From NCBI GenBank assembly GCA_019056595.1, contig CP036163.1, positions 1,860,001 to 1,924,000 of the forward strand: 64,000 nucleotides of DNA, written 5' to 3'. This DNA is from Pectobacterium atrosepticum. Its GTDB lineage: Bacteria; Pseudomonadota; Gammaproteobacteria; Enterobacterales; Enterobacteriaceae. Both the position numbers and the translations under genes were made by a program. Each line of letters opens with the position of its first letter. The first letter of the stretch is position 1. Below are positions 1-64,000 of this stretch, one piece after another. Below the pieces are notes generated by a model that was given only the letters and a program-made list of their open reading frames with translations, was not told the DNA's origin and did no database searches.

Positions 1-1992
1 AAACAAATCTTTCAGGCGCACGAAGAAGCCAAAACCGGTGACACTGGCAATAATCCCCGTAAAGACTTCACCAACGTGATCCTGCATAAAGTCGCACTTC
101 AGCCAATCCGCGACGTCACGCGTTGCTTCATCCGCACGACGCTCCGTCATCGAACAGTGCATACCCAGCTGTAGCATCTCGTTAATGTCGCTATGCCAGC
201 CGCCCGTTGACGTCCAACGTTCATGACGATCGCTTAACAGATACTTAATGGCGCGGTGCAGCGACAGGTCAGGATAACGACGAATTGGCGACGTGAAGTG
301 GCCGTAAGACGTCAATGCCAGCCCGAAGTGTCCCCGGTTTTCTGGGTCATAAATCGCCTGTTTCATTGAACGCAGCAGCATAGTTTGCAGCATTTCCCGA
401 TCGGGACGGTCCGCCAGTTCATTCATCAATTCGGCGTAGTCTTTCGGCTGCGGCTTCATTCCGCCTTTCAGCGTCAGACCCAGCTCGCCCAGCACGCTGC
501 GCAGGGCTAATACATGGTCTTCACTCGGTTGATCGTGCACGCGGAACAATGCGGGCTCTTCGTTCTTCTCCACAAATTTCGCGGCCGAGATATTCGCCAG
601 AATCATGCACTCTTCGATCAGCTTGTGCGCGTCGTTACGCACCACCGCTTCCACACGGTCGATACGGCGTTCGGCGTTGAAAATAAACTTCGCCTCTTCA
701 GTTTCAAACGCGATGCCGCCACGTACTTCACGCGCATGTTCCAGCGCTTTGTACATGTGGTGCAACTCTTCCAGCCCGCCAACCAATGGCTTGTAGTGCT
801 CACGCAACTCGGCATCGCCTTGCAGAATATTCCACACTTTGGTGTAGGTCAGACGCGCGTGTGAACTCATCACCGCTTCATAAAACTTGTAAGACGACAG
901 CTTACCCTGCGTCGAAACGGTCATTTCACAGACCATACACAAGCGATCGACCTGCGGGTTAAGCGAACAGAGCCCGTTCGACAGCACTTCCGGCAGCATC
1001 GGTACCACCTGCGATGGGAAGTACACCGACGTGCCACGCGCCCGTGCTTCATGGTCGAGCGGTGTATTCGGCCGAACGTAATAACTCACGTCAGCAATCG
1101 CAACCCACAAACGCCAGCCGCCGCCGCGTTTCGGCTCACAGTACACGGCATCATCGAAATCGCGGGCATCTTCGCCGTCAATCGTGACCAGCGGCAGCTT
1201 ACGCAGATCCACACGGCCTTTTTTCGCGGCTTCAGGTACTTCTTCAGAAAGATCCTTCACCTGATCTTCCACTTTAGGTGGCCAGGTGTGAGGAATATCG
1301 TGGGTACGCAGAGCGATATCCACTGCCAGACCGGTGCCCATGTTGTCACCGAGGATCTCGACAATCTTACCGACCGCTTTCGTGCGGCGCGTGGCGCGTT
1401 GCGTCAGCTCAACCACCACCACGAAACCCATACGAGCGCCGTTAATTTCTTCTTTCGGGATCAGAATATCAAAGCTCAGGCGGCTATCATCCGGTACAAC
1501 GAACCCGATACCCGCATCGACAAAATAGCGGCCGACAATTTGTCCGGTACGCGGTTCCAGCACGCGCACAATGCGTCCTTCGCGACGACCTTTACGATCC
1601 TCACCCAGCGGCTGCGCCAGCACAACATCGCCGTGAATCGCCCGTTTCATCTCTTCAGCCGACAGATAAAGATCGTCTTTGCGGCCTTCCACACGCAGGA
1701 AACCGAAGCCATCGCGATGGCCGATAACCGTGCCACGCAGTAGATCGAGCTTTTCCGGCAACGCATAGCATTGGCGGCGAGTAAAAATAAGCTGACCGTC
1801 ACGCTCCATTGCACGCAGACGGCGGCGCAGCGCTTCGAGGGCTTCTTCTCCAGTTAATTGCAGATCGGTGGCCAATTCTTCTCGGCTGATCGGGGTATCG
1901 CGCTTGGCGATGTGCGCCAAGATATATTCACGACTGGGGATAGGAGATTCGTATTTTTCTGCTTCTCGTTCCAGGAATGGATCTTGTGACAT
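1..1992 (-). CDS. rnr: Ribonuclease R (3' end beyond window)
   Basis: RNase R is a processive 3'-to-5' exoribonuclease of the RNB family. It degrades structured RNA and takes part in rRNA and mRNA quality control. The start ATG is at 1992, preceded by a GGAGGAACC ribosome-binding site, and the N-terminus [19 protein letters not shown] matches the E. coli protein closely. About 664 codons lie in the window, which would cover the N-terminal helix-turn-helix and cold-shock domains and most of the RNB catalytic domain. The C-terminal part runs off the left edge. It lies 41 bp downstream of nsrR on the same strand, as in the enterobacterial nsrR-rnr operon, so the two are probably cotranscribed. 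It is a partial gene only because the window cuts it; no internal stop was seen where I translated it. Confidence 0.95.
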
Positions 1993-2033
1993 TGCGGTTC
2001 CTCCGTTGTCATCAGCAGGAGGCTGAACAAAAC

Positions 2034-2459
2034 TCATTCAACCAACAATAATTTATAAAGCGGCGGGTTTTCTTTGACCATATCAGCCAACGTGTATTGA
2101 TCCAGCTCATGCAGGAAATTTTGTACCGCCTGTTGGAGCACCTGTTTCAAGCGACAGGCTGCAGTAATGTGGCAAAACTCATGGCTACAGTTGACCAACG
2201 TGAGCGGCTCCAACTCGCGCACGACATCGCCAATTCGGATTGTTTCTGCCGGTTTTCCAAGGCGGATGCCGCCATTCTTACCGCGCACGGCCATCACCAA
2301 CCCAGCACGACTAAGTTGATTGATAATTTTGACCATATGATTACGAGACACGCCATACACTTCCGTTACCTCCGAAATGCTGGTCATTTTCCCGCTCGGC
2401 AGTGACGCCATGTAAATCAGCGCCCGCAAGCCATAATCCGTGAAACTTGTTAACTGCAC
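2034..2459 (-). CDS. nsrR: Nitric-oxide-sensing Rrf2-family repressor NsrR
   Basis: NsrR is an iron-sulfur repressor of nitrosative-stress genes such as hmp; nitric oxide attacks its cluster and relieves repression. The protein has 141 residues, the normal length. It has an N-terminal winged helix (residues 1-60, with SVSRNHMVK-type recognition around 36-45) and the three cluster cysteines C91, C96 and C102 in the spacing typical of the family. It is the first gene of a probable nsrR-rnr operon. The ATG at 2459 has a GAGG just upstream. A perfect dyad, GATACC-N4-GGTATC (2470-2485), lies in the 5' untranslated region. It does not resemble the known NsrR box and its role is unknown. Confidence 0.95.
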
Positions 2460-2755
2460 ATAAACCTCGGATACCTCTGGGTATCATTGACAGGCGTATT
2501 GAGTACGCCACTGAAAAACCAACGCTATTGACAGATAATAAACCAGGCACAAACACTACGGCTAATTATTTATACCCTTTGCGTTACGAGGGATTGTCTA
2601 GTTGTACCCTACTCACTCAACCCTTTTTACATCTGCCATATCTTTTTAATTTTATCTCACCGCAACACAGATAACGTATTCTCTTTAGTTGCACTCACCA
2701 AATCTAACGATCGATATGCTATCACCCACGAAGGCGGCGTAAGGAAAAGGACACC
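2460..2755. promoter_or_regulatory. Intergenic region between nsrR and the chemoreceptor gene
   Basis: This 296-bp stretch separates the divergently transcribed nsrR and chemoreceptor genes and must hold both promoters. The only distinct structure I see is the 16-bp dyad GATACC-N4-GGTATC at 2470-2485. A strong ribosome-binding site (AAGGAAAAGGA) sits at its right end before the ATG at 2756. I did not find a convincing sigma-28 promoter for the chemoreceptor. Confidence 0.4.
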
Positions 2756-4327
2756 ATGGGGTTGAAAAATATTTCTATTCGTACCGGCTTATTAACGTTG
2801 TTGCTGCTAACCACCCTGTTGCTGCTTATCGTCAGCGGCATGGGCGTGGTTGCCATTAAGAAAGACAGGGAAACGCTGACAGCACAAAACCAGATTCAAG
2901 GCATTGAGCTGGGCAATCTGATGAGTGGCTATAACCAAACGCTCAGCGCGCGCGCCTCTGCAACGCTCGCCGTCAGGAAAATCGAAATCGGCCTGCTGGA
3001 CGACGGCGTTAAGGAAACTGGGCTCGTAGAAAAACATCTCCGCCAGTCACAGGAAGACATTCAACGCGTGATCAAATCGGCCAAGGCCGATCCGAAGCAG
3101 CAAGCGCTGGCGCAGGAAGTGCTGAAAACCTATCAGGCCTATTTTCAGCAGGGCATGACCCCGATGCTGAACGCGCTGCAAAAACAGTATACCGACGAAT
3201 ATTATGAAGTCCTGGAAAAACAGCTCGGCACGCTGAGTGAAGCCTTTGATTTATCGATCCAAAATTTCCGTCAGTATGCCCAGCAGCTTTCCGAACAGGG
3301 TCTGGCACAGTCCGAACGTAATGAACGCATTATGCTGTTACTGATTGCGATTGCCAGCCTGTTATCTATCACACTGGTCGCATTAGCCTGGGTCGCACTG
3401 CGGCACATGCTGCTCAAACCGCTGGATTATGCCATTGAGCAGTTGGAGCAGGTCGCCGCTGGGAATCTGACGCGCCGTCTGATTCAAGGCGGAGACAACG
3501 AACTGGGCCGACTCAACGATGCCATAGGCCGCATGCAGGGTGCGCTGCTGGAGTCGGTTAGCCAAGTGCGCGATGCCAGCACGCAAATCGATCTCGGTAG
3601 CCGAGAACTGTTTGAAGAAAACGTCCAGCTCTCCCAACGTACTGAAGAATCCGTTGCAGCACTGGAACAAACCGCGGCCAGCATGGAGCAATTGAGCGCG
3701 ACCGTGAAACTCAATGCCGATCACGCCGAACTGGCCCATCAACTCGCCAATAACGTCTCGAACACCAGCAGCCGCAGCAACGAATCTGTCGGTTATGTTA
3801 TTGAAAAAATGCAGGAGATCGCTACCAGCGCCAAACGCATCAATGACATCCTCAGCGTAATTGACGGCATCGCGTTTCAGACCAACATTCTGGCGCTGAA
3901 CGCTTCTGTCGAATCTGCCCGCGCAGGAGAACAAGGCAGAGGCTTTGCCGTCGTCGCCGGAGAAGTGCGTAATTTGGCGCAGCACAGCGCGAAGGCGGCG
4001 AAAGAGATCCGTTCGCTGATTTTGGATTCCCAGACGCGCGTATCTGAAGGACTTGAGCTGGCTTCCAAAGCGGGTGAAACCATGGACGACGTGACCGATG
4101 AAATCATCCGTATTACGCAACTGATGCGAGACATTTCTACCGCTACGCAAGAACAGCATCGCGGTATCGAGTTGGTGAATGTCGCCTTCACGCAGATTGA
4201 CAAGGTCGCTCAGCACAATGCGCAACTCGTCAAAGCCTCATCCGCGACTACGCAGTCGTTGGAGCAGCAGTCTCAACAGCTAATGCGGTCCATGGCGCTG
4301 TTTCAGGTAGAACCTCGCCTTTCCTAA
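2756..4327 (+). CDS. Methyl-accepting chemotaxis protein
   Basis: This 523-residue transmembrane chemoreceptor would signal to the CheA-CheW complex at the inner membrane. The layout is a first membrane helix at about residues 13-35, a periplasmic four-helix-bundle type sensor (about 36-190), a second membrane helix (about 192-216), a HAMP domain (about 217-270) and a cytoplasmic signalling coiled coil. The conserved hairpin tip is seen as [20 protein letters not shown] followed by [14 protein letters not shown]. It ends in FQVEPRLS and lacks the NWETF-type C-terminal pentapeptide that tethers CheR and CheB, so methylation would depend on other receptors. The ligand cannot be inferred. It is separated by more than 500 bp from the next gene and appears monocistronic. 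Confidence 0.92.
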   Translation: MGLKNISIRTGLLTLLLLTTLLLLIVSGMGVVAIKKDRETLTAQNQIQGIELGNLMSGYNQTLSARASATLAVRKIEIGLLDDGVKETGLVEKHLRQSQEDIQRVIKSAKADPKQQALAQEVLKTYQAYFQQGMTPMLNALQKQYTDEYYEVLEKQLGTLSEAFDLSIQNFRQYAQQLSEQGLAQSERNERIMLLLIAIASLLSITLVALAWVALRHMLLKPLDYAIEQLEQVAAGNLTRRLIQGGDNELGRLNDAIGRMQGALLESVSQVRDASTQIDLGSRELFEENVQLSQRTEESVAALEQTAASMEQLSATVKLNADHAELAHQLANNVSNTSSRSNESVGYVIEKMQEIATSAKRINDILSVIDGIAFQTNILALNASVESARAGEQGRGFAVVAGEVRNLAQHSAKAAKEIRSLILDSQTRVSEGLELASKAGETMDDVTDEIIRITQLMRDISTATQEQHRGIELVNVAFTQIDKVAQHNAQLVKASSATTQSLEQQSQQLMRSMALFQVEPRLS

Positions 4328-4336
4328 TTTTGCACC

Positions 4337-4368
4337 GCTGGTGGTCAACTCCCATGCTGACCACCAGC
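4337..4368. terminator. Perfect 11-bp hairpin after the chemoreceptor gene
   Basis: The arms GCTGGTGGTCA and TGACCACCAGC pair perfectly around a 10-nt loop, 9 nt after the chemoreceptor stop codon. No T-run follows on either strand, so it is not a textbook intrinsic terminator. It may act in transcript 3'-end stabilisation or as a weak terminator. Confidence 0.4.
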
Positions 4369-4857
4369 ATGACGCAGAATAGCCTCCGTTCCCCTTTTAT
4401 TCCCTCCGTACATCGCCTAAAAAACCGAATAAATAATGAGAACAGGCAGAAAGACACTTTAAAAAAAACACATTTCACACGTTATACTTTCAGATAATTT
4501 GAGTATTATTTTTTTACCGCTATTCTCTGTTTTTACATATAAGCGTATAAATAGGGTTTCGGCATAAAAGCGATCAAAATAATCGCGTCAATGCATTGAA
4601 TAAAAAGACAATAAGATAAATTTCTTATTGATAACAGTAGTCATGCGTTTCAGATCATTAATTACTTATTAATAATATATTTATTATATTAATTAATAGC
4701 ACGCTATTTTATTAATTCTGCCCATTGATTTCAGCGCAAAGAAAAAGGGGGACCGCCAATCACCCGATAACACCGCAGACGGCATCATGGTAAAACAAAT
4801 GCCTCTGACAACAGCGAATCAAGGGTAAAGACAGAAAGAATATAGGCAGAGATAAAC
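4369..4857. other. AT-rich gene-free region before the diguanylate cyclase gene
   Basis: Nearly 500 bp without a credible gene. It is very AT-rich, especially at about 4570-4720 (runs such as ATTAATAATATATTTATTATA), which would suit H-NS binding and a regulated promoter for the cyclase gene. I looked for a GEMM-type cyclic-di-GMP riboswitch and saw none of its conserved blocks. Confidence 0.4.
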
Positions 4858-6690
4858 ATGAATAATCAGTCAGTCGATGTTGATTTGATTACCAGGTTTG
4901 ACAATGAAGCCAAACTGCACGCGCTCGATTCCGTCTATGCTATCGCCGAATTCGATCTGACAGGGAAACTGATTGAAGCCAATCCTCTTTTTTGCAAAAT
5001 GCTGGGCTATAAAAAAGAAGACATTATTCAGAAAAGCCACACGCTTTTCCTGCCAGAAGCACAACGTCAAAAACACGACCATTTCTGGCACGATGTCATC
5101 AAAGGGAATATCAATGCGGGGGAATTTCAACGAAAAACCCAAAAAGGGGACATTATTTGGCTCCACGCCGCATATACGCCAATTATTGATCATTCAGGTC
5201 GTCGGATTGGTGTAATAAAACTGGCGCTTGATATTACTCAGGAAAAACGTCTGATGTCGGAACATCGAGCACAGCTAGATGCGATTGAAAATGCACAGGG
5301 CGTGATCGAATTTGATAAAGACGGCTATATCACTCACGTCAATAAACACTACCTGATACTGACAGGCTATGAAGCAAAGGAAATTCTCGGTCTACATCAC
5401 AAATCACTCTGCGATCCCATTTATACCGAACAGGCCGACTATCAAACATTTTGGGAAACCTTGCATCGCGGCCACCCTATCAGCGGGCGCTTCCACCGAC
5501 TGGGCAAAGGCAACCATTCATTCTGGATACAGGCAACTTATAGTCCGGTCATGGATAGTGATGGTAATGTGAGAAAAATCATTAAATATGCTCACAACAT
5601 CACGCAAAACGTCGAAACCGAAAAGAAAGCCCATCAGCAAGGTATCATTCTCGATATCCTGCTGTCAGTTCATGACAGCTTTCTGCTCGACCATAATCTG
5701 CCTTCAGCCTGCGATAAAGTCTTCGAGCGGTTGCTTGACGTGACCAACAGCAGCTTCGGTTTTATCGCCACGTTGCAGGAAGATGAAGACGGCCAATCAC
5801 TATACCTTCCTGCGATTTCCAACCTTGCCTGGGATGAAGAAACCCTGACATGGTACAGACACCAGCGCAGAACCCACGGCGGCCTGAGGCTGCGTAAACT
5901 TGATAACCTGTTTGGCCATGTTGTGACTCACAACACGGTGGTGTGCACCAATAGCCTACTGAGGCAAAAGGCCGGTCGGGACCTTCCCCCCATACATCCT
6001 GCACTACATTCCCTGCTCGGTATTCCTATCACCCACAACGGCAAAACGGTCGGGATGATCGCACTGGCCAACCGCCGGGAAGGTTACGATCAAACGATGA
6101 TCGAGTTACTGGCTCCGCTGGTAAAAACGCTCGGTATCATCATTCACGCGCGTTTGCTTGAGGATGAACGCACACAGATAGAAGCGTCTCTCCGCTTTAA
6201 CGCAGGACATGACTTTCTGACTGGCCTGCCAAATCGCAGCAGCTTCTTCGAGCAAGCCAGCGCATTTTTCCTGCTCAGACAGCAAAACCAGCACGCAGAT
6301 AAAAGCTGCCTGGCGATTATTGATATCGATTTATTCAAAAACATTAATGACCAATTCGGCCATCTGGCTGGCGATGCCGTCCTCAAAGAACTGGCGATGC
6401 TGATGCGTATGTCATTACGTCAGGAAGATCTGGTCGCCCGTATTGGGGGAGAAGAATTCATCATCCTGCTAAAAGATGTCCCTTATCAAACCGCCGTCAT
6501 GGCTATCGAGCGTATTCGCAAAGCGATTGAGCAACATACGCTGGAATACGATCGCCAGAATCTGAATTTCACGATCAGTGCAGGGATCGCAGCTTACCGT
6601 TCCGATCTCGCTTCCGTTGAAGACTGGATTCAGTTAGCCGATGAAAATCTCTACGCAGCTAAACGGCAAGGACGCAACTGTGTGAAATAA
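4858..6690 (+). CDS. Diguanylate cyclase with PAS, PAS and GAF sensor domains
   Basis: A 610-residue cytoplasmic sensor protein predicted to make cyclic di-GMP from two GTP. There are two PAS/PAC units at about residues 24-140 and 143-258 (both with the W-x-A-x-Y/TP-type core), a GAF domain at about 265-430 and a C-terminal GGDEF domain from about 445. The signature LTGLPNR opens the GGDEF domain and the active-site loop reads GGEEF near residue 530, which is catalytically competent. The product-inhibition I-site RQED lies exactly five residues before GGEEF, so feedback inhibition is expected. There is no signal peptide or membrane helix and no EAL domain. The 3' end overlaps the convergent pilT-like gene by 32 bp. 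The sensed signal (oxygen, redox or a small ligand) is unknown. Confidence 0.9.
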   Translation: MNNQSVDVDLITRFDNEAKLHALDSVYAIAEFDLTGKLIEANPLFCKMLGYKKEDIIQKSHTLFLPEAQRQKHDHFWHDVIKGNINAGEFQRKTQKGDIIWLHAAYTPIIDHSGRRIGVIKLALDITQEKRLMSEHRAQLDAIENAQGVIEFDKDGYITHVNKHYLILTGYEAKEILGLHHKSLCDPIYTEQADYQTFWETLHRGHPISGRFHRLGKGNHSFWIQATYSPVMDSDGNVRKIIKYAHNITQNVETEKKAHQQGIILDILLSVHDSFLLDHNLPSACDKVFERLLDVTNSSFGFIATLQEDEDGQSLYLPAISNLAWDEETLTWYRHQRRTHGGLRLRKLDNLFGHVVTHNTVVCTNSLLRQKAGRDLPPIHPALHSLLGIPITHNGKTVGMIALANRREGYDQTMIELLAPLVKTLGIIIHARLLEDERTQIEASLRFNAGHDFLTGLPNRSSFFEQASAFFLLRQQNQHADKSCLAIIDIDLFKNINDQFGHLAGDAVLKELAMLMRMSLRQEDLVARIGGEEFIILLKDVPYQTAVMAIERIRKAIEQHTLEYDRQNLNFTISAGIAAYRSDLASVEDWIQLADENLYAAKRQGRNCVK

Positions 6691-7675
6691 GCCCATCCCG
6701 GCAGCGCTGCTGGTAGCTTTGCTCGAACGTTTGCATTCCCGCAGCGGCTCCGGTTTGAATCAGGCCAGGAAGCTGGTGCGTTTTTCCCTCACGAATCAGG
6801 TTGCTGACTGCCGCTGTAGCAGTCAGCACTTCATAAAGTGCAATTCGACCGCCTTGCGCTGCGGGCAATAGCTTTTGCGTCACTACCGCCTGCAAACAGG
6901 TCGATAACTGGCTACGAACATAGGCTTTCTCTTCACCGGGAAAAACATCAATCAAACGGTCGACTGCCTGTGATGCACTGCGCGTATGTAGCGTTGATAA
7001 CACCAAGTGGCCAGTTTCCGCTGCTGTCAGCGCCAGCCGAATCGTCTCCGTATCGCGCAGTTCTCCCAGCAGAATGACATCAGGATCTTCCCTCAATGCC
7101 GCCCGTAGCGCCTGCGCAAAAGAAGCGCTGTGCGCACCGATTTCTCGCTGTTGAATCAGGCAACGTCGGCTGACATGAATAAACTCGATCGGATCCTCCA
7201 GCGTAATCACATGGCGATCGCTGCTGTCGTTTAACGCCCCGACCATCGCCGCTAGCGTCGTGGATTTACCGCTGCCCGTCGCGCCGGTAATCAGGATCAG
7301 TCCGTTTGGTTTCTCCAGCAGCGTCGAGAGCACGGGTGGCGCATGTAGCGCATCCAATGAAGGTTGAACAGATGGGATAATGCGTAGCGCCGCAGACAGT
7401 CCTTCCCGCTGACGAAACACATTTACCCGCAGGCGCTGTCCGTCAGGCAACATTAAGGCGCCGTCCACCTGCCCTGCCTGCCGCAGTTGCTCTTGCTGAG
7501 TCGGTTCTAGCCAGACATCGCACCATTGTGCCACCTGCTCCGGCGTTAAACATGGTAAGGTATTTTCAGGCTGTAGCCGCCCATCCACACGCAACACCGG
7601 AGGATGCCCGCTACAAAGGTGCAGATCCGAGGCATTATGTTTTACACTACGCGCCATCCACTCATCCAACTCCAT
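6659..7675 (-). CDS. PilT/YggR-family type IV pilus ATPase
   Basis: A 338-residue GspE/PilT-type secretion ATPase of the YggR group. It has the N-terminal PilT-type domain (residues 1-100), the Walker A motif GATGSGKST (about 130-138), Asp and His boxes around EDPIEFIH, and the Walker B region ILLGELRD followed by TLHTRSA. In PilT proper the ATPase powers pilus retraction. The role of the enterobacterial YggR branch is less clear, since a full set of pilus genes is not adjacent. The start ATG at 7675 has a strong GGAGG site. It is divergent from yggS with only 21 bp between the two start codons, and its 3' end overlaps the cyclase gene. Confidence 0.88.
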   Translation of the reverse strand: MELDEWMARSVKHNASDLHLCSGHPPVLRVDGRLQPENTLPCLTPEQVAQWCDVWLEPTQQEQLRQAGQVDGALMLPDGQRLRVNVFRQREGLSAALRIIPSVQPSLDALHAPPVLSTLLEKPNGLILITGATGSGKSTTLAAMVGALNDSSDRHVITLEDPIEFIHVSRRCLIQQREIGAHSASFAQALRAALREDPDVILLGELRDTETIRLALTAAETGHLVLSTLHTRSASQAVDRLIDVFPGEEKAYVRSQLSTCLQAVVTQKLLPAAQGGRIALYEVLTATAAVSNLIREGKTHQLPGLIQTGAAAGMQTFEQSYQQRCRDGLISHSCVLAV

Positions 7676-7696
7676 AGATTAACCTCCTGAATAACC

Positions 7697-8410
7697 ATGA
7701 CGACAATCCAGCAGAATCTACAGGACATCCAGCAGCAAATCACAGCCGCCGCGACGCATTGCGCACGAGCGCCAGAAGAAATTACGCTACTTGCAGTCAG
7801 TAAAACCAAACCTGTGAGCGCGATCGAAGAAGCCATTGCGGCAGGTCAGCGTGCGTTCGGCGAAAATTATGTCCAGGAAGGCGTGGAGAAGATTCATTAT
7901 TTCCAGGAAAACCAGCCGAACACACCGTTGGAATGGCACTTTATCGGCCCGTTACAGTCAAATAAAAGTCGGCTGGTAGCGGAGAACTTTGACTGGTTTC
8001 ACACCGTGGATCGCCTGCGTATCGCACAGCGTCTGAGTGAACAACGTCCAACCACGTTGCCGCCGTTAAATGTTCTGTTGCAGATTAATATCAGCAATGA
8101 GCCAAGCAAGTCCGGCATTATGGTGGATGAACTTACGGAACTCGCCGCCAGCGTCGCCGCCTTGCCTAACCTGCGCCTGCGCGGGTTAATGGCCATTCCG
8201 GCACCGGAAACCGATCACGAACGGCAGCTTGCTGTTTTTAAACAAATGACAGCGCTGTTTCAAACATTGTCAGTAAATTATCCGCATATTGATACACTCT
8301 CTATGGGGATGACGGACGACATGCGTGCAGCGATTACCGCAGGCAGCACGTTGGTGCGCATCGGTACGGCAGTCTTTGGCGCGCGCGACTATTCATCCCT
8401 AAAAGCATGA
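7697..8410 (+). CDS. yggS: Pyridoxal-phosphate homeostasis protein YggS
   Basis: A PLP-binding protein of the YggS/PROSC family (COG0325) that buffers free pyridoxal phosphate and affects amino-acid homeostasis; no catalytic activity is firmly known. The 237-residue length is normal, and the PLP lysine is K36 in LLAVSKTKPV. The C-terminal MGMTDDM and the phosphate-binding loop around GTAVFGARDY are present. It is the first gene of a rightward cluster with proC, yggT, yggU, rdgB and hemW, an arrangement common outside Escherichia. The ribosome-binding site is weak, and its promoter must lie in the 21-bp gap or within the divergent pilT-like gene. Confidence 0.95.
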   Translation: MTTIQQNLQDIQQQITAAATHCARAPEEITLLAVSKTKPVSAIEEAIAAGQRAFGENYVQEGVEKIHYFQENQPNTPLEWHFIGPLQSNKSRLVAENFDWFHTVDRLRIAQRLSEQRPTTLPPLNVLLQINISNEPSKSGIMVDELTELAASVAALPNLRLRGLMAIPAPETDHERQLAVFKQMTALFQTLSVNYPHIDTLSMGMTDDMRAAITAGSTLVRIGTAVFGARDYSSLKA

Positions 8411-8497
8411 GCAGTCAAGAGCGCAGAAACAGCAGGCACACCCTGAACAGCACGTCATCTTTAGACAGAATACAAACGGAACAGGTGATCAGCGATA

Positions 8498-9325
8498 ATG
8501 CAGATGCAGCAACGTAAAATAGCGTTTATTGGTGCCGGAAATATGGCGCAGGCCATTATCGCCGGGTTGGTCAACGGCGGTTATCCCGCTCAACACATCA
8601 GCGTCTGCGCACCTTCGGGTAAAAACCGTGATGCGCTGGCTGCACAATATGGCGTCATCAGCAGCGCGGATAATGTACGCTGCGCTCAGGAAGCGGACGT
8701 CATTGTTTTGGCCGTCAAACCGCAAATGATGGCGACGGTTTGCGAACCGTTAAATGAACAGGTCAACTTCGCGGGCAAGCTGGTGCTCTCGATTGCAGCG
8801 GGAATCAACATCGCCCGTTTTCAGGCGCTGCTGGGTGAGCCGCTGAATATCGTGCGCATTATGCCCAATACGCCGTCTCTGGTCGGAAAAGGGATGAGCG
8901 GGATGTACGCCCCCGCGTCCGTCAGTCAGGCCGATAAAGACTTCACCGCACAGCTGATGCAAAGCGTCGGTAAAATTTGCTGGGTGGATAGTGAACAAGG
9001 CATTAACAGCGTGATCGCCGCAGCGGGCAGCGCACCGGCCTATTTCTTCCTGTTTATGGAAGCGATGCAGCAAGAAGCCATTCGCCAAGGGTTCGATCAG
9101 GAAACCGCTCGCCTGCTGGTGCAACAGGCTGCCTCGGGCGCTGCTGCGCTGGTTGAGGCCAATCCCGATACGCCGCTGTCGACCTTGCGGGAAAATGTCA
9201 CCTCCAAGGGCGGCACCACGGCAGAAGCCCTACGGGTGTTTAACGAACAGCAGTTGACGCAAACCGTGGCCGAGGCCATGCAGGCGGCAATTGCTCGCGC
9301 ACAGGAAATGGAAACGCTTTTTTAA
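8498..9325 (+). CDS. proC: Pyrroline-5-carboxylate reductase
   Basis: ProC catalyses the last step of proline synthesis, NADPH-dependent reduction of 1-pyrroline-5-carboxylate to proline, in the cytoplasm. The 275-residue protein begins with a Rossmann fold (IAFIGAGNMAQAIIAGL). The C-terminal dimerisation domain carries the family signature at about residues 218-240 (PLSTLRENVTSKGGTTAEAL). It lies 87 bp after yggS and 50 bp before yggT, in the same direction. In E. coli proC sits elsewhere in the chromosome, while the yggS-proC-yggT order is found in many other gamma-proteobacteria. Confidence 0.96.
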   Translation: MQMQQRKIAFIGAGNMAQAIIAGLVNGGYPAQHISVCAPSGKNRDALAAQYGVISSADNVRCAQEADVIVLAVKPQMMATVCEPLNEQVNFAGKLVLSIAAGINIARFQALLGEPLNIVRIMPNTPSLVGKGMSGMYAPASVSQADKDFTAQLMQSVGKICWVDSEQGINSVIAAAGSAPAYFFLFMEAMQQEAIRQGFDQETARLLVQQAASGAAALVEANPDTPLSTLRENVTSKGGTTAEALRVFNEQQLTQTVAEAMQAAIARAQEMETLF

Positions 9326-9375
9326 TCAAAAGCGGCATCCCCGATTCTTTATCTTATTAAGGAAAAGACGTACTT

Positions 9376-9930
9376 ATGCTCACCCTGACTTTTCTGGTCA
9401 AAACACTGGTCGACCTCTATGTAATGGTCCTGCTGCTGCGCATCTGGATGCAGTGGTCACGCAGTGATTTCTATAACCCACTATCGCAGTTTGTCGTCAA
9501 AATCACTCAGCCGATTGTCGGGCCATTGCGCCGGATTCTGCCGTCGCTGGGGCCGATTGACAGCGCCTCACTGCTGCTGGCGTTTGTCCTTACGACGATC
9601 AAATACCCGTTACTGTTGTTGATTCAGGTTGGCGCAATTTCCCTTAGCCCAATGAACCTGCTGGTCGGACTCATTTCGCTGATCAAATCCGCGGGCTATC
9701 TGGTCTTCTGGGTCATCATTATCCGCTCCATCATGAGCTGGGTCAGCCAGGGTCGTAGCCCGATTGAATATCTGCTGCATCAGTTGACCGAACCGCTAAT
9801 GGCACCGCTCCGCCGCATTATTCCTGTGATGGGCGGCATTGATTTCTCTGCCATGGCCGTGATTCTGATTCTGTATATGCTCAACTATCTGGGCATGGAC
9901 CTGTTTCCGGGGCTGTGGTTCCTGCTGTGA
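9376..9930 (+). CDS. yggT: YggT-family integral membrane protein
   Basis: A 184-residue inner-membrane protein made of two tandem YggT repeats, each with two hydrophobic helices and a conserved loop motif ([20 protein letters not shown] in the first, [17 protein letters not shown] in the second). The family has been linked to osmotic stress and to cell-envelope or division functions, but the biochemical role is not settled. It sits between proC and yggU. Its stop codon overlaps the yggU start, so the pair is translationally coupled. Confidence 0.93.
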
Positions 9931-10217
9931 GTGCGATTACCCGCCACGGCGATGCGCTGGTGATTCGGCTGTATATTCAGCCGAAAGCCAGCCGCGATCA
10001 GATCGTGGGTTTGCATGGAGACGAACTGAAAGTCGCCATCACCGCTCCACCGGTTGATGGGCAGGCTAATGCCCATCTAACCAAATTCCTCGCCAAACAG
10101 TTTCGGGTCGCCAAGAGTCTGGTCGTGATTGAAAAAGGCGAACTCGGGCGGCATAAACAGATTAGAATTACCCATCCGCAGCACATCCCGGCTGACGTCG
10201 CGGAATTCATTGAATAA
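9927..10217 (+). CDS. yggU: DUF167-family protein YggU
   Basis: A 96-residue protein of the UPF0235/DUF167 (YggU) family of unknown function. The core [20 protein letters not shown] and the [12 protein letters not shown] motif match E. coli YggU almost exactly. I chose the GTG at 9927, which overlaps the yggT stop codon as GTGA and gives the family's N-terminus (VSAIT). An upstream in-frame GTG at 9915 would add four residues and is less likely. It is part of the yggS-hemW cluster. Confidence 0.92.
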
Positions 10218-10234
10218 ACACGCAGGACAAGACG

Positions 10235-10828
10235 ATGCAAAAAGTGGTTTTGGCTACCGGAAACCCCGGTAAAGTGCGCGAGCTCGCCAGCTTGCTGGCC
10301 GATTTCGGTCTGGATATTGTGGCTCAAACCGAGCTGGGCGTGGATTCCGCCGAAGAAACCGGCCTGACCTTCATCGAAAATGCCATTCTGAAAGCACGTC
10401 ATGCGGCGCAAATCACCGGGTTACCGGCCATTGCCGATGATTCCGGTCTGGCTGTCGATGCACTGGGCGGCGCGCCGGGCATTTACTCAGCACGCTACGC
10501 GGGCGCAGAGGCCAGCGACCAGCAAAATCTGGATAAGCTGCTGCTGACAGTAAAAGACGTACCGGATGAACAACGCCGCGCCAGTTTCCACTGCGTGCTG
10601 GTGTATCTGCGCCACGCTGAAGACCCGACACCGATTGTCTGCCACGGAAGTTGGCAGGGTGTGCTGACACACCACGCCTCTGGCTGCGGTGGCTTTGGCT
10701 ACGATCCCATCTTCTTCGTACCTGAGCTGGGTAAAACGGCAGCAGAATTAACGCGTGAAGAAAAGAACGCACAGTCCCATCGTGGTCAGGCGCTACGCCT
10801 GCTGTTGGATGCGCTACGCAATGCTTAA
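10235..10828 (+). CDS. rdgB: XTP/dITP pyrophosphatase RdgB
   Basis: RdgB (HAM1 family) hydrolyses the non-canonical purine triphosphates dITP, XTP and ITP to monophosphates. This keeps deaminated bases out of DNA. The protein has 197 residues with the N-terminal [12 protein letters not shown] nucleotide-binding segment, the [20 protein letters not shown] motif and the GFGYDPIF segment near the C-terminus. It begins 17 bp after yggU, and its last eight bases overlap the start of hemW. Confidence 0.97.
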
Positions 10829-11960
10829 GCTCCCCCCGCTCAGCCTGTACATTCATATTCCGTGGTGCGTACAGAAATGCCCGTATTGCGACTTCAACTC
10901 GCATGCGCTGAAAGGCGATGTGCCGCATCAGGAATATGTCGATCATCTGCTGGCGGATCTGGATGCCGATTTGCCGTTGGCGGGTGGCCGCGCACTGCAC
11001 TCGATTTTTATCGGCGGTGGCACGCCTAGCCTGCTAAGCGCGGAAGCGATGCAGGCGCTGCTGGACGGCGTTCGGGCGCGAATCCCGTTAACGCCGGATG
11101 CCGAAATTACGATGGAAGCCAATCCCGGTACGGTCGAAGCCGACCGTTTTAGCGGTTATCAGCGCGCAGGGATTAACCGTATCTCCATCGGCGTGCAGAG
11201 TTTCGATCCGCAAAAGCTGACGCGTCTTGGGCGTATTCACGGCCCAGAAGAGGCCAAACGTGCGGCACAGCTAGCGACCGGTCTGAAATTACGCAGCTTT
11301 AATCTGGATCTGATGCACGGCCTGCCGGATCAATCGCTGGACGAAGCGCTGGACGATCTACGTCAGGCTATTGCACTCAATCCGCCGCATTTATCGTGGT
11401 ATCAGTTAACCATCGAGCCCAACACGCTGTTTAGCTCACGCCCGCCTACATTGCCGGACGATGACGCACTGTGGGACATCTACGAGCAGGGTCACGCGCT
11501 ACTGAGCGCAGCGGGTTACCAGCAGTATGAAACCTCCGCCTATGCCAAACCGGGCTACCAGTGCCAGCACAACCTGAACTACTGGCGCTTCGGTGACTAT
11601 CTGGGGATTGGCTGTGGGGCGCACGGCAAGCTGACCTTCAGCGACGGCCGCATTCTGCGCACGGTAAAAGTCCGTCATCCGCGTGGCTATATGCAGGGCA
11701 CGTACATGGATAAGCAACACGATGTTGCCAACGACGATCGACCTTTTGAGTTTTTCATGAACCGCTTTCGCCTGTTGGAAACCGCCCCGCGAGTGGATTT
11801 CACGGCTTATACCGGTCTGGAAGAGCACAGCATCCGTCCGCAATTGGATCAGGCTCTGGCACAAGGCTACCTCACGGAAACCGCCACCCACTGGCAAATC
11901 ACCGAGCACGGCAAACTGTTTCTGAACTCCCTGCTGGAGCTATTTCTGGCGGAAGAGTAA
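10821..11960 (+). CDS. hemW: Heme chaperone HemW (HemN-like radical SAM protein)
   Basis: HemW is a radical-SAM family protein related to coproporphyrinogen III dehydrogenase. It binds heme and is thought to deliver it to membrane targets. The 379-residue protein starts at the ATG at 10821 ([16 protein letters not shown]), overlapping rdgB by 8 bp; an earlier in-frame ATG would overlap rdgB far more and is not credible. The cluster motif is C-VQK-C-PY-C (CxxxCxxC) near residues 17-24, followed by the GGGTPS SAM-binding segment. The extra cysteine typical of true HemN is absent, which favours HemW. It is the last gene of the cluster and is followed by a hairpin. Confidence 0.95.
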
Positions 11961-11970
11961 TAATAATTAA

Positions 11971-12002
11971 GTGGGCAGGTTTCCTTTGGTAAATCTGCCC
12001 AC
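11971..12002 (+). terminator. Hairpin after hemW
   Basis: GTGGGCAGGTTT pairs with AAATCTGCCCAC around an 8-nt loop (12 pairs including one G-U), ten bases after the hemW stop. A T-rich but interrupted stretch follows. It is a likely terminator for the yggS-hemW cluster. Confidence 0.6.
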
Positions 12003-12191
12003 CGCTTTCCCTTCTGTTTCTCTTTTTGCAACGTTTACAACGCTTATTGCGAACCGCCTCCCTTTCCTATCAAGCGCTGCTTGTACGCGGTGCGGAAATC
12101 CTTTTTCCTTGTACTAGACGACGATTTCATCTTTAAGTACGCTACTCGTTTATGATAAGAATAAATCTTACATCTGAGAATCGGAGGCATA

Positions 12192-12452
12192 ATGGCCAGA
12201 ACCATGACAATTGACCTTGGAGATGAACTTCGCCATTACGTGGAATCGCTGGTTGAATCAGGCGATTACCGTACGCAAAGTGAAGTCATTCGGGAAGCGC
12301 TGAGAATGCTACGGGAAAAACAGGCGGAGTCAGATCTGCAAACATTGCGTCATTTAATCGCTGAAGGGATAAGCAGCGGAGAGCCACAGGAGTGGAATAA
12401 AGATGAATTCTTGCAAAAAATCAGAAACAAGACGCGAACGGCCACCCGATAA
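12192..12452 (+). CDS. ParD-family antitoxin (type II toxin-antitoxin)
   Basis: An 86-residue ribbon-helix-helix protein of the ParD/CC2985 family. The N-terminal strand TMTIDLGDELRHYVESLVES and the GDYRTQSEVIREALRML helix are typical. The acidic and basic C-terminal tail normally wraps the ParE toxin. In the family the dimer also represses its own promoter. It has a good GGAGG-type ribosome-binding site. The last 50 bp overlap the parE-like gene, the usual coupling for such pairs. It sits at the left edge of an AT-richer accessory segment inserted after hemW. Confidence 0.88.
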   Translation: MARTMTIDLGDELRHYVESLVESGDYRTQSEVIREALRMLREKQAESDLQTLRHLIAEGISSGEPQEWNKDEFLQKIRNKTRTATR

Positions 12453-12627
12453 AATCAAGCTAACACCGCAAGCACAGCGCGATCTGGAAGCCATTTATCT
12501 TTATGGCCTGCGGCATTTTAATGAAGAAAGGGCTGAAGCCTATCTGGAAACCATCGAACACGCATTTATCGCTATCAGGCACAACAATTTTCGCGGACAG
12601 AATACAATCAAATTTGGCAGGCCGTAA
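12403..12627 (+). CDS. ParE/RelE-type toxin, C-terminally truncated
   Basis: This 74-residue protein matches the N-terminal two thirds of ParE-type toxins: the strand KIKLTPQAQRDLEAIYLYG and the helix ERAEAYLETIEHAF are clear. Intact ParE toxins run to about 95-100 residues and end in a strand with the conserved arginine and tyrosine of the IRPGYRRY-type segment. Here the protein stops after IKFGRP, and I found no continuation in the other frames downstream. The toxin is therefore probably inactive or weakened. The start at 12403 lies inside the antitoxin gene, with AGGAG about 12 nt upstream. Confidence 0.7.
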   Translation: MNSCKKSETRRERPPDKIKLTPQAQRDLEAIYLYGLRHFNEERAEAYLETIEHAFIAIRHNNFRGQNTIKFGRP

Positions 12628-12705
12628 TGAGCGAACAGCGGGCGTTCCGTGTTAAGTAGGGATTCATTGTGACAACTGTACTCTCTGTGGCGATTCAATG
12701 CTGCC

Positions 12706-13626
12706 TTATGTTGCTAAGGATATATTGCTCAATTTCTGATGTATGAAATCAATGAGCGATCTTGTTTTGGCGGGCAAGTAACGCCGATCTGAATAAATTG
12801 CGAACAATTGTAATGGGGCTACCGATTGTTCAAACTCAACCTCGATTAACCGTCCATCGTCAATGTAGGGTTGGCAGGCTTGTTTCGATAGAATTGCAAA
12901 ACCGACACCTGATACCGCAGCCCGTCCAGCCATCTCTCCGCTATTTACCCGATAATGCCCTTTAACCTTAATTGTCTCGAATCCCCCCTTTGTATTGACA
13001 AACTGCCAGGGAGCGCCTTTCAGCGCACTTACCGTTGTAATACAGGGTAATTCTTCAAATTGCTGGATATGAGAAGGGGTGCCATAACGCTGAATAACGG
13101 AGGGGGCTGCAACAATGGTGCAAGGAATAGTCACCAGATGACGAGCTATGTAGTCACTGTCATCCATCTGACCGCGGGTAATAATGATAGCTAAATCCAG
13201 ATCATCCCGCAGGGATTCGAAACCAGACAAATTTGTGACACAGCTAATCTCTAGATCCGGGTACTGACAGGCAAAATCGGCAACGACAGAACCCAGCAAT
13301 GCAGGACCTATTTCATTGGGAATACAGATACGTAATGGGCCCTTGAGTTGCATTTGCCGCAACGTTAATTCTGTCTCAGTTTGCTCAAGCGCCTCCAGTA
13401 ATGGCTTCGCTCGGGTATAGAGTAAGTGCCCCGCTTGGGTGAGTTTCATATGTCGAGTGCTGCGCTCAATAAGCTGAAGATTCAGTTTTTCTTCTAACTG
13501 AGAAATACAACGACTAACATTTGATGTCGGCATTTCAAGGACTTTCGATGCCCCAACAAAACTTTCTCTTTCAACCACAGCAGTGAACACTTTCAGGGTA
13601 TTAAAATCAAGAGCCGGACGCATCAA
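12706..13626 (-). CDS. LysR-family transcriptional regulator
   Basis: A 306-residue LysR-type regulator. The N-terminal winged helix (residues 5-64, with VGASKVLEMPTSNVSRCISQLEEKL) is followed by a linker helix and a type-2 periplasmic-binding-protein-like effector domain (about 92-300). It is divergent from the MFS exporter gene, with about 100 bp between them, the classic arrangement for a regulator controlling its neighbour. The inducer is unknown. Base composition is AT-richer than the hemW cluster, suggesting acquisition. Confidence 0.9.
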   Translation of the reverse strand: MMRPALDFNTLKVFTAVVERESFVGASKVLEMPTSNVSRCISQLEEKLNLQLIERSTRHMKLTQAGHLLYTRAKPLLEALEQTETELTLRQMQLKGPLRICIPNEIGPALLGSVVADFACQYPDLEISCVTNLSGFESLRDDLDLAIIITRGQMDDSDYIARHLVTIPCTIVAAPSVIQRYGTPSHIQQFEELPCITTVSALKGAPWQFVNTKGGFETIKVKGHYRVNSGEMAGRAAVSGVGFAILSKQACQPYIDDGRLIEVEFEQSVAPLQLFAIYSDRRYLPAKTRSLIDFIHQKLSNISLAT

Positions 13627-13726
13627 TTATCCCATATATGATAATAATGAGCACCATTTTTACCATGTAATGCACGCCATTGATATCGATTAAACTCAGA
13701 TATCTTTCATCCACAGGTTGCTTGCT

Positions 13727-14935
13727 ATGCCACTGGTCACACAAACGTTTAATCATAAAGCCCTCATGCGGATAGCTATTGTAATGGCTTTTATCCAGTT
13801 CACTAATGCGCTGGAGTATATGGCGTTAACGCCTGTTTTTACTTTTATGGCAGACGAGTTTTCGGTTCCTGTATCATTTTCTGGTTATGTCTCTGGTATG
13901 TACACACTGGGTGCCGTCCTTTCTGGAATTATTGCTTTTTATTGGATCGACCTGTTTAATAAAAAACAATTCTTGATCAAGAATATGGTGCTCCTGGGAG
14001 CACTAACATTTTTGTCCACACTCACTACTCATTTTGGCACGCTTCTGGTACTACGATTTTGCGCAGGGTTGGTTGGTGGTACGACAATGGGTGTGGGTAC
14101 GAGTATTTTGATAAATTGTGCCCCAGCAAACTTGCGAGGAAAAATACTGGCAACGGTGATTACATCATTTTCGATGGTAAGTATCGTCGGAATGCCAGCT
14201 ATATTATTTTTGTGCACACACTATGGTTGGCATACTGCGTTGTGGTTAATCAGTTCACTTTGCCTGCTGTCTTTACCGTTGATAGTATTTATTATTCCCA
14301 AGGATACGGTTCAATCAGGCGTGAAAGCCAAACTATCTATTGATGCTCAAACCTTACTTTTCGCCTCTTGTTCTGCACTGGTACAATTTAGTCCAATGCT
14401 CATTATTCCCATTTTGACTCCATTAATGTTGCAGTATATGGGAGCACAACAAACCCTATTACCCTTATTGTTCTTAAGTGGGGGGATTGCAGGTTATCTG
14501 TCTACAAAAATAACAGGTGTTCTGACATCGCATTTATCTGCTCTGATGTTGGCAACAATTTCAACGCTATTCTTTGTAGCAAGTTTGCTGATTCCTGCAA
14601 TGGGCTATCATAATGCCGTTCTATTTATAACCTTATTTCTTGGAGCCTCATATAGCCGACTGGTTTCCGCTTCGTCGGTTGCTGTCCAGTATCCTGAGAA
14701 TGAACAACGAGCCAGTTTTTCTTCACTACAGACAGCAATGATGTTCCTGATAACAACTCTCGCATTCTTTTTGTCTTCCTTATTACTACCTGATCAGGGA
14801 ATAACAACGCAAAATCTAAACAGACTGTTGGTTGTAAGTGCATTAGCCGCATCTGGATTTCCCGTAATGGTCATAATACTTCAAAAGAAACTGGCTAAAC
14901 GTACTCTCCAGCCTGACCGCCCCATCATTGATTAG
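13727..14935 (+). CDS. MFS transporter (drug/sugar exporter type)
   Basis: A major facilitator superfamily protein of about 402 residues with around 12 hydrophobic helices and the loop motif region after TM2 (YWIDLFNKKQ). It resembles AraJ/YdhP-type exporters of the DHA1 family. I chose the ATG at 13727 with ACAGG about 9 nt upstream; a TTG at 13718 in the same frame is a weaker candidate. Divergent transcription from the LysR gene suggests regulated export of a small molecule. The substrate cannot be inferred. Confidence 0.87.
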   Translation: MPLVTQTFNHKALMRIAIVMAFIQFTNALEYMALTPVFTFMADEFSVPVSFSGYVSGMYTLGAVLSGIIAFYWIDLFNKKQFLIKNMVLLGALTFLSTLTTHFGTLLVLRFCAGLVGGTTMGVGTSILINCAPANLRGKILATVITSFSMVSIVGMPAILFLCTHYGWHTALWLISSLCLLSLPLIVFIIPKDTVQSGVKAKLSIDAQTLLFASCSALVQFSPMLIIPILTPLMLQYMGAQQTLLPLLFLSGGIAGYLSTKITGVLTSHLSALMLATISTLFFVASLLIPAMGYHNAVLFITLFLGASYSRLVSASSVAVQYPENEQRASFSSLQTAMMFLITTLAFFLSSLLLPDQGITTQNLNRLLVVSALAASGFPVMVIILQKKLAKRTLQPDRPIID

Positions 14936-15177
14936 CATAACGTCCGCTCTTGCGCGAAGGACACAGGCTCACTGAGCTTAAGGACAGCGTTGAGCGGAAG
15001 CGGACATTCCGTATGCAATAATCTTTAATAAATCTCAACAAAATTATGCCTCTATGCGATCGTCTTCAAACAAACATTCATTTATGTTAAATTATTTAAC
15101 ATTGCCTCAAGTCGTGGAGGGTTCCCGCAATTTTGATGCAGAAAATGAATGTTGAAATCAATCTCAAAGGAAAGAAG

Positions 15178-15792
15178 ATGAAAAAAAATTTATTAGCATT
15201 GTCTCCAGCAATCTTAATAGCTCTGCCCTATCTTGTTCCTCCAGCCTATTCCGCGCCGTCCGTTCGTTCTGTTGATGTAAAATCCTTCGATGTCGGCGGC
15301 GTAAAGACCGGAATGAGTGTTGAAGAAGCTCGCACGGCAATGCAAAAAAATTTCGGTGTTTCAGCAGATAAAATTCGAGCCTCTAAGTCCATGAAAAATC
15401 AGTATGCTACCATTATTTACGGTAGCCCGCAGATTCAGGATCTTGTATATGAAAACAATGGCACCCGCATGCAGGTGAGTTTCGATCCTCGTATTCCTTA
15501 TAATAAATCTAATCCGATGGCTGTTTCGCAGGTCATCTATGAAATACCTTGGACGAAAGAAAATGAAGACAACATGGTCAAGGCTGCCCTGAAAAAGTAC
15601 GGACCAGTATCAACTGGTGGAGTATTTCCTGTGTGGTGTGAAAAACCGATGCCTAGTTCAGGAATGGGCTGTGAGAGTGGCACGGCAAGCCTTACTATGG
15701 GAAATACAAAAATTAAGCTGATTGATCCTGCCTGGCAAAATGCTACTAGCAAATATATGGATCAGCAAAAGGCGACTAAACCACAGTTTTAG
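15178..15792 (+). CDS. Hypothetical exported protein
   Basis: I do not recognise this protein. It has about 204 residues from the ATG at 15178, which has GGAAAG just upstream. An ATG at 15133 in frame would prefix 15 non-signal residues and is unlikely. A signal peptide (MKKNLLALSPAILIALPYL, probable cleavage after AYS near residue 26) points to the periplasm or outside. The mature part begins with VDVKSFDVGGVKTGMSVEEA, a helix-rich motif seen in several small periplasmic proteins of unknown role, and contains two cysteines (WCEKPMP, MGCES) that may form a disulfide. It stands alone, with no operon partner. Confidence 0.75.
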   Translation: MKKNLLALSPAILIALPYLVPPAYSAPSVRSVDVKSFDVGGVKTGMSVEEARTAMQKNFGVSADKIRASKSMKNQYATIIYGSPQIQDLVYENNGTRMQVSFDPRIPYNKSNPMAVSQVIYEIPWTKENEDNMVKAALKKYGPVSTGGVFPVWCEKPMPSSGMGCESGTASLTMGNTKIKLIDPAWQNATSKYMDQQKATKPQF

Positions 15793-16182
15793 CGTTGGCA
15801 GTAAATTTCATCTCCTTTGCCCTGCAACTGGCGCGGGGAGGGAAATGAAGTCCCAGAAGGAAGTATTGAAGTTTATCAACTTTTCAAGAGTGTGGCTGGC
15901 CAGCCACACACCTATTCTGTTAATGAACACATTATAAATGACTACTACATCTGCTCCTGGCACTAAGCGGAAAAAGAATGTAAGAATATCAGGGCTGCTG
16001 ATATATATTGGCTTTTGTTAAAATGTCTCCCACCTGCACAGCTTAAATACAACGTTTAGGGAATTTCCGTAATATGCTATCTGTTGGCGGATGTACAGAA
16101 AACAACAACGCGATAGCTATGCCCAATGAAATAAGGGTCAATGCCGTTGAATAGTTATTTTAATTTTGTATAAGAGATTGAA
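15793..16182. other. Gene-poor region with a possible gene remnant
   Basis: No complete gene is visible. Plus-strand codons 15805-15966 stay open for 53 residues (ending VAGQPHTYSVNEHIINDYYI plus CSWH) without any start codon and with protein-like composition, so this may be the 3' end of a decayed gene. A perfect 20-bp palindrome (GTGTGGCTGG and its complement) spans 15890-15909 inside that stretch. The rest is AT-rich and I see nothing in it. Confidence 0.35.
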
Positions 16183-16212
16183 AAAATATCCGGGGAAAAT
16201 AATATGCCCCGG
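16183..16212 (-). terminator. Intrinsic terminator of the small lipoprotein gene
   Basis: On the minus strand CCGGGG pairs with CCCCGG around an 11-nt loop and is followed by ATATTTTTTC. It lies 20 bp beyond the stop of the gene ending at 16232, as expected for a factor-independent terminator. Confidence 0.75.
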
Positions 16213-16231
16213 TTAGATGTCTGTATTGATA

Positions 16232-16618
16232 TTATGTCGGCATCGAGAATGTCGTGACTTTATTAGACTGTGGATCGATAGAGATGATGCAAATTGCTAA
16301 GTTACCACCGAAGCGATCTTTACGATCGGATATTTTAAGATTGTAAGTCTCAGAGAAGGACGTGTAGCCGGATGAATTACTTTCATTAAGCTTAAATCCA
16401 ACTAATTGTTCGAAGTAAGATCGCGTTTGCCCAACGCTGTTTTTGCATTGGTCATTAGTGATAGTGCCGACTTTTCTTGTGGACGTCGTCTGTACAGCGT
16501 TCGACGTTTTAGGCGTGAGTGCCTCATTCACTGCTTTCATCTGATCGCCAATATTTTTCGGAAAGTCAGCACATGAGGAAGTAGCCAGTACAAGCCCGCA
16601 CAGTAAAATTTTTTTCAT
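16232..16618 (-). CDS. Hypothetical small lipoprotein
   Basis: I do not recognise this 128-residue protein. From the ATG at 16618 (AGGAT five bases upstream) it begins MKKILLCGLVLATSSCADF, a lipoprotein-type signal with a slightly non-ideal lipobox (TSSC). The residue after the cysteine is alanine, which would send it to the outer membrane. The mature part has a low-complexity Ser/Thr-rich region and then a compact domain with two cysteines (NDQCKNS, AICIIS). A start at 16663 is possible but would bury the signal peptide. It is followed by a good terminator. Confidence 0.72.
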   Translation of the reverse strand: MKKILLCGLVLATSSCADFPKNIGDQMKAVNEALTPKTSNAVQTTSTRKVGTITNDQCKNSVGQTRSYFEQLVGFKLNESNSSGYTSFSETYNLKISDRKDRFGGNLAICIISIDPQSNKVTTFSMPT

Positions 16619-16989
16619 TAAAATCCTCATAATATTAAAGGGGTTGCTAATTTTAGATTCCATTTTTTACAAAGTGTTAACCATATTTTACCTGTTTGTA
16701 TCTGTCAATACGAATCATCGATTATAGAAGCTGACCAGCCCCCGCAGATTAGTACATTCAGATGTTAGCAACATCCGCTCCAGGCAATAGCTGCCGTTCA
16801 AATTAGGTTTAGCTCTGTGCATTAACAGAGTCAGATCAGAGCTCATACCCATCAACAGCAACATAATTTCAAACGATATCAGCTGGTTCAGGCTATACGA
16901 GGATTGAATTTTTACCTGCGGTTATGACACAGTAGAAACTTATCACACTCTATTTATCACACCTGTTTATCAACCACCTGCGGGTAACG
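16619..16989. other. Intergenic region upstream of the entericidin gene
   Basis: About 370 bp that should hold the promoters of the small lipoprotein (leftward) and of the entericidin gene (rightward). It contains a small hairpin, GATGTT-AGC-AACATC, near 16760. I see no coding sequence. Confidence 0.35.
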
Positions 16990-17121
16990 ATGATGAAACG
17001 TATAACAACAATCGTAGTAGCGCTGCTGGTCACAGCAGCATTGAGCGGCTGTAACACCACGCGCGGCTTTGGCCAAGACGTGCAGAAACTGGGTAGTAAA
17101 ATTTCACACGCCGCTAGCTAA
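16990..17121 (+). CDS. Entericidin EcnA/EcnB family lipoprotein
   Basis: A very short gene of 43 codons. The product begins MMKRITTIVVALLVTAALSG with a lipobox LSGC and continues NTTRGFGQDVQKLGSKI, which matches the conserved CNTTRG core of entericidins. These are small membrane lipoproteins; in E. coli EcnA and EcnB form an antidote/toxin pair that promotes lysis in stationary phase. Only one member is present here, so its antidote or toxin status cannot be assigned. A second ATG at 16993 could equally be the start. A strong hairpin follows 16 bp after the stop. Confidence 0.88.
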   Translation: MMKRITTIVVALLVTAALSGCNTTRGFGQDVQKLGSKISHAAS

Positions 17122-17136
17122 CCCACCGTAAAATAA

Positions 17137-17168
17137 CAAAAAACCGGCCATACTCAGCCGGTTTTTTC
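17137..17168. terminator. Bidirectional intrinsic terminator
   Basis: ACCGGC pairs with GCCGGT around an 8-nt loop, with an A-run on the left and a T-run on the right (TTTTTT). It can therefore terminate the entericidin transcript rightward and the elaA transcript leftward. Confidence 0.85.
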
Positions 17169-17214
17169 GTTTACGCCGCGATCTCTACTCTTTCCGCAGT
17201 TGGCTCAATATCCC

Positions 17215-17670
17215 TCAGAACGCCGACAGCATATCAATATGCGGGATACCGTCTTCGTCATATGCCTCACCGGTCGCCACAAAGCCAAACGCGCCGTAGA
17301 ACGCCTGTAGATGAGCCTGCGCAGACAGGAAAAGATGCTTTTGCGGCCAGTGGCGTGCACAGGCAATCAACGCGTGCTCCATCAACTGATGGCCCAGATG
17401 TTGCCCACGAGCGTGAGGAGCCACAATCACGCGTCCAATCGTCACCACATCGTTGTTCGGATGAGGAGCGAGTAACCGAGCATACGCGGCCAGCTTGCCG
17501 TCGCGATATGCTGCGATGTGGCGATTACCGTCCACCAGATCGCGGCCATCAATATCCAAATAGGGGCAGGTTTGCTCAACCACAAATACCTGACTGCGCA
17601 GCGCCAATATGTCATGCAGTGAATACACGTTAAGGTCTGCCACATCCCAGTCATGCCATATCAGACTCAT
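17215..17670 (-). CDS. elaA: GNAT-family acetyltransferase ElaA
   Basis: A 151-residue GNAT N-acetyltransferase closely similar to E. coli ElaA, whose substrate is not well established. The motifs LRSQVFVVEQTCPYLDIDG, the acetyl-CoA loop IVAPHARGQHLGHQLM and the C-terminal AFYGAFGFVATGEAYDEDGI are clear. I chose the ATG at 17670, which has GGAAGGG at good spacing; a GTG two codons upstream overlaps that site. It starts 13 bp after the lplT stop on the same strand, so it may be cotranscribed with aas-lplT. It ends before a bidirectional terminator. Confidence 0.92.
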   Translation of the reverse strand: MSLIWHDWDVADLNVYSLHDILALRSQVFVVEQTCPYLDIDGRDLVDGNRHIAAYRDGKLAAYARLLAPHPNNDVVTIGRVIVAPHARGQHLGHQLMEHALIACARHWPQKHLFLSAQAHLQAFYGAFGFVATGEAYDEDGIPHIDMLSAF

Positions 17671-17682
17671 TTTCACCCTTCC

Positions 17683-18906
17683 CTATTTTGCACCGGCGGA
17701 ACGTGCACGGCGCTTAGTCAGGATTAGCGATGCCCACAGCAGCGCAATCGCCAGCGCAAACAAAACGCCAAAACCAATCCCGATCGCGATAACCGAGACG
17801 CCCAGTTTCACCACCAGAGAATAGAGCCCCAGCATTAACAGCATAGCGCCGTTCTCACCCAAATTCTGTACGGCAATCGCATTACCCGCACCGACGCTGG
17901 CTTTTCCCCGTTCCTGCAACAGTGCATTAAGCGGAACAATGAAAAATCCACCCAACGCCCCCAGCAAAATCAGCAGGGAATAGGCGCTAAGGAGATTATG
18001 CTGAAGAGTGAAAATCACTACGACCACGCCGATCAGGAATCCCGCAGGCAGGCAGCGTCGTACATTATCGAGCGTAACCAGTCTGGCAGCGCCCCCCGCC
18101 CCCAGCACGATCCCCACGGCGACCATCGCATTAAGCAGCGTCGGCGTCGCGTTATCGGTAATGCCGAGCGCATGCGGCACCCACAGTACCAGCAGAAAAC
18201 GCAGCGTCACGCCCGCGCCCCAAAACATGCTGGTGCCAATCAACGAAAGCCGGGCATCGCCATCGCGCCACAACACACGACAGGCAGAAAAGAAGCTGCT
18301 CGCCATCTGCACCGGATGCCACGGCTGCCCTGGACGTGCGGCGTTGAGATGTGGAATCAACATATTCGCGCCCAGCGCCACGCCATAAGCCACCGCACAA
18401 ATCGATAGTGCCGCGTAAATATTCCAGTCCGCCAGCACGCCCCCCGCCACAGATCCGGTCAGGATCGCCGCAATGGTCGAGGCTTCCATCAAGCCATTGG
18501 CTTTGACCAACTGATCGCCACGCGTGATCTCACCCAGAATGCCGTATTTCGCGGGTGAATACGCAGCGGCACCAATGCCCACCAGCGTGTATCCCAGAAA
18601 CGGATTACCACCCACGCAAATCAGCAGCGCTCCGGCCAGTTTCAGGGTATTGGCGAACATCATCACCCGCCCTTTGGCGAAGCTATCCGCTATTTGTCCG
18701 ACAAATGGCGCTAACACGATGTACGCGGCCACAAACCCCATCTGCAAAAACGGCTGACTCCAGTCGGGATACACCAGCTGTTTGATCAGCGCTAACGTAG
18801 CAAACAGCAACGCGTTATCACCAAACGCGGAGAAGAACTGCGCGATAATCACCGCGCTCATACTACGCGACAGCAAAGGCGTCGCGGGTTCAGTCTGTTG
18901 ACTCAT
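17683..18906 (-). CDS. lplT: Lysophospholipid transporter LplT
   Basis: LplT is an inner-membrane flippase of the major facilitator type. It brings lysophospholipids from the periplasmic side to the cytoplasmic side, where Aas re-acylates them. The 407-residue protein has about 12 hydrophobic helices and the N-terminal [20 protein letters not shown] that matches the E. coli protein. Its ATG overlaps the aas stop by four bases (ATGA), so the two are translationally coupled. This is the normal enterobacterial arrangement, except that in many genomes lplT lies on its own. Confidence 0.95.
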
Positions 18907-21119
18907 GCACGAGGCTCCGACGCGTTAGTAATAGGTTGTTTGACGATCGATTGTTCGATGATCGATTGCTCGGAATTAGGCTCTTCAGCCATTTGGCGTA
19001 GCGTGACAAAATCAGGCTTGCCGCTGCCGAGTAACGGTAACGCTTTCACATAGCGAATATCACGTGGTACTGCCAATTCTGGCACCCCGCTGCTGCGGGC
19101 CTGTGCAAGCAGCACATCACGGGTTATCTGGCTGTCCGTTGTAAACAGCACCAGCGCTTCGCCTTTGCTGCTGTCGCTTTTCGCACTGGCTGCATGCTGC
19201 GCCTCCGGCGACACTTTAACCGCCAGCTGTTCCACGCTTTCGAGCGAGACCATCTCCCCCGCGAGCTTGGCAAAGCGCTTCACGCGACCGATGATGGTGC
19301 AGAACCCTCTTTCGTCGAGTTCGACAATATCGCCAGTGTCATACCAGCCCTGCTGCAATTCACCTTCTGCGTTTTCTGCAGCAGGCGTCTCGAGCACGCC
19401 GGGATTTTCCACCCTCAAATAGCCTTTCATGATATTCGGCCCGCGCAGTTGCAGCCGACCACCGCGCGTAATACCCGGCACCGTAATCAAACGCGACTCC
19501 ATTTCCGGCAGCAGCAGGCCGACGGAATGGATTTTCGTCGCCATCGGCACGTTGATCGCCACTACCGGAGCGCACTCGGTCACGCCATATCCTTCCAGAA
19601 TGCGGATACCGAATTTGTCCTGCCAGACCTGACGCGTCGTCTCAGACAGCTTTTCAGCCCCAGCGACCACATAGCGCAGACGAGCAAAATCATACGGGTG
19701 GGCAAAACGCGCATAGTTGCCTAAAAACGTAGACGTGCCAAACAGCACGGTACAGTTCTGGTCGTAAACCAGTTCCGGCACGATGCGATAATGCAGCGGG
19801 CTGGGATAGAGGAACACGCGAGCGCCTGTCATCAGCGGTGTTAACAGACCAACCGTCAGGCCAAACGCATGGAACAGCGGCAGTGCAGACATAAATCGAT
19901 CGCGCGGGGTGAAATCCGCCACGGTACGAATCTGCTCAACGTTTGCCAGCAGGCTGTCATGAGAATGCACGACGCCTTTCGGATTCCCCTCAGAGCCGGA
20001 GGTAAACAGCACGATAGCCGCATCGTCGGGTTTCTGCGGCAGCATCGCGCGAGCAGGAAATAGCAGATGAAACAGGATCCACAGCTTATCCGTCAGCGTC
20101 ACGGTGTCTTTCAAATCTTCCAGATAAACCCAGTTGGCCTCACTGACCTGCTTCGGTAGATCCGTCAGTTTGCCCTTTTCAAGAAACTGGCGAGAGGTGA
20201 CGATCGTTTTAATCCCTGCCGCTTTCATTGCGCTTTGTAGCCCTTTCGCGCCAGCGGTGTAGTTCAGCATGGCAGGAATACGGTTACGCAGCGATGCGCC
20301 CAGAATGGATGCCGCAGTAATGGTTGCGTTGGGCAGTAGCATGCCAACATGTTCATCGGCGCGAGTGAAGCGCTGCAAAATGCGCGACACGCCCAGCGAT
20401 TTTTTCAATAAGCCCTGATAGCTGTCTTCGTTAAATGAAATATCCGCAATGCTGGCAGAATGCCGTCCATAGCGGGATCTCGCCGCCAGAAATGCCTGAT
20501 ACAGCGTATGCTGCGGACGCGTTTCCATCCGCGCCTTCATCATAATCTGGTGCAAACGTTCACCGGCCAGTGCGCGACGCGCTCTGGCACTGCTGGCTTC
20601 CGGCATCGGTAATGTGGTCGGTGGCAAATAGGTGATAGTAACCTGTGGGAGGCAGCGGCGTTTAAACACGCCCGCCAGCCGACCAAACGGCGAAAGCTCG
20701 ATCCCATCAATACGCACGGGAATAATTGTTGCCCCGGATTTCGCTGCGACAAACGCCGCGCCGCTGTAAACCTTCATCAGCGATCCCGTTACGCTAATAC
20801 GCCCTTCAGGGAAAACCACGACAGGCTGGCCGCGCTCGATCACCTTGATCAGCCCTTTGATCGCCAGAGGCTTGGTGGGATCCAACGGCACAAAGTCGAT
20901 ATAAGGCTTCAACCAGCGCATAAACCAGCGATCGGAAATAGAAGAGTACACGGCAAAAACCGGTTTTATCGGTAAGAATAACGCCAGCAGGACACCGTCA
21001 AGGAAAGAGACGTGATTGGGGGTGATGAGCAATTTGGATTGCTGAAACTGGCTGCTGTCGCCCTCGATCCGGATGCGATACAGACGCTGGAACACCCAAC
21101 GTAACAGGGTATGAATCAT
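18903..21119 (-). CDS. aas: Bifunctional acyltransferase/acyl-ACP synthetase Aas
   Basis: Aas repairs lysophosphatidylethanolamine. Its C-terminal AMP-forming synthetase charges acyl carrier protein and its N-terminal acyltransferase moves the chain to the 2-position of the lysolipid. The protein has 738 residues. The PlsC-type acyltransferase domain occupies about residues 1-190 (NHVSFLDG catalytic motif and FPEGRIS). The synthetase follows from about 230, with [19 protein letters not shown] and [11 protein letters not shown] chose the ATG at 21119 (GAGAAGG just upstream) over a TTG four codons earlier. It is the first gene of aas-lplT and lies downstream of the Omr-type RNA gene. Confidence 0.95.
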
Positions 21120-21306
21120 GCCTTCTCCCAATAGACAGATAAACGGGCAGCTTGCTAAAGCGCAAAACCACCAAACGATACGTCAAAATACTATATACAC
21201 GCCATAGTTCAAGCGACGGTGCGCGGCTTAACGCGAAGATTGTCGTCAGCACATCATTCGCATAGCATTAAAATCGCTGGAGATAGCAAAAGCGGGAAAT
21301 TCAGGC

Positions 21307-21398
21307 AAAAAAAAACCTACGCATCCGCGTAGGTTGGTGTAATCAAATGATTTCAATGTACAGAGTACATCGATGTATCACCAATCAATACCTCTGGG
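21307..21398 (-). ncRNA. omrA: OmrA/OmrB-type Hfq-dependent small RNA
   Basis: Read on the minus strand, this 92-nt unit begins CCCAGAGGTATTGATTGGTG, identical to the seed end of the enterobacterial OmrA and OmrB RNAs. It ends with the hairpin AACCTACGC-GGAT-GCGTAGGTT and a T-run (21307-21315), again as in OmrA/B. The location next to aas also matches E. coli, where omrA and omrB lie between aas and galR. These RNAs are OmpR-activated and repress outer-membrane protein genes, ompR itself and curli/flagellar regulators. Only one copy is seen, so A versus B cannot be assigned. A TAGAGT element upstream of 21398 could be the -10 box. Confidence 0.9.
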
Positions 21399-21752
21399 AC
21401 TTGTTACTCTAGGGATCGCGACTTATCTTCACCAGCGATGAATCGAAAGAGTTATTCTATAAGTGCAACCAACTGTAAAATTCTAGCGAATCATGTAAGC
21501 CAACCACCTTCTTACCGCCTTTTCACCAGATAAATACCGCTATTTTCCCTTAAAGACTCCTTTTCTCTCCGATCCCTCTTTTTCACCCTTTTCCCGTCCG
21601 ATCACATTTCCTGATTTTTTATGTATAAATGACCACTCAAACACAGGGGTATTAGTCCACTTTTTCAACAGAATCAATCAGAAAGTGAGGAGTAGGATCG
21701 CGGAGTCTGCATAGGGCAGACGCTGAATTTAACCAGGTGTGTGTAACGAATA
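21399..21752. promoter_or_regulatory. Intergenic region between the Omr-type RNA and a chemoreceptor gene
   Basis: About 350 bp. The left part must hold the leftward promoter of the small RNA (the TAGAGT box at about 21406-21411 on the minus strand) and probably its OmpR sites. The right part leads into the chemoreceptor gene. I did not recognise a sigma-28 promoter and saw no coding sequence. Confidence 0.4.
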
Positions 21753-23405
21753 ATGAAGAACTACAAAATAGGTACCCGACTGGCCGGCGGCTTTGGCCTA
21801 CTTATTGCGCTTTCGCTGGCCATGCTGACCAGCGGCATTTACCAACTTAACCAGGTGTCCAGCAGTACACAACAGATGATGCAAGAGCCGCTACGCAAAG
21901 AACGGCTGGCATCGGACTGGCATGCCACGCTCGTCGCTGGTGTCCAGCGCAGTATGGCGGTAGCACGCAGCAATGACGATTCGCTGGTTGAGCTATTTGC
22001 CGCAGAAAACACTCGGGCCAGTAAAGAAAGCGGTAAACGGCAGGAGGATTTTGCCAGCCTGATCTCTACACCAGAAGAAAAAGCCTTATTCGACAAAGTT
22101 GGCGAATATCGTCAGTCCTACATCAAAAAGCGCGATGCGATTATCACAGAAAAAGGCGCGGGTAATTTCGACAGCGCCAGAACGCTCTTCGACAATGAGT
22201 TCGTTCCGGCTTCCAATGGTTATCTGGCTAGCGTGGAAGCGCTGCGAGACCACCAACGCGCCAGCATCGATAAAATGGGGCAAAACATTAACGCTGGCGC
22301 AAGCCGTGGCGATCTCATCCTTGCCGTCACGGGCGTGCTGAGCGCCATCATCGGCGTCCTGATCGCCTGGGTGCTCACCCGCAGTATCGTGCAGCCACTG
22401 GCGCGTGCCGTCCGTGCGACACAGGCCGTCGCGGCGGGCGATCTGACGCACAATATTCAGCCGGAAGGACGCGATGAAGCAGCCCAGCTACTGCACGCGC
22501 TGCAAGATATGACGGTGCGTCTGCGTTCTATCGTTGGCGAAGTTCGCCAAGGGTCTGAATCCATCGCGGGGGCTTCTTCACAGCTTGCCGCAGGTAATAT
22601 CGACCTTTCCAGCCGCACGGAAGAGCAGGCCAGTGCGTTACAGGAAACCGCCGCCTCCATTGAGCAGTTAAGCTCGACGGTCAGGCAGAATGCCGATAAC
22701 GCCCGTCAGGCCAATCAACTGGCACAATCGACCACACAGCAAGCGCAATCGGGTGGCCAGTTGGTGACAGAAGTAGTGGAAACGATGGGCGCGATCGACT
22801 CTTCCTCGAAGAAGATCGTCGATATCATCGGCGTCATCGACAGCATCGCGTTCCAGACCAACATTTTGGCGCTGAATGCCGCTGTAGAAGCCGCACGAGC
22901 CGGTGAGCAAGGTCGTGGTTTCGCCGTGGTCGCCAGTGAAGTGCGCAGTCTGGCACAGCGCAGCGCCTCTGCGGCCAAAGAGATCAAAGAGTTGATCGAT
23001 CGCTCCGTTCAAACCGTCGAAGCGGGCAACCGATTGGTGGTACAAGCGGGTGTGTCGATACAAGATATCGTCAATGGCGTGCGCAAAGTCAGCGATCTGG
23101 TCGGAGAGATCAGTTCTGCCAGCAATGAACAAACGATGGGCATTGAGCAGGTGAACGTTGCGGTGAACCAGATGGAAGTGACCACCCAACAGAATGCCTC
23201 GCTGGTGAATGAAGCGTCGGCCGCCACGCAGTCTCTACAACAGCAGGCCGCACAGTTGGCCGAGACGGTCAGCCAGTTCCGCTTAGGCAACGGCCATCAG
23301 ATCGCCCGTACACCAGCGGCGGCGCCGTTAACCCTTAGGCCTGCGCTGGCAGCACCGGGCAAGAGCGGTATCGCAGCTGGTGAAGGAGACTGGACATCGT
23401 TCTGA
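21753..23405 (+). CDS. Methyl-accepting chemotaxis protein with C-terminal tether
   Basis: A 550-residue chemoreceptor. It has a first membrane helix at about residues 12-33, a periplasmic Tar/Tsr-type four-helix sensor (about 34-188), a second membrane helix (about 189-211), HAMP (about 212-265) and the signalling domain with the tip [20 protein letters not shown] followed by [14 protein letters not shown]. After a proline/alanine-rich linker it ends in GDWTSF. DWTSF fits the xWxxF pattern of the CheR/CheB-tethering pentapeptide, so this receptor should be a high-efficiency methylation substrate. The ligand is unknown; the Tsr/Tar-like sensor suggests an amino acid or a similar small molecule. 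Confidence 0.94.
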
Positions 23406-23468
23406 TGTCCCCGATACTTCTCGGGTTTGCTGTCTCTGAGTCATTTTTTATGCAAACTAAGAGACCGC

Positions 23469-23936
23469 CTACAGCGACTGGTGATACAGCCGCACGGCTT
23501 TGTCTGGGTAGTCCAGTCCATCGCCGATGTAACGCCAGCCGTGTTTTTCGTAATAGCCGCTAAACGTGGCGTACAGATAAAGATCGTCAAAACCTGCGCG
23601 GCGGCAGAAGTCCAGTACGTGCCGTTGCAGTGCCACGCCCAGACCTTTATCACGATAACTTTCTTCCACATACAGCGACGCCAGCCAAGGCGTCAGATCC
23701 TGTCGGCTGATTAAATCGCAGCGCCAAAGCCCCACCGTCCCAACTAAACGATCACCATCCAGTGCAATAAACGTCAGCGGCAGCGCCGCAGGGTTCAGGC
23801 TATTGCGCACCACGCTGGCAAAGAATTCACGGCTATTCTGGCTACCGAATGCCTGCCATATCCAGTCGATCACCTGTTCCTGATGCTGGGGATAATCAGC
23901 CAGATAAACAATGCTCGCCAAAGCCGTGTCCGCCAT
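23469..23936 (-). CDS. GNAT-family N-acetyltransferase
   Basis: A 155-residue GNAT acetyltransferase. The acetyl-CoA-binding segment is seen as LASLYVEESYRDKGLGVALQ and the C-terminal strand as SGYYEKHGWRYIGDGL. The substrate is unknown. It starts two bases after the stop codon of the upstream GntR-family gene on the same strand, so the two are almost certainly cotranscribed. This suggests the enzyme acts in, or responds to, the pathway sensed by that regulator. Confidence 0.88.
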   Translation of the reverse strand: MADTALASIVYLADYPQHQEQVIDWIWQAFGSQNSREFFASVVRNSLNPAALPLTFIALDGDRLVGTVGLWRCDLISRQDLTPWLASLYVEESYRDKGLGVALQRHVLDFCRRAGFDDLYLYATFSGYYEKHGWRYIGDGLDYPDKAVRLYHQSL

Positions 23937-23938
23937 GA

Positions 23939-24706
23939 CTACACCAGTTTCCCTTGAAAAATCGGCACAGAATCAAATAAATAGCCGTCGAACTCTGGCG
24001 CGTCGGCGTCGGAGATTTCCATCAGCGTATTTTTGACATTTTCAAGGTGTTGCCACATCGCCTGATAAGAGCCAGACACATCGCGACGCCGCAGTGCCGC
24101 CAGAATAGCCTGATGATCCGCCAGCCATTTCAGGCGATAACCCTGCGTACCAACGTGGGTATAAAGCTGCTGCCAGAGCGCATTATCGTCCCGGCACGCC
24201 CAAATATTGCTGACCGTTTCCAGCAGCATCTGGTTTTGCGTCGCGCCAGCAATTTGCAGGTGGAACAAGCGATCGAAATCACCGCGATAATCTTTTACGG
24301 CAATCGCGGCTTGCTCTTGCTCCAGTATTTTACGCAGGTTTTCGATATCCGCCCGCGTTGCCATGCGTGCCGCAAATGCAGCAATATTGCTTTCCAGCAG
24401 TTGGCGCGCTTGTAGCATTTCAAACGCGCCGATATGATTTTTGGCGCTGTCTGCCGCATCGTCTTCATCGGGAATACGCAGGACATAAACCCCGGAGCCC
24501 TGACGAATATCAACCGTACCTTCCAACTCAAGCATCAATAGTGCTTCGCGCACTATCGTCCGGCTAACGCCATAGGTTTCCGCAATATTTCGTTCAGGAG
24601 GAAGCCGCGATCCGACAGGGTAATCCCCTGACTGAATCTTCTGGCGCAAATCACAGCCGATTTCCTGATATTGCTTCTTCTCTTGCAGAACCACATCCTT
24701 CGCCAC
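23939..24706 (-). CDS. GntR-family regulator of the UxuR/ExuR type
   Basis: A 255-residue FadR-subfamily GntR regulator. The winged helix (residues 12-78, with GSRLPPERNIAETYGVSRTIVREALLMLELEG) is followed by an all-helical FCD ligand domain. It resembles E. coli UxuR and ExuR, including the PFELLQARQLLESNIAEFAA-like segment and the C-terminal FDGYLFDS. A role in hexuronate or related sugar-acid metabolism is therefore likely, but it may be a paralogue of the true UxuR because no uxu genes are adjacent. The start is the GTG at 24706 with AGGGTG upstream. It is followed directly by the acetyltransferase gene. Confidence 0.85.
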   Translation of the reverse strand: MAKDVVLQEKKQYQEIGCDLRQKIQSGDYPVGSRLPPERNIAETYGVSRTIVREALLMLELEGTVDIRQGSGVYVLRIPDEDDAADSAKNHIGAFEMLQARQLLESNIAAFAARMATRADIENLRKILEQEQAAIAVKDYRGDFDRLFHLQIAGATQNQMLLETVSNIWACRDDNALWQQLYTHVGTQGYRLKWLADHQAILAALRRRDVSGSYQAMWQHLENVKNTLMEISDADAPEFDGYLFDSVPIFQGKLV

Positions 24707-24763
24707 GCTTTCACCCTACATACACTGTCGCACTGAATGCGGGCGTCAGGCCCGCACCGATTT

Positions 24764-24888
24764 ATGCCCGTCATACTTCAAGCTGCATGTACGTTGGCTT
24801 CTCTTACTCACCCCAGTCGCTTACTTGAGCAAGCTCCTGGGGATTCCTGCGCTTGCCGCCTTCCTGCAACTCGAATTATTTAGGGCAT
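24764..24888. repeat. ERIC (intergenic repeat unit) element
   Basis: A 125-bp imperfect palindrome with terminal ATGCCC and GGGCAT. The core contains CACCCCAGTCGCTTACTTGA and AGCTCCTGGGGATTC, which match the two conserved arms of the enterobacterial ERIC consensus (the classical ERIC1R and ERIC2 primer sites). It sits between the divergently oriented ends of the GntR-family gene and the PTS IIB gene. ERIC elements are non-coding and miniature-transposon-like, and can fold in RNA. Confidence 0.88.
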
Positions 24889-24924
24889 GCGCCCAGCCAC
24901 ACGTACTGACGTTGCGGTGGGGCA

Positions 24925-25242
24925 TTAGTCTACCAAACTCAGCGCCTGATCCAGTACTTTTGCGCCATTTAATGTGCCGTAGGCGACAGAGTCGATCACC
25001 GCGATAGGAATCTGATAGCTGTCCGTCAGCTTTTTATTTTCGTTAAGTTTGAAACGCACCTGCGGCCCCAGTAGAACCGCAATAATGTCGCTGCCGAACT
25101 CCTGCAATTCATCCCGCAGATTTTGTTCCGGGATCGCGTAGATCTTAAACGCCATTCCCCGCGCTTCCGCTTCCTTCTCCATCTTGGTGACCACCAGTGA
25201 GGTCGACATGCCTGCCGAGCAAGCCAGTACGATTCTTTTCAT
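24925..25242 (-). CDS. celA: PTS lactose/cellobiose-type EIIB subunit
   Basis: A 105-residue EIIB component of a cellobiose/chitobiose-type phosphotransferase system. The phosphorylated cysteine is C8 in RIVLACSAGMSTSLV, the signature of the Lac/Cel EIIB family. It would receive phosphate from the EIIA and pass it to sugar bound by the EIIC. It is the last gene of the leftward cluster EIIC, 6-phospho-beta-glucosidase, EIIB, and starts 29 bp after the glucosidase gene. The substrate is probably cellobiose or another beta-glucoside. The symbol is by family similarity. Confidence 0.9.
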   Translation of the reverse strand: MKRIVLACSAGMSTSLVVTKMEKEAEARGMAFKIYAIPEQNLRDELQEFGSDIIAVLLGPQVRFKLNENKKLTDSYQIPIAVIDSVAYGTLNGAKVLDQALSLVD

Positions 25243-25271
25243 ATTCCGTTCCTCATTTTGGTTATCTGTGT

Positions 25272-26708
25272 CTATTTCTCTTCATCATCCAGCGTCAATT
25301 CAAGCCGACGCGTGTCGTGTAGCTGACGAAACCAGGCGGCGGATTTTTTCGGCCGCCGTTGCCGATCCTGTTCCAGATCGATTTCGATCAATCCGTAGCG
25401 GTTTTTAAACGCATTCATCGGCGAAACATTGTCGGTAAACGCCCACAGCATATAGCCTCGGCAGTTTGCCCCTTCTTCCTTCGCCTTCAGCGTCCAGTAA
25501 AGATGCTCCGCAATAAACGCAATGCGGTAATCATCCTGAATCACGCCCGCATCGTCTTTAAAGCGTGCCTCATTCTCAATACCGATGCCGTTTTCCGCCA
25601 CAAACCACGGCACATTGTCGTATTCACGCTCTATACGCTTCGCCATGTCGTAAATGATTTTGGGATTGATCTCCCAGCCGCGCGAGGTGTTCATACGGCG
25701 TCCCGGCAACTCAAAATGCTCGTAGTAATAAGCAGGATGGAAAGGCGTTTCCTTGTTCCATTCACGGCTGGGCGCTTTTACCCGGTGCGGGTAATACAGG
25801 TTGATTCCCACCTCATCGACCGTGTTATCGCGGATGATCGCCAGCTCTTCTTCCGTGTAATCCCACTTCACCTGATGCTGCGTCAGCAGCGCGATCAGTT
25901 CCGCTGGGTATTCCCCTTTCAACGCCGGATCGAGGAAAACGCGGTTATAGAACAGATCGTAAAGGTGTGCCGCTTTCACATCATGCGCCGCACGAGATCG
26001 CGGATACGTCACTTCAGGGTTGAGGATCACGCCGATCGAGCCGCCGTCTCGGTCATAACCCTTCTGCCGAAACCGCTGCACCACTTTTGCCGTCGCCAGA
26101 TTCTTATGGTGATTCCACTGCATCCACGTGTGCGTGTTCTGCTCATAAGGGTAGCGTAGCGCGTCCAGATAAACGCGCGTCTGCACCACAATCGGCTCAT
26201 TGAAGGTAAACCAGCGCTTCACTTTTCCGGCATAGCGGGCGAAAACGGTATCGGCATACAGCACAAACCATTCCACTACCTGCTTTGATGACCAGCCCTG
26301 ATACTTCTCCAGCAGGCAGGCGGGCAGTTCGTAATGTTCAAGGCAGATCATCGGTTCGATCCCCTGCCGGTGCATTTCATCCAGCAGATTATCGATGTAG
26401 GCTGCGTACTCCTCATCGACGATGCCCTTCTCATAGTCCAGCATAAAACGTGACCAGTTGATCGACGTACGATAGTGCGTCAGCCCCGCCAGCTTCATCA
26501 GCGCCACATCTTCTCGATAACGGTTAAAGAAGTCTGTCGCTTTCGCCGGACCATACCCGTTATGCCACACCTGACGATCCTGCTTGTACCAGAGATCCAA
26601 ATAGGAATCCTGCCCTGCCTTCTTGCCGCTCCATCCTTCCGTTTGCCATGCCGATGCCGCCGCACCCAGAATAAAATCTGGGGGAATAGTCAGTGCAACC
26701 TTACTCAT
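25272..26708 (-). CDS. 6-phospho-beta-glucosidase (GH1)
   Basis: A 478-residue family 1 glycoside hydrolase, predicted to cleave the phosphorylated disaccharide delivered by the neighbouring PTS. The acid/base motif is TFNEP (KRWFTFNEPIVVQ) and the nucleophile motif is VAENGIG (residues about 370-376). The N-terminus FILGAAASAWQTEG is the usual GH1 substrate-binding segment. It lies between the EIIC and EIIB genes with short spacers (24 and 29 bp), so an operon is likely. A role with plant cell-wall-derived beta-glucosides fits a plant pathogen. Confidence 0.92.
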   Translation of the reverse strand: MSKVALTIPPDFILGAAASAWQTEGWSGKKAGQDSYLDLWYKQDRQVWHNGYGPAKATDFFNRYREDVALMKLAGLTHYRTSINWSRFMLDYEKGIVDEEYAAYIDNLLDEMHRQGIEPMICLEHYELPACLLEKYQGWSSKQVVEWFVLYADTVFARYAGKVKRWFTFNEPIVVQTRVYLDALRYPYEQNTHTWMQWNHHKNLATAKVVQRFRQKGYDRDGGSIGVILNPEVTYPRSRAAHDVKAAHLYDLFYNRVFLDPALKGEYPAELIALLTQHQVKWDYTEEELAIIRDNTVDEVGINLYYPHRVKAPSREWNKETPFHPAYYYEHFELPGRRMNTSRGWEINPKIIYDMAKRIEREYDNVPWFVAENGIGIENEARFKDDAGVIQDDYRIAFIAEHLYWTLKAKEEGANCRGYMLWAFTDNVSPMNAFKNRYGLIEIDLEQDRQRRPKKSAAWFRQLHDTRRLELTLDDEEK

Positions 26709-26732
26709 GCGTTACCTCTCTTCTCGTCCGTT

Positions 26733-28070
26733 TCAGGCTTTTTTCGCTGCGGCCTGCTTTTCCGCTTCCAACTGCGCTAACTCAGCTCGGCGAGACGCAA
26801 CTTTGACAAACGGCAGATAGATCAGCATCGCAACGATGATGCACACGATCTGTGTCGCGACCGCCCCCATGGAGCCCGCCGTCGACAGCCAGGCGTTAAT
26901 GATTGGCGGCGTCGTCCACGGCACCATCACCACCGCTTTACCGGCAAACCCCATACTGGTGGCGAAATAACCAATCGTACCGGTGACTAACGGTGTGATA
27001 ATGAAGGGAATCGCCAGAATCGGGTTGAGCATAATCGGCATACCAAAAATCACTGGCTCATTAATATTGAACACGCTGGGGCCGAAAGAGATTTTGGCAA
27101 TCTCTTTCATCTCTTTGCGTTTAGACGCGATCATCACCGCCATCAGCAGGCCAATCGTCAAACCGGAACCACCGATGCTCATGTACACATCCCAGAACGG
27201 CATGGTGATAATGTTCGGCACTTCCAGTCCCTGTTCGAACGCCGTCATGTTGACGGCAATCGCCCCCAGCAGCAGCGGTTCACGAATCGGTTTAATCATC
27301 TGGTTACCGTGAATCCCAATCACCCAGAACAGCTGGGCGACGAACATCAGCACCAATAAACCGGGTAGGCTTTGTACGACGGATTCAAGCGGCTGTTGCA
27401 CCACCTGATAAACAGCGTCATACAGGTACATGCCCGTCACGCGGTGAAACACAAACCCAAAGGTGGCAATAGCAACCACCGTGATGATGGAAGGAAACAG
27501 CGCAGAAAAAGAGGCTGCAACATTAGGCGGCACGCTGTCAGGCATTTTAATCCGCAGCCGATCGACGCTTTCTAACCGGGTATACATTTCTACCGACAGG
27601 ATGGCGATGAACATCCCCAGAAACAGGCTTTTGGTATCGGAAAACTGTTTCGCCAGCACGTCTTTGACCACCATCATCTGCCCGTTGACGGCCATTTCGA
27701 TCGTGGTTGGCGTAACGGCAATAAAGCAGATCACCGCCAGCAGGCCGGGAAACAGCCCGCGTGAACCGTTAATCTTCCCAAGCTCGATACCAATCAGGAA
27801 GACGGCACCGATAGTCAAAAAGCTGAGCGTGGCGTAGTTAATGCCGCTCATGATCGGCTTGAGCTCCGCCAGAAACGAGAACATGGAGAAACTGGCCAGA
27901 CCATTTTTAGGGTCCATCACCATGTTGGAAATCAGAACGGAAAACGCGCCGACGATAATGACGGGCATCAGCGTAATAAAGGATGCCTTAATCGCCATGA
28001 TGTACCGCAGGCTATTAAATTTATTGGCAAATGAGCCCAATGAATCAATCAGTTGGTCCTTAAATGACAT
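26733..28070 (-). CDS. celB: PTS lactose/cellobiose-type EIIC permease
   Basis: A 445-residue inner-membrane permease of the Lac/Cel PTS family with about ten hydrophobic segments. The family motif NINEPVIFGMPIMLNP, which carries the sugar-site glutamate, is clearly seen, as is the GIHGNQMI-type segment. It transports the disaccharide while EIIB phosphorylates it. It is the first gene of the leftward operon. The 286-bp region upstream, shared with the divergent EIIA gene, holds three operator-like dyads. Confidence 0.93.
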   Translation of the reverse strand: MSFKDQLIDSLGSFANKFNSLRYIMAIKASFITLMPVIIVGAFSVLISNMVMDPKNGLASFSMFSFLAELKPIMSGINYATLSFLTIGAVFLIGIELGKINGSRGLFPGLLAVICFIAVTPTTIEMAVNGQMMVVKDVLAKQFSDTKSLFLGMFIAILSVEMYTRLESVDRLRIKMPDSVPPNVAASFSALFPSIITVVAIATFGFVFHRVTGMYLYDAVYQVVQQPLESVVQSLPGLLVLMFVAQLFWVIGIHGNQMIKPIREPLLLGAIAVNMTAFEQGLEVPNIITMPFWDVYMSIGGSGLTIGLLMAVMIASKRKEMKEIAKISFGPSVFNINEPVIFGMPIMLNPILAIPFIITPLVTGTIGYFATSMGFAGKAVVMVPWTTPPIINAWLSTAGSMGAVATQIVCIIVAMLIYLPFVKVASRRAELAQLEAEKQAAAKKA

Positions 28071-28165
28071 AACACCACCTCTTTGATCATCATATTGTTA
28101 TATCGCGTGTTATACGCGGGATGGCCGTTACGCGCAGGGTAAATGCAGGTACCGCGCTTTCGCGT

Positions 28166-28272
28166 TTGGCATACCAAAAATCAACCATAATGAATTATTT
28201 TTCTGTGACATGATTCTCACAAGACAATATTGGAATTCCAATATGATGAAAATGTGATTTTTGGCATACCAT
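28166..28272. promoter_or_regulatory. Three TTGG-N4-CCAA operator-like dyads between PTS genes
   Basis: Three copies of the same dyad occur in the divergent promoter region: TTGGCATACCAA at 28166-28177, TTGGAATTCCAA at 28230-28241 (the core of the perfect palindrome ATATTGGAATTCCAATAT, 28227-28244), and TTGGCATACCAT at 28261-28272. Their centres are 64 and 31 bp apart, close to whole numbers of helix turns. They are the natural candidates for binding by the LacI-type regulator encoded 500 bp to the right. Confidence 0.6.
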
Positions 28273-28356
28273 AAGCGTTTGGCTATATAAATTCTTAGCT
28301 ACATAAATTCTCAGCCAACTTAGGCTGTTTTCCTGACCGCGATAAGGAAACCTACG

Positions 28357-28701
28357 ATGAAAGACACAGAGAACCTCCCTGAATTCGATATGGAACAAAC
28401 CGTGATGGAGTTGCTGATCAACGCGGGTGAAGCCCGCTCAAACGCCATGATGGCAATTCAGGCCGCGCGTCAGCGAGAGTGGCAACAGGCCGACGCGCTG
28501 CTTGCCGCGTCACAAGAGACGGCGCGTGCCGCTCACCGCGTTCAAACACGGCTAATCGGTTTGGATGAAGGAGAAGGAAAGGTGCCCGTCAACCTGATCA
28601 TGGTACATGCGCAGGATCATCTGATGACCGCCATGCTATGCCGGGATTTGGCGGAAGAGATTGTCTTGTTACGGCGAGAAATGGCTACATCACAAAACTG
28701 A
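28357..28701 (+). CDS. celC: PTS lactose/cellobiose-type EIIA subunit
   Basis: A 114-residue all-helical EIIA protein of the Lac/Cel family, which accepts phosphate from HPr. The phosphorylated histidine lies in the C-terminal helix segment LIMVHAQDHLMTAMLCRDLA. The N-terminal ELLINAGEARSNAMMAIQAA is typical. Unusually it is transcribed away from the EIIC-glucosidase-EIIB operon. It shares the divergent operator region with that operon and lies 133 bp before the LacI-type regulator gene. Confidence 0.9.
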   Translation: MKDTENLPEFDMEQTVMELLINAGEARSNAMMAIQAARQREWQQADALLAASQETARAAHRVQTRLIGLDEGEGKVPVNLIMVHAQDHLMTAMLCRDLAEEIVLLRREMATSQN

Positions 28702-28834
28702 CAAAAATCGGGTTGAGAAACGAGCATCAGCCGTTAAATCCGACAATATGCCTGTGGTATCATGTCGCATGATGTTCGTAACAAGGATGGATTGGCTTTT
28801 TCAGCCCGTCATCATACTCAATTAAGGTGCAGCC

Positions 28835-29860
28835 ATGAAAACCATGCTTGAAGTGGCGAAACGCGCAGGCGTGTCCAAAGCGACCGTGTCCAGAGTGCTA
28901 AACGGCATCGGCCAGGTCAAACAGGCAACGCGCGATGCAGTATTTCAGGCAATGGATGAGCTCGGCTACCGCCCTAATTTTCTGGCGCGTTCGCTGGCTC
29001 GCCGTACCTCAAACAGCATCGGTCTCGTTATCTCCAATTTTGACGGCCCCTATTTTGGCCGCCTGCTACGTCGTGCCGCAGAGATAACGGAAAGCAGCGG
29101 GAAGCACCTGATCGTCACCGACGGGCACGATACGCCCGAAGACGAAATGCGCGCGGTGCAACTTCTGTCTGACAGACAGTGTGACGCCATTATTCTCTAC
29201 ACCCGCTATATGTCCGAAGCGGATCTCATGACATTGCTCAACACGCAGACCATTCCAATCATGGTGATGAATCGCGATCTGCCGCAGGCGCGGGAACGCT
29301 GTATTTTCTTCCGCCAGCAGCAGGCCGCGTTTGACGTGGTGAATTACCTGATCGAACAAGGCCATCGCGAAATCGCCTGCATTACCGCACCGATGCAAAC
29401 GCCGACGGCACGAGCACGCCTCGCGGGCTATCAGCAGGCATTAATCGACCACCAGATCGACGTTGACCCGCGCCGGGTGGCGCACGGAACCAGCATGGTC
29501 GCCAGTGGCTATCAGGCCGCACGCCAGTTGCTGGATAACGGCATCAGCTTTAGCGCGCTGTTCGTCAGCAACGATGATATGGCGATTGGCGCGATGAAAG
29601 CGCTATACGAAGCGGGGAAAAGATTGCCGCAGGATGTCTCCGTCTTCGGCTTTGACGATGAACCCTGCGCGACCTACCTGCACCCTTCACTTTCCACCGT
29701 CTATATGCCGATTGAAGAAATGGCCGCTACCGCGATTACGCAAGTGCTGGATCTGATTGCAGGCAAAGACGTCAAACCGCTGCAACCTTTTACCGGCGAA
29801 CTTAAGCTGCGCGAATCGGTACAGAAAGGGCCGTATTACGGACAGCAAAACTCGCGGTAA
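28835..29860 (+). CDS. LacI-family regulator, AscG-like
   Basis: A 341-residue LacI/GalR repressor. The helix-turn-helix MLEVAKRAGVSKATVSRVLN is followed by the hinge helix (PNFLARSLARR) and a periplasmic-binding-protein-like sugar domain. It resembles E. coli AscG, the repressor of the asc beta-glucoside operon. Next to a cellobiose-type PTS, the likely role is repression of that cluster with a beta-glucoside or its phosphate as inducer. The position between aas and lysA corresponds to that of galR in E. coli, but the sequence is closer to AscG. Confidence 0.88.
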   Translation: MKTMLEVAKRAGVSKATVSRVLNGIGQVKQATRDAVFQAMDELGYRPNFLARSLARRTSNSIGLVISNFDGPYFGRLLRRAAEITESSGKHLIVTDGHDTPEDEMRAVQLLSDRQCDAIILYTRYMSEADLMTLLNTQTIPIMVMNRDLPQARERCIFFRQQQAAFDVVNYLIEQGHREIACITAPMQTPTARARLAGYQQALIDHQIDVDPRRVAHGTSMVASGYQAARQLLDNGISFSALFVSNDDMAIGAMKALYEAGKRLPQDVSVFGFDDEPCATYLHPSLSTVYMPIEEMAATAITQVLDLIAGKDVKPLQPFTGELKLRESVQKGPYYGQQNSR

Positions 29861-29883
29861 AACCGATCGCCTTCTCCGTGTTA

Positions 29884-30489
29884 TCAGCCGTGTTCAATCA
29901 ACATTACCGCTGTCGTGTCCGCCTCCAGCGCGTCAAACAGGTGCGGCACATCAGCGGAATAGCTGATGTAATCCCCCGCGCTGAGTTCAATGGGCTGTGC
30001 AACAGGCCCGATTCTGGCGCGACCGTGGCCCAGAATCACATGCTCTATCGTTCCCGGTTTGTGCGGCTGGGAGAGTCTGACCTCGCCCGGCTGCACTTTA
30101 AGCCGATAAATATCACGCTGCACGCCAGCCGGACACGCGGCCAGCAGCGTCGCGGCATAGTTTGCCTGCTCTGAATAGGTCGCCGCCCCCTCGTTAGCCC
30201 GAATCACCTGCACATGCTGGCGAGGTTGCCCAATCAGCTGGCTCACCTGCACATCGAGCGCCATCGCCAGCGCCCAGAGCGTTTCCAAACTCGGGTTACC
30301 GATTCCACTTTCCAGTTGCGAAAGGGTTGATTTAGCCAGCCCCGCACGCTTTGCCAGCTCGGTTACTGACAGGTTTAACCGCTCACGCTCACGCCGGATA
30401 GAGACAGCCAGCCGTGCGATAGGCGTAGCGACCTGCATACCCTCTTGTGCGCTATTTTCCTGATTATCAATCATCATATCGTTCACCAT
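29884..30489 (-). CDS. XRE-family regulator with C-terminal cupin domain
   Basis: A 201-residue regulator. An N-terminal helix-turn-helix of the XRE type (residues about 28-80, RLNLSVTELAKRAGLAKSTL followed by SQLESG) joins a cupin sensor domain (about 125-195, with HKPGTIEHVILGHGRARIGP). Such proteins often control efflux, amino-acid or polyamine genes. It is divergent from the EamA-type exporter with about 130 bp between start codons, so it probably regulates that gene. The ligand is unknown. Confidence 0.88.
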   Translation of the reverse strand: MVNDMMIDNQENSAQEGMQVATPIARLAVSIRRERERLNLSVTELAKRAGLAKSTLSQLESGIGNPSLETLWALAMALDVQVSQLIGQPRQHVQVIRANEGAATYSEQANYAATLLAACPAGVQRDIYRLKVQPGEVRLSQPHKPGTIEHVILGHGRARIGPVAQPIELSAGDYISYSADVPHLFDALEADTTAVMLIEHG

Positions 30490-30622
30490 AACGGCCGATT
30501 GTTCGACTTGACGAACAATCGATTCGTGTTCATTATTTCACTCTATTGTTCATTATAAAAAATTTCGTTCGATATAACAGCACTCTCGCACTGATTTTTT
30601 CACACTGACAGGCAGGAAAAAG

Positions 30623-31579
30623 ATGACACCACAGACTCGCGGCACGATAGAAATGGCTATCGCGATGATCATTTCCGGTACGGTTGGCTGGTTCGTCCTG
30701 ACGGCAGGGCAACCCGCGATGACAGTGGTTTTCTGGCGCTGCGCGTTCGGCGCATTGACGATGCTGGTGGTATGCGGGCTATTGGGCTTATTGCGGCGAG
30801 GCATCATTAACAGGAAGCAGACCGGCATTGCCGTACTCGGCGGCCTGGCGCTGGTACTCAACTGGACGTTGCTGTTTGGCGCTTACTCACAGGCGTCTAT
30901 TGCCGTCGCCACCGTGGTTTATCACACGCAGCCCTTTATGCTGGTGGGACTTGGCGCGATCTTTTTCAGGGAAACACTGACCCTCAACAAAACCTGCTGG
31001 CTACTGTGCGCCTTTGGCGGCATCGTCCTGATCGTCAGCGCTCAAACAGGGGCTGACAGCGATGACAAAGACTATCTGTCTGGCGTACTGATGGCACTGG
31101 GTGCGGCATTTTTTTATGCCGTAGCAGCCGCCATTACGAAAAAGCTCTCAGGGATCCCGCCGCACGTGCTTGTGCTGATACAGCTACTCGTTGGCGTTGT
31201 TGTTCTTGCCCCCTTTGCCGCTATTTCCACCTCTCCGACAGTGTCGCAATGGGGAATTCTCGTGGCTATCGGCGTGATCCATACCGGCCTGATGTCGACA
31301 CTGTTATACAGCGCGATCCAGAAGATCCCGACCGCGCTGGTTGGCGCACTGTCGTTTATCTATCCCGTCATTGCGGCGCTGGTCGACTGGGCAGCCTTTG
31401 GACATAAACTGGATGGGATGCAGCTTGCCGGAGCGGTTGCGATTCTGCTGTCCGCCGCAGGGATGACGTTCGGCTGGCGCATCAGGTTCAACCGACAAGG
31501 GAATAATCTGCGTCATGCACCACGTTCAGGGGAAAAGCAGGACGCCTTTCCCCCGACACAGTCGAACCATGTCGATTAA
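30623..31579 (+). CDS. DMT-superfamily (EamA) transporter
   Basis: A 318-residue membrane protein with ten predicted helices arranged as two EamA repeats; the second begins near residue 150 with YLSGVLMALGAAFFYAVAAA. Members export amino acids, metabolites or drugs. The gene is divergent from the XRE-cupin regulator. Its last four bases overlap the end of the convergent lysA, leaving no room for a terminator between them. The substrate cannot be inferred. Confidence 0.88.
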   Translation: MTPQTRGTIEMAIAMIISGTVGWFVLTAGQPAMTVVFWRCAFGALTMLVVCGLLGLLRRGIINRKQTGIAVLGGLALVLNWTLLFGAYSQASIAVATVVYHTQPFMLVGLGAIFFRETLTLNKTCWLLCAFGGIVLIVSAQTGADSDDKDYLSGVLMALGAAFFYAVAAAITKKLSGIPPHVLVLIQLLVGVVVLAPFAAISTSPTVSQWGILVAIGVIHTGLMSTLLYSAIQKIPTALVGALSFIYPVIAALVDWAAFGHKLDGMQLAGAVAILLSAAGMTFGWRIRFNRQGNNLRHAPRSGEKQDAFPPTQSNHVD

Positions 31580-32838
31580 AGCGCTTCCAGCGCCAGCAGC
31601 TCTTCCAGCGTTTGGCGACGGCGGATCAAGCGCGGTTCGCCATTTTCAAACAGTACCTCTGGCAGCAACGGACGGCTGTTGTAGTTAGAGGACATAGATG
31701 CACCGTACGCACCGGTGTCATGGAAGACCAGATAGTCGCCAACTTGCGCATCCGGCAACGAGAAAGTTTCCACGCCACCGCCCGCCTGCTGGGTAAACAC
31801 ATCGCCGGATTCACACAGCGGCCCCGCAATCACACTGTCGCGCAACGTGGACTGGCTGATATCGCGGCCATCGCCCGACAACAGAGAAACATGGTGATAG
31901 CTGCCGTACATCGCCGGACGCATCAAATCGTTAAACCCAGCATCAACCAGTACAAAGTGGCGGCTGCCCATGGATTTTATCGCTCGAACTTCCGCTACCA
32001 GCACGCCAGATTCAGCGACCAGGAAACGCCCTGGCTCAATTTCCAGCGTAATGGGATGACCGAGATGCGCAGCAATTTTCTCACGCGCCGCGTTCCACAG
32101 CCCGTAATAGTGTTCAGTATCAATCGCTTCTTCACCGTGACGATACGGAATCGACAGCCCGCCGCCCGCTGAAATCGCCTCGATATCCTGACCCAGCTCA
32201 ACGACCTGCTGCACCATCGCCTCGCACACCTGCTCCAGATGGCCGTAATCGACGCCAGAGCCAATATGCATGTGAATTCCCACCAGCTTCAGCTGATAGC
32301 GCTGAATGTGCGCCAACGCCAGCGGCAAATCGCCGTACCAAATACCGTGCTTACTGTTCTCGCCACCGGTGTTAGTTTTCTGGCTATGACCATGACCAAA
32401 ACCCGGATTCACGCGCAGCCACACCGGATGCCCCGGCGACTGCTGCCCAAGCTGTTCCAGCATATCGACCGAACCGGCGTTCACCGGAATGTTCAATTCG
32501 GAAACACGTTGCAGCGTCGGGCGATCCAGCAGATCGGCAGTAAAGACGATCTCGTGAGCATCGGTGCCCGGCACAAATCCTGCGATCAGAGCCCGTTCAA
32601 TTTCCCCCAGCGATACCGAATCGACTTTCACACCTTGCTCATGCATCAGGCGCAAAATGTGCGTGTTGGAACACGCCTTCTGTGCGAAGCGAATCGTATC
32701 GAATTGGCGCAGTTGGGTGATGCGATTAACGATAGTCTGGGCGTCATAGGCCCACACCGGGCAGCCAAAACGGACAGGCAGTTCACGCAAACTTTGCGCG
32801 TTGAGAGCGTGTGTTACGTCATTCAGATCATGAGGCAT
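31576..32838 (-). CDS. lysA: Diaminopimelate decarboxylase
   Basis: LysA is a PLP enzyme that decarboxylates meso-diaminopimelate to L-lysine. The 420-residue protein has the fold III PLP lysine in RFAQKACSNTHILRLM (about K54), the HIGSGVDYG segment and the CESGDVF active-site motif. It is divergent from lysR with 135 bp between, the classical arrangement in which LysR with diaminopimelate activates lysA and lysine counteracts it. The 3' end overlaps the EamA gene by four bases. Confidence 0.97.
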   Translation of the reverse strand: MPHDLNDVTHALNAQSLRELPVRFGCPVWAYDAQTIVNRITQLRQFDTIRFAQKACSNTHILRLMHEQGVKVDSVSLGEIERALIAGFVPGTDAHEIVFTADLLDRPTLQRVSELNIPVNAGSVDMLEQLGQQSPGHPVWLRVNPGFGHGHSQKTNTGGENSKHGIWYGDLPLALAHIQRYQLKLVGIHMHIGSGVDYGHLEQVCEAMVQQVVELGQDIEAISAGGGLSIPYRHGEEAIDTEHYYGLWNAAREKIAAHLGHPITLEIEPGRFLVAESGVLVAEVRAIKSMGSRHFVLVDAGFNDLMRPAMYGSYHHVSLLSGDGRDISQSTLRDSVIAGPLCESGDVFTQQAGGGVETFSLPDAQVGDYLVFHDTGAYGASMSSNYNSRPLLPEVLFENGEPRLIRRRQTLEELLALEAL

Positions 32839-32973
32839 AAATAATTACCGATTTACAGGGTTAAGCGTGATTGAACATCACTATAAAAATAACCTTAAAG
32901 GTAAACAAATATCGTTTTAGGCAGACTTTATTCATTTCTGATATGGTTTATCTCAATGAATCGAGGAGGCGAT

Positions 32974-33897
32974 ATGGCAGCAATATCCTTACGACACATC
33001 GAGATTTTCCATGCGGTCATGACCACGGGTAATTTGACGGAAGCAGCCGCGTTGCTGAACACGTCGCAGCCGACCGTTAGCCGCGAGCTGGCGCGCTTTG
33101 AGAAACTGATTCAGATGACGCTGTTCGAGCGGCTGCGCGGCAGGCTTTACCCGACAGCACAGGGGTTACAGCTGTTTGAAGAAGTGCAGCGTTCTTATTA
33201 TGGATTAGATCGGATCATCAACGCCGCCAGCGATATTCGCCGTTTTCAGCAGGCTCAGCTTTCTATCGCCTGTCTGCCCGTGTTCTCACAGTCGCTACTG
33301 CCTGATGCCTGCAAGCCGCTGCTAGTGCGCTACCCACTGCTTAATCTGCACATTATTCCGCAGGATTCGCCACTGCTGGAAGAGTGGCTGTCCGCGCAGC
33401 GTCACGATCTAGGCTTAACGGAAAATAGCCTCACGCCAGCCGGTACAGAACGACAAACATTGATGCTGTTAAATGAAGTCTGCGTGCTGCCTGTCGGGCA
33501 TCCGCTGGCGCAAAAATCCGTGCTTACGCCGCAGGATTTTGCCAATGAACCTTTTATTAGCCTGTCGAGCGCCGACAGCTATCGCCAGTTGCTAGACACG
33601 CTGTTTCAGGAACAGGGCGTGTCGCGCCGGATGGTGCTGGAAACCCACAGCGCAGCGTCGGTGTGTGCAATGGTACGGGCGGGTATTGGGCTTTCGATCG
33701 TCAATCCACTCACTGCGTTGGATTACGCGGTGTCTGGCGTGGTCGTGCGGCCTTTTAGTATTGATGTGCCTTTTACCGTCAGCCTGATTCGTCCTCTGCA
33801 CCGCCCGGCTTCGTCACTGGTCGATACTGTCATTGATCAACTTAAACAGTACGCCGCAGGCGTGCCTTCGCGTCTAGAACAGGTTTTGCAGCAGTGA
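32974..33897 (+). CDS. lysR: Lysine biosynthesis regulator LysR
   Basis: The activator of lysA and founder of the LysR family. The 307-residue protein begins MAAISLRHIEIFHAVMTTGN, closely matching E. coli LysR. I chose the ATG at 32974, which has GAGGAGG at ideal spacing, over an ATG six codons upstream. The N-terminal winged helix and the effector domain (LEEWLSAQRHDLGLTE, SAASVCAMVRAGIGLSIVNP) are intact. Confidence 0.96.
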   Translation: MAAISLRHIEIFHAVMTTGNLTEAAALLNTSQPTVSRELARFEKLIQMTLFERLRGRLYPTAQGLQLFEEVQRSYYGLDRIINAASDIRRFQQAQLSIACLPVFSQSLLPDACKPLLVRYPLLNLHIIPQDSPLLEEWLSAQRHDLGLTENSLTPAGTERQTLMLLNEVCVLPVGHPLAQKSVLTPQDFANEPFISLSSADSYRQLLDTLFQEQGVSRRMVLETHSAASVCAMVRAGIGLSIVNPLTALDYAVSGVVVRPFSIDVPFTVSLIRPLHRPASSLVDTVIDQLKQYAAGVPSRLEQVLQQ

Positions 33898-33923
33898 CGA
33901 TCCGATCTTGATTTGCTCACTTA

Positions 33924-34832
33924 TCACTGTGTTAACCCCCGCCAGCGCGGATCGTGAGCAAACCATTCCACCAGAAAATCCAACAGAGTACGCAGCGCGG
34001 TTGGCATCTGACGGCGTGACGTGTAGATGCCATAAATCCCCATCATCTGTGGACGATATTCCGGTAACAGCGCCACCAACTGCCCACTGGCGAGATAAGA
34101 CGTCACAGAATAGCGCGGTTGCAGCGCAATCCCTGCGCCTTCCAACGCGCCCGACAGCAGCACCAGCGATTCATTGCCACTGAGGTTTCCGCTTACCGGT
34201 ATCGTAAATTTTTCATCACCACGGGAAAAATGCCACAGGCTTTTGCCAAAATAGGTGTAGGTCAGGCAGTTATGGATAGAGAGGTCAGTCAGCTGTCGTG
34301 GAATACCGTGCTCATTCAGATAAGAGGGGGAAGCACACAATACTGACTCACAGTTTGCCAGCGGTCGAGCGATCAGATTGGGATCCAACTCGTTGGTAAT
34401 GCGCAGCGCCAGATCGATACGTTCCTCGACCAGATTCACCGATCGATTATTCATTTGCAGATCGATAGCGACCCGAGGATGGCGTCGTAGGAAAGCGGTT
34501 ATCGCTATACCGAGAGCCCCCTGCGCCAGCGACTGCGAGCAACTGAGACGCAACAAGCCGCTTAGCGTGGCATCATCGGTATTGGCCTCGACGCGCATGT
34601 CCGCCGTCAGCGCCAGCATCTCCCGGCAGCGCACCAGCGTTTTTTCACCCGCATCCGTCAGACTCAGCTTGCGCGTGGTGCGATGTAATAATCGCGCCCC
34701 TGCCCATGCCTCCATTTCCGCTAGATAGCGTGTCACCATCGCCCGAGACATGTCTAGCGTCTCTGCCGCCGCAATCATGCTACCGCGGTCTATAATAGTC
34801 ACAAACACTTCAGCAGCCGTAATGCGATCCAT
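33924..34832 (-). CDS. LysR-family transcriptional regulator
   Basis: A 302-residue LysR-type regulator of the group with DNA-binding segment AAAETLDMSRAMVTRYLAEM and an effector domain from about residue 90. It converges on lysR with 26 bp between stops. It is divergent from the metallo-hydrolase and DsbA-like gene pair, with 107 bp between start codons. It is therefore the likely regulator of that pair. The effector is unknown. Confidence 0.9.
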   Translation of the reverse strand: MDRITAAEVFVTIIDRGSMIAAAETLDMSRAMVTRYLAEMEAWAGARLLHRTTRKLSLTDAGEKTLVRCREMLALTADMRVEANTDDATLSGLLRLSCSQSLAQGALGIAITAFLRRHPRVAIDLQMNNRSVNLVEERIDLALRITNELDPNLIARPLANCESVLCASPSYLNEHGIPRQLTDLSIHNCLTYTYFGKSLWHFSRGDEKFTIPVSGNLSGNESLVLLSGALEGAGIALQPRYSVTSYLASGQLVALLPEYRPQMMGIYGIYTSRRQMPTALRTLLDFLVEWFAHDPRWRGLTQ

Positions 34833-34939
34833 AAATTAGTCCGTTTTATGCAACAAACAATTGCCATTTTTGCGGTTTTTCGTACGATTAATGCAACATA
34901 ACATGAAGCCACTTTCTGTCATACCCGTGGAGTATCACC

Positions 34940-35821
34940 ATGTCTAAATCTATCGCTTTTACCGTATCTTTACTCGCTGCATCGCTGGGCCTGGCGTCTG
35001 TTGCTAACGCCGCTGAGTTAAAAATCGATGTGTTTAATCCAGGTGAAGCCAGTGTATTCCCCGTTTCCTCTGAAATTATCAGCGGCGATAAAGAAGTCGC
35101 CCTGATCGATGCCCAGTTCCAGCGTAACGATGCCCAAACGCTGGTTGATCGCATCAAAGCCACCGGCAAAAAACTGACCACCGTCTATATCAGCCACTCC
35201 GACCCTGACTACTACTTCGGTCTGGACGTGATCAAAGCCGCATTCCCAGACGCTAAAATTGTTGCGACCCAAGCAACCATCGACGCCATCAATGCGAGCA
35301 AAGACGGCAAAGTGGCACACTGGGGCCCCGTTCTGAAAGAAAACGCGCCGAAAGAAATCGTCGTTCCTCAACTACTGGCAGGCGATAGCTTTACCGTTGA
35401 CGGCAAAAAACTGGAAGTGAAAGGGTTGAAAGGGCCAACGCCGGATCGGACTTTCGTCTGGATCCCGTCGCTGAAAGCCGTTGTCGGCGGTATTCCCGTG
35501 TCTGCGAACATCCACGTCTGGCTTGCTGATACCCAAACGCCAGAATCTCGCGTTCACTGGCGTGAAACGCTGAAATCTATTGAAGCGCTGAAGCCGACCA
35601 CCGTCGTACCGGGCCATTTCATCGCGCCAACGGATTACACCTTGAAGAACGTGACGTTCACGCTGCAATATCTGGATACGGTGGAAAAAGAGCTGGCGAA
35701 AAGTAAAGATTCTGCCGAGCTGATCGCCGCAATGAAGAAACATTATCCGACACTGAAGGAAGAATCTGGCCTTGAACTGAGTGCCCAGGTCCTGAAAGGT
35801 GAAATGAAGTGGCCACAGTAA
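34940..35821 (+). CDS. Periplasmic MBL-fold metallo-hydrolase
   Basis: A 293-residue exported protein of the metallo-beta-lactamase fold. The signal peptide SLLAASLGLASVANA is cleaved before AELKID. The metal motif is degenerate: ISHSDPDYYFGLD replaces the usual HxHxDH. A later histidine is in VVPGHFIAP, and the region after VGGIPVSANIHVWLAD carries another. The substrate is unknown; related proteins hydrolyse lactones or thioesters, or act in glyoxalase-like reactions. It overlaps the following DsbA-like gene by 13 bp and is divergent from a LysR gene, suggesting a regulated two-gene unit. Confidence 0.85.
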   Translation: MSKSIAFTVSLLAASLGLASVANAAELKIDVFNPGEASVFPVSSEIISGDKEVALIDAQFQRNDAQTLVDRIKATGKKLTTVYISHSDPDYYFGLDVIKAAFPDAKIVATQATIDAINASKDGKVAHWGPVLKENAPKEIVVPQLLAGDSFTVDGKKLEVKGLKGPTPDRTFVWIPSLKAVVGGIPVSANIHVWLADTQTPESRVHWRETLKSIEALKPTTVVPGHFIAPTDYTLKNVTFTLQYLDTVEKELAKSKDSAELIAAMKKHYPTLKEESGLELSAQVLKGEMKWPQ

Positions 35822-36465
35822 GACTGCATTACATTTACGATCCCTTGTGCGGCTGGTGCTACGGCGCCGCCCCACTCGCGCTAGCGGCGCAGGAAATCGA
35901 CGGGTTGGAACTGATCCTCCACGGCGGCGGTATGATGACGGGCAGCAATAGCCGAACCATCACCCCAGAGTGGCACGATTATGTGATCCCGCACGATCGC
36001 CGTATAGCGCAATTGACCGGGCAAACTTTCGGGGAAGATTATTACGAAGGGCTGCTGCGCGACACTAGCGTTGTACTGGATTCCGCGCCGCCGACGGCTG
36101 CCGTGCTCGCTGCGGAAGCGATGGATGACAAAGGCATGGAGATGTTGCACCAGATTGAGCGGGCGCACTACGTTTCCGGACTTAAAATCGTCGATGCCGC
36201 CGTGCTGCGTCAGTGTGCGGAAGAAATCGGTCTGGATGGCGACGCCTTCTGCACGGAATTCGCCTTTATTCAGGCAGAAGCGCTGTCCAAGCATATCAAC
36301 GCCAGCCGAGAATTACTGGCGAAAGTGCGCGGACAAGGCTTCCCCACGTTTGCGCTAGAAGATGCCAACGGGAACTTCCAGCAAATCCCAGCGGCAAACT
36401 ACCTCGGTCAGGTAGAAACGTGGCGCAAGGTGCTGACACAGATGGTAAACCGCGCAGCCGCATAA
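35809..36465 (+). CDS. DsbA-family oxidoreductase (FrnE-like), cytoplasmic
   Basis: A 218-residue thioredoxin-fold protein of the DsbA/FrnE group. The redox motif is CGWC in YIYDPLCGWCYGAAPL, and the cis-proline region is GQGFPTFALE. There is no signal peptide, so it probably acts in the cytoplasm. Translation starts at a GTG (35809) inside the end of the metallo-hydrolase gene, a 13-bp overlap that implies coupling. Members of this group have been proposed to isomerise or reduce disulfides or act as glutathione-dependent isomerases; the role here is unknown. Confidence 0.87.
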   Translation: MATVRLHYIYDPLCGWCYGAAPLALAAQEIDGLELILHGGGMMTGSNSRTITPEWHDYVIPHDRRIAQLTGQTFGEDYYEGLLRDTSVVLDSAPPTAAVLAAEAMDDKGMEMLHQIERAHYVSGLKIVDAAVLRQCAEEIGLDGDAFCTEFAFIQAEALSKHINASRELLAKVRGQGFPTFALEDANGNFQQIPAANYLGQVETWRKVLTQMVNRAAA

Positions 36466-36658
36466 GCGTTCTCATCGACCTTATCAAGGGAGCAAGCCAA
36501 CAGTTTGCTCCCTTTGTTTTTTCGTTCCTGATACCGGCTGTATCTCATACCCTTAAACCGCTAAAGTATTTCCTTCGTGATAAATCAGCGTGCTACCGCG
36601 TTTATTCATCAATCTCGTTGAGGATGCGCAACGTAGTCAATAACGGAAGCAAATTACC

Positions 36659-36952
36659 ATGAAATTAAGCCACAGTTTTAGCAGCGCATTAAGAACCTTC
36701 GCCTATTTCATGGCTAGCGGTACCCAAAATACGCTCGAAGGCATTGATTACCTTTCACTGTACGGTGAAGAGCCCAGCGCGTTTGAACAGGTCTTCGCGA
36801 TCTACGCCAATGTGTTAGAGCTGGATGAAGATGGCAACGTACTGAACGCCAAATATGCCGAAAAACGAGCTACAGACTATTTACGACAATACTGCGACCC
36901 CAGTTTCACCGTTGAACCCCCTTATGAAGACTGGGAAGTTGAGCTGCATTGA
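36659..36952 (+). CDS. Hypothetical small acidic protein
   Basis: I do not assign a function to this 97-residue protein. It is acidic, has no signal peptide or membrane helix, and reads like a compact soluble protein (IDYLSLYGEEPSAFEQVFAI, ending EPPYEDWEVELH). Similar small proteins occur in enterobacteria next to toxin or immunity genes, but nothing here proves such a role. The start ATG at 36659 has only a modest ribosome-binding site. It marks the left edge of an AT-rich accessory segment. Confidence 0.7.
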   Translation: MKLSHSFSSALRTFAYFMASGTQNTLEGIDYLSLYGEEPSAFEQVFAIYANVLELDEDGNVLNAKYAEKRATDYLRQYCDPSFTVEPPYEDWEVELH

Positions 36953-37065
36953 TTTATCCAGAGGACGTCTTCAAATGAAAAGCGCTGTTGACCACCAGCA
37001 GAATAAGATATGTGATACGTTATTTTAAATTTCAATGTCATCCTTTTTCTTTTGAGATCATTTAC

Positions 37066-37801
37066 ATGAATATAATTTACCCCAGTGATTACTTCGATAG
37101 TTCAAAAGCGGATGAGATTTTTGAGGCGGAATATCATTCTGCGAAAGAAAGTGGCTTATCGTGTCTATTGTTATCCACACAACATGCATCCAATGGAAAA
37201 GACAAATTTTCAAAAGGCTTTGAACTGAACGCACCTGTCATTTGGCGAGGCAGGATGCTCAAATCGGATGAGTATAAGAGTTTGAGCAATGCGGTGGATC
37301 AAAATGGCCGTAACATGCTCGTATCCTTAGAAGACTACCTCTCAAACCATCATATTACGGGATGGTATAAATCATGTGAGAAATACACGCCGGACACACT
37401 TTTCCTAAAAGAAGGTGATGGCTTCGAGCAGATTATTAACCAGCTAAAATGGCCTGCTTATTTCGTTAAAGACTATGTTAAATCGCTAACCACATCCAGA
37501 GTCTCTATCGCTACAAATGCTGAAGAGATCCAAGAAATAATATCCTCTATTAAAAAATTTCGTGGAAACATTGAGGAAGAAATTAGCCTAAGGAAGGTTG
37601 AAGATATTATAAAAACCAGTGAAAGACGCTATTTTTATTTAGAAATAACGTGTATTCTTCTGACGACATTGTTCCTGATCTTGTTGTTGAAATAGCACAG
37701 AATATCAGTTCACCCTTTTCTCGATTGATATGACTGAAAACGTTTCTGGTGATCTTCGCCTGATAGAAATTGGTGATGGACAAGTCTCTGACACCAAATA
37801 A
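37066..37801 (+). pseudogene. ATP-grasp domain protein broken by two frameshifts
   Basis: The reading frame from the ATG at 37066 (MNIIYPSDYFDSSKADEIFE) looks like an R2K-type ATP-grasp protein up to EDIIKTSERRYF. It then switches to a hydrophobic tail ending at 37695. The sequence regains sense in other frames: FRNNVYSSDDIVPDLVVEI follows in a second frame from about 37637. Then FSIDMTENVSGDLRLIEIGD plus GQVSDTK ends at TAA 37801 in a third. The last segment is the normal ATP-grasp C-terminus. Both shifts lie at T-runs (37632-37636 and 37716-37719) and look like single-base losses. They may be real inactivation or sequencing error. An ATG at 36988 is in frame but has no support. Confidence 0.75.
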
Positions 37802-38072
37802 TGGAGCATCAATAAATTTATTAACATATTTATTAAATCAGAGTTTGGCTGATGATATTTTTACTAATCTCATACTTAATCTGACAAAATACTTAGTGCT
37901 AGGAGCGTAATTTACTGGTATTTTTATTAAATAATTATCCATGACATAAATACAGATTCTTCACTTTTAAATTGCCTTATACTTTAACAAGATGGTAAAG
38001 ATTTGGCCGGATCAATATACATTACTTAGTACTCATAAAGTCAAAAAAACCATATCGATAAAGGATTATAGG
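37802..38072. other. AT-rich intergenic region
   Basis: About 270 bp of strongly AT-rich sequence between the broken ATP-grasp gene and the DUF262 gene. It presumably holds the promoter of the latter. I see no coding sequence and no clear hairpin. Confidence 0.35.
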
Positions 38073-39764
38073 ATGTCAAAAAATATTACAGGTGCTGAAT
38101 ATTCCCTATCTAAAATATTCAGTTCAGATTTTGACTATGAAATACCACCTTATCAACGACCGTATGCTTGGACACCCGAAGAGGCTGGCGAGTTGTTTGA
38201 TGATTTGAACGATTTTTATCACTACGAAAAAGAAGAAAGTTACTTTCTTGGTAGCATTGTACTCATCAAGCAAGAGAACAAACCTCATTCCCAAGTCATT
38301 GATGGTCAACAGCGTTTGACGACACTGACGATTTTAATCGCAGCACTTACTTCATTAATTGACGATAAAGAGGCTAAAGATGAATGTTTTTCTTATATTC
38401 AAGAGCCGGGCAAACGTCTACAAGGCATTCCAGCTAAACCTCGTTTAGCGCTGCGTCAGCGTGATAGGACGTTTTTTGCAACAACAGTTCAGGCACTCGA
38501 ATTTGAAAATCTTGCAAATATTGACACTGCCCAATTAGAGAATGAATCGCAAGTTAATATTCAACTGAATGCTTTATTGCTACAAAAGAAATTACAGCAG
38601 ACATTTTCTAATACAGAAACCTTAATCAATTTTGGTGTTTTTTTGATGACACGCTGTTTTTTGGTGGCAGTGACATCACCAAGTCAGCAGTCTGCATTCA
38701 GGGTATTTTCGGTACTGAATAATCGAGGCATGGATTTACTACCGTCCGATCTGATAAAGGCTGATGCAATCGGTAAAATTATTGAGTCAAAACGCGATAT
38801 ATTCAATGACAAATGGGAAGAAATTGAAGTCAATACCGGACGAAGTGGGCTAAATGATCTTCTTACCTACATTCGAATGATATATGCTAAAACTAAAGCA
38901 AAACGAGTATTATTAGAGGAGTTCAAAGAGCATGTTCAATCAAAAATAAATGATCCTGAAATTTTGATCGATAAGGTAATTTCACCTTATGCAGATGCTT
39001 ACTTGATAGTACGAGATAGCAACTATGTTGCATCTACGAATGCAGAAAATGTTAATCAGATTTTGTATTGGCTTAATCGAATAGATAATTCAGATTGGCA
39101 ACCAGTTGCCATCCAGTTCTTAGCTAAATTTGGTTCTAATAGTTCTGCTTTTTTGGATTTCATGTTCCGTTTAGAGAGGTTAGCTGCAAAATTACATATT
39201 TGTTCAGCTAATATTAATGAGCGTATTGATCGGTATGCAAAAGTACTTACTGAGTTAGAGACATCTTCACGCCCCAGTATTGAATCAGTAAACTTGTCTA
39301 TTCAGGAAGCAAATGATTTTATTAAAGAAATTGATGGAAACATTTATTACCTGACAGCTCGAAGACGTAATTATATTATTTTACGCGTTGACTCATTTTT
39401 GACGGATAAAGCTGCAAAATATGATCACTCTATTTTGACTATTGAACATGTACTCCCACAGACTGTGGAGGACGGGAGCGAATGGCAAGCTAATTGGCCT
39501 GATGAGGAGCAACGAGAAATATGGACGCACCGTTTAGCTAATCTTGTCCCCTTAACACAAAGACGAAATTCCCAAGCATCAAATTTTGATTTCTCACGTA
39601 AAAAACAAGCGTACTTTGTGGGAAGCAGTGGTGTGTCATCATACATTTTAACAACTCAAGTGTTAAATGAGTCTGAATGGATACCGTCGGTTCTGGAAAG
39701 ACGACAACTAAACTTAGTTGAATTATGTAAGGAAAACTGGAAGTTAGATGTGATATTTTCATAA
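38073..39764 (+). CDS. DUF262/DUF1524 (GmrSD-like) nuclease
   Basis: A protein of about 563 residues in the GmrSD-like family, from the ATG at 38073 with AGG just upstream. The N-terminal DUF262 domain shows IPPYQRPYAW and the ParB/Srx-like nucleotide motif DGQQRLTTL (about residues 77-85). The C-terminal DUF1524 domain has the His-Me nuclease motif IEHVLPQ and the later HRLANLVPLTQRRNSQASN. Relatives restrict modified phage DNA (type IV restriction), so antiphage defence is likely though unproven. It is a single gene here. Its strong AT bias relative to dusA suggests horizontal transfer. Confidence 0.85.
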   Translation: MSKNITGAEYSLSKIFSSDFDYEIPPYQRPYAWTPEEAGELFDDLNDFYHYEKEESYFLGSIVLIKQENKPHSQVIDGQQRLTTLTILIAALTSLIDDKEAKDECFSYIQEPGKRLQGIPAKPRLALRQRDRTFFATTVQALEFENLANIDTAQLENESQVNIQLNALLLQKKLQQTFSNTETLINFGVFLMTRCFLVAVTSPSQQSAFRVFSVLNNRGMDLLPSDLIKADAIGKIIESKRDIFNDKWEEIEVNTGRSGLNDLLTYIRMIYAKTKAKRVLLEEFKEHVQSKINDPEILIDKVISPYADAYLIVRDSNYVASTNAENVNQILYWLNRIDNSDWQPVAIQFLAKFGSNSSAFLDFMFRLERLAAKLHICSANINERIDRYAKVLTELETSSRPSIESVNLSIQEANDFIKEIDGNIYYLTARRRNYIILRVDSFLTDKAAKYDHSILTIEHVLPQTVEDGSEWQANWPDEEQREIWTHRLANLVPLTQRRNSQASNFDFSRKKQAYFVGSSGVSSYILTTQVLNESEWIPSVLERRQLNLVELCKENWKLDVIFS

Positions 39765-40110
39765 ATTAATAGAATTGAACAGATTCGTGGCTCTGTAAAC
39801 TGACCTTCTCTCATTAACTAATATAAATATCTGCACGACCTATCAGCCTTTGCTGGTAGGTCTGCTCATATCTACCTGATTGTATCTCTGTATGCCGCTC
39901 AGTTCTTATTACCGACAGTCAAATTTAATCGTGTTCGAACACAGCTAAGCCAATACACGTAATAGGTAGCCAATAGCGTCATAATTCATATTTATTGAAC
40001 TCCGATTATCGCGCATGCGGGGCGCATGTTCCCTGTGCTATAGTCGGACGCCAGCAAAGATAACCTCAGACAACACCGCCAGAAACACACGAAACGATGA
40101 CTGACAAACC
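39765..40110. other. Intergenic region before dusA, with hairpin at 39837-39862
   Basis: Between the DUF262 gene and dusA. The arms GACCTATCAGC and GCTGGTAGGTC pair over 11 positions (one G-T) around a 4-nt loop, 72 bp after the nuclease stop. With no T-run it is only a possible terminator. A 12-bp palindrome, GTGTTCGAACAC, lies at 39931-39942. The right part should contain the dusA promoter. Confidence 0.4.
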
Positions 40111-41133
40111 ATGACCGACGTAAAATCAGATAAAAACAACACAATATCCGCCGACTCTCGCGCCTCTAGCCTTAACCGCTTTTCCATCGCGCCGATGCTC
40201 GACTGGACCGATCGTCATTGCCGTTACTTCCTTCGCCAGCTGACTAGCCAGACGCTGTTGTATACAGAAATGGTGACGACTGGCGCGATTCTTCACGGAA
40301 AAGGTGACTATCTGGCCTACAGCGAAGAAGAACATCCGCTGGCGCTGCAACTCGGCGGTAGCGATCCGCAAGCGCTGGCGCAGTGTGCCAAACTGGCAGA
40401 ACAGCGCGGCTATGATGAAGTTAACCTAAACGTCGGTTGTCCGTCTGACCGTGTGCAAAATGGCCGTTTCGGCGCCTGCTTGATGGGCGACGCGGCGCTG
40501 GTGGCTGACTGTATCAAAGCGATGAAAGACAGTACCTCAATTCCGATTACGGTGAAAACCCGCATCGGCATCGACGATCAAGACAGCTATGAATTTCTGT
40601 GCGAATTTATTCAAACCGTAGCCGAACGCGGCGAGTGCGATACCTTTATCGTCCATGCGCGCAAAGCCTGGCTATCGGGCCTTAGCCCGAAAGAGAATAG
40701 GGAAATTCCACCGTTAGATTATCCGCGTGTTTACCAGCTCAAGCGTGATTTCCCAGCACTGACTATCGCTATCAACGGCGGTGTCAAAACGCTGGAAGAA
40801 GCCAAAATGCATTTGCAGCATCTCGACGGCGTGATGATGGGGCGTGAAGCCTACCAAAACCCCGGAATTCTGGCGCAGGTTGACCGCGAACTGTTTGGTA
40901 TCGATGCCGCCACGCAAGATCTGGCTGGTGTAGTACGATCCATGTATCCCTACATCGAGCGTGAACTCTCTGGCGATGCCTCTTTAGGCCACATCACGCG
41001 CCATATGCTTGGCATGTTTCAGGGCATCCCCGGCGCTCGTCAGTGGCGACGCTACCTGAGCGAGAATGCCCACAAACCTGGAGCAGATTCTGCAGTGGTA
41101 GAACGTGCGCTGGCGTTGGTTAATCTGGTTTAA
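40111..41133 (+). CDS. dusA: tRNA-dihydrouridine(20/20a) synthase DusA
   Basis: DusA is an FMN enzyme that reduces U20 and U20a in the tRNA D-loop. The protein has 340 residues with the TIM-barrel segments [40 protein letters not shown] (catalytic cysteine) and the FMN-binding [13 protein letters not shown]. The N-terminal 20 residues are poorly conserved, so the exact start is uncertain. It opens the conserved dusA-pspG-qor-dnaB-alr-tyrB block. Confidence 0.96.
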
Positions 41134-41185
41134 AAAACACTAATAGTTAGTATTTTTCATCAACACTCTTTTCTTTCTCTTCCTC

Positions 41186-41220
41186 GCGTCGCTGATAAAT
41201 CAATCACTTATCAGCGACGC
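41186..41220. repeat. Perfect 13-bp hairpin upstream of pspG
   Basis: GCGTCGCTGATAA pairs perfectly with TTATCAGCGACGC around a 9-nt loop. The structure ends 5 bp before the sigma-54 promoter of pspG and 53 bp after dusA. There is no T-run, so it is not a classical terminator. Confidence 0.6.
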
Positions 41221-41224
41221 ATCT

Positions 41225-41240
41225 TGGCACGATTCTTGTT
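41225..41240 (+). promoter_or_regulatory. Sigma-54 promoter of pspG
   Basis: TGGCAC-N5-TTGTT matches the -24/-12 elements of RpoN promoters and lies 60 bp before the pspG start. Known pspG genes are activated by PspF from a sigma-54 promoter, which fits. Confidence 0.8.
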
Positions 41241-41299
41241 ATAGCTTATGTAGCACGCAGACTCATTTTTCTGCGGTTTAACCGCTACAGGAGCGCACC

Positions 41300-41572
41300 A
41301 TGTTGGAAATTTTCTTCGTTATTGGCTTTTTTATCATGCTGATGTTGACGGGCGTGTCACTACTGGGCGTGATTGCAGCACTGTTTGTAGCGTCCCTTTT
41401 TATGCTGATTGGTGGGCTTTTTACTATGGCGATAAAAGTGTTGCCATGGCTGATTCTAGCTGTCGCAGCCGTGTGGCTATGGCGCAAGTTTAGCGGGCGA
41501 CCTGTATACGACTCGCACCGTAATACCTATCGGAAAGACACCTACCGCCAGCGCAATCGAAATGAGTGGTAA
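41300..41572 (+). CDS. pspG: Phage shock protein G
   Basis: PspG is a small inner-membrane effector of the phage-shock (envelope stress) response. The 90-residue protein has two or three hydrophobic helices (MLEIFFVIGFFIMLMLTGVS; then ALFVASLFMLIGGLFTMAI and VLPWLILAVAAVWLW) and a basic C-terminal tail rich in Arg, Tyr and Asn. The upstream sigma-54 promoter and its position after dusA match E. coli. In E. coli the next gene is qor; here a cytochrome P450 gene intervenes. Confidence 0.95.
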   Translation: MLEIFFVIGFFIMLMLTGVSLLGVIAALFVASLFMLIGGLFTMAIKVLPWLILAVAAVWLWRKFSGRPVYDSHRNTYRKDTYRQRNRNEW

Positions 41573-41924
41573 TGCCAGAAAAGGGAAAAACCTGAATTAC
41601 GCGCGAAAATGACGGGCAATACCGTATTTAACACGACCTTGTTTTAGTAATACTTTGTATTCGCTCTACTTTATTTTAATACGATCTGTTTTAGTACAAA
41701 AGTGTGCGCCAGCAGATATTTTTTCCCTGATCTGGCTGCTAGGATGACGCCACAGCTTGACACCCTATTGCCGTTTAAAGGGTGACCATGCTAAGTGGCA
41801 AACAAGCCACACAATTTCATCATCGTCAGGGAAATAATAGCCGCACAGCGGCACTTTCGTGACGATCACCATGCTGTACCCTACATACAGTCTGATGAAA
41901 TTAGAACGGCCAAGGCCTTTCAGG

Positions 41925-41959
41925 CAATAATACCGACTCTTCACGAGTCGGTATTATTG
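41925..41959. repeat. Perfect 15-bp inverted repeat in the pspG-P450 gap
   Basis: CAATAATACCGACTC and GAGTCGGTATTATTG form a perfect 15-bp stem with a 5-nt loop. It lies 60 bp beyond the P450 stop codon on the P450 strand and could be its 3' hairpin, but no T-run follows in either direction. The rest of 41573-42019 contains no credible gene. Confidence 0.65.
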
Positions 41960-42019
41960 TCAGGTTCTACTTCTCAGCAACAACCTTCACCTCAGCAGAC
42001 TCACACCACACCAGCCTCA

Positions 42020-43408
42020 CTACTGTTGCAGCTCGCGTTTATGTAGCTTCACGCGAAAACCTGATGGCGTCACCGTAAAAGCAAAGCTCTCGGTGACTGC
42101 CGACGCAACCTGCAGTGCCTCTACGTGAAACCCGCTACACAGCGCGTGAAAACCCAGTTTGATCTCCATTAATGCCAGCGACCGTCCGGGGCACATACGC
42201 GGCCCGCCGCCAAAGGGCTGGAGATCGGAAAAAGCCGCCTTTCCGCGCTCAAGCCACCGCTCAGGCATGAAATCATAGGGCTGCTGAAATAGCTCGTCAT
42301 TGAATCCGCTCGCATTCAGCATTAGCAGTAGAGGCGTGCCCTTTTTGATCAGGAAATCATCAATGACGGTGTCTCTGGTTGGCTCAAGGTACAGCAACGG
42401 CGCGACGGGCTTAAGCCGCATCGATTCATACATCACCGCAGTAAGCCAGGCCATACGCGGCAGCGGCCACGGAAGGATCGCCCCAACCCCCTCAGCCGCC
42501 TCTTTACACTCCTGAAAAACGCACTCTTCTACCGAAGGCGCCGAGCAAAGTAAAAAACTCATCCAGGTAAGCGTATTCGCCGTCGTGTCCTCCCCTGCAA
42601 TAAGCAGCGTAATCGCATTCGCCACAATATCGTCGTCTTTCAGCGTCCCGTCTTTTTGCTGCTCAGCGAGCATCACTTGCAGCATATTTTCAGGCGCCTC
42701 CAGTAACTGCGGGTTCAGTTGGATGCGTTGCCGCTGGCGAGAAATAAATCCATCAACATATTCGCGAATCAGGTTCAGACTTGCATCAAACTGCTTATCT
42801 CGCGCCCTCCGGATGTAGCGCCATACGGGTATTGGGGACTCGCAGCGCTCATGAATGATGGGAAATAAGTGACGTAAGCTTTGCGATAGCGGGTTATCGC
42901 CTTGTTCGAGGGTATTAACGTCTTCGCCAAAAGCCAATAATGACGTGATATCAACCGTATAGCGCTTAAATTCATCTACCAGAGCAATCGCTTCTCCAGC
43001 TTCAGCCAGCATCGTAAAACGCTCAGATAATCGAGACGTAACCTTCCTGAGGCTGGAGTAAAAATACTTTAGATGGGCGGGCTGAAACATCGGCTCCGTC
43101 AGTTTTCGTTGGAGTTCCCACCGTTCCCCTTCAGATGAGAAAACCCCGTTTAACCCGGCTTCCTGAAAAACAGATTCAATGCTGCTGATGCGCCGAAACT
43201 CGTCGGGACGGGATTTCATTATGGTGCGAATCCATTCCGTGTCGGCAATCACTACCGCTGAACTAAGCCCCAGCCTTAATCGGAAAAAACAGCCATATTG
43301 CGCTTTCCACCGCAGCATCTGTAAGTGGATGTCACTTCGTTTTAAGTAATCAACATGCCCGAGAACACCTCGGGTTGGGGGCATTGGCAGGCGTTTGATA
43401 GATCTCAT
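42020..43408 (-). CDS. Cytochrome P450
   Basis: A 462-residue cytochrome P450 monooxygenase. The family hallmarks are all present: the I-helix oxygen motif AGEDTTANTLTW, the K-helix ExxR in YESMRLKP, and the heme-cysteine loop FGGGPRMCPGRSLALMEIKL with the cysteine near residue 405. There is no signal peptide. P450s are uncommon in Enterobacterales. The gene interrupts the otherwise conserved pspG-qor order and has no obvious ferredoxin or reductase neighbour, so electrons must come from elsewhere. The substrate (fatty acid, plant or secondary metabolite) is unknown. The ATG at 43408 has AAGGATG at good spacing. Confidence 0.93.
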   Translation of the reverse strand: MRSIKRLPMPPTRGVLGHVDYLKRSDIHLQMLRWKAQYGCFFRLRLGLSSAVVIADTEWIRTIMKSRPDEFRRISSIESVFQEAGLNGVFSSEGERWELQRKLTEPMFQPAHLKYFYSSLRKVTSRLSERFTMLAEAGEAIALVDEFKRYTVDITSLLAFGEDVNTLEQGDNPLSQSLRHLFPIIHERCESPIPVWRYIRRARDKQFDASLNLIREYVDGFISRQRQRIQLNPQLLEAPENMLQVMLAEQQKDGTLKDDDIVANAITLLIAGEDTTANTLTWMSFLLCSAPSVEECVFQECKEAAEGVGAILPWPLPRMAWLTAVMYESMRLKPVAPLLYLEPTRDTVIDDFLIKKGTPLLLMLNASGFNDELFQQPYDFMPERWLERGKAAFSDLQPFGGGPRMCPGRSLALMEIKLGFHALCSGFHVEALQVASAVTESFAFTVTPSGFRVKLHKRELQQ

Positions 43409-43728
43409 ATTCGCATCCTTCTTTATGTATGTTCAAAAGCAGATGAATACATCACCTGTGAAAACAACAATCGAGATAGCGAAGAGGTATAGAAATGCAG
43501 ACAACAAGCAAAACAGAGAATTTGGATGAACGTCGGAGCCTATTTTTTCGTCAAATCCTACAGAGAGGTGTTTAAAAAACAAACATGTTGATTTGGTTTT
43601 TTTGTTAATAAGTAAGACTACGGACAGCGGTCTTTTCTTCTACGGAAGGATGCGGCAAATAAACCGAAGCACGGCCAAACGAGGAAAGGCAAGGTTACCG
43701 CGACACGCACGATAACCTTCCTAAGTCA
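43409..43728. other. Gene-poor region between P450 and qor
   Basis: About 320 bp. On the plus strand a 26-codon ORF (MQTTSKTENLDERRSLFFRQ and so on) follows a GAAGAGG, but it has no other support. Near the right end AAGGTTA and TAACCTT can form a hairpin that may serve as the qor terminator on the minus strand. The left end must carry the P450 promoter. Confidence 0.35.
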
Positions 43729-44715
43729 TTAGCCCGGAATCAACAGGCATGAACCCTGCGTACCGCGACTTTCCAGCGCCCGGTGGGCAGCTTGTGCATC
43801 TGCCAGTGCGAATGTCTGATTCTGCGGCACGTCTACAGTAATCGCCCCGCTGGCAATTAATGAGAACAGTTCGTTGCTGGCCTGCTCCAGTTCAGCGCGG
43901 TTTGTCACATAACCAAACAGTGAAGGACGGGTCACGTACAGCGACCCTTTCTGGTTCAAAATGCCCAGATTGATACCGGTCACCGGCCCAGATGCATTAC
44001 CGAAACTGACCATCAATCCGCGACGGCGCAGGCTGTCGAGAGAGGCTTCCCAGGTATCTTTCCCGACCGAGTCATACACGACCGCCACCTTCTGGCCATC
44101 GGTCAGTTCTGCGACGCGTTGCGCGATATTCTCGGTACGATAATTAATGGTTGCCCAAGCGCCCGCCTGTTTTGCACGCTCCGCTTTCTCATCGGAACCT
44201 ACCGTCCCGATCAGCTTCGCCCCCAGCGCCTTCGCCCACTGGCAGGCAATCAACCCAACGCCGCCCGCAGCAGCATGGAACAAGAAGACTTCATTTGGTT
44301 TTATCTCATACGTCTGGCGCAGCAGATAGTAAACCGTCAGCCCTTTCAGGAAAGAGGCCGCTGCCTGCTCAAAGCTGATAGCGTCCGGCAGCAACGCAAC
44401 CTTCTCCGCCACCACGTTGTGCACCTCGCTATACGCCCCTAGCCCAGACTGCGCATACACGACGCGATCGCCGACTTTCAGCACGCTAACACCCGCGCCG
44501 ACTTTCGTTACGACGCCTGCCGCCTCAGTTCCCAATCCGGAAGGCAAATCGGGTACGGGATACAAGCCGCTGCGAATATAGGTATCGATAAAATTAATGC
44601 CGATGGCGTGATTCTCCACCTGAACCTCTCCCGCTGCGGGTTCGGCAGGCGTGAAATCCCCATATTGCAGAACCTCTGGGCCACCATAAGCTCGGAACTG
44701 AATGCGTTTTGCCAT
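43729..44715 (-). CDS. qor: NADPH quinone oxidoreductase Qor
   Basis: A 328-residue zinc-free medium-chain dehydrogenase/reductase (zeta-crystallin type) that reduces quinones with NADPH. The family signature ASFLKGLTVYYLLRQTYEIK and the nucleotide-binding loop AAAGGVGLIACQWAKALGAK are present, with no catalytic zinc ligands. It is divergent from dnaB as in E. coli. Its start ATG at 44715 is preceded by AAGGAGATAAC. Confidence 0.95.
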   Translation of the reverse strand: MAKRIQFRAYGGPEVLQYGDFTPAEPAAGEVQVENHAIGINFIDTYIRSGLYPVPDLPSGLGTEAAGVVTKVGAGVSVLKVGDRVVYAQSGLGAYSEVHNVVAEKVALLPDAISFEQAAASFLKGLTVYYLLRQTYEIKPNEVFLFHAAAGGVGLIACQWAKALGAKLIGTVGSDEKAERAKQAGAWATINYRTENIAQRVAELTDGQKVAVVYDSVGKDTWEASLDSLRRRGLMVSFGNASGPVTGINLGILNQKGSLYVTRPSLFGYVTNRAELEQASNELFSLIASGAITVDVPQNQTFALADAQAAHRALESRGTQGSCLLIPG

Positions 44716-44759
44716 GTTATCTCCTTAATCGTGACAGGTTCATCGTCTCTCTATAACAC

Positions 44760-44820
44760 ATATACCCTAGGCGACTAAACGTAGCCAACGCACATGCAAC
44801 TTGAAGTATGACGGGTATAT
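44760..44820. repeat. Internally deleted ERIC element
   Basis: A 61-bp unit bounded by ATATACCC and GGGTATAT. Its right half, AGCCAACGCACATGCAACTT then GAAGTATGAC, is nearly identical in reverse complement to one end of the full ERIC element at 24764-24888. The central arms are missing. It lies between the divergent qor and dnaB genes, where it may affect their promoters. Confidence 0.75.
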
Positions 44821-44895
44821 TGTGTTATTTCGGACGTGCGGCATATACAATGCCCCCTTATCCAATGGCAAATCAACCGGTAAAGAATCCGTTTC

Positions 44896-46302
44896 ATGGC
44901 AGAGAAAAGACCCACCAATAAATCGAATGAGCCTCGTGACCGCCAGATGGAAGGTCTGAAACTTCCGCCACATTCGCTGGAAGCGGAGCAATCGGTATTG
45001 GGTGGCCTGATGCTCGACAATGAACGTTGGGATAATGTCGCTGAGCGTGTTGTCGCTAACGACTTCTATAACCGCGCCCACCGCCTGATCTTCACCGAAA
45101 TGCATCGTTTGCTGGAAATGAGCAAACCGATCGACCTGATTACGTTATCCGAATCACTCGAACTGCAAGGCTCATTGGAATCTGCCGGTGGCTTCGCTTA
45201 TCTGGCTGAACTGGCAAAAAACACGCCGAGCGCCGCCAACATTGGTGCCTACGCTGACATCGTGCGTGAGCGCGCCGTAGTGCGTGAAATGATCTCCGTC
45301 GCCAATGAGATCGCCGATGCGGGCTACGATCCGCAAGGTCGCAGCAGCGAGGATCTACTCGATCTGGCGGAATCCCGCGTATTCCAGATCGCCGAAAACC
45401 GCGCTAGCAAAGATCAAGGCCCAAAAAGCATCGACCGTATTCTGGAAGATACCGTTTCCCGTATCGAGCAGCTTTACCAGAAGCCACACGATGGTGTTAC
45501 AGGTGTGGATACGGGCTATCAGGATCTCAACAAAAAAACCGCCGGTTTGCAGAAATCTGACTTAATCATCGTGGCAGCGCGTCCATCAATGGGGAAAACC
45601 ACCTTTGCGATGAACCTGTGTGAACATGCTGCCATGACCCAAGAAAAGCCTGTGTTGATATTTAGTCTGGAAATGCCCGGCGAACAGATCATGATGCGTA
45701 TGCTCGCGTCTCTGTCTCGCGTGGATCAGACCCGCATCCGTACGGGTCAGTTGGACGATGAAGACTGGGCGCGTATTTCCAGTACCATGGGGATCCTGCT
45801 GGAAAAGCGCAACATGTACATTGATGACTCCTCCGGCCTGACGCCAACCGACGTTCGTTCCCGCGCCCGCCGCGTGTTCCGTGAACATGATGGCCTGAGC
45901 ATGATCATGATCGACTACCTGCAATTGATGCGTGTGCCGTCACTGTCGGATAACCGTACGCTGGAAATCGCAGAAATATCTCGCTCGCTCAAAGCGCTGG
46001 CAAAAGAATTGCAGGTTCCTGTCGTCGCCTTGTCGCAGCTTAACCGTAGTCTGGAACAGCGCGCCGATAAGCGTCCGGTCAACTCGGATCTGCGTGAATC
46101 CGGCTCCATCGAGCAGGACGCCGACCTGATTATGTTTATCTACCGTGATGAGGTTTATCACGAGAACAGCGACCTGAAAGGCATCGCTGAAATCATTCTG
46201 GGGAAACAGCGTAACGGCCCGATTGGTTCCGTTCGTTTAACCTTTAACGGGCAGTGGTCGCGCTTTGATAACTATGCCGGCCCACAATATGACGATGAAT
46301 AA
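44896..46302 (+). CDS. dnaB: Replicative DNA helicase DnaB
   Basis: DnaB is the hexameric 5'-to-3' helicase of the replication fork. The protein has 468 residues: an N-terminal domain (LKLPPHSLEAEQSVLGGLML), a linker, and a RecA-like motor with Walker A ARPSMGKTTFAMN and Walker B MIMIDYLQLMR, followed by the DRESGSIEQDAD-like segment. There is no intein. It is followed by alr 41 bp downstream. Confidence 0.97.
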   Translation: MAEKRPTNKSNEPRDRQMEGLKLPPHSLEAEQSVLGGLMLDNERWDNVAERVVANDFYNRAHRLIFTEMHRLLEMSKPIDLITLSESLELQGSLESAGGFAYLAELAKNTPSAANIGAYADIVRERAVVREMISVANEIADAGYDPQGRSSEDLLDLAESRVFQIAENRASKDQGPKSIDRILEDTVSRIEQLYQKPHDGVTGVDTGYQDLNKKTAGLQKSDLIIVAARPSMGKTTFAMNLCEHAAMTQEKPVLIFSLEMPGEQIMMRMLASLSRVDQTRIRTGQLDDEDWARISSTMGILLEKRNMYIDDSSGLTPTDVRSRARRVFREHDGLSMIMIDYLQLMRVPSLSDNRTLEIAEISRSLKALAKELQVPVVALSQLNRSLEQRADKRPVNSDLRESGSIEQDADLIMFIYRDEVYHENSDLKGIAEIILGKQRNGPIGSVRLTFNGQWSRFDNYAGPQYDDE

Positions 46303-46343
46303 CGCAGCGCTCAGCAATGACAACACTGCACTAAGGAACAAGA

Positions 46344-47426
46344 ATGAAAACGGCAACTGCCGTCATTAGCCGGCGTGCGTTACGCCACAACCTGCAACGA
46401 ATCCGCCAGTTAGCGCCTGGCAGCCAGATCGTTGCCGTCGTGAAAGCCAACGCCTACGGCCACGGCATGATCGAATCCGCTCATACCTTCTGCGACGCTG
46501 ACTGTTACGGCGTTGCGCGACTCTCCGAAGCGCTGGCGCTGCGTGCTGCAGGCATCACCAAGCCTATCGTCCTGCTGGAAGGCTTTTTCTCCGCCGACGA
46601 TCTTCCGCTTCTGGTAGAACATCAGCTAGAAACCGCCGTTCACAGCCCCGAGCAGCTTGCCGCGCTGGAGCAGTCCACACTGCCGCAGCCGATACGCGTG
46701 TGGATGAAGCTCGATACTGGCATGCACCGTCTTGGTGTTCTGCCAGAACATGCAGACGCGTTTTGGCAGCGCCTGACCGAATGTCGCAATGTGGTGCAGC
46801 CCGTCAATATCATGAGCCACTTTTGCCGGGCTGATGAACCTGAGGCCGGAACCACCGAACGTCAACTGGCCTGCTTCGATGCCTTTACACAAGGTAAACC
46901 CGGCGCACAGTCCATCGCGGCTTCCGGTGGAATTCTACTGTGGCCGCAAGCGCACCGCGATCGCGTCCGTCCCGGCATTATCCTCTATGGCGTGTCGCCG
47001 CTGGATAACGAAGACGCCGCGCATTTCGGCTTCCAACCTGCCATGACCTTTACGTCTCACCTGATTGCGGTTCGTGAACACAAAGCGGGTGAAGCTGTCG
47101 GCTACGGCGGCACCTGGACCAGCCCGCGCGATACGCGTCTGGGCGTCGTGGCCGTAGGTTACGGCGATGGCTATCCGCGTTGTGCGCCTGCGGGTACGCC
47201 CGTGCTCATCAACGGTCGCGAAGTACCGCTTTCCGGCCGCGTATCGATGGATATGATTACCGTTGATTTAGGGCCTGATGCGCAGGATAAGGTCGGCGAT
47301 GAAGTCATCCTTTGGGGGCCAACGCTATCGGTTGAACGTATTGCTGCACACACGGGTGCCAGCGCCTACGAGCTGATCACCCGCTTAACACAGCGCACGG
47401 CGTTGGAATACGTCGACGGTGAGTAA
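46344..47426 (+). CDS. alr: Alanine racemase
   Basis: The PLP enzyme that interconverts L- and D-alanine for peptidoglycan. The 360-residue protein carries the PLP lysine K34 in [10 protein letters not shown], the [12 protein letters not shown] segment, and GYGGTW with the second catalytic-site region. The order dnaB-alr is conserved. The last 8 bp overlap the start of the following membrane-protein gene. Confidence 0.96.
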
Positions 47427-48087
47427 AAACGGACTGATGGGGTTTTCTCGGCAAGCCAGTGGCTTGCCAACTTTCAGGCTGGTTGTCTACTATGCGGCAA
47501 GCTGGCTTGCCGTATCCGCTATCCTGACGCTGTTTGCCCTCATTAACTTCTATACCCTGAAACCTACGGATGTCGGCGGCACGCTGTTTGGCGGTATGTT
47601 CGGTGCGATATTCGATCTGATCTACTGGTCTTGTGCTGCATCAGGATTCTGCTTTCTGGCGCTCTTTCAGCTCTCGGGATGGCGCATTGCCTGGATACTC
47701 GCCGGGCTAGTGCAAATCGGTATCAGCGTCCTGTGGCGCATTCAATACTGGCAGGCCTATGAAAATGAGGAGCTGATACTTTCTCCGACGACTGGCGAAC
47801 TGTATGTTTCCATGCTGGTAGGCGTAGCGATGACCACTATCGGCGTCGTGAAGTACCGGCACGCTCAGCACGACCCGATAGATCCTCGCTCAACGCAGAC
47901 CAAAACAGTTGCCACAAAAACGATCTCCACAAAAACAATCACCGCATTCGTGCTGATCGCGCTTTACCTGGCACTTCCGCTGTACCTCTATCTGCGTGAA
48001 CCTCTACCCTACTGCGCCTTTAGCCCCAGCGGACAGCTGTTAACGGTATGTTTGGGAGAGAGTGACGAGCGGATCATTGTGGAGTGA
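47419..48087 (+). CDS. Hypothetical membrane protein
   Basis: I do not recognise this 222-residue protein. It has about five hydrophobic segments (for example [20 protein letters not shown] and [19 protein letters not shown]) and a Thr/Lys-rich cytoplasmic-looking stretch ([16 protein letters not shown]) with a near-repeat. The start is a GTG at 47419 inside the end of alr, so translation is probably coupled. The position between alr and tyrB, where E. coli has nothing, suggests a lineage-specific insertion. Confidence 0.75.
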
Positions 48088-48250
48088 TGGTATAAAATAT
48101 CCCCAAACATTAGTCCACTACCTAGGTAAAGCGTCTCTTATTTTTACTCTTCAGATTACTCTAAGCTAAGCATTTTTGGCTCTTAAATGACTATGATTCA
48201 GCTCCAAGATACTTCCCATTTTAATGACAGAAAATAAGTAGGAATAAATA

Positions 48251-48580
48251 ATGAAAAAGATGATCGTGCTGACATTTGGAATAATAGCTCTGGCTGGTTG
48301 TGCGACAAAACAATATCCCCAAGCAGCAACCGTAACAGGAGAAGAATCAGGGATTTTTGATTGCAAGGCTATAAAACAAGAAATCGCTAAAACCCGCAGC
48401 ATCCAAAACGAGATCGAATCCACAGGAGAGTTTGATGGTAGAACAGTGCTTGGCGTTCTTGGTGATTTCGGAATAGGTAACGGTATGGCTAAAGGAGAAG
48501 CTCGTAAAAAAGCGCAGGCAAGGCTAACTCAGCTTCAAGCATTAGAAACGGTAAAATGCTCGATAAACTCCAATTCCTGA
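48251..48580 (+). CDS. Hypothetical small lipoprotein
   Basis: A 109-residue protein with a clear lipoprotein signal, MKKMIVLTFGIIALAGCATK (lipobox LAGC). Alanine follows the cysteine, predicting outer-membrane sorting. The mature part is helical, with a second cysteine pair (FDCKAIKQEI, TVKCSINS) and a glycine-rich patch LGDFGIGNGMAKGEARKKAQ, as seen in small phage-like or envelope lipoproteins. The function is unknown. Confidence 0.8.
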   Translation: MKKMIVLTFGIIALAGCATKQYPQAATVTGEESGIFDCKAIKQEIAKTRSIQNEIESTGEFDGRTVLGVLGDFGIGNGMAKGEARKKAQARLTQLQALETVKCSINSNS

Positions 48581-48705
48581 CAGATACAAACTAATTTGAA
48601 TATAGCTGTTTGTAACATATAGCAGCGATAAAAAACTCATAGGCAACGCGGCTTAAAAAGCTGGTAGTCTGTTTGACTGACTACTGACATGGTTTAAGGA
48701 ACGCG

Positions 48706-49185
48706 ATGTACAACATTGATGATTTCGATCTGAAAATCCTGACGCTGCTACAGACCAACGGTCGCCTGACTAATCAGGAATTGAGCGAACTGGTCGGTCT
48801 TTCCGCCTCGCAATGCTCACGCCGCCGCATCGCGCTGGAACAGGCACAGCTCATTCTTGGCTACCATGCTCGCCTGTCACCGAATGCCGTTGGATTGGAA
48901 TGTCTGGGGTTAATTGAAGTCCGGTTGATCAACCACACCAGCGAATACGTTGAACGCTTTCACCAAATGCTGGGGGAAGTGGATGCGATTATTGACGCCT
49001 ATAAAACCACGGGCGATGCCGATTATCTGTTAAAAGTCGCCGTCGCGGATCTGCCCGGACTCAGCACGCTGATTAGTCAGATTCTGTCGCAGAACAAGAG
49101 CGTCGCACATCTGAAAACCTCAGTGGTATTGAACCGCCTTAAAGAGAACGGTTTGATCACGCCAGAACCGCCTGCGTTGCCCTGA
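48706..49185 (+). CDS. Lrp/AsnC-family transcriptional regulator
   Basis: A 159-residue feast/famine regulator. The N-terminal helix-turn-helix (DLKILTLLQTNGRLTNQELS followed by ELVGLSASQCSRRR) joins a RAM ligand domain of the alpha-beta sandwich type (about residues 70-145). Members respond to amino acids and often control amino-acid transport or catabolism. The neighbours (YitT-type membrane protein and tyrB) give only weak hints about its target. Confidence 0.9.
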   Translation: MYNIDDFDLKILTLLQTNGRLTNQELSELVGLSASQCSRRRIALEQAQLILGYHARLSPNAVGLECLGLIEVRLINHTSEYVERFHQMLGEVDAIIDAYKTTGDADYLLKVAVADLPGLSTLISQILSQNKSVAHLKTSVVLNRLKENGLITPEPPALP

Positions 49186-49439
49186 ATTGGGGCAATCGCG
49201 TCTATTTGGTGCAGAAAAACGAGCAACTCACGCAAAAAATCATAACTTACCGCACGACTCAGCCATTTTTTTATTAAAATCGCACGAATCATGCGTTACT
49301 TTCATCGATATAATTCAATACGTTGCTCTTATTACCGTAGGTCTTTCGCGCAAACCAGCCGCTAAGCGGTATCATCTGGTGTGATTCTTGCTTGGGTAAG
49401 CACATGTTTTTACGACAGTCAGTCTATCGAGTGCTCACC

Positions 49440-50054
49440 ATGGATAACGTTATTCCCACACAAAAAATATCACATACGTTGCTGGAAGATGTTCTGGCAA
49501 TACTGATCGGCACGCTGATGGTGTCATTTGGCATCATCCTGCTGCGTCAGGCTGGCACGCTCACCGGTGGCACCGCAGGCATCGCTTTTCTTGTCCATTA
49601 TCTGACAAACGTTTCATTTGGCGTCGCGTTTTTCCTGCTGAATCTGCCCTTCTATTATTTGGCCGTACGACGTATGGGGTGGAAATTCACGGTGAAAACG
49701 TTCAGCGCTGTCGGGCTGGTTTCTCTGTTTTCCGATCTGCATCCGCTGTTCATTCATTTCGATCAGCTCAACCCGTTCTACGCCACGCTGTTCGGTAATA
49801 TCATCACCGGAATAGGCTTCGTTGTGCTGTTCCGCCATAAAGCCAGCCTCGGCGGCGTTAACATTCTGGCGCTTTACCTTCAGGACAAATATGGCCTGCG
49901 GGCGGGGAAACTCCAGATGGGCGTTGACGTTGTGATTGTGCTGACTTCCCTGTTCGTGGTAAGCATACCGATGTTGATTGCTTCGATTCTGGGGGCAACC
50001 ATTCTGAACCTGATTATCGCGATGAATCATCGCCCTGGCCGTTACGCGGCCTGA
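49440..50054 (+). CDS. YitT-family membrane protein
   Basis: A protein of about 204 residues from the ATG at 49440 (MDNVIPTQKISHTLLEDVLA), with five or six hydrophobic helices. It has the GTLTGGTAGIAFLVHYLT motif of the YitT/DUF161 family. The usual C-terminal DUF2179 domain is absent, as in shorter gamma-proteobacterial members. The function is unknown; transport has been suggested. An in-frame TTG at 49392 and an ATG at 49404 are alternative starts. Confidence 0.8.
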   Translation: MDNVIPTQKISHTLLEDVLAILIGTLMVSFGIILLRQAGTLTGGTAGIAFLVHYLTNVSFGVAFFLLNLPFYYLAVRRMGWKFTVKTFSAVGLVSLFSDLHPLFIHFDQLNPFYATLFGNIITGIGFVVLFRHKASLGGVNILALYLQDKYGLRAGKLQMGVDVVIVLTSLFVVSIPMLIASILGATILNLIIAMNHRPGRYAA

Positions 50055-50117
50055 TTGTCCCCCATCATCGTCGGGGTGCGGTACCCATAAAAATGACACA
50101 CTCAGGAGAGCTACACT

Positions 50118-51311
50118 GTGTTTCAAAACGTTGATACCTATGCCGGAGATCCTATCCTGTCTCTGATGGAAAAATTCAAACAGGATCCAAGAGCAGATAA
50201 GATCAATTTGAGTATCGGGCTGTACTACAACGAGCAGAATATTATCCCTCAGTTGCGATCCGTCAGCGCAGCGGAAAGCAGCCTGCGGCAGCCTGCTCAG
50301 AGCGCGAATTCCTATCTGCCGATGGAAGGGTTACAGCCTTACCGCACGGCTATCCAGCATTTGTTGTTCGGTGAAAGCCACGCGGCGCTGGAAGCAGGTC
50401 GCATCGCGACCATCCAGACGTTGGGCGGTTCCGGTGCGCTGAAAGTCGGTGCAGATTTCCTGAAACGCTACTTCCCAGCGTCAGAAGTGTGGGTCAGCGA
50501 TCCAACATGGGAAAACCATATTGCGATCTTCGAGGGCGCGGGCTTTAAGGTTCACACCTACCCGTATTTCGATGGCGAAAGCCTGGGCGTGAAATTTGAT
50601 GCCATGCTCGCCACCCTGCAAACGCTGCCAGCACGCAGCATTGTGCTGCTGCATCCGTGCTGCCATAACCCGACTGGTTCCGATCTCACCACCGAACAGT
50701 GGGATCGCGTCATTGAGGTTATCATCCAGCGTGAGCTGATTCCGTTTATGGACATCGCTTATCAGGGCTTTGGCCTCGGCATCGAGCAGGATGCGTATGC
50801 AATTCGCGCCGTTGCCAGCGCAGGCGTTCCGGCACTGATCGCCAACTCGTTCTCCAAGATTTTCTCACTGTATAGCGAGCGCGTCGGTGGCCTTTCCGTG
50901 GTGTGTGACGATGCCGACAGCGCGCAGCGCGTATTGGGTCAGTTAAAAGCGACCGTACGCCGCAACTACTCTTCCCCACCAAATTTCGGCGCTCAGGTGG
51001 TTTCTAAAGTCCTGAACGACGTGCAGTTGAACGCCGACTGGAAAGCGGAAGTCGAAGAGATGCGCACGCGTATTCTAAGCATGCGTCAGGAGTTGGTTTC
51101 CGCATTGAAAAACGCACTGCCGAACCGCAACGTCGACTACCTGCTCACCCAGCGCGGTATGTTCAGTTACACGGGTTTCAGCCCGGAACAAGTTGACCGC
51201 CTGCGTGAAGAATTTGGCGTGTACCTGATCGCCAGCGGCCGTATGTGTATGGCGGGACTCAACCACAGCAACGTCCAACGCGTCGCTGCCGCTTTCGCCG
51301 CCATTCAGTAA
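50118..51311 (+). CDS. tyrB: Aromatic-amino-acid aminotransferase TyrB
   Basis: TyrB is a PLP transaminase that makes tyrosine and phenylalanine, and also leucine and aspartate, from their keto acids. The 397-residue protein matches E. coli TyrB throughout, including [34 protein letters not shown] and the PLP-lysine segment [16 protein letters not shown]. The start is a GTG at 50118 with AGGAG upstream. In E. coli it is TyrR-regulated; I could not confirm a TyrR box here. Confidence 0.96.
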
Positions 51312-51325
51312 ACCGTAAAATGACA

Positions 51326-51380
51326 AAGCCACTGATTTAATCGACGTGATAGTGTATAAACTCCGTTAAATCGGTGGCTT
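51326..51380. terminator. 15-bp inverted repeat downstream of tyrB
   Basis: AAGCCACTGATTTAA (51326-51340) pairs with TTAAATCGGTGGCTT (51366-51380), one G-T pair, around a 25-nt loop. It begins 15 bp after the tyrB stop. It may end the tyrB transcript, or be a relic of a small mobile element; the loop is long for a terminator. Confidence 0.5.
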
Positions 51381-51495
51381 ATGTTTCCAGCTAACCATCA
51401 AAGCAGTACGGTCGGTTCTCCAAATTCGAACTAGCGAGAAAGTACCAATCAATCACCCGTGCTTAACCTGAATTATTCCAACGAATAAAAACACC

Positions 51496-51993
51496 ATGAC
51501 CCAATTACGCTACCTGAACGGCTACCCCCCAACGATTGTTGCACAAGCGCAGACGCTCGTTGATCAAGGTAAACTCGGCCTCTGGCTGGAAAAAAGATAC
51601 CCTGACCGCCATCAGATTCAGAGTGATAAGTCGCTCTATCAATTTGTCGCTGAACTCAAGCAGCGATATCTGAAGAATGCACCAGCAATATCAAAGGTGC
51701 TTTACGACAATAAACAGAACCCGATAAAAGGGACGCTGGGAACCAATACATTTGTAGCACGCGTACAGGGCGGAAAATTAAAGTCCAACAACGAAATCAG
51801 AATAGCGACGTTATTTCGTGACGGGCCAGAAGATTTCCTGCGTATGATCGTGGTACACGAACTCGCCCACCTCAAAGAAAAAGACCACAACAAAGCCTTC
51901 TATCAACTCTGCTGCCATATGGATCCTGATTATCACCAGTTAGAATTTGATATGCGAATCTGGCTAAACTGGCGAGAAATAAATGCAGGTTAG
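51496..51993 (+). CDS. YgjP-like metallopeptidase-fold protein
   Basis: A 165-residue protein of the YgjP/WLM (SprT-like) group of zinc-dependent hydrolases. The gluzincin motif HELAH lies near residue 121 (MIVVHELAHLKEKDHNKAFY), with a third ligand candidate in the downstream H-x6-CCHMDPDY region. The substrate is unknown. It is separated from tyrB by the inverted repeat and stands before the Hcp gene; there is no sign of an operon. Confidence 0.82.
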   Translation: MTQLRYLNGYPPTIVAQAQTLVDQGKLGLWLEKRYPDRHQIQSDKSLYQFVAELKQRYLKNAPAISKVLYDNKQNPIKGTLGTNTFVARVQGGKLKSNNEIRIATLFRDGPEDFLRMIVVHELAHLKEKDHNKAFYQLCCHMDPDYHQLEFDMRIWLNWREINAG

Positions 51994-52113
51994 ATTTCAC
52001 ACCCGCCTTTTATGAGGGTTTGCTTTGACGTTGCGTTAGCCGTATTATTTCTGCGCTGATAATCGATATATTATCATTCAGTCTATTAATAAATTTTCTC
52101 ATAAGGATTTGAT

Positions 52114-52593
52114 ATGGCTAATTTGATTTACGCCAGCATTAATGGTCAGAAACAGGGTTTAATCTCATCCGGTTGCTCAACGCTCGACTCAATTGGCAAT
52201 CGTTATCAAGCCGGTCATGAAGACCAAATACAAGTATTAGGCTTAAACCACAGCATTAGTCGCGATCAAAATGTTTCTCATCACCCCATTAATTTTATTA
52301 AGCCAATCGATAAATCATCCCCGTTATTAGGAATGGCGATCTCTTATAATGAAAAGGTAGATGTGACATTCTATTTTTATCGCGTAAATTCCGCTGGGCA
52401 GTTAGAGCTTTATTATGAAGTTGCCTTAACGGATGCGAGCATTGTAGATGTCACCTGTGTCTACCCACACGTCATCGATAACAACGACATCATGCCGTAT
52501 GAAAAAGTCCAGCTGAAATATAAAACCATAGCATGGAACCATAAGATCGCAGGAACGTCGGGTTACAGCATTTGGGAGGAAATGAGTCTCTAA
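52114..52593 (+). CDS. hcp: Hcp-family type VI secretion tube protein
   Basis: A 159-residue Hcp1-family protein. Hcp hexamers stack into the tube that type VI secretion systems fire into neighbouring cells, and they can carry small effectors. The family start MANLIYASINGQKQGLISSG and the C-terminal IAWNHKIAGTSGYSIWEEMS are plain. No other secretion-system structural genes are nearby, so this is an orphan copy that would serve an apparatus encoded elsewhere. The genes that follow, on the opposite strand, look like an effector and its immunity genes. Confidence 0.9.
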   Translation: MANLIYASINGQKQGLISSGCSTLDSIGNRYQAGHEDQIQVLGLNHSISRDQNVSHHPINFIKPIDKSSPLLGMAISYNEKVDVTFYFYRVNSAGQLELYYEVALTDASIVDVTCVYPHVIDNNDIMPYEKVQLKYKTIAWNHKIAGTSGYSIWEEMSL

Positions 52594-52641
52594 TATTTAT
52601 GACCGCTGATAACAAGCGCATCTTATCAGTTGTGCTTGTTA

Positions 52642-53048
52642 TTACCATTCATCACAAAAAGCAATATCTTTCACATACTTATTGGGACCCATCCAGGATA
52701 TTTTTTGACATACTAAATAACCTCTATCATCCAGACTATACGATATATACATTGATAAAAAAAAACTAACCACTGCGCCAAATATAGCTATAACAGCCAA
52801 TACATTAGCTAGTTTATTATTCATCCTCGCTATTTCATTTTTCATTGCGGAATGAAATGCCAAGTATGAAAAATAGAACAATAGTGGCACTGCAAATACT
52901 AAAACACCAACTTTCCAAGAAAAAATGATTACATTACTTAATTTAACGAAAGCTAAATACCACTTAAAGAAAACCAGCACCCCCAGCAGGACATGAGGAA
53001 AACCAACGTCGCAAATGCACCAACTAATGGCCTATTTATCTTAACCAC
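52642..53048 (-). pseudogene. DUF1240-type immunity gene copy with a frameshift
   Basis: A close relative of the neighbouring gene at 53100-53507. From a GTG at 53048 (AAGGAAG upstream) the frame reads VVKINRPLVGAFATLVFLMS then CWGCWFSLSGI and a stop. From about 52970 the next frame continues KWYLAFVKLSNVIIFSWKVG and so on to a normal C-terminus, KISWMGPNKYVKDIAFCDEW at 52642. The shift is at about 52965-52974. It appears to be a tandem duplicate in decay, unless it is a sequencing error. Confidence 0.72.
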
Positions 53049-53099
53049 GATTGATTCTTCCTTGGTAGGAAAATAAAAACCACTAGATATTCTTGTTAT

Positions 53100-53507
53100 T
53101 TACCATTCATCACAGAGAGCAATGTTTTTCACATACTTATTGGGATCCATCCAAGATACTTTAGGACATAACTCATAACCATAAGCTCTAAAATTATAAG
53201 ATATGTAGAAAGATGAGAACAAACTAATTATAGTACCAGCTATCATTACTATAAATAGCCCCCCTCCAAATTTATTATTTATTTTCGCCACTTCATTATT
53301 TATTGCAGAATAAAAAAACAAATATGAAAAATAGAATAGCAAAGGAGAACCAAATACCATTAACCCGACTCTCCATGAAAAAACTATCGTATCATTTAAC
53401 TGTAAAATATCCAAATATGAATTAAAAGAAAACCAACCAGTAAAGCATGTCAATAGAAAAATAAAAACTGCAAATGCACCAGTTAATGGTCTATTTACCT
53501 TAACCAC
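53100..53507 (-). CDS. DUF1240-type membrane protein, probable immunity protein
   Basis: A protein of about 135 residues with three hydrophobic helices (GAFAVFIFLLTCFTGWFSF, SWRVGLMVFGSPLLFYFSYL, FIVMIAGTIISLFSSFYI) and the C-terminal CPKVSWMDPNKYVKNIALCD. I place it in the DUF1240 family of small membrane proteins. I chose the GTG at 53507 with GGGGGAGG seven bases upstream, which overlaps the previous gene by 8 bp and aligns with the start of the duplicate copy. Close coupling to the effector-like gene suggests it protects the cell from that protein. The role is inferred from context. Confidence 0.75.
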   Translation of the reverse strand: MVKVNRPLTGAFAVFIFLLTCFTGWFSFNSYLDILQLNDTIVFSWRVGLMVFGSPLLFYFSYLFFYSAINNEVAKINNKFGGGLFIVMIAGTIISLFSSFYISYNFRAYGYELCPKVSWMDPNKYVKNIALCDEW

Positions 53508-54360
53508 GGCTGTACCTCCCCCAGGCATGAAAGAATTGATCGGGATGGTATGGTGTATATTGTTTTTTATGTGATTTTAAATTTTTTATTATCGTCTCAC
53601 TTATTTTATATTTATTATCTAGCCAGAGTAATGAAAAACTGACAGCAACCCCAAGTAAAAATATACCACCAGCAATAATAATCACACTGCCTCCTGTGGC
53701 TACCATTACCGAGGTAGCTGCCGCTTTCGCACCCCAGGCAACTCCAATAGATATCGCTAATTTTGCAGCATCCATCGTTAAATTAACAAAAAAATCGGTT
53801 AGTGCGTATTCATCTTTCAACATCAACTCAATGGCTCGATAAGCACCTGAAAACAAAATACAGAATCTTGCCCCTGCCGCAATACCACTTTCAATTCCTT
53901 TTGTACCTATCCCTATATCTAGTATTTTTTGGTTACTAACTAAATATCTGGTGGCATCTAAATACTTTCTTACCCCCGGATATCCAGATAATTTTATGTA
54001 TTTACTGCCATTTTTCCCGACATATTCCGTTGCCGTTACCCCAAACCCTTTAATTTCCATCACGATTCTGCTAACAGACACCGCTTCTGCAATATTCCCA
54101 GCAAACGATGAGACAGGATCGGTACAGCCAAACATGGCTGTTTTCCACGATTGATTAGGATTAGGTGTGCATAACGTTTGTAAGAAATACGTCGCTTCCT
54201 GCGCAGTCAATATGGCATGAATGTTATCGTTATTTATTTCATTGAGTTGAGCATGTAATTTCTGATAGTTAATATCTGCATGCTGTTTTTTAAAATCAAG
54301 ATGATCTTCTAACCGATAGTCATCATCAACAAGCGTTTTTAAAACCGGATCGTATTTCAC
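53500..54360 (-). CDS. Putative secreted antibacterial effector with hydrophobic C-terminus
   Basis: A 286-residue protein with no signal peptide. The N-terminal third is soluble. The rest resembles the C-terminal toxin domain found at the end of several PAAR or Hcp-linked type VI effectors: KYIKLSGYPGVRKYLDATRY, RFCILFSGAYRAIELMLKDE, a long hydrophobic pair of segments (about residues 205-250) and YHPDQFFHAWGRYSRG at the end. Such proteins are thought to insert in the inner membrane. It lies upstream of, and overlaps, a DUF1240-type immunity gene, close to an orphan hcp. The activity is inference. Confidence 0.6.
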   Translation of the reverse strand: MKYDPVLKTLVDDDYRLEDHLDFKKQHADINYQKLHAQLNEINNDNIHAILTAQEATYFLQTLCTPNPNQSWKTAMFGCTDPVSSFAGNIAEAVSVSRIVMEIKGFGVTATEYVGKNGSKYIKLSGYPGVRKYLDATRYLVSNQKILDIGIGTKGIESGIAAGARFCILFSGAYRAIELMLKDEYALTDFFVNLTMDAAKLAISIGVAWGAKAAATSVMVATGGSVIIIAGGIFLLGVAVSFSLLWLDNKYKISETIIKNLKSHKKQYTPYHPDQFFHAWGRYSRG

Positions 54361-54614
54361 AAGTGCCTCATTCCCTCGAATTTTACTTAAGTCAACAAAC
54401 TATTTCCCTGTAAGTGCACTTTAACGGAAAAATGATGGTTTTTAAATGTTAATAACATTCAATCTGCAATTTTCCATTCCCACCCAAAGATACCCGTTAC
54501 TTGAAAATATTACGAAAATAAGCCATCAACAATACGTTATTTAAGAGCTACAGCGCATTGAGCGCTGGCGCAGTGCTACCTCGATAATAACCAGACAGCA
54601 GTGCCTGAGTGCTG
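54361..54614. other. Region between the effector gene and the distal end of the CRISPR array
   Basis: About 250 bp, AT-rich at its left part. It should hold the leftward promoter of the effector-like gene and the trailer of the CRISPR array, which runs leftward towards it. No coding sequence or strong hairpin is seen. Confidence 0.4.
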
Positions 54615-56863
54615 TGAATAGGCTGCCTGTACGGCAGTGAACGGGTTGCCTCGGCCTGAACAGCGATCTCGCGTGTTTCTAAGCTACCTGTACGGCAGTG
54701 AACTTGAAATTAGTGACGTGAGCAGAATCGTAAACTTTCTAAGCTGCCTGTACGGCAGTGAACCGATACTCGGATACGCTCCCAGACCTTATCGATTTCT
54801 AAGCTGCCTGTGCGGCAGTGAACAACACGCCGCGCGATTTTGTCCACAATGCGCATTTCTAAGCTGCCTGTGCGGCAGTGAACTGTCGAGCGCTGATTCG
54901 TCGGTCACTGGATACTTTCTAAGCTGCCTGTGCGGCAGTGAACTCCATAGTCCTCGGAAGGGACGACGATGTGACTTTCTAAGCTGCCTGTACGGCAGTG
55001 AACCATTAATTGACGTCTCTCTATCAATTATCTGTTTTCTAAGCTGCCTGTACGGCAGTGAACCCGAGCCTGTATTACAGGTGGTTATGGCGACATTTCT
55101 AAGCTGCCTGTACGGCAGTGAACACGCTTGATATTGCTTATGGCGTGTTAGTTCATTTCTAAGCTGCCTGTACGGCAGTGAACGATCGGCAAAGATAATC
55201 AGGCACTCATCACCGTTTCTAAGCTGCCTGTACGGCAGTGAACTGAATGAGCCGGCCAATCTATATCACTACACTTTTCTAAGCTGCCTGTACTGCAGTG
55301 AACGGCGCGTCAGTGAAGTGGATGTATCCGTGCCATTTCTAAGCTGCCTGTGTGGCAGTGAACGCGGGGGCTAATGTGTCTGAGGCTGGTAGATCTTTCT
55401 AAGCTGCCTGTGCGGCAGTGAACCCAGACCGCAGCAACTACCAGTTAGCTCAACATTTCTAAGCTGCCTGTACGGCAGTGAACGAGCAATTCGCGCATGA
55501 GTTCGCGTCTACGCTTTTCTAAGCTGCCTGTACGGCAGTGAACGCGTTAGGCTCGTCGGTGTAGATCAACTTTCCTTTCTAAGCTGCCTGTACGGCAGTG
55601 AACTCTTTGTAATCACCTGTACGGCTGGCCCACACTTTCTAAGCTGCCTGTACGGCAGTGAACTTACGGACGCAATCTATGTGCCGTGTAACGATTTTCT
55701 AAGCTGCCTGTACGGCAGTGAACCTGTCGCAGTATTTGACCCACGACGTGATGCTTTTCTAAGCTGCCTGTACGGCAGTGAACAGCTTGCGTTGCTCGTC
55801 TGTCAAATTGCGGGTTTTCTAAGCTGCCTGTACGGCAGTGAACAGGCGATGGTGTCGTGGTCTGACCCTGCAAACTTTCTAAGCTGCCTGTACGGCAGTG
55901 AACAACCGTCGCTCGCTGGCCACTGTACGATTCGCTTTCTAAGCTGCCTGTACGGCAGTGAACACTCTGTTATTCCCCAACTGGCGTATGCCGAGTTTCT
56001 AAGCTGCCTGTACGGCAGTGAACAACCGTCGCTCGCTGGCCACTGTACGATTCGCTTTCTAAGCTGCCTGTACGGCAGTGAACACTCTGTTATTCCCCAA
56101 CTGGCGTATGCCGAGTTTCTAAGCTGCCTGTACGGCAGTGAACCCTGACGGCAACGCCGACGCCGATCCGACACATTTCTAAGCTGCCTGTACGGCAGTG
56201 AACGCATCCGTCCAGACCGTATCGATAGTCTCTGCTTTCTAAGCTGCCTGTACGGCAGTGAACCCCTGACTGGCTGGCAATCTCCTGTGTCGCCATTTCT
56301 AAGCTGCCTGTACGGCAGTGAACATTTCACGGAGGGACAACACTCCGGCACAGTATTTCTAAGCTGCCTGTACGGCAGTGAACGGCTTGCTGCCCGGCGG
56401 GGCGAAAAATTGGCATTTCTAAGCTGCCTGTACGGCAGTGAACACGCCATTAATCAGTTATCAGGCTCAAATTCTTTTCTAAGCTGCCTGTACGGCAGTG
56501 AACCATCGCATTTGGATGCGTGCGATGATATGTGCTTTCTAAGCTGCCTGTACGGCAGTGAACCACCTCGCCTGGGAACGTGACGTTATTAATCTTTTCT
56601 AAGCTGCCTGTACGGCAGTGAACGAGGTGTGCCGACACCGATATTCACTAATCGGTTTCTAAGCTGCCTGTACGGCAGTGAACAAAATCCGCACGGATGC
56701 ACTGAAAAAGGAAATTTTCTAAGCTGCCTGTACGGCAGTGAACCGCCCCGATTGACCGGCGATGTCTTCCAGGCTTTTCTAAGCTGCCTGTACGGCAGTG
56801 AACTGGGCTAAACGTTTTGAAGTTCGTGACGGACTTTTCTAAGCTGCCTGTACGGCAGTGAAC
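54615..56863 (-). CRISPR. Type I-F CRISPR array, 37 repeats plus a degenerate terminal repeat
   Basis: Repeats of 28 bp start at 54676 and recur every 60 bp to 56836-56863 (37 copies), separated by 32-bp spacers. A 38th copy at 54615-54642 keeps the hairpin but has lost the last seven bases of the crRNA-sense repeat; its spacer is 33 bp, so there are 37 spacers. In crRNA sense (minus strand) the repeat reads GTTCACTGCCGTACAGGCAG then CTTAGAAA, with the CTGCC/GGCAG stem cut by Cas6f (Csy4). The leader is at the right, next to cas1, so transcription runs leftward. Variant repeats cluster at the distal, older end: 54676, 54796, 54856, 54916, 55276, 55336 and 55396. Two adjacent spacers are duplicated (55904-55995 and 56024-56115). 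Confidence 0.99.
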
Positions 56864-57158
56864 TGTAGCCCGATCACTCTAACGATTTGTTTTATTAGCA
56901 GCAATTGCCATTTTCTTCGTAAAAACCCTTTTTTTAACCCTATCTGTAACTCATTGATTTTTAATCCTGTGAAATAGGCCAAATAAAAAGGGTCTGCGTT
57001 TAGGTAATATTTTTTGCGGTCATCATCTTTCACATGCAACTGTGATAGTCTGATTTTCATCAGTTTTCTGAAGATTATATTTTTCCTTATCAAATAGTTA
57101 GCCTGCGATTTATTAAGCTGGCGTCATGGCTATTATCTATTACGGAAGAAAATACATT
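56864..57158. promoter_or_regulatory. CRISPR leader and cas1 promoter region with two IHF sites
   Basis: This AT-rich region separates the leftward array from rightward cas1. Two perfect matches to the IHF consensus (WATCAA-N4-TTR) occur: 56947-56959 on the minus strand, 84 bp from the first repeat, and 57088-57100 on the plus strand. IHF bending is known to guide spacer integration in I-E and I-F systems. A dyad TCACA-N6-TGTGA lies at 57030-57045, and a TATATT at 57076-57081 could be a -10 box for cas1. Confidence 0.7.
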
Positions 57159-58139
57159 ATGGATAACGCCTTTAGCCCTTCGGATTTAAAAACCATTCTG
57201 CATTCCAAACGCGCCAATGTTTATTACCTCCAACATTGCCGCATTCTCGTCAACGGTGGCCGTGTCGAATATGTCACGGAGGAAGGAAACCAGTCTCTGT
57301 ACTGGAATATTCCCATCGCCAATACCAGTGTTGTGATGTTGGGAACGGGTACCTCCGTAACTCAAGCCGCCATGCGAGAGTTCGCCAGAGCGGGTGTGAT
57401 GATTGGTTTTTGTGGCGGCGGCGGTACGCCGCTGTTTGCGGCCAATGAAGCTGAAGTCGCGGTATCCTGGCTATCGCCACAGAGCGAATATCGACCAACC
57501 GAGTATTTGCAGGACTGGGTCAGCTTTTGGTTCGATGATGAGAAAAGGCTGGCCGCCGCCATCGCCTTCCAACAAGTGCGAATAGCGCAAATTCGTCAGC
57601 ACTGGCTGGGTTCTCGTCTGTTCCGTGAATCGCGCTTTACCTTTAAGTCCGATCATCTTCAGGCGCTTTTGGATCGTTATGAAAAAGGATTAACAGACTG
57701 CCGCACCAGCAATGACGTGCTGGTACAGGAAGCGATGATGACCAAAGCCCTGTACAAACTGGCCGCCAATACCGTGAGCTATGGTGACTTTACCCGCGCC
57801 AAACGCGGCGGCGGTACCGATCTGGCGAACCGCTTTCTCGATCACGGCAACTATCTGGCTTATGGGCTGGCCGCCGTCTCAACGTGGGTGCTGGGCCTGC
57901 CGCACGGATTAGCGGTGTTACACGGTAAAACTCGCCGTGGCGGGCTGGTATTCGACGTCGCCGATTTAATTAAAGATGCGCTAGTGCTGCCGCAGGCTTT
58001 TATTGCCGCGATGGAAGGCGAAGATGAGCAAGAATTTCGTCAGCGCTGCCTGACCGCATTTCAACAATCCGAAGCGCTGGATGTGATGATCGGCAGCTTG
58101 CAGGATGTTGCCAGCAAACTGAGTCAGGTAGCGCGATGA
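57159..58139 (+). CDS. cas1: Type I-F CRISPR integrase Cas1
   Basis: Cas1 is the integrase of CRISPR adaptation; with Cas2-3 it captures prespacers and inserts them at the leader end. The 326-residue protein is of the I-F type (cas1f). The metal-binding active site is seen as E191 (LVQEAMMTKALYKL), H255 (GLAVLHGKT) and D269 (FDVADLIKDALV). I chose the ATG at 57159 (MDNAFSPSDLKTILHSKRAN), the family's normal start, with GGAAG upstream; an ATG at 57126 is in frame but less likely. Its stop overlaps the cas2-3 start (ATGA). Confidence 0.97.
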   Translation: MDNAFSPSDLKTILHSKRANVYYLQHCRILVNGGRVEYVTEEGNQSLYWNIPIANTSVVMLGTGTSVTQAAMREFARAGVMIGFCGGGGTPLFAANEAEVAVSWLSPQSEYRPTEYLQDWVSFWFDDEKRLAAAIAFQQVRIAQIRQHWLGSRLFRESRFTFKSDHLQALLDRYEKGLTDCRTSNDVLVQEAMMTKALYKLAANTVSYGDFTRAKRGGGTDLANRFLDHGNYLAYGLAAVSTWVLGLPHGLAVLHGKTRRGGLVFDVADLIKDALVLPQAFIAAMEGEDEQEFRQRCLTAFQQSEALDVMIGSLQDVASKLSQVAR

Positions 58140-61100
58140 ACATTCTGCTGATTTCAGAATGCAATAAGCGTGCGCTGGTCGAAACTCGCCGGATACTGGA
58201 TCAGTTTGCTGAACGCAAAGGCGAGCGCAGTTGGCAAACCGCCATCACGCAGGAAGGGCTGAACACGCTGCGCAAGCTGCTGCGCAAAACGGCACGTCGC
58301 AATACGGCAGTGGCCTGCCACTGGGTTCGTAGCACAAACCACACCGAGCTGTTGTGGGTCGTCGGCAATCTGCGACGTTTTAATGCGCAGGGAAGTGTCC
58401 CCACCAATACCACCAGTCGGGATGTTCTGCGCACGAAAGATGAAAATCCGTGGCACAGCGCAGAAGTATTCAGCCTACTGGCCGCCATTGCTGGGTTATT
58501 TCACGATGTTGGCAAAGCCAATATGCTATTTCAAGCTGGCCTAAGCGGTACAGGCCCACGCAGCCAACCCTATCGACATGAATGGGTATCACTGCGACTT
58601 TTTCAGGCCTTTGTCGGTGAGCAGGACGATAAAGCCTGGCTAACCACGCTCAGCACGATTACCTCAGAAGCAGAAGTCGCGCTGCTGGCGACGCTGCAAC
58701 AGGATAAACCGACGTTCAGCGATAGTCCATTCCGTACCTTGCCGCCGCTGGCGCAAACCATCGCTTGGCTGATTGTTTCTCACCATCGGCTGCCCGTATT
58801 TAACAAATCGACAGAGCTTGCACCAAACAGCCGCCCTCCCCAGCTCGACTATGCGGAAACATGGTTAACCGACCATCTTTCTCCGCAGTGGAATGCACTC
58901 AACCATTGTCAGACCAATTGTTTACCGTCCGAGCGAGAGCAAAACTGGCAGTTCCCTAACGGGACACCGCTGCGCAGTACGGTCTGGCGCGAGAAGGCAC
59001 GAAAATTTGCGGGTCGCGCACTGAAGCTGCCCTCATTTATGCATTTCAGCCAGTTAGAGCAACGGTTGACCGTGCATCTGGCACGTCTCGCGCTAATGCT
59101 GGCAGACCATCACTACTCGGCAGGAGCGGCAACGGTTGGCTGGCAGGACATCACTTATCCTGTGTGGGCCAATACCGATCGCAAGACTGGGGAATATAAG
59201 CAGAGGCTGGATGAACACTGCGTCGGCGTTGGGCAAAATGCCTTACTGCTGGGGCGAAGCCTGCCGCACCTGCGTGACACGCTCCCCGCCATCACTCGCC
59301 ACAAAGGGTTCCGGCAACGTAGCACGCACCCGCGCTTTCGCTGGCAAGATCGCGCGTTCGACCTTGCCTGTTCCATTCGTGATGCCAGCAAGCAGCACGG
59401 CTTCTTCGGCATAAACATGGCATCGACAGGCAGGGGAAAAACGTTCGCTAATGCACGAATTATGTATGGCCTCTCGGATGAATCCATCGGCTGCCGCTTC
59501 TCCGTAGCATTGGGGTTACGCACGCTGACGCTGCAAACCGGCGATGCACTACGGCAGCGTTTGAAGCTAGACGAAGACGACTTAGCGGTGCTGATTGGTT
59601 CACAGGCGGTGCAAGATCTCCATGAAATGCGGCAGGAAAATGAGGCACGCCAACAAAACACGCCGCAAACTGGCAGTGAATCCGCCGACCCGCTGTTCTC
59701 TGAACATCAGTATGTTCGTTACGATGGCTCGCTGGATGATGGTCGGCTAAAAGCATGGCTGGAACGCAGCCCAACTCTGCATCAATTACTGAGTGCACCG
59801 GTGCTGATCACCACCATCGATCACCTGATGCCCGCCACGGAAGGGTTGCGCGGCGGCCACCAAATAGCCCCAATGCTACGGCTGTTAACCTCCGATCTAG
59901 TACTCGATGAACCGGATGATTTTGGTCTGGAGGATCTTCCTGCACTTTGTCGACTGGTTAACTGGGCGGGAATGCTGGGCTCACGCGTGCTGCTGTCGTC
60001 CGCCACGCTGCCGCCTGCGTTAATCCGTGCGTTGTTCGATGCCTATCTTGATGGCCGCGCCGCCTGGCAACAGGCTTACGGTACGCCAAATACGCCACTG
60101 AACGTGTGCTGTGGCTGGTTTGATGAATTTGACTGTCAGCATGAGCAATATGGCGACGTGAAAGATTTCATGGTCAGCCACGATGCGTTCGTTCATCAAC
60201 GGCTGAAAAATCTGACGAAAGATGAACTCCCGCTACGCTTCGCCACTATCGTACCGGTAAGCAGCTCCAGCAAAAACAAAGATGATGTTCATCTGGCCGT
60301 CGCGCAGGCGATTCATCCACGGATGTTCGATTTACATTCTCAGCACCACCAACAGCATGAAAACGGGAAAACCGTCTCGCTGGGGTTGGTCAGAATGGCA
60401 AACATCGATCCGCTGGTTGCCATCGCTCGACAGTTGATCGCTATCCCCTCTCCACCGGATACCTGCATTCATTACTGCATTTATCACAGCCAACACCCAC
60501 TAGCGATGCGCTCCCACATTGAACAGCGGCTTGATGCCGCGCTGATGCGTAACGATATCAATGCGCTGTGGCAAGTGGAGGAAATTCGTCAGGCGATAGA
60601 AAACTCGCCGCAACAGCATCACGTCTTTGTTGTTCTGGCAACCTCAGTCGCTGAGGTGGGTCGCGATCATGATTACGACTGGGCGATTGTAGAGCCTAGC
60701 TCGATGCGTTCGCTGATCCAGCTTGCCGGACGAATATTGCGCCACCGGCAGGATAAGCAGTATGTGCCTAAAGCCCCCAATATCTATCTGCTTAGCCACA
60801 ACATTCGAGCGCTTAGAGGGAAAGACATCGCGTACTGTAAACCTGGCTTTGAGTCGCAGGATGACAGTCTGGATACACACGATCTCCACCAACTATTGCA
60901 GGAAAAAGAGTACCGCCACCTCAGCGCCGCACCGCGTATCGTGCAGCCAACATCGTTTGCAAAGCCACTTTCACTGGTGGCGTTAGAGCATGCCGTGTTG
61001 GGGAAAACGCTGCTTGGCCTCAAAAATCAAAAACTCGATGACCTGAAACGCCCTCCCGCTGCCTTTTGGTGGCGCGCGCACCCGCATTGGAATGGCGAAC

Positions 61101-61432
61101 TACAGCGGCGTACACCATTTCGTCAATCAGCGAAAGATGAAGCGTACTACCTGTGGATCGCCGATGACGATGAAGAACCGGTTTTCATGGTGCAGGACGA
61201 TGGCCCGAGTGGCTGGAAGCAAAGCGATATTGCTCGCCCCGTCACGCTGGACATGGCAGAAGGCGTCAGTGCCTGGATAGAACAGGATTACCACGCCTTG
61301 TACCAACGGCTGGCGGAAGAAAAGCAGTGGGAACTGAGCTGGGTGAGCGCCCGCTTCGGCGAAATTCGTCTGCGGGAAGAAGAGGACTGGTACTGGCACC
61401 CGCTGTTAGGGGTGTTTGGCGCACTCAGTTGA
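58136..61432 (+). CDS. cas3: Fused Cas2-Cas3 nuclease-helicase of type I-F
   Basis: A 1098-residue Cas2-3 fusion, the hallmark of type I-F. Residues 1-95 form the Cas2-like part (MNILLISECNKRALVETRRI). The HD nuclease follows with LFHDVGKANM (H123, D124). The SF2 helicase has Walker A STGRGKT near residue 430 and the DExD-type box VLDEPDDFG near 590, and motif VI is seen as IQLAGRILRHRQ. It degrades invader DNA at targets bound by the Csy complex and also partners Cas1 in spacer acquisition. It starts within the cas1 stop. A strong 9-bp hairpin spans its stop codon. Confidence 0.97.
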   Translation: MNILLISECNKRALVETRRILDQFAERKGERSWQTAITQEGLNTLRKLLRKTARRNTAVACHWVRSTNHTELLWVVGNLRRFNAQGSVPTNTTSRDVLRTKDENPWHSAEVFSLLAAIAGLFHDVGKANMLFQAGLSGTGPRSQPYRHEWVSLRLFQAFVGEQDDKAWLTTLSTITSEAEVALLATLQQDKPTFSDSPFRTLPPLAQTIAWLIVSHHRLPVFNKSTELAPNSRPPQLDYAETWLTDHLSPQWNALNHCQTNCLPSEREQNWQFPNGTPLRSTVWREKARKFAGRALKLPSFMHFSQLEQRLTVHLARLALMLADHHYSAGAATVGWQDITYPVWANTDRKTGEYKQRLDEHCVGVGQNALLLGRSLPHLRDTLPAITRHKGFRQRSTHPRFRWQDRAFDLACSIRDASKQHGFFGINMASTGRGKTFANARIMYGLSDESIGCRFSVALGLRTLTLQTGDALRQRLKLDEDDLAVLIGSQAVQDLHEMRQENEARQQNTPQTGSESADPLFSEHQYVRYDGSLDDGRLKAWLERSPTLHQLLSAPVLITTIDHLMPATEGLRGGHQIAPMLRLLTSDLVLDEPDDFGLEDLPALCRLVNWAGMLGSRVLLSSATLPPALIRALFDAYLDGRAAWQQAYGTPNTPLNVCCGWFDEFDCQHEQYGDVKDFMVSHDAFVHQRLKNLTKDELPLRFATIVPVSSSSKNKDDVHLAVAQAIHPRMFDLHSQHHQQHENGKTVSLGLVRMANIDPLVAIARQLIAIPSPPDTCIHYCIYHSQHPLAMRSHIEQRLDAALMRNDINALWQVEEIRQAIENSPQQHHVFVVLATSVAEVGRDHDYDWAIVEPSSMRSLIQLAGRILRHRQDKQYVPKAPNIYLLSHNIRALRGKDIAYCKPGFESQDDSLDTHDLHQLLQEKEYRHLSAAPRIVQPTSFAKPLSLVALEHAVLGKTLLGLKNQKLDDLKRPPAAFWWRAHPHWNGELQRRTPFRQSAKDEAYYLWIADDDEEPVFMVQDDGPSGWKQSDIARPVTLDMAEGVSAWIEQDYHALYQRLAEEKQWELSWVSARFGEIRLREEEDWYWHPLLGVFGALS

Positions 61433-61439
61433 GTGCGCC
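61418..61439. terminator. GC-rich hairpin spanning the cas2-3 stop codon
   Basis: GGCGCACTC and GAGTGCGCC form a perfect 9-bp stem with a 4-nt AGTT loop over the cas2-3 stop codon. No T-run follows on either strand. It could attenuate read-through from cas2-3 into csy1, or form the 3' end of the minus-strand RNA described next. Confidence 0.55.
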
Positions 61440-61501
61440 GCTGCCTGTACGGCAGTTTACTTCATTTAGCCTACTTCTAAGCAGCCTATCCGGCTGTGTA
61501 G
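61433..61501 (-). ncRNA. Candidate crRNA-like guide: two degenerate CRISPR repeats around a 13-nt pseudo-spacer
   Basis: Read on the minus strand, 61501-61474 is a repeat-like unit (21 of 28 bases identical). Its stem CAGCC/GGCTG keeps pairing through a compensatory change, and its handle CTTAGAAG differs from the true crRNA handle by one base. A 13-nt pseudo-spacer, TAGGCTAAATGAA (61473-61461), follows. The second repeat-like unit (61460-61433) has the intact Cas6f stem CTGCC-GTACA-GGCAG. A minus-strand promoter fits just upstream: TTGAAA (61528-61533), 17 bp, TACTAT (61505-61510), with a start near 61498, at the first repeat. The layout matches CreA/CreR RNAs reported at other CRISPR loci. 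That this RNA is made and used by the Csy complex is inference. Confidence 0.65.
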
Positions 61502-61554
61502 GCGATAGTAATTTGAGGAGAATTGTATTTCAAACTTAATATTTAAATACCATT

Positions 61555-61583
61555 TTGCCTAGGATAAAAAAGTGTACTATTCT
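61555..61583 (+). promoter_or_regulatory. Promoter for the small ORF and csy1, overlapping a predicted guide target
   Basis: TTGCCT (61555-61560), a 17-bp spacer and TATTCT (61578-61583) form a plausible sigma-70 promoter that would start about 25 bp before the small ORF. The CC at 61558-61559 is a type I-F PAM. The bases after it, TAGGATAAA, match the pseudo-spacer seed TAGGCTAAA at eight of nine positions. A Csy complex bound here would cover the promoter. Confidence 0.6.
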
Positions 61584-61616
61584 CCTTATTGAACACCATC
61601 AAGAGGGGAAATGCTC

Positions 61617-61766
61617 ATGAAGCAGAGTCAAAGAAAAAAAACGGTGGTTATAGTCGTGCTCCTTCTTCTATCACCACCGTCAGTAACTTTTAATTTTTAT
61701 ATTGATATAGCTAATCAACCACAGCCATCAGTATCGTTGAGCGTATTGAAGACAAATCTTATATGA
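61617..61766 (+). CDS. Small hydrophobic protein inside the cas operon, candidate toxin
   Basis: A 49-codon ORF with a strong GAGGGG about 9 nt upstream of the ATG at 61617 (an ATG at 61611 is too close to that site). The product is basic at the N-terminus (MKQSQRKKT), then one hydrophobic segment VVIVVLLLLSPPSVTFNFYI, then a short polar tail ending LKTNLI. This is the form of many type I toxins, but no Hok-type motif is visible. It lies between cas2-3 and csy1, with its stop 31 bp before csy1. Its promoter carries the target of the adjacent guide-like RNA, so it is a candidate CreT-like toxin. It could instead be an untranslated leader. Confidence 0.5.
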   Translation: MKQSQRKKTVVIVVLLLLSPPSVTFNFYIDIANQPQPSVSLSVLKTNLI

Positions 61767-61794
61767 GATAACCCATTCAATCATTAGGGAGTAA

Positions 61795-64000
<2,206 letters not shown>

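What the first reader, a model, noticed from the sequence alone, without database searches (positions are those of the whole stretch)
61433..61501. A mini-CRISPR on the minus strand between cas2-3 and csy1 that could yield a crRNA-like regulatory guide
The sequence shows two repeat-like units flanking only 13 nt. Both keep the 5-bp Cas6f stem: one is identical to the array repeat stem, the other has a compensated U-A to A-U swap. The unit that would supply the 5' handle keeps CTTAGAA. A TTGAAA-17-TACTAT promoter would start the RNA at the first unit. Compensatory change plus handle retention argues for function rather than decay. CreA and CreR RNAs with this psi-repeat/psi-spacer layout are established at other class 1 CRISPR loci; an instance between cas2-3 and csy1 in a Pectobacterium I-F operon may be undescribed.
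Basis: partly seen in the sequence, partly recalled or inferred. Interest (0 to 1): 0.95.

Follow-up and report, generated by a model that had tools for sequence, protein, structure and literature searches.

The report
CRISPR-guided switch over a membrane peptide
Between two CRISPR genes, this bacterium carries a tiny imitation CRISPR whose guide matches a spot just upstream of a hidden small membrane-peptide gene and the next CRISPR genes, so the immune complex probably keeps a possible self-poison switched off.

Summary
Two repeat-like units with full Cas6f stems flank 13 nt on the minus strand at 61433-61501; no other such unit lies outside the array in the 64 kb, and none arose in 2,000 shuffles of the gap. 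The guide has a target: its first 11 nt, all but position 6, match a CC-PAM site at 61551-61561 in the same gap, unique in the genome. Of 35 distinct cas3-csy1 gaps of 200-2000 nt, 29 hold the pair, and all 29 guides match a CC-PAM site in their own gap, 21 at 10 of 10 seed positions. Behind the window's target lies a 49-aa peptide ORF with one hydrophobic stretch, under purifying selection against two relatives. Best reading: a CreTA-like module whose RNA guides the Csy complex to repress a putative membrane-peptide toxin and, in the same unit, csy1-4. The same slot and architecture are published for Acinetobacter I-F with an RNA toxin (PMC10097628), and a translated toxin for Citrobacter I-E (PMC12055562). 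So it is a new variant of a known kind, not seen reported for these genera in my searches. Expression and toxicity are untested.

The parts
58136..61432 (+). cas2-3, upstream gene; its stop codon lies inside the hairpin at 61418-61439
   Evidence: ORF; tblastn anchor in relatives
61418..61439 (-). 9-bp-arm hairpin spanning the cas2-3 stop codon, directly behind psiR2
   Evidence: fold of 61418-61501, z -4.1; inverted repeat with arms of 7 bp or more over the cas3 stop in 19 of 29 psi loci, 0 of 40 short-gap loci
61433..61460 (-). psiR2: exact array stem CTGCC-GTACA-GGCAG, 3' handle lost
61461..61473 (-). psi-spacer, 13 nt; predicted 41-nt mature RNA (61481-61441) if Cas6f cuts behind both stems
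   Evidence: cut site recalled from Cas6f literature
61474..61501 (-). psiR1: compensated stem CAGCC/GGCTG, handle CTTAGAAG kept
61505..61533 (-). predicted promoter of the guide RNA, TTGAAA-17-TACTAT
   Evidence: not above chance alone; both hexamers conserved, spacer variable, in L014 and L021
61542..61563 (-). target: PAM CC at 61563-61562, seed match at 61561-61551 (10 of 10 without position 6)
   Evidence: pattern unique in the 5.04-Mb genome
61555..61583 (+). putative promoter of sORF and csy1 overlapped by the target (TTGCCT-17-TATTCT, or conserved TACTAT at 61575-61580)
   Evidence: read by eye from sequence and alignment; not found by the consensus scan
61617..61766 (+). sORF, 49 aa, basic N-terminus plus one hydrophobic stretch; candidate creT; an in-frame ATG at 61611 would give 51 aa
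61798..63129 (+). csy1, 31 nt behind the sORF, no terminator found between them
54619..56830 (-). canonical I-F array that supplies the reference repeat (coordinates approximate; crRNA strand inferred from repeat orientation)

Best explanation
A CreTA-like module inside the I-F cas operon. The minus strand makes a short crRNA-like RNA, which Cas6f cuts and the Csy complex takes up (inferred). The loaded complex binds the CC-PAM target 61551-61561 and blocks the promoter just upstream of a small gene and csy1 (target match shown; promoter and repression inferred). The match is too short for the full R-loop that triggers Cas2-3, so the site is repressed and not cut (inferred from the published I-F1 R-loop length rule). 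The small gene encodes a 49-aa membrane-type peptide kept by purifying selection (shown against two relatives). It is most likely a toxin that is released when Csy is lost or blocked (inferred). No terminator was found between the peptide gene and csy1, so derepression would also raise csy1-4.
For: Window: 10 of 10 seed match with PAM; 15 of 200,000 shuffled spacers equal it among 20 CC sites; the pattern is unique in the genome. Comparative: 29 of 29 psi-spacers match a CC-PAM site in their own gap, mean 9.7 of 10; shuffles that keep the first two bases average 5.7, highest of 300 shuffle means 6.2. 34 of 812 spacer swaps reach 9, by my grouping only 4 of them across lineages. Mismatches over 28 loci: 14 at position 6, 22 at position 12, none at 1-4, 7 and 11. 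Stem: 94 of 95 cells paired, 16 double changes against 3.9 shuffled; full stem in 25 of 29 when pairing is not used to find the unit, 2.7% in shuffles. cas6f open. sORF: TM-like ORF of 45 aa or more with SD in 14 of 20 tested regions against 0.02 expected from mononucleotide shuffles; dN/dS 0.20-0.38 in five pairs, Fisher p 1.3e-4 for window against L021. The window peptide has no other match in its genome, and all four confident matches of the L005 peptide in 392 genomes lie just before csy1. Context: CcdAB (L104), or Phd with ParE (L039), lie in the same interval in other species. Published parallels: PMC10097628 and PMC12055562.
Against: No expression or toxicity data. In P. atrosepticum the cas genes are reported as one mRNA from the cas1 promoter (PMC4499141), so the sORF might be translated without derepression. 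The + strand promoter was not found by the consensus scan. The peptides of different lineages are not shown to be one family: a search with the L005 peptide does not find the window's, and identity to it is 9-30% outside L014 and L021. Four of 29 loci (L053, L059, L060, L062) have guide and target but no hydrophobic sORF. L103 has a 23-aa hydrophobic ORF but no pair was found. In the main E. coli clade the reading frame looks disrupted by eye while guide and target stay. The psiR1 change lies on a base pair that Cas6f is thought to read (recalled). 9 of 14 csy1-bearing genomes of the genus lack the module. The weakest target, L043, is reached by 2.7% of its shuffles.
Confidence: 0.57

Rival explanations
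1. CreR-type autorepressor: the guide serves to hold down csy1-4 from an internal promoter and to release it when the Csy complex is busy or blocked. The sORF is a co-regulated, non-toxic small membrane protein.
For: Target lies upstream of csy1 and no terminator was found between; four loci have the target 12-92 nt before csy1 and no hydrophobic sORF; frame apparently disrupted in the main E. coli clade with guide and target kept. CreRs are reported in I-B, I-E and V-A (passage in PMC13131331; passages in review PMC12737573).
Against: Does not explain the selected membrane peptide, other toxin-antitoxin genes in the same interval, or remnants in which guide, promoter and peptide start are gone together (L023 and L031, by eye).
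Confidence: 0.3
2. CreTA with an RNA toxin at the sORF position, as in Acinetobacter WCHA45, the peptide being incidental.
For: Same slot and arrangement in Acinetobacter, where the mini-ORF's RNA and not its peptide is toxic (PMC10097628).
Against: Synonymous changes exceed non-synonymous ones per site here; ORF length and hydrophobicity far above shuffles; the first 24 nt of the Acinetobacter creT ORF are absent from the window at up to 3 mismatches; in Citrobacter I-E translation is required (PMC12055562).
Confidence: 0.08
3. Decaying relic of a CRISPR array, or chance.
For: Handle lost in psiR2; the guide promoter alone is not above chance.
Against: 0 of 2,000 shuffles give even one unit; target matches in 29 of 29 loci; stems kept where pairing was not used in the selection.
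Confidence: 0.02
4. Phage-type solitary repeat (Racr) or other mobile remnant.
For: Repeat-like unit outside an array.
Against: Two units, inside cas operons of many genera; blastn of 61380-61850 finds nothing in 50,697 phage records at E 0.01.
Confidence: 0.02

Closest known systems
CreTA of Acinetobacter I-F (WCHA45, LoGeW2-3, ANC3789; PMC10097628)
   Same: cas3-csy1 intergenic slot of about 400 bp; two psi-repeats on the opposite strand; psi-spacer partly matching a CC-PAM site; mini-ORF behind the target. My scan recovers LoGeW2-3 as L089.
   Different: There creT is a 33-bp ORF acting as RNA toxin, and psiR2 keeps its handle (L089); here a 49-aa peptide ORF under purifying selection, psiR2 handle lost, psi-spacer 13 nt.
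CreTA of Citrobacter rodentium I-E (PMC12055562)
   Same: Between cas3 and the first Cascade gene; guide on the opposite strand; toxin must be translated.
   Different: Type I-E; 96-bp ORF for which the authors found no homology; other PAM.
CreR (I-B, I-E, V-A)
   Same: Mini-CRISPR guide with limited match to a cas promoter.
   Different: Generally without a toxin gene; here a small ORF lies between target and csy1. Primary paper not read; known here only through passages in PMC13131331 and PMC12737573.
CrePA (review PMC12737573, section 10)
   Same: crRNA-like RNA represses a protein toxin.
   Different: CreP typically carries a KilA-N domain; no Pfam family is found in this sORF.
Type I toxin-antitoxin peptides (Hok, TisB and the like; recalled)
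   Same: About 50-aa hydrophobic peptide.
   Different: Antitoxin there pairs with the toxin mRNA; here it would guide a protein complex to DNA, and it does not overlap the sORF.

Membership tests
CreTA | Two repeat-like units around a psi-spacer, near or inside a cas operon | tested here: met
CreTA | Psi-spacer partly matches a PAM-flanked site close to the toxin promoter | tested here: met
   match and PAM; the promoter itself is only inferred
CreTA | Guide is cut by Cas6 and loaded on the effector | not testable with these tools
   stems and handle kept, cas6f open; needs RNA data
CreTA | Effector-dependent transcriptional repression | not testable with these tools
   needs reporter or RNA data
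CreTA | The repressed gene is toxic | not testable with these tools
   hydrophobic peptide under selection suggests it, no assay
CreTA of Acinetobacter type | Homologous 33-bp creT | tested here: not met
   0 matches at up to 3 mismatches of its first 24 nt in the window
CreR | Target in a promoter of cas genes | tested here: inconclusive
   target upstream of csy1, no terminator found, promoter unproven
CreR | No toxin-like gene attached | tested here: inconclusive
   peptide ORF present in window; 4 of 29 relatives lack a hydrophobic one
CrePA | Protein toxin, typically with KilA-N domain | tested here: not met
   no Pfam family at E up to 1 for the window sORF
Racr / solitary repeat unit | Single repeat carried by a phage or plasmid | tested here: not met
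   two units in a cas operon; no phage match

The most novel reading that the evidence does not exclude
I-F loci of Enterobacterales and relatives hold a large, unrecognised set of CRISPR-guided switches that join two functions in one unit: they hold diverging membrane-peptide toxins silent (CreTA) and tune csy1-4 (CreR). One RNA would then answer an attack on the Csy complex first by making more Csy and, if that fails, by killing the cell. The cas3-csy1 gap is a slot into which addiction modules (this one, CcdAB, Phd-ParE) are repeatedly gained and lost.
Probability: 0.33. Interest if true: 0.82.

Novelty: new variant of a known kind. Interest (0 to 1): 0.68.

Why it matters
P. atrosepticum is a model for I-F CRISPR, and a 2015 study left open whether its 365-bp cas2-3/csy1 region holds another promoter (PMC4499141, passages). 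The window's gap has exactly that length, and this gives a testable answer. It would mean that deleting csy or cas6f genes in such strains can release a hidden peptide and a csy promoter, which matters for reading those mutants. It also offers about 21 unrelated natural guide-target pairs as tests of the guide rule. The E. coli form of the gap is in 237 of 5,426 complete E. coli genomes; guide and target were checked in four E. coli records only (L090 and L091 by script; L112 and L113 by eye).

Tried and rejected
Degenerate array, phage solitary repeat and chance were rejected. My first by-eye target was on the + strand (CC-TAGGATAAA); the scan ranks it second, 7 of 10 against 10 of 10 for the minus-strand site. 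The + strand promoter scan and the terminator scan found nothing. Rfam gave only sub-threshold CRISPR-DR4 hits and one sub-threshold animal microRNA hit, taken as chance. Pfam gave nothing for the window sORF; two relatives had only sub-threshold hits. The search with the L005 peptide over 392 genomes gave 17 genomes at E up to 0.1: four below 1e-5 and G088 (E 0.017) lie beside csy1, the other 12 are weak and were taken as chance; the window's genome was not among the 17. An early note gave 34 long gaps; the count is 35.

A circularity was found on re-checking: the psi units were picked partly by their stem pairs, and the first covariation count (90 of 90, 18 units) left out L107, which has 4 of 5 pairs. 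It was repeated with L107 and with units located without pairing. One search found 29 of 35 gaps too: 28 of the former 29 (not L043) and a doubtful new one in L041. In one search two of five measures do not favour the stem clearly: pairs with double changes (56 of 500 shuffles as high) and further pair types (498 of 500).

Rows dropped: 10 most distant csy1-bearing genomes were not fetched; three loci without a cas3 match upstream (L034, L036, L087); gaps under 200 nt and one of 5,412 nt were not screened for pairs; two gaps of the 82-166-nt group (L015, L051) are inflated because the csy1 match starts inside the gene; L043 left out of the mismatch profile; psiR1 units with other loop lengths left out, and L014, identical to the window, folded into its row; 20 short csy1 stretches and duplicates left out of the tree; regions under 180 nt left out of the ORF control, so the short hydrophobic ORFs of the E. 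coli type have no control.

Full report
What is there. The window's I-F operon runs cas1 (57126-58139), cas2-3 (58136-61432), a 365-nt gap, csy1 (61798-63129), with the array at about 54.6-56.8 kb. On the minus strand of the gap two repeat-like units (61501-61474 and 61460-61433) flank 13 nt. Both have five stem pairs and 21 of 28 identities to the array repeat; no other such unit lies outside the array in the 64 kb, and 0 of 2,000 dinucleotide shuffles of the gap hold one. Rfam's CRISPR-DR4 model hits both below its gathering score, E 0.0026 and 0.19. The RNA of 61501-61418 folds into both stems and a third hairpin, z -4.1. The genome has one open cas6f.

The guide has a target. With the handle CTTAGAAG, the psi-spacer begins TAGGCTAAATG. 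On the minus strand, 61563-61551 reads CC-TAGGCAAAATG: an I-F PAM and a match at every one of the first 11 positions except the sixth. Of 20 CC-flanked sites in the scanned gap it is the best, and 15 of 200,000 shuffled spacers reach as much. The pattern CCTAGGCNAAATG occurs once in the 5.04-Mb genome. The site overlaps a presumed + strand promoter in front of a small ORF and csy1.

The same holds elsewhere. From csy1 searches (14 of 25 genomes of the genus; 47 named loci; 60 of 392 genomes of the family, of which 50 were fetched) and named records I had 112 loci; one gave 86 distinct cas3-csy1 gaps: 43 of at most 57 nt, 7 of 82-166 nt, 35 of 200-2000 nt and one longer. Of the 35, 29 hold a minus-strand pair: psiR1 with handle, then psiR2, which in 27 of 29 starts 0-17 nt behind the cas3 stop (not in L039 and L043). 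All 29 psi-spacers match a CC-flanked site in their own gap: 21 at 10 of 10 seed positions, 7 at 9, 1 at 8, mean 9.7. Shuffles that keep the first two bases average 5.7, and the highest of 300 shuffle means is 6.2; single loci are reached by 0-2.7% of their shuffles. Of 812 spacer swaps between loci 34 reach 9, by my grouping only 4 between different lineages. By my count there are about 21 unrelated spacer sequences. Over 28 loci the mismatches are 0 at positions 1-4, 7 and 11; 1 at 5; 14 at 6; 3, 1 and 2 at 8-10; 22 at 12; then 5, 11, 15, 11, 9 and 18 at 13-18 (choosing the site with or without position 6 gives the same profile). So 12 looks free and 6 half free, as in a type I effector that does not read every sixth base (recalled). 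In the published Acinetobacter CreA, positions 6, 11 and 18 are unpaired (PMC10097628). Among E. coli-like loci, position 5 differs in the same way in guide and target (L101 against L110; L112 by eye).

Stem covariation. In 19 distinct psiR1 units with a 5-nt loop 94 of 95 cells pair and 16 carry changes on both sides; shuffles give 84% and 3.9, slid partners at most 45%. Two other measures are less clear: pairs with double changes are reached in 56 of 500 shuffles, further pair types in 498 of 500. The units had been picked partly by pairing, so I also located psiR1 by handle and target alone: 29 of 35 gaps give one, and 25 of these have five pairs (loops of 3-7 nt) against 2.7% of shuffled upstream bases. 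The two outermost pairs vary least. The window's own A-U swap sits on the second pair, which Cas6f is thought to read (recalled), so its processing may be weaker.

The small ORF. Between target and csy1 the window has a 49-aa ORF (61617-61766) with a Shine-Dalgarno 8 nt upstream (by eye), a basic N-terminus and a hydrophobic stretch. 23 of 29 loci have a hydrophobic ORF of 18 aa or more there. TM-like ORFs of at least 45 aa with a Shine-Dalgarno occur in 14 of 20 tested regions against 0.02 expected from mononucleotide shuffles. dN/dS is 0.20-0.38 in five pairs, three of them among window, L014 and L021; Fisher p is 1.3e-4, 0.027, 0.0067 and 0.086 in four of them. Identity to the window peptide is 84% and 57% in L014 and L021 and 9-30% elsewhere; many share a lysine-proline after the helix and a short hydrophobic tail, but one common family is not shown. 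In its own genome the window peptide has no second match. The L005 peptide, searched in 392 genomes, gives four confident matches, all just before csy1 (positions compared), and does not find the window's. No Pfam family is found for the window peptide.

Promoters. The guide promoter TTGAAA-17-TACTAT is no more than chance by itself but both hexamers stay while the 17-nt spacer changes in L014 and Brenneria L021. The + promoter of the window is weak and not found by the scan; in L004, L009 and L027 a -35/17/TACTAT pair lies next to the target (by eye).

Gain and loss. On a quick csy1 tree of 70 rows, module and short gap need 19-21 changes, of which starred branches force 12-13; shuffled labels need 20.3 (module) and 23.8 (short gap) on average, so the module is about as scattered as chance. 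Sister rows differ (Serratia grimesii L040 against S. quinivorans L063; L083/L084; L044/L046). L023 and L031 keep only a tail of the ORF, with guide, promoter and ORF start gone together (by eye). Of the six long gaps without a pair I made no formal ORF test; L103 has a 23-aa hydrophobic ORF. Other addiction genes occur in the interval: CcdA and CcdB in L104; Phd and ParE in Photorhabdus L039, where the psi-CRISPR follows behind a second cas3-end-like stretch; a Phd-like gene in L041, and by likeness in L038 and L042, with no ParE ORF listed.

Mechanism. Shown: pair, covariation, PAM-flanked target, purifying selection on the ORF. Inferred: transcription, Cas6f cutting to about 41 nt, loading, repression, toxicity. 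A 13-nt psi-spacer fits repression without cutting: I-F1 complexes of another species assemble on spacers of 14-176 nt, while only R-loops of full length or longer trigger Cas2/3 (PMC7296934, abstract); 13 nt is one below the shortest named there. I put the guided repression itself at about 0.88 and the toxin role of the peptide at about 0.6. Four loci (L053, L059, L060, L062) have the target 12-92 nt before csy1 with no hydrophobic ORF, and in the main E. coli clade the frame looks disrupted while guide and target stay. There the element looks like CreR, so one slot seems to hold both kinds.

Against the toxin reading. In P. atrosepticum the cas genes are reported as one mRNA from the cas1 promoter, and the authors say an additional promoter is possible in the 365-bp cas2-3/csy1 region (PMC4499141, passages). 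Read-through would carry the sORF, so a strong toxin would need a silent long mRNA. The tandem hairpins behind cas2-3 may bear on this; an inverted repeat over the cas3 stop with arms of at least 7 bp is found in 19 of 29 psi loci and 0 of 40 short-gap loci.

What is known. Wang et al. 2023 (PMC10097628; sections 6, 8, 9, 10 and 15 read) describe this architecture in the same slot of Acinetobacter I-F with a 33-bp RNA toxin, and name a dozen homologs sharing that mini-ORF in a supplement that I did not see. Basta, Campbell et al. 2025 (PMC12055562; passages and section 13) show a translated Cascade-repressed toxin between cas3 and casA in Citrobacter I-E. CreR is summarised in PMC13131331 and PMC12737573 (passages), CrePA in PMC12737573 (section 10). 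In the listed rows of eight searches of the held open library I saw no report of this module in Pectobacterium, Dickeya, Serratia or E. coli I-F, nor of a peptide-type creT in I-F. Lists were capped at 15-30 rows; subscription papers and supplements were not searched.

Identity of the organism.

Noticed in passing
   Followed up: partly
L039 (Photorhabdus sp. CRCIA-P01), L038, L041, L042, cas3-csy1 gaps: Phd antitoxin with ParE toxin upstream of the psi-CRISPR in L039; a Phd-like gene without a listed ParE in the other three (Pfam run for L039 and L041 only).
   Followed up: partly
61418-61439 and the same place in relatives: Inverted repeat across the cas2-3 stop codon, different in sequence between lineages, arms of 7 bp or more in 19 of 29 psi loci; in the window no T-run follows on either strand; role unknown.
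   Followed up: partly
E. coli complete genomes: 237 of 5,426 genomes carry the E. coli form of the cas3-csy1 gap: 183 at 99% or more, 17 at 95-99%, 37 at 60-80% identity; no annotated feature under it in the 25 rows listed.
   Followed up: partly
55869-56108: Two neighbouring array spacers are repeated as a block, 98% identical over 120 nt: a duplication inside the array.
   Followed up: no
52642-53508: Direct repeats 458-459 nt apart (74-76% identical), possibly a tandemly duplicated gene upstream of the array.
   Followed up: no
psi loci: Most psi-spacers begin with TA, so most targets read CC-TA; reason unknown.
   Followed up: no
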